From Polychytrium aggregatum (taxonomy: Eukaryota > Chytridiomycota > Chytridiomycetes > Polychytriales), in NCBI RefSeq assembly GCF_025602895.1, contig NW_026516369.1, positions 1 through 64,000 of the forward strand: a stretch of 64,000 bases of DNA. Reading direction: 5' to 3'. Every line of letters begins with the position of its first letter. The stretch's first letter is position 1. The position numbers and the translations under genes were made by a program. The notes under the pieces are model-generated. The model ran no database searches, was not told where the DNA came from, and was given only the letters and a program-made list of their open reading frames with translations. Shown here in pieces: positions 1 to 64,000 of the stretch.

Positions 1-2831
<2,831 letters not shown>

Positions 2832-3683
2832 GGTGCAGACGTATCGTCGGATTGATAGAGATAGGCCAAGGGGACAGGGTCAGGAGGGACTTGAGGCGGG
2901 ATAGCGCCCGCAAAGTGGCTGATTGCCAGGTTTCAAGGGCGAGGGAGATCTTGTAGACTCGTTGGTTCAGATACAGACTGACTTTCAGGCACGGCAGGGT
3001 GGGGACACAAAGGAACCCGCCTGGCGCTTATCCTAAGAGGACGAGGAGAAGAAGCTAGTTGGAGGAGAGCCGGGGAAAGAAATAAGGCCAGAGTTTTGTT
3101 AGCAACCCCGAAAACGAACACGAACAGCCGGACTGGGCGCTTGGGCGACGAACAGGAGTGGCTTGGCGACGGGATCGGGAATAGCTCTAGAACATATACC
3201 CGGCTAACAGGCAAGCTGCGAACGAGCCCGGAGATGCACGCGGCTTAAAACAGGTGGACGGATGTCTCAGAATGTGGGGGGTACTCAAGACGCTGGGTGT
3301 TCATGGAAAAATCGGATGGGAGACCAACGAGATCGCTACAAGCCAAGACGCACAGGGGAAAGGGCTGCCGGGAAGGGGGGCCACGGGTTTGTGTGAGAGC
3401 TTGAGAAAAATCCAGGGCGGAGCAAGCAAAGACAGGGTGCGGCATTGACCGGAGAGAGGGCCGAGTCACAAACCTCTCTGGAGAAAGCCGGCGGAGGGGC
3501 GTGCCGAAGGAGGAGGACCAAAGACGGAGGAAAGGGCAGCGGGCAGAGGGCAGAAAGGGGAAGGGCGAGGGAAGGGCGAGGCGAGAGGGCGAGGAGAGAG
3601 CATGCCGACAGGATGAACGAGTCCCGCGGGCGAGGAGAGAGCATGCCGAGAGAGAAGCAATCTCGTTGGGGGCGGAGCGGCGA

Positions 3684-3752
3684 GAGAGAGGCCACCGAGA
3701 GAGAGCCCACCGAGAGAGAGCCCACCGAGAGAGAGACTACAGAGAGAGAGCA
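3684..3752. repeat. 15-bp GAGAGAGAGCCCACC tandem repeat
   Basis: About three to four imperfect copies of a purine-rich 15-mer, the last copies degenerating to GAGAGAGAG. It lies between two divergent genes. GAGA-type tracts can be promoter elements, but no function is shown here. Confidence 0.7.
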
Positions 3753-4683
3753 TGCGAGGTCAAGCGCGATAGGCGGCGCAGCGGAAGCACTGCCCTGCAC
3801 AGAAACTGTGGCAACGCGCATGCCTCGTTGGGGACACGGGCGACGCGCTCTACATTGGCGACGCGCTGTACATTGGCGACACATCGCGCCGCCCAAGCCG
3901 TGATGCTTGGCCCTGTTTTCCCGGCCCCTCGGCTGTGGTTGTTTGATGGGGACGTGGCCTCGATGGTGTGTGGCCGGTGACCGTCGGAGACGGCGGACTA
4001 ATCAAACACGGAACCGATCGATGTGGCCACGTCGGTCGCCCAACGATTAATATGGCCAAAGCTCCACACCTCCCCAAAGGCCTGCATGAGAAAGCCCTGC
4101 CTCCTGTCTCGGCTATCGGCCCACCTTCCATCCTCAAGGGCAACAGAGACTAATGCACTATATGAACGCTACAAATGGAAACGGACGGCTCGTTTTATCC
4201 CAAACGGGCGCCACGACGAACGAACAAGCCCAGACCATACTGTCTACAAATGCAATTGTAATCAGCTGAAGGTCTGATTCCAACAAGGATGGATGGCCCA
4301 CTTTTGTCTGAACACGCCGGTTTTGCATCCTGGAACGGGTGCGAACGCGGCTCTTGAATCATCAATCATCGACAGCACAAATGGGCGGCTGCGTCTGTAA
4401 CAACTCAGCTGGTTTTGTTTCTTTCATCATCGGGGCTCGGCTCTACCTCGTCCCGCCATCGCACGCCGTATTCGAGCACCTTCGACTCCTGTCGGGAGAT
4501 TGGCCAGAGCCTTTGTCACCGCTCCAGCGCACCCACATCGCAACTCGTCCATACGACCGTCCTGCATCAGCCCGTCTCTCAATTCAAACCACTAATCCGC
4601 CAGGACGGCATATTGATGCTATTCGATTGCTGTATTTGATTATGCAGAAATCGTCTGCGGCTCATTTCTATTCACGTCTTTCA

Positions 4684-4722
4684 TTCCGCACTCGCACTCG
4701 CACTCGCACTCGCACTCGCACA
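4684..4722 (+). repeat. CGCACT hexanucleotide array
   Basis: About six head-to-tail copies of CGCACT, about 75-110 bp upstream of the RasGAP start codon, probably in its 5' UTR or core promoter. Confidence 0.75.
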
Positions 4723-4797
4723 TCAAGCACTCGCCCTGTTGCTTAAACGGATACCCTTACCCTCATCTACTCGCCTCGACAGCACTGCGGGCCTGTC

Positions 4798-7700
4798 ATG
4801 TCAAAGTACTCGCAAGAATACCACAATCTAACGCTGACCATATATGAGGCAAAGAATCTCGAGTACGGCGGCCAGAGTCTGGCCAAAGAGGACGAGACCT
4901 TTTGCAGCATCCTCATCCAGCGGCGCCTTCGGGAAGGCGAGATCGCCGATCTGTCGGCAACCTCGGGCCCAAAGCCGTCAGGAACAGGCTCACTCAACAA
5001 GCGCAGGTCGACGCGTCAAAACGACGCCGATGCTGGCGGCAGCGCCCTCGAGTCCACCGTGAGCGAGCAAAGGAGCAGCCCCAATATCGTCGCTGCCGAG
5101 GGGCGGTCCAGAAGTGCGCTCCTGGAAATCGGCAATTCTTCCACAGGCAATCTGGCGGTCCCATCTCCGGGAGGAACCCATCGAAGCTCCGCAAGTGGCA
5201 TCAGCGGATTTGCCCGGCGACTGTCGTCCAATATTTCAGGGTCCATGTCACGCAAAGATCTTGAAGGCGATGTTGGCGACGAAGTCAAGGCCCGGGCCGT
5301 CACAGGAAAGGCCCCGGTGTGGGCTGAGGAGTTCCATTTCGATCTGGACGAGCGCTTCCATGCCATCATCAGTAAGTATCGGCAATCTTGTGCACTACTC
5401 CTTCGGCTGCTAGAGACGTCGCCCTCGACTTTGCGCACTGAAGGAGTGTTCCATAAACTTGTTGTCGACTTTGATCCTCTATTTTGCTTTTGATCATCGG
5501 CCTTCTTCGATCCTTTGATTTTCCTTCGATCTTCGGCCTCCTTTCGATCATCGGCTGCCCACCTCCACCCTCCGTACTTGGTCACAATAACATCGCTCCA
5601 TTTGCTTGAATGGCCTCCTTTCATTCTACGTCGCTTGATATCCCGATAATAAGGGATGTCAGCGTGCGCTGGCACAATATCCCCGATTCATGTGCCACGA
5701 TAGATCTTGCACTCGTGTTTATTGCTGTCTGGCGTCGCACCGATTTTGTAAACGGCGCCTCAGTAACGAACGCCATGTGTCCACCTTGACCTCGCCCCCT
5801 TCAAACCGCTGATGCTTCGTCGCCATAGTTCAAATCAAGAAGTCAAACGTCATCGGTCGCTCAACTGTCGTCGGCAAAATCACTCTTCCGGCAATATGCC
5901 TCGAGCCCAACGGGAAGCTTCAGGAAGACTGGTACGCTCTTCAGTCCGAAGAGGAGGCTAATCAAGGCAGCGTGGCAGCAGCAAAATCCATTCATCGCGA
6001 GCACACCTTCCTCGAGCGCACATTTTTATCACCGACGCTCTGCTATCAATGCCGTGGTGTCCTCTGGAGCATCATGGGCCAGTCCAACTACAAATGCGAC
6101 TTTTGTGGAGTATCCTGCCACCACGACTGTCGATCATTCATTCCATCCAACTGCGGCTCGGTCGGATCTATACGTATTGGATACATATACTGTCGTGAGC
6201 GTATTTTGGTAATGCCTTATTTTCGAACTCGACTGGAACGACCCATACTCACAGGATAGCATCGAATTGTTGCGGCATAGTTGAAGCGGCGCCCCCTCTT
6301 TTATGACGCCTCACTCGATCTCGATGCTGATGCGTGCCGTTTTTTTGCCTTGGCCCTGACTCGACCGAACAACAATGCATCGCATCCGACTGTGGCACGA
6401 TCTATCTCTCCGAACAATACCACCTAGCCCATTAGTCAATACGGTCGCCTCAAAGATCTAATCCTTGCAGGCGACTATGTTGCGCTGGGTCTCCTGAGTC
6501 GGGTCTGTGATGATCGCGATGTCATGGCCAAGCACGTGGTTAACATTGCCGATGGTGCCCACAGGCTTGGTGCCTTCCTCACCAAGCTTTGTGTGATGGA
6601 GATTCAGTCCACGAAGGATCCCAATGTGATCTTCCGCGGGAATAGGTAAGGCTCGGTGTGAACAGTGACGGTGGGACGCTGGGGTATCTGATACATAAGT
6701 TCATGTCATAGGCTGAGGAGGATGGCGGTTTCACCATCTCCCCTGTCTGCTGTTTCGGCGTACAATCGCCAATGATACAGAGAGCATGTGTGTATCTGGT
6801 ATCTTACCAAGGGCAGAGTCAGAGCATATTTACTGATCGCTTTGTCTAACTTGATCGGATTGAAGCCTTTCAGCTAAACTCGTTGACGCCATGATGAAGC
6901 ATGTTGGAAAGGAGTACCTCTTCGAAACCCTCTCTCCGGTCCTATTGAATATTATCCAAGAGGATCGAGACTGTGAGATCGATCCGATGAAAGTCGAAAA
7001 GGAAATCTTGGACAGTCCAGAGAGAATCCAAGAGCGGCAGAAGGCACTGATGGGTTCGTATACAGATATCCGTCGAAGCATATGTATCTGATCATTTTGT
7101 CGAGCCAGACATCCGATTCGCCGATGCAAAATGAGCATCCACGCAAGATGAATCAGAAGGAGACCCTGGTCCGCCGTGGCACTTATTGATTTGCTGAAAT
7201 CAGCGATTCGAATCGCTCGCTGTTCATTGTGGCATGATCACTGTCCCTCTCCTTTCATTGTTTGCTTGTGGAGCGAATTTTGACGCTGCCCATCTCCTGT
7301 TACGCCTTTGGCTCACTGCAAATCGAGCAGCACTGATGTACTGACTGAATCGCTTGATACTTCCCTATCAGAACATGTTCAGGCAGTCCTGGACGCAATC
7401 ATCCAAACAGCCGGAACTTGTCCCGTGCTCATCAAGCATGTCCTCGGGTCGATATACACCGAAGCAAAGCTCCAGTTCCCAGGCGACGTTATTGCTCCCT
7501 ATACCGCCGTAACTGCGTTTCTGTTTCTGCGGTTTTTCACACCGGCCCTCCTGGGACCGAAGCTTTGGGGCCTGGTTACTGTCCAGCCATCCGACACGGG
7601 CATGCGCACTCTGACCCTGGTTTCCAAGTGCATCCAACAGTGCTCCAATATGCTTCCGTTTGATGGAAAAAAGGAGCCCTTTATGGAGCCTCTGAACCAA

Positions 7701-9404
7701 GTGGTGTCAGCCAGCATCGGCAAGGTCAAGGACTTTGTGGATGTACTCCTGGCTCCCAAGAAAAAGAAAAAGGGCAAGGGCTCGACGTTCAGTCTCAAAC
7801 GGTCGTCCCGAGACAACATGGGCTCGGGCCACGTCCACACGAGCTCCGGCCCTGCTAATACGGGATCGGGACTCAGTAATCCGGCTCAAGTATCCACGGC
7901 ATCGGCCTCGGACGACGATGATGGCGGAGAGCGCGATGGCTGCTGCTTCGGCTTCTGCGCCGGAAGCCGAAACAAGGTGTCCAAACTGGCCCCAAAGCCA
8001 ATCGGCAAGGCTGCAGACGGCCACAAATCCGAAGCAAGCGTAGCCTCCATCGGCTCAAGAAGACAGAGCCAGTACGGCGACATTGACCACCAGTTCGTGG
8101 CCAACATCGATGTTGAGAAGCACTTTGCAGCCATATGCCGCATCTTCAGCCGCTGCCAGACCAAAATGGCCGAGGCAGCCGAGACAGACGCAGAGAAGGC
8201 TGCAGCCCGTCTCGCAGCGGAGATCGTCAACGAGCTCGAGATCCAGTCTGGCGCCAAAGAGCGTCAGAAGCAGCGTGAAGAGCAGCTTGTCAAGTTGGGA
8301 CTGTCTCCCGAACGAAGGAAGGACCAGGCCGCGGGCACGAATCCAAAACGGATGTCCAAGCTCGGTCAAATGGGCATTTCTGGCTTTGACGTTGCTTCGT
8401 CATCGAAACGCAGCAGTAGTATCCCTCCCCAGTCCAACGGAGATGGTAAGGATGCCGACAATGCCAACGCTGACACCGCTGCCGACGACGACGACGATGA
8501 CGATGCTGATGGCAAAAATGAAAGTGCCGCTGCCGAAGAAGAAGAAGACAACGACGACGACGACAACGACGACGACGACGACGACGGCGGCTCCAAGTCC
8601 GCCGGATGCGGGACCAATGCAGACGAAGTCCAATCCAGCCAATGCAGCGAGATTCGGGCCCGTGCCCCAACCCGAAACAACCACGGCCGTGCCGTGGCCA
8701 GCGGCATCGCTTTGTACATCAACCGCCCGTCCACCTCGATGGATGGTGGCTCGCTCACCGGCATATCGGATGATGGGCGGCAGGCGTATCTCGATGCCGT
8801 GGAAAAGTCCCGGCCCATGACCGCGAGCTCCAAGACCAGCAATACCATGCTCTCGAATGCTAGCATGAGAAGCGGCCCTGTTCCGAGGGAAGTGGATTCG
8901 GTGCTTGGCAACGTCGTCGAGTCCCCGATGGAAAGTGGCAACGACCAGCCAGAAGACTTTATCAGCTACTACACCGATAGCAACCGAAACTCGGTCGACC
9001 TCCGTAGCGACGATGGATATCATGTTGTCGAAAGACAGAACTTGGCATCTCGCATCGGCCGCCAGTCTCTGTCGGGCGCCGCACCCTTTCGCTTCGTTGG
9101 TGAAGCCGGGAGGAACAGCACCGACGATATGTCTTCTCGCTCAGCACGGATGAGCCACCACGGCCCTCCGGCCGTCAACCGGGTCGTTCAGGCCCACCGC
9201 CAGGCTGCCGATAGTGTATACAGCATGGCGGAATCCTCGCAGTCTCTGTCGCTGGCCGACGGCCGGCGCTACGACTCGGTCCAGTCCTGCCAGACAAACA
9301 CCACAGTGGCCTCTCAGGCGTACTCGACAATGATGAGCTCGACGATGATGGACTCGACAAGAGATGTCAATGACCAGCTGGAACGAAACAACAGCGTGCT
9401 GTAG
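4798..9404 (+). CDS. C2-C1-RasGAP domain GTPase-activating protein
   Basis: Predicted Ras GTPase-activating protein of 1130 residues. Five exons close in phase: 4798-5371, 5829-6208, 6428-6645, 6866-7053, 7372-9404. N-terminal C2-type beta-sandwich strands are followed by a C1 zinc finger (HREHTF...CYQC...CDFC...HHDC, exon 2) and then the RasGAP domain. The arginine-finger loop reads VIFRGNS across the exon 3/4 junction. The second signature, FLRFFTPALLGP, is in exon 5. Together these indicate stimulation of Ras-type GTP hydrolysis at membranes. The long C-terminus is Ser-rich and disordered, with Lys- and Asp-rich blocks; an acidic run lies at about 8490-8590. The fourth intron uses a weak GTTCGT donor, so that junction is the least certain. 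C1 suggests diacylglycerol or lipid recruitment, which is inference. Confidence 0.9.
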
Positions 9405-9521
9405 CAGCATGTGCATCATCGTGGGAGGGCATGTATGTCTTGGCAGTTCTCGGAGTGTTCGTTTGACAGCAATACAGCGCAACTTGGTCCATGCGGCGCC
9501 GCCGAATGATCGCAGCCCAGG

Positions 9522-12290
9522 TTGCTGTCGCCGCAGCAGTGCCTGTTCATGTCCTTCCGTTTTTCTGCCAGCGCTCTTGGCCTGCGTTCCATCGCCCTGC
9601 ACCATCCCGGGCTCACTGTTCTCTCGGTCTGGCCCGGCTTGGTTGGTTCCTGGATCATGTTCACCACAAGCATGCCCACTTTCCTCGACCCAGCCATCCC
9701 CGGCCCAGCCATTCCCGGCCCAGCCATCCCCGGCCCAGCCAGCCTCGCAGACGCTGCTGCCCAAGAGGATCGGATGCTCGTGGCCTTGAGCACCTACGCT
9801 TTCCAAGACTATATCGACAGCGTCCCAGTCCTGCTCCGTCTGCAGTCCCTCTCGAGGCGGTTCGGAGCAATCTTTGGCAGTCGCTGGCAATGGAGGCGCA
9901 TGTTCCAGCGCTTTTTCCGCCTGCCACCGGACTTTGATATCGACGACATTGATTATCGCAGCGTCGTCTGCGCGGCAGACTCATACTTTGGCCGCCGTGC
10001 CGATGAACCCACCTGGCCGGTCGAACAGGCCCTTTGGCGGACGGTTCAGACCAGCGCAGCGGTCCACGAGCTGGTCCTGGAAATGTGTCGGATCAACAAT
10101 CGGATGTCAACGTTCGTTCAACTTGGCACACACTCTGTGTGCCTGTGCTTCTCCAGAGCCCTCAGCATCCGAATCACCCACAACCTCGATGAGTCGCTCG
10201 TCTTCAGCCCTCCGCTTCGGCTGCATTTCGCCATCGACAGCACACTCAAGCAACTGCCTTATTTCGCCACTGCCCATCTTCATGCCAACGCCGCGCAGCT
10301 GTGTCTTGGGAAGCCTCCCCGAGCAGCCGAAGGCTGGCCGCTTGAGCTGACCGGTCTGGAGCATCTGCATTTTTGCGCCGACGCCTCTTTCCCCACACAG
10401 GTCCTGGACGGGTTCGATAGCTGGCCCCTGATGCCCAACCTCAAGTGTCTCTCGTTCTGGCCGCAGCACCAAGAGGGCAGCGGCACCGTCATCATCAGGT
10501 CCTTCCGAGGGTTCTCGCGTATCTCACCGAGTATCAAGGACCTGGATCTGCGCGGGACCATCATCGAGAGCTTTGAGGGCTTCAGTGCACCCAGTCTCCT
10601 CATTGCGTTTTTGCCGGACCGTCACCCGGACCTCGAGATGCTCTCGCCGGCGCTAGCTCATGCAAAGGAGCTCTACCTCGGCCTGGCTTCTCAAGTCGCT
10701 GATCTTCGCTATCTGGCGTGCTGCTCCCAGCTCGAAGTACTTGCTCCGCCCATGTCGGTTCGATCGCTGGCGGGACTACCAGCGGACATGATGCGTCTCC
10801 AGCAACTGGATCTCAGTGTATGCACGAACCTTACGAACCTTGTGCACATGCCTACTGCTCCGGCACTGCGGGTTCTCAAGATGCCCGGATCGCTTCAATC
10901 CCTCTGGGGCATGTCGGGCGACTTGGTGGGGCTTGAAGAGCTCGACTTGGCCGATTGCGACAAGCTGGTCGATCTCGAGTTCATGGCCACGACGCCCCTC
11001 TTACGACGATTGCTCCTGCCCAAGTCACTCGAGTCGCTGAAGGGAATGCCCCGACTTCTGGACAACCTTGTCGAGTTCGGGATTGCTCAATGCGACAGGC
11101 TGACGGGCTTGGAGCACATGGCTGCAATGCCCCTGGTGAAGATATTGGTTCTGCCAAAGTCTGTGCGGTCGCTTCGTGGAATGCCGACAGCCATGAAGAG
11201 CCTCGTGACCCTCGATCTCCTCCGGTGCGAGGAACTGTCCAGTCTTGAGCACTTGCCAATCGCCCCACGCCTCAAGAATCTCAGGCTGCCCAGATCCACA
11301 GGATCCCTCAAGGAAATGTCGTCACTGAGCAAGAGTCTGATGTGGTTGGACATGGGTCACTGCATAAATGTGGATACATTGAAGCACCTCCCCGAGACTC
11401 CGAAGCTCCTCTCGTTCAGACTGCCCAAGTCGTTGCGTTCCCTGGAAGGCATTGCTCCAAGATTCGAGGTCCTAGTCGAGTTCAATATCAGCACTTGTGA
11501 GCACCTGGATACACTAGAGCACATGCCCTCCCTGCCTGCTCTGAAGGAGCTCAGTCTTCCAGAGTCCATCCGATCTCTCCACGGAATGCCACATATGATG
11601 GAAAGCTTGGTTAAATTGGATCTTAGCAACTGCACAAATCTCACCAGCCTCGAGCACATGGCCAACACACCCCAGCTCACGACCCTCCAGCTACCAAAGT
11701 CGCTTCGGTCACTCTTTGGAATGCCTTCGACTCTGGGCCACCTCGGCGATCTTTCCCTCGGGGCGTGCGAGAATCTCGTCGATCTTGCACACATGGCTCG
11801 GGCGCCGCTGCTCAAGACCCTCGTGCTGCCTGCCTCGCTTGGGTCCCTCGAGGGAATCCCGCCCGAATTGCCAAGGCTGCGATCACTGGACCTGAGCAAA
11901 TGCGGCTCCATCACAAGACTTGAGTACCTGCCCTCTGCCCTCCCGAACCTGGAGTATCTCAAGCTGCCGAAATCGCTAGAGTCGCTTCATGGCCTGCCCT
12001 TGGCCCTGGAAAGCGTCATGCGGCTGGATTTGAGCGGTTGTACTGGGCTCGAAAGTCTGGAGGGCATGCCAGACGTGCCCCAGTTGATTATTCTCAAGCT
12101 ACCTAGATCGCTCCGATCACTGCGAGGTATACGTTCGACTTACGAACATCTTAGACGCCTGGATCTGGGTGAATGTGCTTTGCTGGATGACATACCGCAG
12201 CAGTTACCGACAATCCCACAGGACTGCTGTGTGGTCATGCCGGTGAGTGAGCCCGCAGCTGAGAGAAGGCTCGATGGCGAATCGCAATAG
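9522..12290 (+). CDS. Leucine-rich-repeat array protein, possibly F-box-like N-terminus
   Basis: Single-exon frame of up to 922 codons. The true start may be 9522, 9657 (ATG before a Pro-Gly-Pro-Ala-Ile pentapeptide repeat) or 9774 (MLVALSTYAF), since the first 84 residues look less protein-like. From about residue 400 the protein is a regular array of roughly 45-residue double LRR units. Each follows a pattern like LDLSxCxxLxxLEHM...PxLxxLxLPKSLRSLxGMP, about eleven copies, each with a conserved Cys. This is a solenoid expected to bind protein partners. The region near residues 90-140 is helical with a hydrophobic pattern reminiscent of an F-box, which would make it an SCF adaptor, but that is a guess. 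It follows the RasGAP gene by about 120-370 bp on the same strand. Confidence 0.8.
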   Translation: MLSPQQCLFMSFRFSASALGLRSIALHHPGLTVLSVWPGLVGSWIMFTTSMPTFLDPAIPGPAIPGPAIPGPASLADAAAQEDRMLVALSTYAFQDYIDSVPVLLRLQSLSRRFGAIFGSRWQWRRMFQRFFRLPPDFDIDDIDYRSVVCAADSYFGRRADEPTWPVEQALWRTVQTSAAVHELVLEMCRINNRMSTFVQLGTHSVCLCFSRALSIRITHNLDESLVFSPPLRLHFAIDSTLKQLPYFATAHLHANAAQLCLGKPPRAAEGWPLELTGLEHLHFCADASFPTQVLDGFDSWPLMPNLKCLSFWPQHQEGSGTVIIRSFRGFSRISPSIKDLDLRGTIIESFEGFSAPSLLIAFLPDRHPDLEMLSPALAHAKELYLGLASQVADLRYLACCSQLEVLAPPMSVRSLAGLPADMMRLQQLDLSVCTNLTNLVHMPTAPALRVLKMPGSLQSLWGMSGDLVGLEELDLADCDKLVDLEFMATTPLLRRLLLPKSLESLKGMPRLLDNLVEFGIAQCDRLTGLEHMAAMPLVKILVLPKSVRSLRGMPTAMKSLVTLDLLRCEELSSLEHLPIAPRLKNLRLPRSTGSLKEMSSLSKSLMWLDMGHCINVDTLKHLPETPKLLSFRLPKSLRSLEGIAPRFEVLVEFNISTCEHLDTLEHMPSLPALKELSLPESIRSLHGMPHMMESLVKLDLSNCTNLTSLEHMANTPQLTTLQLPKSLRSLFGMPSTLGHLGDLSLGACENLVDLAHMARAPLLKTLVLPASLGSLEGIPPELPRLRSLDLSKCGSITRLEYLPSALPNLEYLKLPKSLESLHGLPLALESVMRLDLSGCTGLESLEGMPDVPQLIILKLPRSLRSLRGIRSTYEHLRRLDLGECALLDDIPQQLPTIPQDCCVVMPVSEPAAERRLDGESQ

Positions 12291-12758
12291 TGGGTGGCTA
12301 GCAGGGCATCCATTCGACTTGGGTGTGTGTGCTGGACGAGTCTCGCAAGCTCTCGGCCCGAATGGGCGGCACAACCACCTCCGAACGATGTGAAACAGTG
12401 GACTCAGAATCGGCAATGCAACCAGGGCCTTCAATACAATCGGTATAATCGGTATAATTAGTGCCATCAGTACAATCCAGGTCATGCAATTGATGTGGCC
12501 CATGCCAATACTCAACCCTCACAAGAACGGTGGGATGCCTGATTGTTGGTCAGATCTTTATTGTTCATCCTGCACAATACTGAATCGAGTTGTTGTACCA
12601 AAACCAAGCAACACGCATTCCGGAGAGAACGTGGGAGTTGCGGGCTCGATTATTGGAAAGTAGCCTCTATCGAAAGTGATCTCAACCAACTTGATCTTTT
12701 ACCAGCAAGCGGGAGATAATCTGTAGTACGTCAAACCGGTGTTGGCGCAGCATTCTGC
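12291..12758. other. Intergenic, convergent 3' ends
   Basis: Lies between the stop codons of the LRR gene and the protease gene. No gene seen. A short AT-rich repeat (cggtataat twice, near 12440) is the only structure noted. Confidence 0.6.
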
Positions 12759-14674
12759 TCACTGGCAGGGGTTGTTGACATCGCCAGAGCAGGAGCTCTC
12801 CTCGGGGCAGTAATACTCCATGGCGCCGGCTATATGCAACAGGATTGTGAAGAACTCGGGGTCAGCAAGTGGATTCAAGCGGCTCAGAGGATAACCCGTG
12901 GGGCCAGTGGAAAATGGTCTCTGTGTTTCAAGCAACGACGCAAGCAATCACTTCATGGCGCAAAGCGACATATGTGCACGATACTCACCGGGGTCACAGA
13001 ACCAGAAGCTGTTGCTCTCGGCACAGACGATGCTGTAAGGGTCGGCGCTGCCGCAGGCCCCGTCGGGAGAGGGAGCTGGGGTGTCGGTCTCTGTGGGAAC
13101 AGGGTTCGGAGCTGTGACGGTAACGGAGGGAACAGGGTTCGGAGCTGTGACGGTGACGGAGGGTGCTGGAAGGGTGGCAGAGGGCTGGGGACCGGGGCTC
13201 GGGCCGTTGCCAGAGGTGGTGAAGCCGAAGGTCTCGCTGGTGGAGGCAATGCCGCACTGTCCGAATCCGATCCAGAAGAAGCCATCAGTGCCCCAGGAAG
13301 CAGTCCAGGAGTTCTTGCAGAGCCAGGCCTGCTTGTTATCGTCCCAGCCAACAATCGAGACGGCGTGACCGCCCTCTTGCTTGTCGGACTGCTGCATGTA
13401 GACCTTGTTGTTGGTGCAGCACTGGTCGTCAAAGTCCGAGTCTGCGAATAATCGACAGCAGGGCATATAAGTATCAGGATCTCTTCTTGTCGATTGACAC
13501 AATTGACAAAAGCATGAGCCACAGCGCAGCTCTGATGCACACGGCTTCGTATCCAAAGCGCAATCGTATTCGAAGCGCAGAGCTGTCGAGGCAGCTCGTA
13601 AAGAGAATGAGGCGCACTCTCTCGTTCCATCGCAAAACGAAAGCAAAGACGGCCGTTGGGAATATGGATCGGACATCGATAGACATTGCGATCGTGTAGC
13701 CACGACGATACTTACAGACGGTGAAGGCCGTAAGAACGGCGCCATAGGTCATGATGTGGTGCTTGATCTCGTCGATGCTGTTGAACGAGGCTTCAGTAAG
13801 ACCACCAGTGCGCTGGCAGCTGCTGTCGGAGCACTGCTGGTCCTGGCCGTCGCCGGCAGTGTAAGGGAAGCAGTCGGCCGAAACGACGCCCTTGGAGGCA
13901 ATGGCTTCAGCAGCCGAGCTGGTCTGCCAACCGGTGTTGCACGACGCCTCGCCTGCAGCGAGACAGAAGAAGATGTCGGCCTCGGAGACCTCGATGCTGT
14001 TGCCGGTCTGGCTGAGGAAGGTACTCTCGACGGTGGCTGCAGATCCGAAGGAGACGCAGCTGCCGCACTGGCCCTGGTTCTTGACCGAGGAGACCCAGTT
14101 CTTGGAACGCGAATCCCAAGACGAGGGAAGAGCGGCGGCTCGGACGGCGGCGACATGGACATCAGAGACATTGCTGCCCTGGAGACGAGATGGGGGGAAG
14201 ATCGTTGAAACAGTGATGTGAGAACACTACAGCCGAGGGGAGATATGGAGTGTGCTGGCAAGACTTTGGAGGAGCATGGTCGATTACAACGGGATACCAG
14301 CAACCCGGGGATTGGCAATGGGCAGCGGTAATTTCGCAATCAGAGGAAGCACCAATACTCACAAAGACTTGCGTGGCGACTCGGGTGACGGATTCAGTGT
14401 CGGGAGCCAGGCTGCCCTTGCTCTTGAGCGACTTGTGCTTCTTGGCCTTCTTGACGAGCTTCTGGAAGGCCGGGTCCTTCTTCTGAGTGACATGGGCCGT
14501 GAAGAGGTTCTTGGACTCGGACGCCATGCGGCGGGTGTTCTCGGCAGAACCGATCACCTTGTCCAGCGACTTGCGGTAGGTAGACCAAAGACTGCCCTGC
14601 TTAGGACGGGCAGCATCGGCGGCGCCGGTGAGGGCAAGGAAGACCGTGAGAACGAAGCCAGCGTTGACAAGCAT
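12759..14674 (-). CDS. Secreted papain-family (C1A) cysteine peptidase with Pro/Thr linker and Cys-rich tail
   Basis: 432-residue protein in four exons whose phases close: 14363-14674, 13716-14178, 13441-12989, 12829-12759. The start at 14674 is chosen because it begins a signal peptide (MLVNAGFVLTVFLALTGAADA). A basic propeptide follows. The mature domain has the papain motifs: oxyanion Gln and catalytic Cys in NQGQCGSCVSF, catalytic His in GGHAVSIVGW, and Asn in CKNSWTASWG. The usual Trp after the catalytic Cys is Val here. The C-terminus has a Pro/Thr/Val linker built of a repeated VTVTAPNPVP unit (about 13100-13170), then a small Cys-containing module (CGSADP...CAES...CDPA...YYCPEESSC) that may be a carbohydrate- or wall-binding extension. 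Probably an extracellular protease. A TATA box lies 158 bp upstream. Confidence 0.92.
13098..13165 (-). repeat. Direct repeat encoding VTVTAPNPVP linker
   Basis: Two near-identical 33-bp units inside exon 3 of the cysteine peptidase encode the Val-Thr-Ala-Pro linker; copy number is likely to vary. Confidence 0.8.
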
Positions 14675-14831
14675 AGAGGCGGTTGGACTAGAGGTAAAAT
14701 CGGGGATAGAATAGCACCAAGGTCTGCAGGGACTTGAAGGTACGACTCGATGCGCTCGAAGGGGAGGCCAAGTAGTGAACTCGGAGGATCGAGTGCTGTG
14801 GTGGAGGTTTTGGACGAGGCCGACGAGGTGG

Positions 14832-14839
14832 CTTTTATA
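14832..14839 (-). promoter_or_regulatory. TATA box (TATAAAAG) of the cysteine peptidase gene
   Basis: TATAAAAG on the - strand, 158 bp upstream of the chosen start codon. It is the only strong TATA element seen in the divergent spacer. Confidence 0.6.
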
Positions 14840-15953
14840 CCTCATCTACCGAAGGGGCTGAAGGAGCTAAAAGAGCAACAGCGGCGAACGAATCGGGTGG
14901 CAGGGAAGTGTGCGAATGGGTACGGGATGCGCCAACCGAGAAAAGGAAAGGCGGTTCTGCTGCCCTCGCTTGTCGTTGGTGCGAGAACAAGGGGTGACGA
15001 AGCAAGAGGCAATATCCCCACAGCCTTGTGAGTGGAGGCGCTTCATGGATCCGATGCTGCGGACGTGTCTTTTCTCTTGCGGACCTGGATGTGGGCACCA
15101 GACGCAATTGGGCTGATTGGGGTGCTGGCGAGGCAAGCGTGAAGCTTAAAACATGTCAGCCAGCCACCGGTGCCTCATGGATCCGCGGAGGCGGACCGCG
15201 TGGTTGTGGCCCACGATGCCGGTCGGTGGCCCTTCTGACATTTGGAGCAGTCAGCAGATATCCAGCGCTGTTCCCACAGGGCAGAAACAGATGCCATGGC
15301 CGGAAGTGGAGGTCACGGCGACTCCTCCGCCGGGCAATATCGCAGCGATTTCCGAGGATGGGAACCTCATGACCGAAAGCAGCAAGGACTGGCAGTGTAT
15401 GATGGGGCTGGGCTGGGCCATGAAGAAAAGCGCACGAGGAACTGCTGACGGAGCTCGCCAGCATGAAGCTGGAAGTATTGGAGCGCATGACGCACAGATT
15501 GAATGGGATGGATGGGGCGGATGATATGGATGGGGTGGGTGGATGTGGTGGGGTGGTGGGGTGGAGCAACAATGGCTGGCGTGGGAAGAAACCAGGTCCA
15601 CGGTGGCTGTGTGGCTGTGTAGCTGTGGCTGTGCAGGGACATCCCAGCCCTTGCCCCTGCCCCTGCCCTCGCTCCTCTGCAGCCCTTGCCCCCCACCCAA
15701 CCGCAACCGCACGCCACCAGGGCTTTGGCGGCCTCTGCCTCCGATCGCCCTCGTGCCTCCCTGTCCCCAATCCACCCTTCGAACAGGAAGGTAGGCAACG
15801 ACCGATGTCGGCCCGCACCAGCCCGCACCAGCCCGCACCAGTCCGCACGGATCTGCATGGGTCCGCACCGACTTTGAGGCAGAATCTTCGCCAGCTTGCC
15901 AAGCGGCGTTGCTCCATTTTGCTGAGTGCTGCACTCTCTTCAACAGCACAACC
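14840..15953. other. Divergent intergenic region
   Basis: No recognisable gene. It holds two 'catggatccg'-containing segments (about 15043 and 15176), G- and C-rich tracts and a 10-bp tandem repeat near 15811. It presumably contains the promoters of the peptidase and DUF4286 genes. Confidence 0.55.
15811..15848. repeat. GCCCGCACCA 10-bp tandem repeat
   Basis: Three exact copies plus a degenerate fourth, about 105-140 bp upstream of the DUF4286 start codon. Confidence 0.8.
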
Positions 15954-17079
15954 ATGGCCACCCCAGACAGCAGCCTACTGCCCAGCCCTCTCTCGCGGGA
16001 GCGGGGCTCGTCGTTTTCCCTGACCACCCCGATCATCTATGAAGTCAACCTGTCGGTGCCCAAGCAGCTCTCTTCCGGTTATATTGAATACCTCCGTGCC
16101 TTTACCAAGGAGACCTGCAGCACCGTCGACGGCTTCACCAGCGCACAAGTGTTTTCCCAGCCCAAGCCAGGTCAGTACCGGCAGCAGCCCCAAGTTCGGG
16201 GACTGGCCTGTGTTGTGAGCAGCCGAGTACCCGTTGTCAGAAGGAGAAATTCATTTCGGTGTCGACTGGCGATCAAGATCAGGCACCGTCGCTGGTGCAG
16301 TCAACATGAAGCGCGGAATGAGAGACCGCCGGGTGTTCTGTGCAGAGGCAGTCTGGGCTAACTCTGTCGGTCCATGCCCTGAACACATCGTCATCCAATC
16401 TCCAGTTGGTCTCCATTGGCTCAGTGAAGAGGGCGATGCCAAGGTAATGTGACCCCGGTGTTGATGCTGCTCATATCCTTGAGCCACCTGTGTGCAAGTG
16501 TCCTGGCAACCTGGATCACTCAAGTCGCCGCCATCTCTCAATCGCATTCGCATTCACATTCACATTCGCGTTCGCATCCCACGACTGGACTGCTCCCTCC
16601 AGGCTTACTACACCGTCCACTACCATGTCGAATCCCAAGAACACCTCGACAGATACCTCCAGCTCCACCAGCAGGGGTGAGTCTATCCGATTCGATGCCG
16701 TCGGCAGCGCTGTGAATGACAGAAGCGCCACCTGATCGACAAAAGCTGCTGTTGCTGCTGGGACCGAGTCCTGGGCCGCGATCTTGGCAAGTCGGAAGCG
16801 ATGCCACCAGCCTGACGCCCCATCTCTGACGCTCCAACCTCCATCATCTTCTGCATGGCCATGCAACGTTCCGTCGACATTACCAACTCCGCCTTCGTTG
16901 CGTCCGTTGCGTCGGGGACCTACGGCACGGATAACCGGGGCATTCCGCTTCGATCGATGTGACCCGTTCAACTGGGGGGGGGCTTTCGCGACAGCATTGC
17001 CCAAGCCGGACAGAAGGACTGGCAGTTCCTGGTGACCTCCAGAAGGATTTTGCGGCTGCAGCATACCACCGACGAGTGA
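15954..17079 (+). CDS. DUF4286-family small protein
   Basis: 137 residues in four exons: 15954-16170, 16406-16443, 16603-16676, 16995-17079. Phases close and all introns are GT-AG. Diagnostic segments follow family order: IIYEVNLSVP and YIEYLRAF near the N-terminus, HWLSEEGDAK (exon 2), YYTVHYHVESQEHLDRYL (exon 3), and FLVTSRRIL near the C-terminus. This resembles the small ferredoxin-like fold DUF4286 proteins (about 100 residues), here with an N-terminal extension of about 25 residues. The biochemical role of the family is unknown to me. The last exon was placed from the conserved VTSRRIL ending; the 318-bp third intron is the longest in the gene. Confidence 0.8.
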
Positions 17080-17554
17080 ACATCGCTTGTCGTGATCTTG
17101 ATCTGCGACTCGTGAGCCTTGTCCTCGTTCGAGCAGCTCTCTAGTATCCCTGTTAGTTCTCACTCGCGCTGCGAGCGTGCAGACAGCCCCAACAACTCCA
17201 TGTCGGGGCCAATGGGGTTCCAGGAGCTTGATTCCATTTGGCCGATTTGTTCTTGTCTCTGCTGTTTAGTGTGTTCATTATGTCTTGGTCTTCACGACGA
17301 GAATATCGGCGCAGCTGGGTCAAGGCCACAATCAACATGAGTACTACCACCGCCCAAAAACGATGTGTTTATCAAAAGTATATCGCTGTATTGATGGCTC
17401 AAAGGGTGCATATAGGCAATGCTACGAATCAACGAGAGAAAGCGGCCTCTATTGGGTAATCGGTCCAGGCGAAGCAATTTGATGCCCTGGGAAACTGAGA
17501 GCTTGCCAGTCGATGGAGGGGGAGAGATAGGCAGCGGCCTATTTTCGGAGGCAT
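17080..17554. other. Intergenic, convergent 3' ends
   Basis: Between the DUF4286 stop and the LYS1 stop. No gene or notable repeat seen. Confidence 0.55.
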
Positions 17555-19606
17555 TTACAGACCGGCCTCGGTAAGCTTCTGTTTGAACAGGTCCTCGGCG
17601 TCCGTCCAGACACGAGCATTCTGGCGATCGGCCAGCTGCAGCAGCGAGGGCAGCAGATCGGCAGAGAAGACCTCGGAGGCTTCACGCGGCAACAAGGTTG
17701 GCAGGTGGTCGATGGCAACGACATCAAGCGGCTTGGCGTTGCCGTGCTTGATGACCAGGGCAGGGGTGTCAAAGCTGGTGGACTCGTTGTAGATGGGGAT
17801 GGGGTTGTACGGGTTGGTGGTGTCGCACGAGACATCAACGACAGCCGTAAGCTTACGATCGGGGTGCGAGAGCTCTTCAAGGGTCAGGAAAGGAGCAATG
17901 GGCTCGGAGAGATAGATGCAGTTGACGAAGACGTCATTCTCAATGATCTCGACAAAGGGTCCACCCTTGGCGGTCTCGGCCATATCCCAGCGAATGATGT
18001 TTTCTCTGTCGGAGGTACAAATGCGTGGAGGGGTAAGCAATACCGCCGCCGGGCCGGGCAGTCAGCACAAAACGAGAGCCGACAGCCAGCGCCAATGGTC
18101 TTGACAGTCGGGCGATAGCGTCCGGCAACCACCGGGATTGCAGCTGATCATCCCCGCTGCCATCCAGCTCGCAGCAGTGGGACATGAATGCTTACTCAGG
18201 GATGGTAAGCTCACGGCAAAACTGGACAGCGCCAGAACCGCAGCGACCGAGAGCACCGGTGATAATGATCCTGGGGAAGCGGCGAGCCCTCAGCACTTGA
18301 TCGGAAAAGAGGAAAAGGGACTGTCAGGGCAGTTGCGACCTCCGATGCGAGGAGCGAGGCGGAATGCAAATGGCCACATGGCCCTGCAACCCACAATCGG
18401 TTGATCTGCTGCGGACCCCAAGTGCCGGGCCTTGGAAAATACATACTGGCATGGTGAAGTCGGCCGGCGACATCGGCAAGGAGGTCCAGCTCACAGTCAA
18501 AGGGTCGGACGCGGGGGAAGCGCTTGTCGCCATCAAGGATTCTGTGGGTCCACAGATCGATGCCAAGGGCAGCACCGGCAAAGCCGGCATGGTAGCCAAA
18601 GGCAGCGACACGACGACCTGCGCCAGGAGACAAAAGCGGCCAGGGGCGAGAGCGATTAGCGAGAGCCAGCCGGGCGGGGTGACACGGCTCCACCCGCTCG
18701 GGTCCCACAAACTCGCCGAAGGTGGGGGGCAAGGAGACGCTGGCACAGCCCGGGTCAAGCCGCTGGGGGGAAAGCCTGCTCACGGCAGGAAGGCCAGCAG
18801 CCGATCCAAGAGCAGCCCGATGGACGCGAACGCTGGTCGTCCCAAAGCCCAAGGGCCAGGCCAGGGCAGAGATCAGTGCCGCTGGCGGAGGCTGCTCAAA
18901 CGATGTGCCAGGCTCAAACGATGTGCCAGGCTCACAAGATATGCCAGACACATGCCACACAGCCCAATCAGATGAATCGTCGCCGGGGACATCTGCATCA
19001 GCAGCCTCACGGCAGGCCCGTCCTTACCCTGGTCGTTTTTCAAGAACTCGAGATCGAGCAGGGTACCGTTGCCACGCTTGAAGCGCGAGAGCACATCTTT
19101 CCAGCCAGCCTGCTGCTTGTAGCAGTGGGCGAAGAAGATGTGGGTGTGGGTCAAGGGGGTGTCATCGCCCTCAGGCAGCTCCTTGAGGCCAATAATATAG
19201 GCGTCAGCGGGAGCGGTGCGCCAGGTGCCAGCGGGGACAACGGTCAGGCCCAGCTTGGTGTACTCGGAAGAATTGAAGGCGCTGCTCTTCAGCTCCTCGA
19301 TGGTGACCTGGAAGCCTGGAGAGGCCAGCAGAGGGTGGGAGGGAGGATCAGGACGCAAGAAGCAGTAGGTCCGAAGCACTCGCCAGGCTCAGAGGGGCAG
19401 ACTGATGCCGAGCCAAGGCCTCTGGAGAGAGCCACAGCGGAGTGATTCAAAGCAAGATGCAGCAGGAGCAGCGCAAGGCCCAAGGGCGGCGTGCTGCCGG
19501 TTTGTGACATACCGTTGTCAACGAGGGTCTTGGCGACCTTGGGGGTCAGAGCAGTTCGCTGCTCGTTCTTCTTGGTTTCAGCGCGGAGCCAGAGATGAGG
19601 GGCCAT
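17555..19606 (-). CDS. LYS1: Saccharopine dehydrogenase (NAD+, L-lysine-forming)
   Basis: Last step of the fungal alpha-aminoadipate pathway: saccharopine + NAD+ to lysine + 2-oxoglutarate. It has 367 residues, close to the usual ~370. Five exons close in phase: 19606-19513, 19315-19028, 18617-18447, 18295-18196, 18005-17555. Family blocks in order are LWLRAETKKNEQRTALTP at the start, AYIIGLKELP, THTHIFFAHCYKQQAGW, LLDLEFL, RRVAAFGYHAGFAGAALG, the nucleotide-binding GALGRCGSGAV, and IIRWDMAETAKGGPF. A C-terminal block holds VVDVSCDTTNPYNPIPIY and FDTPALVIKHGNAKPLDV. Presence of this gene supports a fungal source. Exons 3 and 4 are joined through an ATG codon split by the intron, so that junction is slightly less sure. 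Confidence 0.95.
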
Positions 19607-20178
19607 GGCAGACAGATATCAACAGAAAGAGACGGACAGGCGGATGGCAAGCAACGAAAGATGCAATCCTGGCGGTGGCTGGGAACCGGAGCGGCCAATG
19701 CCTTTTATCGAGCCGGCCGGCGACCAGATGAGATGCGCAGCGCGCGATAGGAGTGCGCAGCCGGGAACACGAGCCCAACAAGAGCGGAGATGGAGATGGA
19801 GATGGAGATGGAGATGGATGCCATCGGCGATAGATCAGAGGGCTGCATTTGGAACGGATAGGGAAGCCACGAAGAGCCAAGCGTCAGATGCAACAAGAGC
19901 AAGGGCGGAAGCAAATGCGGGCCCAGGCAGCACATCGGGGCAGGACAGAGGTTGGAAATGGACCACCCAAGAAAGGGACAAGGCAAACAGGCAAACAGGC
20001 AAACAGGCAAGAAAGCGGCTGGGACGAAACGAAACGAAACGAAACGAAACGAAACGAAACGAAACGAAACGAAACGAAACGGAAAGCGGCGACAGGGTCT
20101 GCAGGAGGATATATCGGCAGCCTGGGCCAATCCTTCAAGGCTTGGCCCTGTTCACTCGAACGCTCAACCCAAGCCTGT
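19607..20178. other. Intergenic region upstream of LYS1 with simple repeats
   Basis: Lies between the LYS1 start and the phosphoglucomutase stop. It holds a GAGATG array (about 19786-19819), a GCAAACAG triple (about 19983-20010) and a long ACGAA array. No gene recognised. Confidence 0.6.
20024..20082. repeat. GAAAC pentanucleotide microsatellite
   Basis: About eleven copies of GAAAC in a perfect run, about 100 bp beyond the phosphoglucomutase stop and about 420 bp upstream of LYS1. Confidence 0.9.
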
Positions 20179-24008
<3,830 letters not shown>

Positions 24009-24887
24009 GGTTCAGGTTCTGGGAAGGAAAGGTGGTGGAGGTCAGATCGAAAGCAAGCGCAGATCGGCGCTGATGACGAGAAGTGGCATCGGGCAGGGCG
24101 GTGGCTCACCGGAATGTCTTGGCAGCGGGCAGATGCAGGCAGATGCAGGCAGATGCAGGCAGCCGGGGGCAAGACAGAGGAAGAAGGGGGGGGCCAGGGC
24201 CGGGGGGGGGGAACTTTTGGGCGAGGCGGAGGCGAAGGACTGGCAGCAACACGCGGCCTGGCAACGCGAGCACCAATCGCATTGCGGATCTGCGGCGGCA
24301 TCGGCTCTGATCGTCCCCAGGATCTCTTACAAAGAAAAAAAGCGATACAGAGCTATGCCGAACCACACACCACACAGGCGCTATCTCCCGGGCCATCAGT
24401 AACACCAACAGCACCAGCACCAGCACCAGCGATATCTCTGTCCTGGCCAGCGCATCGACCCGCAGAGGGTCCTGCGCCGCAAAACGAAGGTGCGAGCAAC
24501 GGTGCGGCAATCCTCCAGCGGTGGTGGCGCTTGGCTCCGAGGATTGCTCTCGACTCGCGACCAGGATTGCTGCTTGTGAGCAAGCGCTGCCGCCAGCAGT
24601 CCTGACGCAAGCTGCTGGATCGGCCAGCGGTCCTGACCATAGAACCCGCACGGCCGAAAGAGAAATGGAGGTGAGGCCCAGCCGGGGGGGGGCGAATAGC
24701 TTGCTCTCCATCCGAGCAACTATATTTGCAGCTGCGATTGCCGGCCGGTGGCCCCTCCGATGGAATCCAAGGAGCCTCGCAAGCAGGATTTCCGCCCGAT
24801 CCCGTGATGTCGTGGGCATCGGGATTCAAGAGGGTCGGCCGGCATCCAGATAATTGCCGAGGCAAATGCTTTCACACGCCAGTGGAG
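24009..24887. other. Intergenic region upstream of PGM
   Basis: No gene seen. It contains a GCAGATGCAG decamer repeated about four times near 24130-24165 and two poly-G runs near 24185-24210, probably within the PGM promoter. Confidence 0.55.
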
Positions 24888-25516
24888 CTATTCTTTCTGA
24901 AGACTGATATACAAGACTGTGAAGCAGAGGAAGGAGGGCCATGTTTAGCGCGGTCGCCTGGCAATCGATTGCGCAAACTGGAGGCATATCGCCGGGATGT
25001 CGCATATGGAGACGCTCGCGCATCTGCGCTCACCATTGTTTCCGCGGATGAAGGCGTCGCCGTATGCATTCTTTCGCTGACCATTGACAAACTCCTCTGT
25101 CTGCTCCAACGCAATGTTCTGGCGAGCCGCGGGCATGCCATAGACAAGGACAGAGAGGTTAGGTGACGACAGATCAAACGCCGAGCCATACGCTGACGGG
25201 GGGAGCGTCGACAGCAGCCGCAAACAAGTCGTACCATGTAGCCATCGAGACAGGAGAGAACGCCTGGACAGAGACACGTCGGGTAAGATGTTCGAGCCAC
25301 CGTTAGCGACACGGAAATGAATCGAAATCACGGAGGTATCGTCAAGTGAGTAATGCTTCTCGAGCGACCAGCCACGATGAATGCAACCGACCGGCCAGCC
25401 GCGATGAATGCAATAAGAGTGCCTTGTTAAAGGACCCTACCTCGATACTCGACACCCGAATTGAGCTTGACAATAACAGGTCGTCCAAAGACATTGGACA
25501 AAAAGTCGTTGGGGGT
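24888..25516 (-). CDS. LSM6: U6 snRNA-associated Sm-like protein LSM6 (first exon not located)
   Basis: Subunit of the heptameric LSM2-8 ring (U6 snRNA, splicing) and the LSM1-7 ring (mRNA decay). Four exons close in phase: 25516-25441, 25263-25235, 25118-25034, 24916-24888, giving 72 residues from TPNDFLSNVFG to the stop. Sm1 motif: PVIVKLNSGVEYRG, LSCLDGYMNIALEQTEE. Sm2 motif: YGDAFIRGNNVLYIS. These match LSM6 rather than other LSM paralogues. The few N-terminal residues including the start Met must lie in an upstream exon ending in phase 0. I could not identify it between 25517 and about 25850, so the 5' end is open. Confidence 0.92.
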
Positions 25517-26593
25517 CTGGATCAAACCGAAAGATCAGATAAGGAGACATCAGTGATCTCTCGCCTGCTACAATCGCAGTGACGCAGTTGAGACGATTGG
25601 GCTGGGCCGACCGGATCGATCAAGGGATGGTCGAGCGATGGAAAGTCTTGCAGCTCCGTTCTTAATGTGCTTTGGCTCAAACGAGGTTCAGTCTGCGTGG
25701 ATCTTAATCGTCTGCTGGTCCGGGTTGGCAAGGATGGCAGTGCATCGCCGATTGTCGTTGCTGGCTTGGCTGTGCCCATATGCGACGACATTCCTCTGCG
25801 TCTTGATCGACCGCAAATTCGATCCAGTGAGTCTGCATCGTCCATATTCGATATTGGAACAGATCGAGCGTATCCAGTCCAGCACCGCGGGCGAGTCGGG
25901 TGTGCTTGACAAGGCCGGGAAGATCGGCTCGGATCGTTCGTGAGATCATTCGTTGGCTTGAGCAGCTGTTTCGTCGCTGCGTTCTCGGCATCAGCCGCAC
26001 TCCCGAATCTCCCCCGTCCCTGGCGAAGTTGCCTTGGACCGATCGCATTACCTGCTTGGGCTTGGCCGATACGTCGGCCATGTTGGATCGAGGGTGTGGG
26101 CAGATGGAGACGACGACGAGCAGCCGCGCTGTTCTCGCCGAGAACGCGAGAACGGCCATCCTCCTCGGTCATGTGGAAGTCACGCGCACGCCAAGCACTC
26201 CAAGAATCCAGCCTCCGGAGCCAGAAACCCAAGTCCCCAAGCAGCCATTCGGTGTGCCCAGCAGCCAGGCAGGCATCCCAGACTCCACACGCGGCGAGGA
26301 CGGACGACGGGACGGAGAGAGTGTGCTTTCGATATGCATATTTCTTGAGTGTATGCAAGCAAAATCACCAAAACTGGGTCTACGAGACAAGATCGTCTGG
26401 TGCAGTCCCCAGCTCCCAACCCTCACAACACCGAAACACCCGAAACATCGCCGGCTACAAACTTTTTTCTGATTTTTTCACATTTTGGGGAGGGGATCGG
26501 ATCCCCGGGCAGTAGTCCACGGCATCTGAAGCATCTCCAACGTGTTAAACTATACAATATAGACAGTCAGAGCGCCAAAGCGACACACATTGC
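25517..26593. other. Region holding the LSM6 5' end and the RPS2 3' flank
   Basis: About 1.08 kb with no recognised protein. A long - strand open frame exists here but has no protein-like features. The missing first exon of LSM6 should be within it. Confidence 0.5.
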
Positions 26594-27663
26594 TTAGTAA
26601 CCCTTGAGCTTGGTGGTCTTGGCGAGGAAGTCACTGTATTCTTGGTAGGGGGACTTGGTGAATTCAGTGGGGGCCCAGAGATCGGGGGTGAGGTAGCCGT
26701 AGGTGTTGCTGATGGCCATGAAGGTGGCCTTCAGGAAGTTACCGGCGGTCTTGGTGGAACCACGGGAGGTAGTGTAGCAATCGATGATACCGGCGAGCTG
26801 GAGGAGCTTCTTGGGAACGGGAGCAGCGACGATGCCGGTACCACGGGGGGCAGGGACGAGACGGGCAGTGACGGAACCGCACTTGCCAGTGACCTTGGCG
26901 GGGACAGTGTGGGGCTCACCGAGAACGGTACCCCAGTATCCACGACGAACGGGAATGATAGAGAGCTTGGCAAGGATGATGCCGCCACGGATGGCAGTGG
27001 CGACTTCCTTGGAGCACTTGACACCGAGACCGACATGGCCGTCAAAGTCGCCGATGACGACAAAGGCCTTGAAACGGGTACGCTGACCAGCGCTGGTTTG
27101 CTTCTGGACGGGCATAATCTTCATGACCTCGTCCTTGAGCTTGGGGAGGAAGAAATCGACGATCTGGTACTCCTTGATGGGAAGGGAGAAGAGGTAGATC
27201 TCCTCGATAGAGCGGATCTTGCCCTCCTTCACAAGGCGACCGAGCTTGGTAACGGGAACCCTGTGTTCGAAACCCCAAAAATACATCAGTCCGTGCGCAA
27301 CGCTGGCGGGGGGGCGAGGCGCCAGGGTCGCAGACAGGCGACTGTACCCAGCAGAGGACGGCAGCCAGCAGACACCACTTACCAAGCCTTCTCTTCGCCG
27401 TCCTTGCGGCCGCGACCGCGTCCACGGTCGCCACGGCGTCCACGACGATCACCACGTCCACCACGGCCAAAACCACCAGCTCCACCACGACCGCGACCTT
27501 CGGCCTGTTTCCGAGTGAGGGAGAGGATGCAGACGCCGGGTTAGCTTCTGGATGCGCATGGCAACTACCACCTGCCGATCCGTAGATCGATGAATGTCCC
27601 CCCGTCGCGCACGGGCCGCAGTCAGCGAGGATGGGTGCTGCTTACCGAAACAGTGTCAGCCAT
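26594..27663 (-). CDS. RPS2: 40S ribosomal protein uS5 (RPS2)
   Basis: Small-subunit ribosomal protein. 268 residues in three exons: 27663-27646 (18 nt, MADTVS), 27504-27383, 27260-26594; phases close. The N-terminal extension is an Arg/Gly-rich stretch (GRGRGG...GDRRGRR), as in eukaryotic RPS2. It is followed by the conserved [34 protein letters not shown], the S5 core [14 protein letters not shown], and [15 protein letters not shown]. The C-terminus is [10 protein letters not shown] through LKGY. A very short first exon followed by an intron is usual for fungal ribosomal protein genes. Confidence 0.97.
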
Positions 27664-28426
27664 TTGCTGAGAGAAACCAACAGAAGGCGACAGAAGGAAA
27701 CGAAAGCGCTGTTAGCAAGCTGGCATCGAGGCGCCGGCAGATGCAGACACACCCTATCGGCCCTTCTTTGGCACATCCATCGGTTCTCTGTTCCAGGCCG
27801 CCGCGGGAGTCTTGTGCGGCGCCGTCGTGCGTCCGACAGGAGAAATGTTTCGGGGACATAAGTCCCTCACTCCAGGCACAGCCAGGGTCAGAACGACGCC
27901 GGGCGGCCCAAGGAGCATCATGCAAAACACATAGAGCACGGATCGAAGCGTCGGCGTCCCAAACTGAGGTTCGCCACTCCGAGATCCGGCAGACGGTAGG
28001 ATCGGCTCGTCGCTCCAGGTCATCGTGTTTGCAGACGAGTCAGTCCGCAGAACGGAGGCTGACATTTTTTTCTCGGAATTGGGGAGGACGACCGCAAGGG
28101 TCGCCAGCACTCGCTTGGAGCAGACATTCGACGAGTGCTGCTCCAGCGATGCAGGTCGCGGACAGCCAGCGAGTGGCTTGTACTGCGCCATCGTCTCCGC
28201 AAGCTCTTGCTGGGCTCAGCCAAGGAGCATCCATTTCCATCCTTGAAGATGCAGGAACAGAGAATCGGGTCCGTGTGGATATGCCCATCGTGTTGCGGCT
28301 GGTAGGTGTCGGCATTGGAGCCGCAGGGAGCTCACGCGGCGGGGGCATAGTTGCTGCCACCGGCTATCAAGCTCGGATTGCCGAGAATGCACAAACGTGC
28401 ACCGATCGACATTCGCATGGCCAGGG

Positions 28427-28493
28427 ACGGATGGACGGATGGATGGATGGACGGATGGGCGGATGGATGGATGGATGGATGGATGGATGGATG
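28427..28493. repeat. GGAT/GGAC tetranucleotide microsatellite
   Basis: About sixteen units of GGAT with occasional GGAC or GGGC. A second GGAT array occurs upstream of RAB11 near 54970. Confidence 0.9.
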
Positions 28494-28693
28494 CATCGTC
28501 GGCGGGCAGCGCCCATACTTACAAAGTCTTGTTATAAGTGTGTTAAGGGTTGGGAAAAGCTGAAATTTACCGCTTAAAGCGAAGGAGAGAGAAACCAAAG
28601 GGATGGCCGCCACTGGTCTTTCAACAACACCCTGGCCGGCGCGGCTGGTGGCGGGCGTGCTCCGTGGCTGGCTGCGGGCTGGCCATGCGCTGC

Positions 28694-28700
28694 TGAGTCA
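28694..28700. promoter_or_regulatory. TGAGTCA (Gcn4/CPC1-type) site
   Basis: Perfect match to the bZIP general-amino-acid-control consensus, about 715 bp upstream of the tryptophan-pathway gene. A single 7-mer is weak evidence. Confidence 0.25.
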
Positions 28701-29412
28701 GCGCGCTCGTGGCACTGAAGCCGAAGGAACGCTGAGATAAGCAGCACGTGCGAGGGCTGGGGCTGGGGCTGGGGCTCCGGGTGTCCCAAAAAGGATACAT
28801 GGCCGGCTGGATCCCGGATCGAGCTGGATCGAGCTGGATCGAGCCCATCTGCTGTCGCACAAATGCATGCGCAGCCCTGTATCTGTGCGACTGGGCTGGC
28901 CAATTGCGTGTCGGTCCGGCCGCGCTGCGCACATGACGCAATGCGTCCTGTGAGCAACCACCGCGTCACGGGCGCACCGGTCGCACACGCCCTTGCTCGG
29001 GGCCTATTTCCGCTGCCACAGCAAGCACACCGCTCGCACAAGCGCACTGGGCACAATGCCGGCGCGCAACCCCTGGTTCGAGCCGCCCTTTCCTTTTCCG
29101 CCGGTCACGTGTCCGATAAGCGCCCACTCCCTTCCTCCCTTCCCGTCGGCAATCCGTCGGCAATCCGTCGTCCTTTCCCAGCGGCTTCGTCTGCCCCCAC
29201 CCCTTTTGATCTCGGCCCACCCGCACACCGCTGCCGCCCTGTCTTGACTGTCGTCGCTGCTGTCGTCGCTGCTGTCGTCTGTTCTGCCGTCTCCCCCTGA
29301 CCACTCCCTGCATCCTCCCCACAGCCGCCGTGCGATCGTCGTTTCTCCCAACTCTGCCACTGCCCCCCCCCTCCCACTTCTGTCCTGCACCAACCGCTTC
29401 TCGCTCGCCATC

Positions 29413-30997
29413 ATGACTTCTGCGTCTGAAAAGCCCTTCTCCATCACCGCCGCCCTCAAGGTCTTGATCGAGCAGCCTGACAAGTTTACCTCTGCTCTCG
29501 CTGCCAAATGCGCCCGCGACATCATGTCTCAGAAAGCCACCCCGGCCCAGATTGCCGCATTCCTCATCGGCCTGAAGGTCTCCCGCCTCGACCAAAATCC
29601 TGACGTCATTGCCGTTGTTGCCAACGCCATGCGGAGTGCTGCCATCCCCGTCGATCTGTCGGCCATTCCCGAGCCCATCGTTGACATTGTCGGAACCGGT
29701 GGCGATGGCCAAAACACTTTCAACGTCTCGACGGCCTCGGGCATCGTCGCCGCAGGAGCTGGTTGTCGGGTTGCCAAGGTAGGTCCTATGCCGGGCTGCT
29801 GTCGTTGTGCATCGCGCCGATATGCTGAAATGAACTCTGGCGCATCGAACGTTCATATTCCCCAAATCTCACAATCCCTCACATCCTCCATATCCCACAA
29901 TCCCTCACATCCTGAAACATCCTCTAAATTACCCGTGCTTTCCTTATTTACCATTTGCCCGCCCTCGCCCATCTCCAGCACGGTAGCCGCGCCTCGTCGT
30001 CTGCATGTGGATCAGCCGATGTCCTGGAGACCCTTGGCTGCGACCTGAACAACGTCGAAGCCGATCTCGTGCCCAGGCTCCTCCAGGACGAGTCGTCCTT
30101 TTGCTTCCTCTTTGCCCAAAAGTACCACCCCGTCATGAAAACTGTGGCTGGTCCGCGCAAAGAGATTGGCGTGCGAACCATCTTCAACATGTGAGTCCTG
30201 GTATCCGGGTATCGGGAGGCGGCTTTTATGACCCCGGCGACGTCTGTGCGACCGGCCTCGCCTCCACATCCGCTCTGACCGATTCCCGGCCACGGCGTTG
30301 TTTCTCGGTATAGCACCGGCCCTCTCGCCAACCCAGCCAAGCCTTCCCACGCCGTCATTGGTGTCTATTCTCTCGATTTTGCTCCCATCTATGCCGAGGC
30401 TGTTCGTCTCTCTGGAGTCAAGCGCGCCTGGATCGTCAACGGAAACGGCTGTCTCGACGAGGTATTTCCTTGCATCATCGGCAGAATTGCCCAGAAACGT
30501 CCAAAGCAACTCGCTGCGCTTGATAACTGCTGGGATTTCAACATCGAAGCACCGGTCACGGAGTTGCCAAGTCGGGTGCGCCGTGGCGAATCGAATCTGT
30601 TTCGTGGCACTGACCAGAGTGTGGGAACCGATCCCCCGGCCGTCGTCTCCGTCCCCAGGTCAGTCCCGAGGGCCCCACCCACGTTTGGTCCCTGGAGAAC
30701 GATCAGATCACAAAGTTGGTCATCCACCCATCTGACTTTGGCCTCGAGGAACACCCGCTCACTAGCGTCGGAGGAGGAAGCGCCGACGAGAATGCCCAAA
30801 CCATGCGCGACCTGCTGAGCAACAAGCTCCAGGGCCCTGTCCTTGATTTCGTCCTCATCAACACCGCCTCGCTGCTCTATGTCGCTGGCAAGGCCACGGA
30901 TCTCAAGGATGGCGTGCGCCTGGCTCGCGAGAGCATCGCAAGCGGAAAGGCTGCCGCAGCCTTCGAGCACTTCACTCGCTCCACTGTTGCCCTCTGA
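29413..30997 (+). CDS. TRP4: Anthranilate phosphoribosyltransferase
   Basis: Second committed step of tryptophan synthesis: anthranilate + PRPP to N-(5-phosphoribosyl)anthranilate. 354 residues in four exons: 29413-29778, 29979-30190, 30314-30461, 30659-30997; phases close. Family motifs: PRPP loop VDIVGTGGDGQNTFNVST; KHGSRASSSACGSADVLE across the first intron; FLFAQKYHPVMK; GVRTIFNITGPLANPA; and a late glycine-rich GGGSADENA. The start at 29413 sits in a good context after a pyrimidine-rich leader. It is a stand-alone enzyme, as in most fungi, not a fusion. Confidence 0.96.
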
Positions 30998-31276
30998 GCT
31001 GGACTCGACGCCCTGACGACGACCAGTTACCCCCACTTGCTCAGTGTCGTTTCGCTGCTGCTTCCAGCATTTCCAGTCCTGGATTTTGCTTCTGGTGACC
31101 ACCCTGCTCCGGTCTGTCAATACATAAACCTATACACATCCTCATGAATCGTTGCAACCGCGAACTCTGAGCTGCCTTCTTTCGCCAACTCGACCGCATG
31201 GCGGCTATCTCCAAGCTCGCAATATTATCAGATGATCGGAACTCGGTCGGCACATTTCATCTCGATAAGTGTCGCT
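30998..31276. other. Short convergent intergenic region
   Basis: 280 bp between two stop codons; nothing else seen. Confidence 0.5.
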
Positions 31277-32622
31277 CTATTTTCCTCCTGCGTTTCCGCC
31301 GCCGCGGCCTCCACGACCTCCTCCACGTCCTCCTCCGCGACCTCCTCCTCCACGGCCGCCGCCGCCGCCGCCTCGAGGCTTGCCGCGATTATCACTGTTA
31401 TCGCGGTCGTTGCGTCGATTCGAGGATGGCTTGTTGGATGGGCCAGGCTGATGACCATCGCTGCCGGCTGTGGCCCGATTTGTGCTGGATGGGCCATCGT
31501 CCAGCTTGGGCAGCTTCTCGCCGCGGCCCTTCGGCCCACCAAATGCCTTCTTGCTATAGTTTTCTTCCAGATCTTCCTCCAGCCGGTCCTGGATCTGGCG
31601 CTTTCGGTCCAGTCGCTCCCTCTCATGAGCCTTGAGCTCAGGGCTTCTTTCTATTCGAATGTGGATCGCCGAGTTGAATCGGTGCTGTACCTCCAGATCG
31701 GCTTCGTCGTTGTCGCTTCCGGGATCCACGTCGTCCACGAGATCAACGGACGAGGTGCTGATCTCCCACCGAATGTCGTCTCCCAGCCGCTTCTTGAGCA
31801 GCAGAGCCAGGTTGACGGCGTGCTGTAACGCCGCACCCAGGCCATGAAGCACCAGAAACGTAAATCTGTGCAGATCCGGGCCGGCGTGCGTGTCCCATTG
31901 GAATGGATATGGTTAGTTTGCGGAATCGGTCGAGTCGAGGGAGGGGGCGTTGCCTTTTTGCATGCCATTCATCCATTCATGGCGAGCGATGCAAGAAGTG
32001 TGTGTGGGTCGGGGTGGAACGCCGTGAGCCATTCCTTCGGAGCGCTCGACAGACATAGCCTCGGAGCCATCACAGATTCCCAGCTCGAAGCGATCACAGA
32101 TGTTTTTCGAGCAGTTCATCCACGACGTGATCTAGTGCTGGATTGCACCCATTGGCACCCTCGCCGATCGCATCCACTCCATCGGCAGAGATCTGCTCCC
32201 ACATACGTCGGTGATTCAATCTTCTTGATGGCCCGCTGCACCAGAGCGGGCAGGGGACTCTTCCGGGATATGTAGAGATCTGTTTCCAGCGTGGGCAGTC
32301 GTTGAGGCGGACGCTTGTGCCTAAGCGCTAGAACCCCCAGATTCCATCCAAAGCCAAAGCAGTGAGGAGGCAGCCGATGTGCATATACCAGGTTGTGGGA
32401 GCTGTGTGTGATATGCTCGAAATCGGGCCGCAGTCTCGGCCAAGCAAAGATGCCGGCGACGGCCCAGGTCCCACCCACGGATATGCATGTCGTTGTTTGG
32501 GCAACACTCGGCCAAGGCAACGACACAATCTGCCCAGCAAAGAGCGTCAACTTACAGCGCTGTCGCTGCAGGTCCGGGTTCGGTGTGAACTTTGCTTGTG
32601 CTCCTTGCGGTGCTCTCGACAT
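31277..32622 (-). CDS. POP7: RNase P/MRP subunit POP7 (Rpp20, Alba-like) with RGG tail
   Basis: Protein subunit of RNase P and RNase MRP (tRNA 5' and rRNA processing). 258 residues in three exons: 32622-32556, 32327-32207, 31865-31277; phases close. Family order is clear: RPPQRLPTLETDLYISRKSPLPALVQRA, then LHGLGAALQHAVNLALLLKK, then the STSSVDLVDDVDPGSDNDEAD and NSAIHIRIERS blocks typical of Rpp20. Unusual is a long basic, Gly-rich C-terminal extension of about 110 residues. It ends in repeated RGG/GGGR units (about 31280-31375), not part of the usual compact Alba fold, and could add RNA binding or nucleolar retention (inference). Confidence 0.88.
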
Positions 32623-33106
32623 GGCAAGCTCGTTCTTGATGGGCGAGATCGGTCGTGCTGTCCGGGATCAGCCACGATTGAGACCGGCTGCAGATCACAG
32701 ATCACAGGTCGCAGATCGCAGGTCGAGCAAGAAGCCTGCTTTGTTGGCGGCGAGCAGAACAGGCCAATCGCAGCGCGCGCCGGTTCCCTTGGACGGAAAA
32801 CTCCCACACCGCGGATTGTCGTTTATTGATTTGGTGCATTACGATCCATCGCTCCCTTCATCAAAACGGCCGGAAGCATGCTCACGGTACGCAAGTTGAT
32901 CATGGCCACTCATCCAAGCTCAACTTGCCAGCGGCGACCATCAGCAACAACGAATCGTTGGCTTCCAGACACAGTGAGCATACTGTTTGGTTGTGGTAGC
33001 GATAGGCAAGTGAGTATTCAGGTCCCAGAAAAAGACAGCTCTGGCTCAAACCAGGGCGTCCCCTTTCAAACTGCGCGCGCTGTGGCATCCACCTTGGCCA
33101 ACTCGC
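32623..33106. other. Intergenic region containing a transposon-end fragment
   Basis: Upstream of POP7. The only recognisable feature is the fragment at 32994-33083. The rest shows a direct triplet (agatcacag/aggtcgcag near 32695-32725) and no gene. Confidence 0.55.
32994..33083 (-). mobile_element. Terminal fragment related to the Fanzor transposon family
   Basis: Matches the right end of the element at 42734-43059: tggtagcgat, then gtattcaggtcccag, then ctggctcaaaccagggcgtccc. No matching left end was found nearby, so this is a degraded remnant (fourth copy in the window). Confidence 0.65.
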
Positions 33107-35651
33107 TCAGCGACATCCCTCTTTAGCTTCGGAAACCCGTCCGATCGATCCATCTGCAACTCTGTTCTCGGGAACAGCGTCTGGGCTCCTTGCTTGGCTC
33201 GGAGATACAGACCCCTGTGCTGCTTCGACACCCGGCGGACACGGCCCGTATGTGGCATCCATAAACTCCACCCAGCGAACAATTACTTCGCGGATCTTTG
33301 CCCAGTCCTGCTCCGTTCTGTTGCGACGAGCGGTCACGTCTTCCACTGGGATATGGATGTTTTGGAACGGATCAGGCTCCACGACATCCTTGCATGTGTC
33401 CGTGGGAGCCCGAAACCACTCGCGGTGTTTCTCCTTGCATGCTCCGGGACAGCCAATATGACCGGGACTGAATCCTCGCTCGCGCAGTTCGATGTGGATG
33501 AGTCGCTCGGTCCGGTTTGCATATCTGCACCTTGGCAATTCGGTCGTGAAAACGGCTCCTCGGAAGTTTTGAGAGGGTCGAGGGCTCGGAAAGAACTCAA
33601 TCAGCTTTGGAGTAAAGCCGCACTTTTTCTCCATTTGGCTGAAGCGGCGGTAGGGATTTCTCGTTCGCCCTGGGCAGTAATGCAGGGGGGTCAAGCATGT
33701 TCGCGCGAAAGAGCAGGAAATGCCAATCAGCAAGCATGGCCATGTTGTCCCTCCGTGGCTCGATTCTTTCGCTGGATTCTCCTGCCTCTAGAATGATCTC
33801 TTCGCTCACCAATTTTGTACATCTTGAGCTCATTCTTTGAATCTACAGAGGCATCTGAACAAACGACGATTGTGAGCTGCTCGTGGCTGCTACGACCGGT
33901 CGATGCCACCCAAAGGCTTTTGCACCCATTCGATCAGCAGGTCGCATTGGAGTGCTCGGCATACTAAATATACAAAGATACGAGATATGCGGGATACTCT
34001 GTGTCTGGGATGACCCCCTCTGGCAATCAGTGCAGGATCATCGACAACATTCGTGTCCTGCTTGACCGGAATCCCCGACCACCTACCAGGCCGCAGCTCG
34101 AACACATAGATGTATCCGTCTTGGTCCTTGTCTGATATAGGTTTGCTCATCTCGGACCGCAGTACCAGACGCGAGCGCTCAGGGAGGTCATCGCAGATCC
34201 ATTCTGTGATGAGCGGACGCCGGTGAGAAGTGAGAAGTGAGAAGTGAGGATAGTTCATAAGCGAGTCTTATCCAGACGGGGGAATGAGGGAAATCGACGT
34301 CGGCCCGCGCTCACTTTACCGCTCTAGGACTGCACTTACTGTCGTAGTTGATTGTAACATTGTTGGCTGGGGATTCTGATAGAGGCCAGGAGCTTGGTTC
34401 CAGGGGCAGTTTGCACGTTTGCGTGGCCGCCGGACTGACACTCACAAAAGCCCTGTCAACAAGCCTCTCGTATCTGTGGTCCTCGGGCAAGTCGCTGGTC
34501 GTTCGTTGCGTCTGCTGTGAGGTTGTGGAAATTTCCGGGCTGGCAAATCGCACGACCCGCTTTGGTCTCTCCAGCATATCGAGGGCAGCAGGCAGCTCTG
34601 TCTCCAACCCCAAGTTACTTGAGCAGGTAGACTGGGATGGGCCGGAAGTTGGCGGCGATGGACTCGCTGTCGGCTGCGGTGCCAGACTGGGTTCGTTCGA
34701 GGCAAGGAGGGCACCAAAATAACATGAAGCGACTTCGAACATGGCTGCAAGATCATCTCCAGTCCGCATGCATGAATATCCATCGAAAAAGCCACATGGC
34801 TCTGGCACCGGGAATGCATCCACCGTGCATTCGCTGCTTTGGGTGGACAACTCGAGCATTCGGTGGGTCACCTCAGAGAGTCCCGAAGCAACGTCCGCCG
34901 AGCTAGCCATAGTGCCAATACCCGGTGCGGTTGTTGCATCTTCATGGTCCCAACAGCTTGCGAGGCTGCTTTCAAAGTCACTGCTGCTGCATCGGCCGCT
35001 GAAGCAGCTGATCATGCCACACCCCTCGATCCTGTCGGGTTGGCTGTCGCTGGCGAGTTGATGCGGGAAGCTCAAGCGTGCTGGTTGGTCAATCACCGAC
35101 TGGATTGGCTCACATTTCGGAGTCGGAGGAGCACATCGAGCACCCACAGTGAGGGCATGCATCGACAGCGTGACGCTGTCCAGATCCCTGGCCTGTCGTA
35201 AATCCTCGGCGATGCTGCGGAATGGGGTGCGGGTGGATCCCAAAGCATCGCCATCGTCCAAGTCAGCAGCCTCAGAGTCGCTTGAATCGGACCCATCGTT
35301 GTCGTCGCTATCTGTGCCAGTTGGCGAGTCCCGAAGCCGCATGTCATATTGGTTCCGGGGAGACGATGCTTGACTTTGGTGGAAGCTGCAATAAATGCGC
35401 TGCCGGGTGAGCGGGGAGAGTACCGCTGCTTCCGCTGACGATGAGAATGGCATTGATGATAATACCGGGCTCCCAAGAGGCACTGAGACACGGCGCTCGC
35501 AGGTCTTGCCGGTGCTGGTGGCGATCCCAGAGCAACGGACGACTTGGGTTGGCGTCTTTTTGGATCGTGGGGGCGAGCGATCCGGAGGCGTTCGAGGTGA
35601 GCCACTCACAGGGATGCGTATATCCGGAGACCGGGGACATGTGGGCTTCAT
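33107..35651 (-). CDS. DUF1766 / T5orf172 (GIY-YIG-like) domain protein
   Basis: 678 residues in four exons: 35651-34340, 34203-34087, 33854-33810, 33669-33107; phases close. The first exon is mostly disordered, but its start has a Cys/His cluster (VVRCSGIATSTGKTCERRV ... YCSFH) typical of fungal proteins of this family. The C-terminal half reads DGYIYVFEL, then LKMYKIGRTRNPYRRFSQMEKKCG, then NRTERLIHIELRERGF and CKEKHREWF. That is the T5orf172/Mug113-type domain, related to the GIY-YIG nuclease fold. The motif is split over exons 2-4, and the splice at KI|GRT restores it exactly. Role unknown; a DNA- or chromatin-linked role is only inferred from the fold. Confidence 0.85.
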
Positions 35652-35901
35652 AGCTCAGGGAGGGCTTCGGGCCAAGCGGGTCGTGGGCAGGGAGATGCAG
35701 GGCAGGCAGATGCGGGGGAGGAGCGAGCGACAGGGGTGAGCAGCAAGGGGCGGATCGCGGCAACTTCGCAAGGGTGCAAGATCGCCTCCATGGGTGTCGA
35801 CCAAACATGTCCGGCGGGGCATGGAAATGGCGCCATCAGTCCACATGCCCGACTCCTTCCAGGCATCTTGTATTGACTGAATCGACTGGCAACTTGATTG
35901 C

Positions 35902-38250
35902 TCAGCCATTGGCCCCGCTCATGTGAAGGATGACACTCGCGCCAACAATCATCCCGCCGTATGCAAAGCCCGCCGCGCTGAAGTGCCGGCCCAGAGACGT
36001 CCACCATGGCGAGTAGACGTATCGGTATCCCGGGTCCCCCACCAACCACACAGCCAGCGTCATGCCGATAATCTCGGTAAGCATCGTGCTGATGACATTG
36101 CTGGCGATCAGACCAAGCCACAGCTCCATCGACGGAACAAACAGCGAGCACGGATGATGCGAGCCATCGCACGAAAATGCCTGAAAGCAAGTGATGTCGC
36201 AGGGCTGGGGTCAAAACGCAATGGTCGCATTTTAAGATGCGTGACAGATAACCTCGTGGATAAATGACTTACCGAAAGAACGCCGGTGTAGTTGGTCAGA
36301 CTCATCAGCGCCAAGATTCCGAGGGGATACATGCTGGCGATCATATCTGTGCCCTAACCATACGAGAACCAACCTGCTGTCAGCAGCAAATCACCACCAA
36401 ACTCCCCGAGCGACAGCCGCACAGAAGCGACCTGCATCGCCGCCAGCCACTGTGATCTGCGCAAACGGCCATCCTCACTATGAAAATTGCTCGGACGCTC
36501 GAGTGCTCCAGAAACTCCACAAAAGGCAGAACAATCCCCGTGAGTTGCAGAAGCTTAAGTCCTAGATTTGTGCGAGCCAGCACTAGCAAGTGTAGCGGAG
36601 CGGAGTGTCAGTCGTGGCAATCGGGAGCGGCTCGGCGTTTGTTTTTGAGCCTTTCTGGGCCATGTAGAGGGCTTCGTGGCTCGGCACCTTCTCACCATCA
36701 AGTATCACCGTTGCAACAATGTTGAGGACATATGCTCGCAACGACTGCGACATGGATGCAAGTCGCAGCATCACATCGATACCCTGCAAAATCACCATGG
36801 TCCATCAGCAAGCATCGCGGCACTGCTTGGAGCATGCTCGCACAATCACAAGGAACATACAGCAAAGCCCGCCGTCACAAAAGCCGCAACATGGGCTCTC
36901 TGCGGCGGTGTCCAGATATCTTCGCAGGTGGCGATCCGTGTACATTTTGCCGTCAAGGTTGCTTGTTTGCGAGCCGGACCGCTGCTGCATCTTTCATGCT
37001 TTGCCCGAGCCGTGCTTGGCTCCACCGCAACCGGGAATATGAGTCTCTCAAAACCACGTAGATTGTCTTCACCAATTCGGGCGAGGTGCGAGTCGATAAC
37101 GAAGAACGATCGTTCGAGCAGCCATAGGGCAAAGATTCCACACAGGTTGAGCACCACGGGCACTGTGATGTAGCCTGTATCGACTGCGTTGGTGCTTTGG
37201 GCCACAAAAACCGCCCAGTTCATGTAGGCCCAGAATCCTACGCCAAAGATGCATACCAGCACAATGAAGCAGACGAAATACCCCACCAGCAGCGGCAGAA
37301 CCAATATTACAAACGTCCGGAAGGGAATCACTTTTGGAATGATGCATAGCCCAATGACCAAAACGACGCAGAAGCAGACCAAGGCGACAGAAAACAAAAG
37401 GATGGTGGATGGCGAACGGAGCATCAGCGGTGATAGGAGAATCGACACTCCACTGGTCATAAACAAGGCAGGGATGCGCCACGAGAACAGGCATTTGATG
37501 CTGCTGAGGACGTGGGAGTTGCTTCAAGATCCACGTAGAACGAGCAGTCGGGATAACCACGCAGCAATGAGTGTCAAGTCTGCGCCAGTTCCCGGGTAAG
37601 CACATGGTGGTATTGTATCCATGAGCGGGCGCTCGACCGGGCCGAGGACACATCCGAGTTGCCAGGTGCGCACTCCTCGGTGTACATGGAGATACTGACC
37701 AGGTAAATATGATCACGCATATGAACACGAGCTGTGTGATGTATACCAGCTTCTGCGATACAGTGCACAATTCCTCGCCAGCGAGATTGATGCATTCGGG
37801 AATTTGGTCGCGAAAATACAGCCATGGGATGAAGTGTACGATTTGGAGAAGTGTCGCCAGTACGAAGGGAGCCAGGCACATGGCCAGCTGCATGCAGTCT
37901 GACTTTGTGAACCGCACATCCAGAAGAGTTTTCCAGCGGCACGGATGCCGGTCGGCATGGCCACTCGTGCTTGACACTTGCAGACCGCTTGTCTTGCTGA
38001 CTGCTGAAAATCTTGGGTCGCGCACACCAAGAAGGTGGCTCGCTTCGCCTCTGCTCTCCCTGATGGACCCATCCGTGGGGCCGCAATGGCTGGCGATACT
38101 TGCGCGAGCTGGGGAGGAATCTGTTGGTTCGACGTTGATATCCGGTGGCATTTGGAGGAGTAAATCAATTCCCATACATGGAGAGACAGGGCACTCGGCT
38201 TGCTCCGCCCGGTAACTTTGGCGAGAAGGGAACTTCCCAGATGATGTCAC
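35902..38250 (-). CDS. Polytopic membrane protein, unknown function
   Basis: 587 residues in six exons: 38250-37700, 37521-36861, 36783-36696, 36582-36479, 36353-36273, 36180-35902; phases close. I do not recognise the family. It begins with about 130 polar residues, which could be cytosolic. These are followed by about nine to eleven hydrophobic segments, for example LAPFVLATLLQIVHFIPWLYF, LVYITQLVFICVIIF, STILLFSVALVCFCVVLVIG and TFVILVLPLLVGYFVCFIVL. A later segment is LGLIASNVISTMLTEIIGM. There is no N-terminal signal peptide. A later Met (residue 26, MGIDLL) is an alternative start. It may be a seven- or more-pass sensor or transporter; sequence search is needed to decide. Confidence 0.75.
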
Positions 38251-38836
38251 TCAAGATCCTCCTCAATCACCATCCTCTCATTGTTCATTGCAACACTGCA
38301 TGACATAGATATGGAATCGGTGGACAGTGATGCTCCAAGATGCAGACTTCACACATGAGCAAACGGGACACCCTCACGACTCCATTTGTCAGCGTAGTAT
38401 GCGATGGCTTGCGTCCAATGGAGACACATGCGATTCAACAAATCCCCTCCGAGTGAAGACCTCCGGTCGCTCTCCGGTATCCACAATCGACATGCACTGC
38501 TCAAAGTACCGAGCAAACCGCTGCCTCCTGGGACTGGGTGCATAGCCCTTGCCCTGTCGCCATGACGCAGTGCCAGCGGTGAATGGTGCTCTTGGACACT
38601 GAATATGGCCAGGGTGCGATGGTATTGGATAGCAAATTATTCGGTCAATGACCAAAACCAGGGTATCCCGTTTCTTTCTGGATCGGCTGTAATACACAAA
38701 ATCGACGTCAACGTATCACCCACAGTTATGGACCTATATTCAGCAGACAATACCAGTTCATATCCACTGATCTCTCGACCAGCAGCGCGACGAGTTTCGA
38801 GACTCAAGCCCCAAGGGCGGGTGCCATTCACAGAAA
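38251..38836. other. Intergenic region containing a deleted Fanzor-family element
   Basis: Between the membrane protein start and the API5-like stop. Apart from the mobile element at 38341-38691, no gene is seen. Confidence 0.6.
38341..38691 (-). mobile_element. Internally deleted (MITE-like) derivative of the Fanzor transposon
   Basis: About 351 bp. The right end (38655-38691) reads inward on the - strand as TACAG...AAACGGGATACCCTGG, matching the right end of the 43058-46446 element. The left end begins TGCAG...AAACGGGACACCC, with a mutated TA. Inside are a fragment equivalent to the Fanzor RuvC-II/WRQGKGY region joined directly to the C-terminal tail (SIVDTGERPEVFTRR). The segment coding the zinc finger is missing. 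It also keeps the conserved noncoding motif seen after the Fanzor stop. Confidence 0.82.
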
Positions 38837-41800
38837 CTACTTGTTCTGCGTGAGGCGACTGAGCGCCTGGTGGAACAGGAGTCTGGAGGACGGACGCTGC
38901 AGATAACTCATCGGCCTTTGCAGAGATTCATCTGCCGTCTGCGGCCGGATATCAGGGACCGCCGCTTCGGTTTTGACCTGCCGGACAATCTTGACACGGC
39001 TCGACTTGGCTTGCGTGTCAGTTTGTGATCGGAGTGCACCTGTTTCGGAGAGAGGAGGCCCTGTTCCAACGATGGAGAGTCCTATTGGCTGCGACGATGC
39101 CGATTTGCCCTCATTCGGAGGCTCGGGGAGGTTGCGTGTGGTGGTGGCTTGGGCGTTAACGAGGCCGCCAAAGCTCATCAGAGCAGGCGTGGAGAGGCTG
39201 TTATCAGGTTTTGTGAAGCTATCCCGTCGCGAGAGATCCATGTTGCGCGATACACCTTGATGGCTTCTCGCTAATCCCTGAGGAGAGAGTCCGGGCTGTG
39301 TCGTGGAGGTCGTGGATATGCGCAGTGAAGTACTTTGGCGATCTCCGGAGCTTAAGTCTACAATACACTTCGGGGACCGCTGAGCCGTCTGGGCAGCGAC
39401 ATCGATGTAGCTGCCATCACGGGCTTCGTTTGGATACTTCACATGGTGCCTCTGGCCCGTGGGCCGACTCTCAAGGATCGGATCCAGAGAGCAGCGAACT
39501 ATTTGTGTCGGAGGCTTGGTTAGCGACAGGCCATCCAAACCATCTGAGCCTATGTCGAGTTTGGTCCGTTTTCGAGCCCCGTCGCCTCTGTCCACGTTGG
39601 TCTGGCTGGGTGCTGAATCTGTACTCCGGATACGCTTGCGCTGCACGGACAGCCCCGTGCTACTGACGAAGCTTTCGTCTTGCTCCATGATAACTGTGCG
39701 TTTTCTTGTGGGCTGCGCGCCCGCGCTGCCTGGGCGATCAGCATCGACGCAAATGCGCAGAGATTGGGCGGAAACCAATATCGTAGAAGCCGGTGGCTGC
39801 GCTGTGTTCGCAAGCTCGGGTGTTGAGGCTTGAGCAGGACGATGCCCAGCCGTACGAGATGGCAGTTTTGATGGCTCTTGCGTCGAATGTGGCCTATTGG
39901 GGCTGTTTGAGTCAACATGAGCGGGTAATTGTGCCTCTGGAGCGACTGTAAATTTGCTGGGCTGAGTTTCAGCGATCGGCACTGGAATCCGATGCCAGGA
40001 CGGCGTCAGCTGGACATCGACCTTCGATCCAATGGGGGCTTCGAAGAACTGACAGCCAAAGTAGCTCAGTTAGCGCCATACCGGATATCTGCGAGGACAG
40101 CCGACACCCGGGCATAGAACATGTGCCTACTTGGATTAGTCGCACGGTGTTGCAAGCAGACCGCTGTAGCTTTTCCTGGTGGGGACGGTACGATGGTCAA
40201 CAGTCGTCAATGTTGAACGTGCCGCAGCGAGCAGAGACAGGACGATCAATTTACCGGAGCTTCTTGGGCAGCGCCAGCGCAATGCATCTTGACCAATCTA
40301 ATCCTTTCGGAAAACTCAGCGCCTCGCGCGTGTAAATTTGGGTTCTTTGATAATCGATGTGGATTCGTCTGAGTGAGCGCGGCTTCGCATAGGCACGATA
40401 CATGCATGCATGCGGAGACGGAAGTGGCGCTTTACCATCTTTTCCAGCAGATAGAGCCCGTAGAGCAGCGCCTCTGCAGTGCCAGTCAATGTAAGCTCGC
40501 ATCAGTACGGTGGCTGAAGAGGGCATCTTCAGAATGTCCGCGAGACCTACCGAATTTTCCTGTCGCTAAGGCACTCGGAGACATCTCCACCTTGGCCTCC
40601 TGTTGACCATTCGACGTCGAAGGCGCGGCTTGGTCAATATCGAGCGGCACCATTAGCACTCAGACCACTCTGCCTGCAAACCCAAAACCATAATGAAGCC
40701 ATCACCGCGCCAGTAGCAAACAAGGATGATGATGTTACCGTGAATAGCTTTTGGATCATGGTATAGAGCCTGAGCAGAGCTGATGGCTCGGATCGGAGGA
40801 TCGACTCGGCAAGGAGGTCAACGGAGAGCTTGATGAGCTGAACCTGATGCCGGGCTGCCAGTTTTGTGTGCTGCTCGACCAGTGAATCGACAAGATACAG
40901 CAGCAACGACGGCGACGAGGCTCCGCGTTTCAAATGCAAGTGGGCAACTTTGCCAATTTCCATGAGTCGTCGAATCCCGGCATCGTCGCGGAACTGTGTC
41001 GTGATGTGTGAGGTAAGAATTAGATCACGACCGGGGCCCCGCAGAGGGACAGCCCAGCCTGTACTCCACTGGCCTTTCCGACCAACATCCAGTATCACAT
41101 CGGACGACGTCGGCACATACATCAAAGGGTGCGCTCCGTAGAATTCCGGCTTCAAGGTCAATCCATATATCGCCGATTCGAGGCCCTACTGAGCAGATAT
41201 CTTGGAGCCGCATCACAATCGACCTGATACTCTCAGCGTGGCCCCCGAGAGTCTCCATCGATGAGATCTGCAGAACGAACCCTCCGCCGGGCGAATAAAG
41301 TGAGGAGCGGAGATCTGACTCGTTTCGAAACCGTCCGGAAAGAAAGCGGCTGTTTCTGGATCCGAGCTTTCCATCTCCAGCGGTGTCCTACCTACCGATC
41401 GTAGCAGCTCAAGAAGACAGTCCAGGGACTCGGATGACTCCAGATACGTGTTTGCTTTATCCAGAATCTCGGTTTGGAGGAAGCCCAGGCTTCCACTCCG
41501 AAGCTCAACGCTGCCGGTCTGAAAGTGAGTTCTCAGCTTTTTGGCGACAGCTTGGTTGATGATGGGTTCGGCATATTGGGGGTTGATGAGTTGGAGGTGA
41601 AACATCGGAACGACATTGATCCAGGGTTGCTGGACCCAGATCTCACTGCACAACGACATTGATCCGATTCGCGACTGCGAGGGAATGCTGCCAATGCTGG
41701 TTCTGGGGCCCAGCCCGACAGACAATGATCCCAGACATCAGCCCTTACCTATGGAACTCTGCTTCCAGATACATCCGAGTCCGACTTTGACAGCTTGTAG

Positions 41801-42507
41801 TTCGTCTGGCGATTCTAGATGGACCAAGCTGATGAGTCGATCGAGCCATCCTTATCCCCGATTTTGTCCGCCATGACATAATCAAACTCATATGCTGAAC
41901 GATGCTGTCAAAATTGCGCTGCTCTACACTTGGACGGTCCCGAGAAAATCACGAACCGCTCTGTAACAACTGGACCAAGACGTCGGCGATCCGGTCGATG
42001 TAGTTCGGGGTGTCTTTGGCGAACAGCGACAAGTACCGCATTGCATCGAGTCGGACTTTTGTATCATCGTCTTCGCACAGATCCAGGTGCGCATTGACGG
42101 CTGCCTCCTGGATCTCTGCCGGAAACAGCTTGAAGTGCTTGGGAATGGCAGCAGCGACCATTCGCTTGAGCTGCGAGTGAGGAAACGTCCTCAGGGACAA
42201 CAGAGTGGAATACGCTGTGATGTACTGGATGGCATGCGATACATTGGGAACGTGCAGTCAGCGACCGGACATCAGAGGCGGGCTTGCACGCAGTTGCTCC
42301 CGTTGAAGCAAGGTATATCTGCGTGGTTCTTTCGCAACGGCCGAGATCCAGATCCAGACGCAAATCCAGACGCAAATCCAGACGGTGCATAGCGTGGCAG
42401 TCCGTCGCTTGACATACCCTAGCGCTGTTCCGAGGCAGGCTATCGAGCCCAGTGAGACTCGCCAGAGCATTTGCGGCCTCGTAGTACTGCGACGATGCGT
42501 CCTCCAT
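38837..42507 (-). CDS. API5-like (apoptosis inhibitor 5) helical-repeat protein
   Basis: Multi-exon gene. Exon 1 (42507-42418) codes MEDASSQYYEAANALASL. Exon 2 (42224-41957) has the API5 signature IPKHFKLFPAEIQEAAVNAHLDLCEDDDTKVRLDAM and ADVLVQLLQ. Exon 3 (41850-41749) holds DELQAVKVGLGCIW. Further blocks on the same strand fit the API5 order: near 41640-41400, 41270-41190, 41100-40755 (SLVEQHTKLAARHQVQLIKL), 40520-40440 (EALLYGLYLLEKM) and 40340-40250. The last exon (about 40060-38837) is a long Ser/Thr/Pro-rich tail with KRKR-type basic clusters suggesting nuclear localisation. I could not reconcile the phase between exons 3 and 4, so the model is incomplete and a small exon or a lesion may be hidden there. 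API5 proteins are HEAT/ARM-like nuclear adaptors. Confidence 0.75.
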
Positions 42508-42733
42508 GCCGATCGATCTGGAACACTCAGGCGCTGTCGTTTGCAGACCCCAAAGCACTTGAATCCGCCACTCAATGTCGCCGTCACGTGTCGCTTCTCA
42601 TGTGGCAGAAGCGTGGCGCGATCGATGCTGCGCACCAGTCCGTCGCACAATGCGGGTTCGCAAACGCCCATTTTCTCATGGACCATGCACAACCTGGAGC
42701 GGCACTGGGTAATGAAGGAACAGGGCAAAAAAA

Positions 42734-43059
42734 TACACTGTATTCAGAGGGGTTCGGGACACTCACATGCCAGCGTAGTATGTGATGGCATGCGTCAAGC
42801 TGAGCCATAAGAAGGGCGATGTGGATGGCGACGGTGCGCTTGAATTGCTCAAAGTACCGAGCACACCGCTGCCTCCTGGGACTGGATGCATAGCCCTTGC
42901 CTTGACGCCATGACGCAATGACAAAGGCGATAACGACCTCGGTCTCCTTTGGCATACTGCATGGCCATGGTAGCGATGGGTGTGTGTATTCAGGTCCCAG
43001 CAAACAGAAACTCCCATGGCTCAAACCAGGGTGTCCCGTTTCGTTCTGGGTACGCTGTA
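42734..43059 (-). mobile_element. Second MITE-like deleted Fanzor-family element, abutting the full element
   Basis: 326 bp bounded by TA at both ends. The left end TACACTGTATTCAG...CGGGACA and right end (- strand) TACAGCGTACCCAG...AACGGGACACCCTGG match the full element's inverted repeats. Inside is a remnant of the Fanzor coding region (EVVIAFVIASWRQGKGYASSPRRQR...YFEQF). The zinc finger and everything upstream are deleted. Its right TA (43058-43059) is also the left TA of the Fanzor element, so one inserted at the edge of the other. It sits 226 bp upstream of the API5-like start codon. Confidence 0.88.
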
Positions 43060-43087
43060 CACTTTATTCAGAAAAAAACGGGACAAT
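43058..43087 (+). repeat. Left terminal inverted repeat of the Fanzor element, with polyA signal
   Basis: Pairs with 46413-46446. On the - strand it reads GAATAAAGTG, so it also supplies an AATAAA polyadenylation signal about 90 bp after the Fanzor stop codon. Confidence 0.8.
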
Positions 43088-43157
43088 ATAGCCGTTTCCA
43101 TGAACATGTAGTATGTGCTGTGCTTGCGTCAAGCAAAGCCACAAGAAATAAAACAGA
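43088..43157 (-). ncRNA. Candidate guide-RNA (fRNA/omega-RNA-like) region after the Fanzor stop
   Basis: Inference. In characterised Fanzor loci the guide RNA overlaps the 3' end of the gene and the element end. Here the - strand contains a perfect small hairpin, GCTTG-ACG-CAAGC (about 43122-43134). It also has a block resembling GACGCAWGCCATCRCATACTACGCTG that is conserved in both deleted copies (38390-38414, 42771-42797). The exact RNA boundaries cannot be seen from sequence. Confidence 0.35.
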
Positions 43158-45611
43158 TCACTTTGGCAGCCTCCGAGTGAAGACCGCCGGTCGCTCTCCG
43201 ATCTCCACAATCGACCTGCATACTGTGATCATGTTGCGCGCCGCATTGACGTCGCGATTCCACACTGTCCGGCAGCTGGGATTCTTGCAGCTCCTGACAA
43301 AGTGGGAATTCGCAACACTGGGCGCATCGAGTCCTTCCAACCGAACTGGCTCCAGGCACTTGGAGCATACTTGCGAGGTGTTGAACTCGTTCGTCGAGGC
43401 CACCTTGACGCTTCCATGATGGTGATTGGGACGGCGTCGGTGGTGCTCGAATTGCTCAAAGTACTGAGCAAACCGCTGCCTCCGAGGGCTGGATGCATAG
43501 CCCTTGCCCTGTCGCCATGATGCATTGCCAAAGGCGATCACCACATCGGTCCGTATCGGGGCGTGCTTCAGGACGGCCTTGCACATCTTGTCGACGGCCA
43601 CTTGGCGCCTCTTGTGGCCCGTGAAGCGATGGTGACGGGCCTTCTTGCCAAGGTGGAAGTCGAGCTGCACTCGCAGCTCCGGTCGCAGGACATGGGTGAG
43701 ATGGACCTTGAAAGCCTCCGAGGACGACACCTTGGGCGAGGGGGTGGTCGACATCCAAGTCTCGATGCTGAGTCGATACTTCATGATATTGTGCCACTTG
43801 GTGTTGGACGTATGGCCACACATGTGCTGGTAGTGGCCATTGGAGAATGAGACCACCTCGTCTTGGTGGCCCGGTGCTTGGATGACCGCCGTGAAGATGG
43901 AGCCGACTCCAGGATCGATGCCAATCCAAGTGGTGCGGTTGGGGTCTGGGTCGCCAATGTGCTCCTGGATACGCTGCTCGGCAGTCGGAGGAGGCTCGAT
44001 GGTCTCGGTGCGATTGGTTCGACGCACAAACTTGACGAGGCCGATGGTGCATCCAATGCCATCGGTGCTGATCTCGTAGTTGAACAGCTTCTTGTTCACG
44101 TCCCGCTCTTGGAAGAGGGAACTACGCAGCTTGAAGCAACTGCGCCAGAGACGATCCTGGTTGTTGATGCCGTCATCACCTTCATCCTTGAGCTTGTCCC
44201 GGGTGAGTCCAAGACGATGTTCGGTGTCAAGGAGTTGCCAGAGAGTGACGGTGTCAATCTTGACATACTTGGCCGTGGCAGTGCACAGAGGAACCATCGT
44301 GCACACGGCCGGAGGAGTGTCGACGGCGAGCTGCTTGAGGGCCCACTTGAGTCTGGATGCCAGCTTGTTGATCTTGGACTTGGTGGTGCCGAGCTCAGAC
44401 TTGGCCTTGGTGAACCTCTTGTCGTCGGAGGGAATGCCTCGGGCAGTGAGCTCGTCCAGCTTGGCCTGGCGCTGCAGCTCGGTGACTCGGAGGGCGGGCA
44501 TGTCACAGTCGATCCACTTGTGGACATTGTCGACCATCTTGTCTCGGGCGAGGATTCTCACATGGTGTGAGAGGCGATGGAGGGCCCGGAAGCGGTCCTG
44601 GTCGCTGCTGTACCGAAACTCGTCCAGGACGTGGCCAAAGTCTGGATAGAGGAACTCGAGATCGGCCTTGGGTGGAGTCTGCCCTGGTTTCTCGAAGAGC
44701 TCGAGACAGGCCTCGATGGCGTCGTGCTTATGCTTGTTGGCTGGGAAGACGGCAGCGCAGAAGCGGCGAAGGAGTCGCCAGTAGGCCAGGTCGAGGTGGG
44801 TGGTGCAGTTGGTAGCATAGGCATTGACAGCCAGGGTGAGAAGCTGACTGTGAGCACCATCAGGCAGACGAGGGGCCGGAGGCAGGTCTGCGTGCCGAGT
44901 GGTCTGGTAGATGCCAAAGGAAACAACCAACTGCTCGTTGTACTGCTCATTGTCCCCGGTCGGCGAGAGGGCACCGGCCTCGACAATCGTGAAGCATTGG
45001 CGGATGAATGCAGGTGTGGACTTGGAAATGACGGGGACGGGAAGATCCTGCTCGATGCACCGGAGGATGTGCAGGTTGAGCAGCCTGGATGCCTCGAACT
45101 GGATCTGGGTCATGGCCTCGACGGTGGCCTGGATCTTGTCGCGGAGAGCGGGATTGAGACAACAGCCATCCATCGTCTGCTTGAAGCAGCTGAACTGAGG
45201 GGCGGATGACCTTCCATCCACGAGTGGGACGACAGAACTCTTGAGGGGGTGATATTCGGGACACCTGTTGGTGTTGCAACGTTCGTGATCGGTACCGTCG
45301 CACTGGCGACATCGCTTGCCGGTACTCGAGGAAGTAGATGGACCAGGCTCGGTGGGATCGACATCCATTGGATCTGCAGAAGCAGTGGTGGTGAGCGACG
45401 GAGCAACAGACGACCAAGCATGCGTGGGGTCAGAATACGAACCAGAGACAGGCTCCGACTGTGACTTGGCTTTCTTGGGCCTGGGTGGCCGAGGCTGGCC
45501 ATCACCGGTACCCTTGCGCTTCGGAGGCATGGGGGCAGAGGATGCTGGATGCCTGCCAGTGGTACTGGTCAGAGCAGAGACTTTTTTATCGTACAATGGC
45601 GCGATGATCAA
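43158..45611 (-). CDS. Fanzor protein (eukaryotic TnpB-like RNA-guided endonuclease)
   Basis: Uninterrupted 817-codon frame without introns, unlike almost every neighbour. The N-terminus has basic clusters (MPPKRK, RPPRPKKAK) that look like nuclear localisation signals, and a Cys cluster CRQCDG...CNTNRCP. RuvC-I: WIGIDPGVGSIFTAV (catalytic Asp). The usual RuvC-II position reads VVIAFGNASW without Glu. The Glu in ASTNEFNTSQVCSKC sits where Fanzors place their relocated catalytic Glu. The zinc finger is CSKC...CKNPSC and RuvC-III is NRDVNAARNM. All nuclease residues expected for an active Fanzor are therefore present. Length and mariner context suggest the Fanzor1 group. Start: the first ATG after the TATA box is 45611; an internal Met at 45530 (MPPKRK) is an alternative giving 790 residues. 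Confidence 0.93.
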   Translation of the reverse strand: MIIAPLYDKKVSALTSTTGRHPASSAPMPPKRKGTGDGQPRPPRPKKAKSQSEPVSGSYSDPTHAWSSVAPSLTTTASADPMDVDPTEPGPSTSSSTGKRCRQCDGTDHERCNTNRCPEYHPLKSSVVPLVDGRSSAPQFSCFKQTMDGCCLNPALRDKIQATVEAMTQIQFEASRLLNLHILRCIEQDLPVPVISKSTPAFIRQCFTIVEAGALSPTGDNEQYNEQLVVSFGIYQTTRHADLPPAPRLPDGAHSQLLTLAVNAYATNCTTHLDLAYWRLLRRFCAAVFPANKHKHDAIEACLELFEKPGQTPPKADLEFLYPDFGHVLDEFRYSSDQDRFRALHRLSHHVRILARDKMVDNVHKWIDCDMPALRVTELQRQAKLDELTARGIPSDDKRFTKAKSELGTTKSKINKLASRLKWALKQLAVDTPPAVCTMVPLCTATAKYVKIDTVTLWQLLDTEHRLGLTRDKLKDEGDDGINNQDRLWRSCFKLRSSLFQERDVNKKLFNYEISTDGIGCTIGLVKFVRRTNRTETIEPPPTAEQRIQEHIGDPDPNRTTWIGIDPGVGSIFTAVIQAPGHQDEVVSFSNGHYQHMCGHTSNTKWHNIMKYRLSIETWMSTTPSPKVSSSEAFKVHLTHVLRPELRVQLDFHLGKKARHHRFTGHKRRQVAVDKMCKAVLKHAPIRTDVVIAFGNASWRQGKGYASSPRRQRFAQYFEQFEHHRRRPNHHHGSVKVASTNEFNTSQVCSKCLEPVRLEGLDAPSVANSHFVRSCKNPSCRTVWNRDVNAARNMITVCRSIVEIGERPAVFTRRLPK

Positions 45612-45655
45612 ATCAAGGCGAGATGAGGGAAGAAAGCAGCAGGACGAAGGTGTGG

Positions 45656-45663
45656 CATTTATA
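45656..45663 (-). promoter_or_regulatory. TATA box (TATAAATG) of the Fanzor gene
   Basis: GGGTATAAATGCC on the - strand, 45 bp upstream of the first ATG. It shows that the Fanzor gene carries its own promoter inside the element, independent of the transposase. Confidence 0.65.
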
Positions 45664-45771
45664 CCCGAGAGCAGGAGCCCGTCTTTGCGGGCTGGTTGGG
45701 GAAGTGACCCTGTTCAAAAATCGCCGAGAGGTTCAAGCCAGGGATTTGAGCGTGAAAATGGCGGCGTGATT

Positions 45772-45836
45772 GGAGGGACAACCCCAAATTGGAGGAACTC
45801 AACCCCAAATCGGTGGGGACTCAACCCCAAAGAAGT
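45772..45836. repeat. Tandem repeat at the transposase/Fanzor-promoter junction
   Basis: Three imperfect copies of a unit like aaccccaaatcggtgggactc, each about 20-24 bp. It replaces the transposase C-terminal coding sequence and may mark an internal rearrangement breakpoint. Confidence 0.7.
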
Positions 45837-46375
45837 TCTCGATGGGATTGAAGTCGGGCGAGGCAGGTGGGGTGAAGATCACTGACCATCCTCGGCGCTC
45901 GATGCAGTCCAGGACAGCCATTGTCTTGTGCATGCTGACATTGTCCATCACAATCACAGAGTCATCTGGGAAGCTCGCTCGCTCAAAGAACTCGACCATC
46001 GAGTGTGTCTTGAATGATGTGGGGATGTACATGCGATGCAGCACACCAGTGGTTGATGGCAAATGCAGCCGAGACAGACTTGTGTTTCATGTGATTGCGC
46101 TGACGAAGCGGAGCACCCTTCGGTGAGTATCCGTAGAGAGGGAAAATGGATTTCCTGATCCCTGTCTCATCGACAAAAACGAATCGTCGTGGGTCGATGG
46201 AGCGGACCTGGTCCCTGAACTGTGCCACTCGCTCATCCAGTCGCTTGGACTTGTAGAGGTGTGTTGCCCTCTTGTGTGAGAGACCTGCTCGGTGGATGGC
46301 AGTGTGGCAGAGTGAGAGTGATACTTTCCTCTGGAGAGTGGTTGTGTGGCGAATGGTCATGGCCAGCGCGCGATA
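45799..46375 (-). pseudogene. Broken DD34E (Tc1/mariner-type) transposase
   Basis: Two overlapping frames make up one transposase remnant. Frame 1 (to about 46080) holds the end of the helix-turn-helix region (LSLCHTAIHRAGLSHKRA) and the first catalytic Asp (RRFVFVDETG). Frame 2 (46062-45799) has the second Asp (VIVMDN) and the Glu (PDFNPIENFFG), with 34 residues between them. Lesions visible: about 100 N-terminal residues are absent, the frame shifts near 46065, and after NFFG the frame runs into a repeated ESPPIWGLSSSNLG segment instead of the usual C-terminus. It is therefore very probably inactive. It lies directly between the right inverted repeat and the Fanzor promoter. Confidence 0.88.
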
Positions 46376-46412
46376 ACATTGGGTAACAAAATATTCGATG
46401 AATGGTCAAAAA

Positions 46413-46446
46413 CCCGGGTGTCCCGTTTTTTATTGGATTGCCTGTA
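46413..46446 (-). repeat. Right terminal inverted repeat of the Fanzor element
   Basis: Pairs with 43058-43087 and closely matches the right ends of the copies at 38655-38691 and 43026-43059. It ends in TA at 46445-46446. Confidence 0.8.
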
Positions 46447-46632
46447 AAATGAAAACTCGAGACAGGTGCTTTGTCGCTCGCCAGTAGCAAAGCTCGTTCG
46501 CCAATAGCCAAGGCCGCTCGCCACTGCCCGCGCTGCTCCCCAACACTTGTGCCGTCGCTCGATCCCATGCCCCCCTCAGCCCTCCCTTGGCTCAATGAGC
46601 ACCTCTCTCTTCTGTTATGCAGGCGTGCCGGA

Positions 46633-49600
46633 TCAGCCCTTGCTGGCCTTGGTCTTGGCAGCCGATCCCTTTGCTCCGGCAGCTGTCTTGGCCGAGTCCT
46701 CTTGCATGGAGGCTCGCACCTCGCTGATCATCTCGCTAACAGCGCTGTACCATTCTTGAATGTTTGTTCCCGGGCGCGCGGTCAGCAAAAACGAGCCGGC
46801 CGACCAGGTCAACGCCAGGGTTTTCTCGTTGCTGTCGGTGAAAAGCAGGCCGTTTATCGCAGCAATTGTGACAATGAAGCCTTTCTCTTTCTGCAGATGT
46901 CAGAGCAAGCATTGGGTATCAGGCCACTGGACGGCAGGGCACACCGGTCTGTCCGTCGTAGATGCACCGACGCCAATCCACGACATGCTCAAACGAAACC
47001 ACTTACTGGGTTCTTCGAGTCTTCAAAGACCAGGAAGGGATTTTCTGGAGCGCGGCAGATGATGCAGTTGATCTTCTTCCACTTTTGGGGAAAGAAGCTT
47101 CCAGTGTCCTTCCAGATGAACGAAAACTCTTCAAAGGCCTAAATGCGGTCATCCAGACACCGATGAGCGATTCCAACAGCAGGGAACGTGCCATTTGCGG
47201 CGCTGCAAGTGAGTCTGTCGTAGCTCACCAGTTTCTTGTCACTCAGTTTGTAATCCTCAGCTCCTCTGACTCGGTTGGCTGCCGCGGAGCCCGTCGATTT
47301 CGATTGTGTCATGACGCTGCTTCCAATCGTTCCGGCATGCGTTTCCTTGTAGACCACCATCAAAATGGGTGAGATCAACATATGCTGGATGACTGTCAGG
47401 CAGAACCACTGCACAAAGAGGCGGATCACTGAGCGCTCGCGGAGACTCTGAGTGTTGGAGCCGACATTGGGTAGGATGATGATGCACGCCAGGACGATCG
47501 TGTACACCGAGATGCTAGTCTCAAGCGCCTCTCCGAATCTGTAGACCACGATCATAGAATGTCAATATCAGAAACTATGCGTCTCTCAGGACTCCTCATC
47601 GGCATCGAGATTGAGTAAAGCGATCGGACTTACTGGCGGGGGACATTACGGGTCTTGTACGCCAAGAATACACAGAGAAGCAGGAAGATGCCGTTCAATG
47701 CGTAGAGTGCGCCGATGGTTCCGCTCGAGACTGACGTGTTGTTTGGTGTGCACAGTTGAAGCTTTCGAAGTCCAATCTGAGTCACCGTGACGGACTGCGG
47801 ATTCATGCCATGGTTGACCGCCAGCAAGATCTGCAAGGGTTGGCAGAGGTATGGGAGTGCAGTGATGGAGGAAGCAGGGAGGCGAAGACAAAGTGAGGAC
47901 TGAGCACTCTATTGTTGATATCATGACCCACACTTCTGGCCGGGTCATACTGCGACGGAACTTTCAGCCTACCGTCTCGGTCAAGCAGAACACGCCCGTG
48001 ATTGTCAGCAGGAATGAGTCGCTCAAGTTTCTTCGCACGAGCTTTGCGTTATCTGCGAGTCGGAGATTTCCAAGTGCTGGTCAGCTATACCAGGGCCACG
48101 GAGATGTCACTTTGCCGATCCACTTGAGCAGTAGGCACGTACCAAAAATACACCACAATCGCCAGGCCTTGACGCATATAGATGACTAGATGAAGCAATT
48201 GGATGATCAGAAGCTCAGGATAGCCAAATCAATGACACGATGGCACAAGACCCGGGTCGTCTGTACTGCAAAGCGACATGCGAACGTACAGTAACGAGAG
48301 AAAAGCCGAGGCCCATGAGCCATGGCTGGATATAGCTGTGCAGCAATGACAGTGGTATTGCCAGATCCGCAACAAACAATCGATGGTCGTCGATGCAAAG
48401 GATGGCATGTGTTAGAACGTATCAATCAATCCACAGCGAGCAGAGACATGACGATGCAAGTGGAAGGAGCGATGAAGGGACTGGGCGCAGCGCAACTCGG
48501 ACAGGACGAGATCAGAAGCACCCCTTACCAGATCCATGTGTTGCTGCCAACGTTTGCAATGTCAATCACACTTTGAACGCCCCAGAGACAGAGGCCCACC
48601 TAGATATGGCCGACAATTGCGTTCAGGATCAGGCTTGATCATTTATCGCCAGAACAATATCCATAGTCCTTTCCGGGATCCCATACATACCAGCAGAATC
48701 GAGTTGAACAGAGGGCCACGTTTCATGACCAGCGGATGACGCTTCAAGTAGATCATGAAAACGAGGGACACGACGGAGATGCAGATAGACAGGGCAAAGA
48801 GCACAGCGATAAAGATAGACAGTCCGTCGATGAGCCCTGTCTCGGGAACAACATAGCTGAGCTGATCAAAGGTGAAGACCGGATAGTCGAGCGGGACGCT
48901 GGAGCCTCCTCCGCTCCAGGTGGGGCTGCTTGTCATGTTGATGCTGGAAGTTGAATAGTTGGCAATGGCGCTGTATACCACTGTGGTGCCAACGCTGCTG
49001 ATTTGCTTAATATATCCAGGCCTTCGAATAGATGATCAAGTTGATTAATACTTTTCAAACCGAGCCTCAGATACACTTCCATTTGGGCAAACACTTACAA
49101 CACAGCGCTGCCCATGGGGTCGAGACTTGAAGAGCGCAAGTAGACAGCCCGATTCGTCAAACAGCAGAGCAGTTCCCATAATGTTGTTGGCGTCATAAGG
49201 GAAAGGGGGCTCAAATCAGTGACGATCGACAATTCATTCCATCAGATGGTATTCGATGTCGATGAGTGCTCCCTCCCTTGTGACGCGATTAGCATGGGAG
49301 CCAAGTGAACCTCCTAAAGGTGAATCTGGATAATATTAGGCGTCTGGGTTGACTGCGCGCATATTTTACATACACAAATAGGCCGTTGACACCTTGGTAA
49401 CCAGTCGCCGTGATCATGGCTGGCGTGACGGGGCCAAAGGTAGTAGCAATGGCACTAGGCGTCAAGTTGTTTGCGCGGAGACCCTACGACAGCGATATGT
49501 CACGCAGCGTCCGATGATGGGAAGGTAAGCAGGGGGGTCGGCAGCCGTAGGGCGTTGTTGGAAAGAGAACAGCATCCAAAAACTGGCTACTTACTGCATC

Positions 49601-52072
49601 CCATGTTGTGAATATAGCCATGGCGGCATCGTAGGCTCGGCTTTAGTGGAGGATATGTGAGCAAAGATTAGCGATACCCGCAAGTCTTGAAGGCTCATGG
49701 TAGACAATAGCACAGACTTTTGCCAAGACACTATCGAGGCCCATACATGGCAATGTCGGAGGGTATGCCAGTAGAATCGAACCAGTTGACGTTGGGGGCG
49801 TCCGTTCCAGCAACGCTGCGAAGCAAACCAACTGTTAGCCCAATCGGGGATATTGTGCAGCTGATGGCAAGACGATCGATTGATGGCAAGACGATCGACG
49901 AGAGCCGCAAATGCAGATGCTACCTGTTCATATTGCGGGTTACAAAGTAGCTGTATCGATTGTAGAAGCTGGTGTAGGTGGCTGTCGTGAGAACGTTTGG
50001 GTGCTGTCAGACAGAGCGAGGTTAGCGTCGCTAGCATCAGCACGATGTCGGATTCCACATTTTGAAGCGCAGTGACGGATAGGCATTGATACTTACTTTC
50101 TGGAATGTTGGTGTCAATACACCCACGGACTGCGCAGAGGTTCCGGCACCGAAATAGGCGTCGATGCTGGCTGGAAGGAGGGTCTGGCCGAGAGGCGTGA
50201 CTGTGATCCATACCTGGCAGAAGAAACGGTCGGCAAGTGCCGTCGATTAGATACAGGAATCTGCCACTGGCAATACGCCTCTGCCTCCTGCATTTCTTAT
50301 GGCGCAGCGGACGGCTTACATATCCTGGACCGGTGAGACCGTATGCCCTGGCGGTAGTGCCAAGCTCCAGATTAGCCTATAATTCTCAAACCAGACCGCC
50401 GCTCGCCGATTGAGGTGTCCTCAGTTGACCTCGCTGCCACATTCAAACATGGCCCAACAGACTGGACTGCCATCGGCCTTGCGACAGAATAGCCACAGCA
50501 ACGAGCCGAACTTACGCCGCCGCATAAAACACAATGTCGGTGTATGCAGGTCCGCCGCTGCAGCCGAGACAGATCAAACCAGAGCATTAGATCGATGCTT
50601 GCTTCACATACGCACTCACAGCACACGCGACGGACCCGAAGCAGAGGCGGCTGAGCGGTCTGCGAGGCGTGGGCAACTCAGGTCGGTTCTCGCGCTCGCC
50701 TGAACATGCTGCCCGAATCTCGCTCCCGGACTTACATCAAGAAAATAATCCGGGCGAATTCGTTCTGGATCGAGGCAAACGCTGGACCCAGCTCGGCCAC
50801 TGCAAGCGCAGGGTTAGCGAGAGCAGCCGAGCTGAGTCGAATAGCTTTGTTTCACGTGGATGTGGAGGCGGATGATAGCGGCGATCGTTAATCAATGGAA
50901 ATGGCGATAGAGCTTGATACGCTGTGAAGTTGCGGAATACAGCGGTCCAACGCATTGCGCATATTGAAAGACGGCAGTGTAGGAGCAAACGACCATGGCG
51001 CTCTATTCGAATACGTGAGTCCACAGGGGCTGTTCCGAACATGCATCCACTGACCTTGGGAACTCAATAAGTTGATGTTGCCTTGAGCACCAAGGGCCCA
51101 GTTCAACATATCGAGCGAGTCGCTCTCGACTGAGTAGAGCACAGCCATTTTGGTCCAGTTGAAGCTTTGAGCGATTTGCATGGCAGCGACAGCGGCACCC
51201 CTGGAACGAGAACAGAAGCAATCAGAACCAATCGACGCCCGGATTTATGCGAGCGTGTCAAAACGGATCTGGGAGCAGCAAGCTCGCGTGGCGTAGCCGA
51301 GCCTCGGAACATACATGGGCTCCATTCGTACAATCAGAGGGTATTGCCCATTGGAGAGAGCAGTAGCATTGCAGGTCACGCAGACTTGAGGGAAGCCAAG
51401 GGAGGAGCTCAGGGTAGCCGAGTACGAGGTGAGATCGCTGGTTGGATCCCCAAAGAGTGCGACACAGTTTTGGTTCATGATCAAATCGATGATGGCCGCG
51501 TCCTAGCGAGTTCAGGAGCGAGAAGTAGCTTGCGATGTCAGAATACCGAAACGCGCGGCGAGACGACTCTTTGCCCATGCCTGGGAGCGGCGCCATCGCG
51601 TTTGCTCTCTCGCCACCACATTAACGTACAGAGCCGCCTGGCTGTGCTGCCGATGAGGCTTGCTTGACACTGATGGTGGCAGTCGGCAAGATTGTAGTGC
51701 TGTTGTTGACTGTTTCGACTGCCATCAGCATCCCCATGGTGGCCAGATAGCTCTGAGCTTGAACCCCGAACCCATAGGTAGGGGTGTAGTTGGCTTGGAC
51801 AACGCCGACATTGAGCTGCACGGCACGTTCCAAGGTAGGCACAGGTTAGATGGCGAGAGATGATGGCGGCCACTAAAGCGCCCGGGCGGACCGGCCTCAG
51901 GGAACCTCCCCGGGGCGAGCAACCAGGGTCTCTCCAACCACCTCATCAAGCAGCACAATGCCCGTGCGTTTGCATGTAACCATACCGTGTAGCTGTTCTT
52001 TGCAGCTAATACCAGGTGACAGAGCACATGCAGGACCAGAAGCACCGGGGTCCTCATGCGAGCGTTAGCCAT
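46633..52072 (-). CDS. Class C (GABA-B-like) G-protein-coupled receptor with C-terminal PH-like domain
   Basis: Gene of about 20 exons. A signal peptide (MANARMRTPVLLVLHVLCHLVLA) starts exon 1 (52072-51986). A periplasmic-binding-fold ectodomain follows (51815-51630, 51502-51315, 51200-51055, 50799-50736, 50557-50516 and later exons). Its motifs include LSSSLGFPQVCVTCNATALS, MAVLYSVESD, GPGYVWITVTPLG and SRAYDAAMAIF. The seven-pass region lies at about 48980-47120: LSIFIAVLFALSICISVVSLV, CLWGVQSVIDIA, YIQPWLMGLGFSLVT, NLSDSFLLTITGVFCLTET, LLLCVFLAYKTRNVPRQ and YRFGEALETSISVYTIVLA. The last two exons (about 47120-46992 and 46890-46633) look like a PH domain: FIWKDTGSFFPKWKKINC, then NIQEWYSAVSEMI. 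Several internal splice junctions (near 50350, 49300 and 48200) are not resolved. Confidence 0.82.
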
Positions 52073-52986
52073 TGTGTCTTGAGCACCAACCGATGTCCGT
52101 ATCGAAGCCGAATGCGATTTGAGTAGGGGCCTCTAAGTAAGAAGCCTTGTCCCCAAACTTGCCGGCTGAAGCGCGATATTTAGAGGAAAAATTGCCCGAT
52201 TGCAAGCTCGTTGAGGGAGCGGGCGAGCCCACAGCCTCCCACTCGCAAAATGTCTCCGAGCTTCCAGGTCAGAGTGGGCATCGACGGGCCTGGTGCTTTG
52301 AAGCACCTTGATTGGGGGCAGCCAGCTCACTCTTGCTCTGCAGCTGGCATACGGAAGATCTGCTGGTCTGTACCGATCATGGAGTGTGACGTCAGCACAA
52401 GCATTGATCGAGCTGTCAGGAGCCTGCGCCCAAAGGTCAATGACGGTAACCCTGGTGGTGAAGGGCAAGATGCCAGCAGTCGTCCGTGCATCCGATCCCC
52501 AAGGATGCCCAAGAAAGCCCGGCACCTCCATTGCGAGGATTAACCGCAGGATGGCGTGGAATGGACATGTGCTGGGAGGTCCGGTTGATCTCCCTGAGCG
52601 ACGAGCGACTACCTGTGGAGTGAATGGGGCCCATGCCATGAGGAACGGGAGGCTGGTTTGGGCACACAGTCATGGTCACCTTACTGCATCTCTGGGCTGT
52701 GGCCCGCCTGGCGACAACAGCTGCGGTGATGGCTCAATGGGATCCCAATTGATGAGCCGTCTCGCCCGTCACCGCTCACCCAGCCATGACGTCTGGGTAT
52801 CGCGTTGACGCTTGGAGCGTTTGGCTATGTGTACATGTTTTTTTTTGGCAGTACATTGTATTTGCACTTCAATACAAGAAACAAACAAGATGGCGTTGGG
52901 GAGAGGAAGAGCTATCGGCGCATGTGTGGAGAGACGAGAATGCTTCGGAGAGGATCGAAATGGCCATGTGTCGCTTGACTGAGCGC
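52073..52986. other. Intergenic region between GPCR start and RAB11 stop
   Basis: About 0.9 kb. Open frames on both strands overlap but none has recognisable motifs or clean splice sites. It should contain the GPCR promoter. Confidence 0.55.
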
Positions 52987-54899
<1,913 letters not shown>

Positions 54900-55406
54900 G
54901 ATGGGAGTCAACTACGATGGGCTGGTTGGGGGATGGCTTTGGGGGGGGGCGAACCCGATGGACGGAAGAATGGATGGATGGATGGATGGATGGATGCGAC
55001 GCAGAGCACGCTTGGCGATGACGCCGGCCAAAAACGAGCCCAAGTCGACGAAGGAAAAAAGGGCGAGGCGCGAGACCGGGCCGAGAGCCAGCGAGACCGC
55101 CACCAACGAGGGCTCGTCTGCGGGTGCACAGAGACAGCGTGCTTGCCGAACAACAAAGGCCGGCGGTTGTCGCTGTGCGCCGCAAACAGGAGGATCGCCT
55201 CCCCGTTTTGGACAGTCCGAGCGAAAACGGTGCGGGTTTCGGGGTGGCGAGGGCGCGTTTTGCTTCTCGGCGAGACGACGCCCCGCCATATCGCCTCCTC
55301 GGCGAACCGAGAGGCTTCTCGTCCGGCGCACCGCCACACTGCCCCTGGGGCGATCTGGCACACCCATGTCGTGGCCAGCAGCATCCATGCCGTGCCTGTA
55401 TTGACA
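54900..55406. other. RAB11 upstream region
   Basis: 507 bp between the RAB11 start and the GCFC gene stop. It contains a short GGAT array (about 54970-54996). No gene seen. Confidence 0.55.
54970..54996. repeat. GGAT tetranucleotide microsatellite
   Basis: About six to seven copies of TGGA, within 100 bp upstream of the RAB11 start; same motif as the array at 28427. Confidence 0.85.
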
Positions 55407-58400
55407 TCATTTCAGCTCCAGCTTGCCGATCTTGGAGACCCGTGCCGCCTCGTTCAGGCTTTGGATGTCCACCAGCAGCGCCGACATTTCTTGGAAGAGA
55501 GTCCTGGAAGAGCAAAGAGATGAGCGCCAACGCCAGAGCCCCGTCGATCCCCACCCACACCCATCATGCGACTGCCCATAGCCGCCAGCAGACCTACCGA
55601 GTTCCAAGCGACCGGTCCTGCCACCACTTGACGAATGCAACCATGCTTCTTTCGAGATTCCGGAGGTGCTTGGGCACCACATAGCCGCCGTCACTTTTCC
55701 ATTCTTGCGGGATTGCCCTACAGATCTGTTTGGCACATGCAGCGTCAGTCTGTGGACGAGAACGAGAACGAGCACGCCAGGTACCAGAGTCGCTGCACCG
55801 TGCTCATCGGCAAGGAGCCAAAAGGAAAGCAGTGGCTCCGAGGACGCCCAGACCGCCCTTACCCGGGCATATTTGTCCAGATCATCCAGCAGTGGCTCGG
55901 GGCTGTCCAAGACACTAAGCAGCATCTGGTCCAAGATGCTTTCGAAGCACCAGCGCTGTGCCGTTGGGGTGTGCACAAGGTCTTTCCATGCCAGCAGGTT
56001 GGGCAAGAGCTGTGGGAGGACACGAAATCGTAAGCCCACGGCCACATCGGTTGCGTCCGTTTGCGGATATCGCCGCATCAGCCACAAGCAAGAGCGCATC
56101 GTTCATAACTTGCCTTGAAAACCGTCCAGAACCAGCGGTTGCGATAGGGCGCCTGGTCGACAGGAAGAGGCAGCACCTTTCGAAAGTTGTCTGGGCTTTG
56201 TTGTAGAAGCACCAGGATGGTGTCGTCGACGTGCTCGACCAACTTGCCGACCAGCCCCTGGATTGAAACGCAAAGACACAGCGCCCGACATGTGAGCTTC
56301 CAAACCTGATGCCCAGTGGCTGCAACATGAAGCTGCGCCATTGGGGCCTGGAAATGATGGTACGCAAGCGCTTACCTTGAACGCCGCCGAGTCCCGAGGG
56401 ATGTGCCGCGCAACAGACTCGAAGACTTCGATCAGCATCCGGGTTTCCGTTGTGGAGAATGGGTTATACAGCTTGACTCGGGAGAGCAGGCGCGGAACGA
56501 CAACTTTGCCGACAAGTTTTGAGACGATCTCCGCGTCCGACTCTTGGGTTGACCCATCGGCTGGCCGCACGTACTCCGTAACGGCTTGGAACCATGGCAT
56601 CTGCTCAAACGACCTTGCCGGTTGCTGGCAGCACATGAAACAGTGTCGTTGGTTGGCTGGCCATCCATTTGCCCAACGCCGTCGTGACCCTCTGGCGGCA
56701 AGAAGCTCGGAGGCTTCCAAGTGCGATACAGCACAATACGATGATTCGGTGCCGGGACGGCCTTACCTGCAGCGGATTCCATCCGACCATTTCACACCGT
56801 ATCAGCAGCTCCAAGACGCCTGGCAGGCAGAGCCCGCCGTAACTCTGCTCATACGCCTTTGAATGCAACTCCCGCCACTTTGCAAACTTTTGGAGGACCT
56901 TGGGAATCGACCCAAGGCTGTCGCGGGCGTCGGCAAGAAGGTCCTTTGCAGAGCTCTGGATGATATCTGACGAAGGAGTTGAGAGACCGTTACTTTCTCC
57001 GAATACACTCCACTTGGAGGCTCATGCTCTCCCTTTGCAAGGCGAACATCCTTACCGAGCTTGGGACGCTCAATATCGGTCGATTCGTCATCAGAGGACA
57101 GTCCCTCGTGATCGTCGGGGAGTCCGCTCGCTTTCCGACTCGCGCAGTGACGCTTGCGCTTCTCTGCTCGAGCAACACGTCGAGCGTTTTGGAGAGTAGC
57201 ATTCTTCTGCATAATATCCCTTCCCAACTCGTCGACCCCGGTCTCGACTGCAGCCAGATATCAAAGCATCAGCGGAGGTAAGCGTTGCCGACGGAGGAGC
57301 ATCGATCGACAGTGAAGATAACTCATGGGAAGCGAGTGGTTGGCCCTATTGATCACCATCGATTCCTCCAGCTCTGCTACGACGAGCGCTCACCAGGCTG
57401 AATGGTGAATGCGGCCAGGTCATCTTTGAGCAGGCCCGCACGCTCATCGATACGATCTTGCTTGGAGTCGCCCATCGCCTCGACCGCGCGATTTTCCAGG
57501 GCTTCGAGTTCTGGGAGCTGGCATGAAACAAGGGTGCGGTATATGTGAGCCCGCAAGAGCCGCTTGTGCTCCCAAGTCTGGGTACTCAATCTAGGAAGCA
57601 CAAGCACGGCATGCGCCGATATAAATGCGGGATGTTGACGTCGCTCACTACCTTGGCGTCGATCAAATCAGCCATGTCCTGAGAGTATATACTGAACTCC
57701 TGGAAGTAGTTGTACTGCGCCGAGGCTCCTTTGATTTCATCTTCGATCCTGTGGGACTCTGTCACAGACTTATCCATCTCGGTCTTGGAGTTGCCAAGCC
57801 AGGCTTGGTTTTGAGAATGGCCATCCTTCATCGCTGTCAGAGTTGCAGACAGACGCTGGATGACATCGTCGACAGAGGGTATGGGCAGCACCGACGGCAC
57901 TGTGGCAGAAACGACACGATCTCAGTCGGCCGTGATTCCAACGCGATCGAAACAGAGTCCCGACAGGACCGAGTACTCTAGCCGAGTTCCCAATCATGTT
58001 CTGATTTCTGCAAGCACCGCTTACTCTGCTGCTTTTGAGCTGTGTGGCTGGGCCAGGCCTTTGCTGTTGAGACGTCAGGCAAGTCGATTCCGCTTTTCTT
58101 GAGCTGCTCTCTCTCCCAGTCCATAGCCTCTTCGTCCTCGATCTGATCGCTGTGATATGTCGCGACGCACAGGAAAAGCGAAATCAGATCAGCGGGCTGT
58201 ATATGAGATCCGCCCATCAAAGCCCAGAGGGGCGAGATTGTAGGTCTGCATTCGAGTTTGCAGATCACGACAGCCATGACCAGGTGCCTCGAAATCCAGT
58301 GACTACTCTGACGACTTACGTTGTTAGCGTCGACTCTGACATTTCTCTTCTTTTCCGGTCCTGCAACGTTTTGGCGGCTGTATTTCCAAACATGATCTGG

Positions 58401-59262
58401 GCCCCTTGGTGGTCCTCAAAGGCCTCGTTGTCGCTCTCACATTGCTCCTCAGTCACCAGTCTCGATTCCTGCTTCGCCGATCCGACGTCGGGCTTGGGTC
58501 GAGTCGCAACCTTCAGCGAAACATAGTCATCCTCTCTCTGGCTGCCGCCGGCCTCTGCGCTTGGCTCTGCCTCTGGGTCACCTCGGCCGTGGCGCCGCTT
58601 CTGCCGTTCAAGCTTGGCCGCCTTGATGGCATCTTCGTCCGGAATCGAGTCGGCAAGGGCAGACTCATCGAGGCCAGCTTCTCCAGGTATGACGATGTCC
58701 ATGGAATCCTCAGGCAGATCGAGCGGGCGACGGGATTGCGCTAGTTTCAGCTCGGCGATATCGTGAGCCGAGTAGGACCGCGACGGAGCTGGCTCTGAAC
58801 TGGCGCTGCTCTCCTCATCCAGATAGACTTTGCTGACAGGGAACTTGCGCGGCTTGGAACCTTTGCTGGATATTTTTTGACTCTTGAAGGCGCTGAGGTT
58901 GGACTATTGGCATCGGTCGGGCGTGCGAGCAGGATGATGAGTCTGTGGCATTGCGAGGAAAGCGGGGGCCATTTCTGCTCTACTTGTCATGCACCTGCTG
59001 GACAAGACGGATGGATACAAACGTGGCTGTGTGATGCCAGCCACCGAGATCCACCCACCTCTTCATCCTGGCCGATGTCGTCGTCGAAGCTGAGCTTCGA
59101 TGCCTTCTTTGGCTGTTTCTGGTCGGCGCTGGAGGACTTGCTCGGCCGCACAACAGAGGGCTGTTCTTGCTCGCCCTCCAACGGATCATCGGGGTCGTCG
59201 GTCTTCTTTCGTATCGCCCTCGCTTTCGGCTTGCGGAAGGCTGACATGGCGGATACGGACAC
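55407..59262 (-). CDS. GCFC-domain protein (PAXBP1/GCF-like, spliceosome-associated)
   Basis: 806 residues in twelve exons that close in phase: 59262-59059, 58882-58320, 58149-58025, 57899-57652, 57517-57394, 57247-57056, 56966-56767, 56624-56376, 56257-56114, 56009-55863, 55725-55598, 55503-55407. The basic N-terminus (MSAFRKPKARAIRKK) and acidic/charged middle match PAXBP1-type proteins. IPDEDAIKAAKLERQKRR and EDEEAMDWEREQLKKSGIDLP are diagnostic. A coiled coil (SVDDVIQRLSATLTAMKD...YNYFQEF) precedes the GCFC domain (WRELHSKAYEQSYGGLCLPG ... VKLYNPFSTTETRML). Homologues act in late spliceosome remodelling or disassembly. The ninth intron appears to start with GC (AAG|GCAAGT). An alternative start is the next Met (59247). 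Confidence 0.9.
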
Positions 59263-59416
59263 AGCTTCGTGCGCTGATCGCCCTCCAGAGTCTGCCGTGC
59301 CGATCGCAAAATGCCGATCGCAAAATGCCGGGCTGTCCAGGATGTGTCACGTGCCTTCCAGGACAAACCCGTGGGACGAACCCGACCCAGCACCAGAGAG
59401 GTTCGCAGCCGAAGCG
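59263..59416. promoter_or_regulatory. 154-bp bidirectional promoter between GCFC and HEI10 genes
   Basis: The two start codons are only 154 bp apart on opposite strands, so regulatory DNA must be shared. It contains a perfect 14-bp direct repeat CCGATCGCAAAATG (59300-59313, 59314-59327) and a palindromic CACGTG E-box at 59348-59353. Confidence 0.6.
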
Positions 59417-61335
59417 ATGGATCTCAAATGCAACGTGGTCAAGTGTCGCCGTGTGATCGCAGCAGGCAGCCAGGCATACGTTACGACGTGCAGCCGTGAG
59501 TGTGTGAGGCGACTGAATGAGCCGCGGCTGCCGGTCGCTCCCGGCCACAGCAGCAGGGAAACGCTCGTTGATACATGTGTGTCGGGACGAAAATGCAGAT
59601 GTCTTTTGCAAAGAGTGCGCCATCAAATCGTTCCAAAGCAGCCGTATATGGTGAGCTATTCCACAGAAATTGCCTTACTTCGATTTGGGTGTGGGAAAGG
59701 CTGTTGCGACAGGAGAGCTATGAGCGCTCGCTTGGCTGTGTGTCGTTCGCAATGACTCATCGCGTGTGTCGGAGGAATCCATTGTTGGCGAGATCCGTCA
59801 CAAATGAGGCTGCAGGCAAAGCAAAAGCATAGTATATGCCTGTGGCATGAGCGCAGCTGCACCAAAGCTACGATATAATACAACGATATTACTCGCAGCC
59901 CTCGCTGTCGGAGCGTCCCCGGCCATAAGCGATGTTGGCACATGGTTCCCCAATCCCCAAACTTACTTATCCGGCATCTCCTTCCTCACACTCGGCGACG
60001 TAGCCCAGCTTGCGAAACGTTCTTGAACAAAAGGTACAGCATCGATATTTGCATAGAGGGGGGGGCAAGAGTGAGGAGGTGGTGTGGATGAGCAGGAACT
60101 CATGCATTGCTCTGTATTCGAGGGACGACATTGCGTTGTGCGAATCAAATCTTTCGGAAGAGTATAAATCGGTATGCGTCGATGCGAATGTGCTTTGATG
60201 GACGTCGATCCAGCACCGGGACAGTGCCAGCACAGCGCCGTATGTCCAACGAGCTGGTGCTGCCACAGCATATTATTGGGATGGCTGTGTGTCTCTGGCC
60301 ATATCAATTGTGTTGTTGATGTTTGGGCTTGTTATTTATTGGGTTCGATGCTATTGCACAGACAGTTCTGGCGGGCCAGAGGCCAGACACAATCATGGAG
60401 GTTGCTGGCCGAGCACTTAGTTTCTGGTGCTATCAGGTCGACCAGGAGATGAAGTTACAGGAGACGGTACTGCTTGTGCAGTCCTTGCTGCGAACAGTTG
60501 GACACCGTGTCGAGCGCCAGAACCATGACTGAGTGATCACCTTGCTCTCTGTTCGAACAGATTCACAAAAGCTTCAAGGACAAGTGCCAGCGTCTGGAGC
60601 AAGACATGGGCACTCTCGTGTACAATGCTAATCAAGAGATTCAAGGTATCGGCATGAGCACGCCACGGAGCATGTCGCTGAGCTTCCCAGAGTCAGCAGA
60701 CATGATTGACTGACCCATCGTTGCTGCAACGCAGGCATGGTTGCGAAGTTGGAAGGTGAGCTGCGTCATCGCACAGTTCCGCATCGGGGCGGATGCTTTG
60801 GGCCCGTGGACTCGGCTACCCATTGTATCGCTGGCAGGCTGATATGCGCAAACCATCGCACGCAGGTCTGGAGCGAGAGCTACACTCGGAGCGGCGCAAA
60901 TCACATGGACTCTGCGAGCAGGTCGGAGAGAAGCACAGGCAATTCCAGCGACTCCAGGTCGGCATTGCATAGAGTGTGCATATTGGAGCGACAGCAATGC
61001 GACAGCGATGCGTCGGCAATGCGTCGGCGAGGTCATGGATGCTGATTCTCGATGAGTGTAAGTAGATTGCGTTCGACAAGCTCAAGACCAAGGCACACAG
61101 CGCAAGCCTCACGGCTGTCGAGGCCGACGTGGCACCCGCAGATTTCGGCTGCCGGCGGTCGTTCAGCTTTCCTCCCTCGCCGATGCCACTGCCCAGTGCA
61201 AGGCCAGCAGACCCGCTTGCAGGCATCGGCATCAAGCCCGGAAGCTACCGCGACATGCTTGCCCGACCCAGCCGCATCTACGACGAGACCGGGAGCCAAA
61301 GCAGTGCACGATTCACACCGGAGCGGTTGTTCTAG
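59417..61335 (+). CDS. HEI10/CCNB1IP1-type RING E3 ligase (meiotic crossover factor)
   Basis: 249 residues in eight exons: 59417-59495, 59599-59650, 59899-59944, 60362-60466, 60561-60645, 60735-60755, 60866-60957, 61066-61335; phases close. A RING finger is assembled over three exons: LKCNVVKC, then TTCSHVFCKEC, then CPRC. Next comes TVLAGQRPDTIMEVAGRALSFWCYQVDQE, the most diagnostic block of HEI10/CCNB1IP1. A coiled coil follows (KSFKDKCQRLEQDM; LERELHSERRKSHG). The tail ends RFTPERLF. HEI10/Zip3 proteins mark and stabilise crossover sites on meiotic chromosomes through ubiquitin or SUMO ligase activity. The end of exon 3 is least certain: a donor after CPRCRS is also possible. Good evidence that this organism retains meiotic machinery. 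Confidence 0.9.
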
Positions 61336-62829
61336 CAGCTCGAGCAAGACCCGCGACGGGGATGGTATTCTATGCGCATCCAACCAAGAAGCGACAAACC
61401 GTGCGCATCGAAGGGGCATAGCCGACGACATGATGGTGTGATTAGGTGGATGGCGGAATTGCAGATTGAACAAGGACGCGATGAACTCGCAGGGCTGCTC
61501 GCACGAGCGCTCGCATGATCGCTGCTCGGGTTGTGGCAAGCGACAGCTCGGACATGAGCCAGTACAATCGGCCACACATGAAATGGCTGAGCGTGCTCAT
61601 GGCACCGAGTATCGCTGCATGCCCCGCGAGACAGGGGGAGCGCGAGCGCGAGCGCGCACAGGGCGGGTGTGTTGACGAAGCGGGCCCCGGACTGGCTAAT
61701 GCACAACAAGGACGCGAGACCCCTGTGCGTAGCTTGCTCGATGCATTTGGCCGGTGTGGGTGGCGGTGGCGGAGTGTGCCCAATCAGCGACGGGCTGCTC
61801 ATCACCCCGTGCGACTGCTCGACACGTTGTGTGACGCAGCATCGACGCGTGCCACGCAGGCGCAATTGGCCACGCGCGCACAGACATGCCAGACGCGCTG
61901 GCGCTGCGGGGACGCCTTGTTCTGGGACGCGGGGTCTCTGGGCACAGGGCGCCCGGGCAACCGGATGGCGTTGTTTGGATGCGGTGGCGCTGCTGGCGCT
62001 GTGCCGGGACTGTGCAGCAACAGCGAGTGTGGTCTCTGTGTGTGCACTGTGTCGTCTCTGTGTGCTCTCTGCTGGCTTATGGGCGACCTTGTGCAAAGTG
62101 CCTTGGGAGCAACAGCGACATTGTTTTGCCGGCTTGTGTTTTGAGTGCTGCTGCTCAGCCATCGGCGACGCCCCCTCGTGGCTTTGCTCTTGCACTCGAC
62201 AAGCTGGCCATGCAGTCGTGCTCTGTTGTTGCTGCTGCTCCTGCTGCTGATTCTGTCGCTGTTGATGATGAAGACGATGGCGGTGCGAGTCAACCGGGCG
62301 CTGTTCCGGACCCTCCTGCTTCTCGCCACGACCACGTCCACGTCCAGAAACCCCAAGCCTGCTGCCTCCGCTCCGGCCTTCATCCACCACCATCCCTCGA
62401 TCTGCCCTCGTCCAGGCCCCGCCCTCGGGCTTGCCATCCACCCCCCTCTCCCGTCCTTTTGAGGGTGCTCGCCGCTCCCTCCTGTCGGCCTCTCAATTTC
62501 CTCCGAGCCTTCGCTCCTGGGCTCATCTTCAGGCTCGCCACAACCTTCTGGACACCCTCAGTGCCTCGAACGCCTCGAACGCCTCGAACGCTCAGCTCCA
62601 GTTTCTTGGCCCATCGCCCAGCAGCTTCTGGAACGCCATCAACCCGGCTAGTTCAGCAGCAAAATCCCGTCGAGCGAGCCCCCATATCTCGCAGTTCACC
62701 CCACCCGCTTCGGTTGTAATCCAGCACTGTCCTCTGAGGCGATCTCACAGACCTCTCGACCACCCGCCTACACTCCCAAAGCCATCCTCTGACTCTATCG
62801 GATTATCCTGATCGCAAGTAGGCATCACA
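61336..62829. other. Intergenic region upstream of the last gene
   Basis: 1.49 kb, GC-rich. Long overlapping frames exist in most phases on both strands but show biased composition (Cys/Arg/Ala) and no motifs. A 9-bp GCCTCGAAC triple lies at about 62562-62590. It presumably holds the promoter and 5' UTR of the gene starting at 62830. Confidence 0.55.
62562..62590. repeat. GCCTCGAAC 9-bp tandem repeat
   Basis: Three exact copies, about 240 bp upstream of the start codon at 62830. Confidence 0.85.
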
Positions 62830-64000
62830 ATGTCTGACGCCGACGACCATGCCCAGGCACCCTCGAACTTCAAGCTCGCCTCCCAGCGATTCCTGGCAAA
62901 GCTCAAAAAGATGCCCTCGAGCCAGGCAATGTCCCGCTCCAAAAGCCAAGCGCCTTTCACTTCGACGTCGTCCTCCAACCTCAAGTACCACTCCAGTCAG
63001 TCTGGCTCGGTGCAGCCCACGTACTATTGGAACTCGGACCCACAGCACGCCAACCACGACAAGTTTCCAGAGCCCTCGCCCCCTCCCCATTCGTCGTCCT
63101 CTGGGTCGTCGTCGTCCTCGACGCTGGCCTCGACTCTGACCTCGCCCAGGATCCACTCGGAGCCACACGAAGCACTCAGTCTGTCGTCCTCCGACACGCG
63201 GGCGCCCTCGGGTCCGTCTGGATCCTCGACAACATCGCACAATCTGCGCCGCAAGATGTCCAAGGTTGCCCTCATCAGCTCGCTTCGGTCCAACCCCGAT
63301 CCACCCCCGGCCGAGGCACGCTACGGCGATTCGATCATGCAGAGCAAGCGCTCCAGCACCAGCAGCATCTCGGATCACTCTAATCTGTCGTCGCCCACAA
63401 CCAACGGTTCGGGTGGCTCGCCCTCCGAGGGAGGCCCTCCCAAGTGGAAATCGCTCTTCAAGTCCGTCAGCCGACCCGAGCTCAAGCCCTTTGTGACCAA
63501 GAAGCGCTCCATGAACAACCTGTCGCAGGTCAAGTCCTCCGATTCGCTCAGGGAAAAGTTCCTCGCCGATCAGCAGTCCACAAAGCACGTCCGCTTTCCC
63601 AAGGAGAACCGTGAGGGCGGCGGGCTGCTGTTTGCCATTCGCCCCTCCAACAATGACCTCTCCATGTCCCGTTCGAAATCTCAACCCCAGCTGAAGGAAA
63701 CCGACCCAATGGAGGCCCAGCTGGCATACAGCCCGGCTGTGCCCTTGGTGCTGCCGACCCGAACGACGTCGAACTTTGTGCGCTTCCAGTCGGGCCAGAG
63801 CTATATGCCGCCGCAGCAGGAACTACCTCCGCTTCCTTCGACCCTGCTCGACGGCAAGGCTCCACCTCCGCTTCCCAGCGAACCGATTCCGTCGCTCCAG
63901 TTTATCTCGTCCTCGGAGCAGGCGCGCTTGACCCCCAAAGCGCAGGTACTATCGCCACCCCAGCAAGTACTCTCGCCACCCAAGCAGGTGCTATCGCCTC
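62830..64000 (+). CDS. Ser/Pro-rich, probably disordered protein (partial, runs off the window)
   Basis: Frame open from ATG at 62830 to the window end (390 codons, no stop). It begins MSDADDHAQAPSNFKLASQRF. The protein is rich in Ser, Pro and basic residues, with many RSxS/KRSS-type potential phosphorylation sites. One more ordered-looking segment is KWKSLFKSVSRPELKPFVTKKRSM, and the end is a Pro-rich repeat (QVLSPP, at least three copies). The codon pattern (third-position GC) and the conserved reading frame support a real gene, but I do not recognise a family. Such composition is common in fungal signalling or cytoskeletal scaffolds, which is inference. Introns further downstream cannot be judged. 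Confidence 0.75.
   Translation, partial: MSDADDHAQAPSNFKLASQRFLAKLKKMPSSQAMSRSKSQAPFTSTSSSNLKYHSSQSGSVQPTYYWNSDPQHANHDKFPEPSPPPHSSSSGSSSSSTLASTLTSPRIHSEPHEALSLSSSDTRAPSGPSGSSTTSHNLRRKMSKVALISSLRSNPDPPPAEARYGDSIMQSKRSSTSSISDHSNLSSPTTNGSGGSPSEGGPPKWKSLFKSVSRPELKPFVTKKRSMNNLSQVKSSDSLREKFLADQQSTKHVRFPKENREGGGLLFAIRPSNNDLSMSRSKSQPQLKETDPMEAQLAYSPAVPLVLPTRTTSNFVRFQSGQSYMPPQQELPPLPSTLLDGKAPPPLPSEPIPSLQFISSSEQARLTPKAQVLSPPQQVLSPPKQVLSP

Follow-up and report, generated by a model that had tools for sequence, protein, structure and literature searches.

The 64,000-nucleotide window analysed here (positions 1 to 64,000 of contig NW_026516369.1 from Polychytrium aggregatum) carries one non-autonomous member of an abundant Tc1/mariner-type transposon family; full-length members, at ~3.74 kb, encode both a DD34E transposase and a Fanzor1, an RNA-guided nuclease. 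Where the first base at the 5' end of a copy departs from the family consensus, it usually equals the first base of the host DNA beyond the 3' end of that same copy, and these 5' scars were, as judged from sequence comparison, probably left when Fanzor cut an empty allele and repair copied the element in (homing).

The TA ends proposed in an earlier sequence-only reading are present at 43058-43059 and 46445-46446, as are its inverted repeats (43066-43085 and 46419-46438, with AAAAAACGGGACA in common and 85% complementary). In a set of 41 copies, comprising that of the window and L009-L048 and drawn from the best-scoring Fanzor matches, the initial TA falls on an identical position in all 41 and GTGTA closes 39 of them, the exceptions being L037 (GTGTG) and L044 (altered end). 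Our search for copies with different boundaries, in these 41 and with the genome-wide end pattern, left the limits of the element unchanged. Exact 5' ends of the family (pattern TA-N9-CAATAAAAAACGGGACACC) number 295 in the genome, compared to 0 for the reversed control. Near-identical contigs presumably represent haplotypes. Comparison of 42600-46600 with Rfam was negative at E values up to 1, and one search for relatives in viral contigs revealed none.

Table 1. Features of the Fanzor-bearing element and its surroundings (window coordinates).
Feature	Position	Strand	Remarks
Whole element, 3389 bp including both TAs	43058..46446	-	Fanzor orientation, 5' end = 46446; boundaries recur in other copies
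TTA at 5' boundary, proposed TAM (site's TA plus T at -1)	46445..46447	-	T at -1 frequent; role inferred
5' terminal inverted repeat	46419..46444	-	
Broken DD34E transposase (DDE_3)	45799..46360	-	~0.25 kb missing relative to full-length copies, frame broken
Fanzor1-like gene, 790 aa from first ATG, stop included	43158..45530	-	
Putative omega-RNA scaffold, stop codon to 3' end; may begin inside Fanzor gene	43058..43157	-	Fold and SpuFz1 analogy (PMC10432273)
3' terminal inverted repeat	43060..43085	-	
Presumed guide region, host-side flank past 3' end	43038..43057	-	Occupied in this copy by the 5' end of a small related element; role inferred
326-bp non-autonomous relative, both ends present, TA common with Fanzor element	42734..43059	-	

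That the element is of Tc1/mariner type and carries a Fanzor1 is almost certain, the original assignment being supported by protein signatures, PF07282 and the 310-aa DDE_3 transposase of full-length sister copies. The Fanzor frame (minus strand) is uninterrupted, as had been claimed, measuring 817 aa if read from a TTG and 790 aa if read from 45530, where its first ATG lies, and contains a Cas12f1-like TNB domain (PF07282, E 6.7e-9). Fanzor signatures include the RuvC motif DPG and an alternative glutamate (PMC10711439); the window protein has GIDPG at 537 and NEFNTS at 714, with cysteines in CSKC at 722 and CKNPSC at 748 followed by NRDVNAARN at 758, the arrangement of a C4 zinc finger with an NRD motif after it. 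Across the copies, GIDPG and N-x-FNTS are each present in 41/41 (the glutamate of the latter being kept in 40, whereas L013 has K), CSKC in 37/41 and NRDVNAARN in 39/41. A profile of 16 copies matched only one solved structure, that of the Spizellomyces punctatus Fanzor (SpuFz1; 8gkh), and weakly (E 0.097, positions 741-789), while a single-sequence structure model of the window protein had a mean pLDDT of 38, too poor for reading a RuvC/TnpB fold. Among these best-scoring matches, 35 of the 41 copies have a Fanzor frame of at least 787 aa, and dN/dS for Fanzor between copies is ~0.28. Purifying selection acts on Fanzor, and likewise on the transposase, in the family. Because this dN/dS shows family-level constraint, it is reasonable to regard the window Fanzor as a candidate active nuclease.

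The transposase had been described as a remnant, which is correct for the broken window copy but not for the family, given that the 310-aa frame occurs in 8/41 copies, all 8 being among the 35 with the long Fanzor frame. Pfam identified DDE_3 in both window pieces, the upstream one under the cut-off, and in the L013 transposase with an E of 5.7e-22; in the L013 translation the second Asp and the Glu are spaced by 34 residues (manual count). Residues 1 to 309 or 310 of the transposase are covered without a stop in 65 of the 128 scored matches, also by manual count.

At the 5' boundary, TTA precedes 260/295 ends genome-wide, and T occupies -1 in 38 of the 39 local copies used for base counts, from which L028 was excluded for sharing its site with L011, and L044 for its altered right end. 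Left and right ends were compared as pairs. The left ends comprised the first 100 of the 295 together with each of the 41 whose first base is changed (131 distinct), and the right ends, drawn from filtered or size-limited sets, 100 of 105 A/T rows, 49 G rows (33 with letters) and 100 of 104 C rows. TTA was found at 61/67 paired ends versus 13/23 CAGYC left ends (Fisher p 0.0006), and, among the ends entered in this pairing, no CAGYC left end was found with a Fanzor-type right end. TTA is, from this bias, a candidate target-adjacent motif (TAM). Occupied sites read GTGTA ahead of the flank and therefore lack TTA; a site motif that is usable as a TAM and lost on insertion, as an RNA-guided homing element requires, is hence present (TTA in 260/295; right boundary GTGTA). 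Alternatively, Fanzor might be a conserved passenger only, with TTA a preference of the transposase and the flank matches a product of chance or misassembly: T at -1 still reaches 13/23 in CAGYC ends, above the 15% with which T precedes TA in the window.

In the 3' region, by analogy with known systems, the 3' end would give rise to an omega-RNA whose guide is the adjoining host flank. The 43058..43157 segment folds with a z of -1.98 (7 of 200 shuffles equally good), which becomes -1.21 with 20 nt of flank added. Covariation is little, with two-sided change in 1 of 28 pairs, and the diversity of the region (0.032) is close to that of the 5' untranslated part (0.036).

The scars were scored without L044 and with haplotype copies merged by their first nine flank bases, which reduced 85 rows to 71 sites. 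The first base is changed in 41/295 5' ends, and at 11 of 12 distinct sites the non-consensus base is the first base of the copy's own 3' flank (permutation mean 2.5; 0 of 200,000). At the 15 sites with private variants, a class picked post hoc by excluding four hexamers common to several sites (the first-base test being independent of it), 21/27 changed bases equal the flank (mean 6.8; 0 of 50,000) and a prefix of at least 3 nt is shared at 10/15 (mean 0.56; 0 of 100,000). Over all 30 variant sites, 25/51 bases match (mean 14.1; 8 of 20,000), with variants common to several sites not following the flank. The flank is mismatched at C386/C400 and C51, only one base is shared at C2 and C358 and two at C9, and A replaces T at -1 in 2 of the 12 changed-first-base sites (C168/C362 and C334). 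Chance could account for the single-base agreement at C2 and C358, as the passenger explanation would have it; nonetheless, no permutation in 200,000 reached the observed first-base match and several sites carry identical scars in both contigs, which make that explanation very improbable.

The replaced stretch is in register and at most 9 nt long, and at ten clear sites the replacement stops at 2-5 bases common to flank and element; even the longest is shorter than the SpuFz1 cut distance of 16-21 nt (PMC10432273). A longer, variable target duplication from staggered insertion was rejected, since most copies retain consensus 5' ends to which their flanks are unrelated, and replaced bases stay in register. 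The end might instead pick the flank, unusual 5' ends inserting preferentially at sites with a similar flank. In favour of this, both the GTGGC and the AGGG end recur, at two sites apiece whose flanks match them, and no empty allele was found to fix the direction: 47 matches for 15 joined loci included no empty site, so that no allele among them directly displays the pre-insertion sequence or the TA duplication. Such a preference is nevertheless hard to credit, as most changed ends occur at a single site and no flank matching is seen for consensus ends. Moreover, we know of no means by which a TA-specific transposase could match flanks.

At the 3' end, a pattern for a changed last base (TTTTCTGAATANNNHTA) gave 0 matches, and right-end changes in local copies are few and form no tract from the opposite flank, 2/9 changed bases agreeing with it (one each in L036 and L044). 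Gene conversion of the ordinary kind, in which homologues with and without the element exchange sequence and short heteroduplex tracts are left at the boundary without any element nuclease, finds some support in the L033 site, where the element measures 3605 bp in C223 but 311 bp in C156, so that exchange between homologues is plausible; yet it would be expected to act symmetrically, and given that the 3' pattern search found no changed last base and that an opposite-flank tract is lacking, we consider it improbable. Breaks made by the transposase could also be invoked, the left end copying a few bases from the empty homologue after excision and then switching to the element-bearing chromatid, with Fanzor as a passenger here. 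Uninterrupted transposase is indeed common (65/128 scored matches), and 23 of the 41 changed-first-base rows have no pairing partner, nine of them being GYC-type ends without a known Fanzor-type right end; changed first bases are therefore not confined to Fanzor-type elements, and several GYC-type ends adjoin a transposase gene. However, transposase breaks should mark both ends, contrary to the 0 matches for a changed last base at the 3' end, and would leave the one-sided TTA and the constraint on Fanzor unexplained, so that we regard them as a rather unlikely source of the scars.

Homing by Fanzor would proceed as follows. The transposase would insert the element into a TA, and Fanzor loaded with omega-RNA from the 3' end, its guide being the host DNA just past that end, would target the still-empty allele, which offers TTA followed by the same flank, and cut it. 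Repair off the element-bearing chromosome would then install the element in the fashion of a homing endonuclease. The left broken end of the cut allele would consist of X-TTA plus the first flank bases, and if this tail were incompletely removed before copying, the new 5' end would retain flank bases in register. The one-sidedness could also stem from selection, since scars at the right end would restore a TTA next to the guide and might be eliminated.

The kind of element is already known: a 2013 study (PMC3627910) described mariner elements bearing Fanzor1, together with SPu-1 of Spizellomyces punctatus, with TA duplications, inverted repeats and 17 full-length copies. The suggestion that few such loci have been characterised is thus partly right, SPu-1 and the Fanzor1-bearing mariner elements standing against it. 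The present family resembles SPu-1/SpuFz1 in its Fanzor1, inverted repeats, TA at both ends (a duplication in SPu-1 and presumably here), many copies and gene-less short derivatives (PMC3627910). Further parallels are a conserved motif just outside the 5' end, which corresponds to the TAM in SpuFz1 (CATA) and to the candidate TAM here, and a guide RNA at the 3' end (PMC10432273), putative in our case. It differs in its motif, TTA, in its more numerous copies (295 exact 5' ends) and in that the full-length form has its own transposase, whereas between the repeats of SPu-1, an element of ~2.1 kb, no transposase was found (PMC3627910). PGv-1 and PUl-1 are TA-flanked mariner elements that likewise encode a mariner-like transposase together with Fanzor1, although PGv-1 is single copy with an extra nuclease gene; the accessible part of PMC3627910 mentions no flank-matching ends for either.

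TnpB of IS200/IS605, which acts as a homing nuclease and gene drive in plasmids, offers a parallel in a guide that records the insertion site, a TAM at that site and cutting of empty copies, but it is bacterial and works with a single-strand transposase (PMC11870625), unlike this eukaryotic cut-and-paste element, where it is the scars that suggest such behaviour. The Fanzor1 Helitrons CRe-1/2/3 of Chlamydomonas also have an intact 3' end and an altered 5' end, with a variable stretch (7-19 bp) repeated at the 5' junction directly after a fixed TTTT; in contrast to the short in-register replacement here, their 5' end is truncated, termed one-ended transposition by the authors (PMC3627910). It is our conjecture that these junctions and the present scars bear the same repair signature.

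The chances seem about even that 5' ends matching the flank are scars left in nature by Fanzor cutting, in which case a eukaryotic RNA-guided nuclease would drive the homing of a cut-and-paste DNA transposon. Their signature, in which a fixed motif is followed by flank bases and an altered 5' end while the 3' end is intact, would then allow Fanzor activity, the side of the cut and the TAM to be read from genomes in general, perhaps including the Chlamydomonas Fanzor Helitrons already published. Scars of this type were not encountered in the open-licence PMC literature on Fanzor and TnpB homing, most of it represented without full text and with subscription papers outside its scope. Copy number, TTA bias and flank-matching 5' ends go beyond the sequence-only reading. 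With the biological role of Fanzor stated as unknown (PMC10432273), a family that combines ~300 ends in a single genome with a partner transposase and with scars specific to each site provides an experiment-free statistical handle on it. From this family TTA is predicted as the TAM, each copy has a predicted guide, and the pattern can be sought in other Fanzor-bearing genomes.

As regards the recurrent 311-bp and 1114-bp forms, template slippage at direct repeats was dropped as their source: in six copies the only candidate repeats were an 8-mer in L013, which would yield 1113 bp, and a 7-mer in L037, which would yield 385 bp.

The TA-bounded element with inverted repeats and an uninterrupted Fanzor frame that the sequence-only reading had described was borne out, with both genes on the minus strand. 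Its boundaries recur among the 41 copies read (the window copy plus 40 chosen from scored Fanzor matches, a sample biased to good copies), all 41 having the same TA start and 39 the GTGTA end. The window copy is a shortened form of the ~3.74-kb elements, and calling its transposase a remnant fits that copy, where two broken pieces both contain DDE_3, but not the family, in which 8 of 41 copies have a 310-aa frame. A Fanzor frame of at least 787 aa is found in 35 of the 41, and the 8 of these 35 that also carry the 310-aa transposase are mostly elements of ~3.74 kb.

Features located in the window
Feature	Coordinates	Remark
Fanzor element	43058-46446	orientation as for the Fanzor gene: 5' end at 46446, 3' end at 43058
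Fanzor frame	ATG 45530	790 aa
Non-autonomous relative	42734-43059	326 bp; adjoins the Fanzor element, TA common to both
Fragments	38363-38575	akin to the element's end and the Fanzor C-terminal region
Open frames	7308-9404 and 9522-12290	match RasGAP (PF00616) and leucine-rich repeats

In the whole assembly (64.7 Mb, 418 contigs; the window is G000:C76:1-64000), a Fanzor protein search scored at least 55 places among 1280 candidates, all with at least 93% identity. There are 295 exact occurrences of the 5'-end pattern; right ends CTGAATAAAGTGTA are followed by C in 104 cases and, when the tenth flank base is filtered, by A or T in 105 and by G in 49. Some regions appear to be represented by two haplotype contigs, which makes sites fewer than ends. 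By hand count, 65 of 128 scored transposase matches run without a stop across residues 1 to 309 or 310. Pairwise dN/dS averaged 0.28 in 120 sampled pairs of 39 Fanzor copies and 0.21 in 91 pairs of 14 transposase copies; from these ratios, both proteins seem to have been kept functional while the family spread. The RuvC positions and zinc finger thought intact are indeed present: DPG and the alternative glutamate, described as Fanzor signatures in PMC10711439, together with four cysteines and NRD. The catalytic glutamate is E in 40 of 41 copies; the exception, copy L013, has K at Fanzor residue 715, yet an uninterrupted 310-aa transposase. Against the PDB, a 16-copy profile gave SpuFz1 as its sole match, a weak one (E 0.097, positions 741-789), and a single-sequence AlphaFold2 model (mean pLDDT 38) was too poor to judge the fold. 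Fanzor1 in mariner elements, with TA target sites and multiple copies, is already described (PMC3627910); the element is thus of known type, and what is new is the scars at its 5' end.

In some copies, the first bases of the 5' end differ from the consensus CAGGCAATCC and are instead those of that copy's own 3' flank, the host-side DNA presumed to be the guide; examples of such scarred ends are CAGTAGATC (copy L012), CCGGC (L024) and GTGGC (L033). The test set combined every left end with a first base other than C (41) with the first 100 of the 295, 131 distinct rows in all. For 67 of them a right end was listed within 4.2 kb on the contig and strand of the left end; these paired rows and the local copies, with haplotypes collapsed, made up the sites examined. 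The changed first base equals the own 3' flank at 11 of 12 distinct sites (permutation mean 2.5; 0 of 200,000 permutations). Private variants at 15 sites comprise 27 changed bases, of which 21 agree with the flank (mean 6.8; 0 of 50,000), and 10 of these sites share a prefix of at least 3 nt with the flank (mean 0.56; 0 of 100,000), while all 30 variant sites, including variants common to several, gave 25 of 51 (mean 14.1; 8 of 20,000). Exceptions are C386/C400 and C51, which mismatch the flank, C2 and C358 with one base in common and C9 with two. Replacement of the consensus bases keeps register and spans no more than 9 nt; at ten clear sites it ends where flank and element share 2–5 bases. 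Since most variants are private, it is less likely that unusual ends instead led their copies to similar sites. First-base changes also occur outside Fanzor-type elements, since nine of the 23 unpaired rows among the 41 are of the GYC type. The 3' flank of L012 resembles a related element's 5' end (CAGTAGATC...GCGGGACA), and L012 may therefore, like the window copy, directly adjoin the end of a relative.

Right ends behave differently from what two of the alternatives predict. Breaks made by the transposase, an unlikely cause of the scars, and plain gene conversion, which we consider considerably more improbable, should each scar both ends. Differences within the last six bases were seen at 5 of 41 local right ends, with 2 of 9 changed bases agreeing with the opposite flank (one each in L036 and L044), and a genome-wide search, run with the changed-base pattern alone and requiring TTTTCTGAATA, returned no right end whose last base is not G.

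A second asymmetry lies outside the element. T precedes the 5' TA in 38 of 39 local copies, the mirror arrangement (A after the 3' TA) being found in 7 of 39, and in 260 of 295 ends genome-wide (35 exceptions); 15% of TAs in the window are preceded by T. SpuFz1 is reported to have CA outside its 5' end and CATA as its target-adjacent motif (TAM; PMC10432273), and this CA is the analogue of the T seen here. From the one-sided bias and this parallel, we propose TTA as the putative TAM. The 23 CAGYC left ends in the genome, a sister class of which 7 lie beside uninterrupted transposase genes (95–96% identity), offer a partial control: T is at −1 in 13 of 23, still above background, vs 61 of 67 ends paired with a Fanzor-type right end (Fisher p 0.0006, with haplotype copies counted separately and the CAGYC class judged from left ends alone). 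No listed Fanzor-type right end could be matched to any of 25 GYC-type left ends tested, nor did inspection by eye show any of the 23 CAGYC ends adjoining a place from a further genome listing.

The SpuFz1 guide RNA is described as starting past the stop codon, spanning the right-end repeat and extending 14–15 nt into the flank (PMC10432273), and by analogy a guide RNA is likely to come from the 3' region here. Over the 98 nt that precede the 3' TA, diversity is 0.032, similar to the 5' untranslated part (0.036), with 0.072 at Fanzor four-fold sites. These 98 nt fold into two hairpins (z −1.98; 7 of 200 shuffles as good); z is −1.21 with 20 nt of flank added and −0.08 for the equivalent region of the small neighbour element, and only 1 of 28 consensus pairs has a two-sided change. 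Third positions in the last 50 Fanzor codons vary little (rank 15 of 741 windows), perhaps because the putative guide RNA overlaps them; the diversity of one interior window (1632-1751) is even lower. The window copy and the adjoining 326-bp relative have one TA in common, so what is presumed to guide the window copy's Fanzor is the relative's 5' end, a sequence that could recur in other copies of this relative.

TnpB is known in bacteria as a homing nuclease and gene drive (PMC11870625), and the role of Fanzor was stated as unknown in 2023 (PMC10432273). The scars would be accounted for by homing, in which Fanzor would cut an empty allele within its flank sequence, 16–21 nt past TTA, the distance reported for SpuFz1 (PMC10432273). 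One end would then consist of X-TTA plus flank bases and the other of flank only. With the element-bearing homologue as repair template, the flank-only end, fully homologous, would join cleanly, whereas the X-TTA end would carry a heterologous tail. Were this tail only partly removed, flank bases would persist at the new 5' end, and the alignment of X-TTA would keep them in register. Such repair would explain the side, register and length of the scars and the common bases at the switch; A at −1 in 2 of the 12 changed-first-base sites, the changed first bases of GYC-type ends and the lack of any empty allele among the sites searched speak against it. The occupied site would be spared, since GTGTA, not TTA, precedes the guide. 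A right-end scar would recreate TTA beside the guide, and selection by the nuclease against such scars could therefore contribute to the asymmetry.

For none of 15 joined empty sites did one match away from the element run across the junction; the furthest reach past TA was 26 nt (L012), at that element's own 5' end. Both flanks of the L033 site occur in contigs C223 (3605-bp copy) and C156 (311-bp copy); the L041 site holds 3633 bp in C398 and about 311 bp in C246; for L022, C93 yielded the left flank alone, with a right end ~1.1 kb further on. C223/C156, C398/C246 and C375/C93 are apparently allelic sites with a full-length copy vs a 311-bp or about 1114-bp derivative. Both lengths are seen again at other sites; direct repeats did not account for them in six copies tested. 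In Chlamydomonas, the Fanzor Helitrons CRe-1/2/3 are described as having truncated 5' ends with 7–19-bp duplications directly after TTTT (PMC3627910), and these junction duplications, as described there, could be scars of the same kind.
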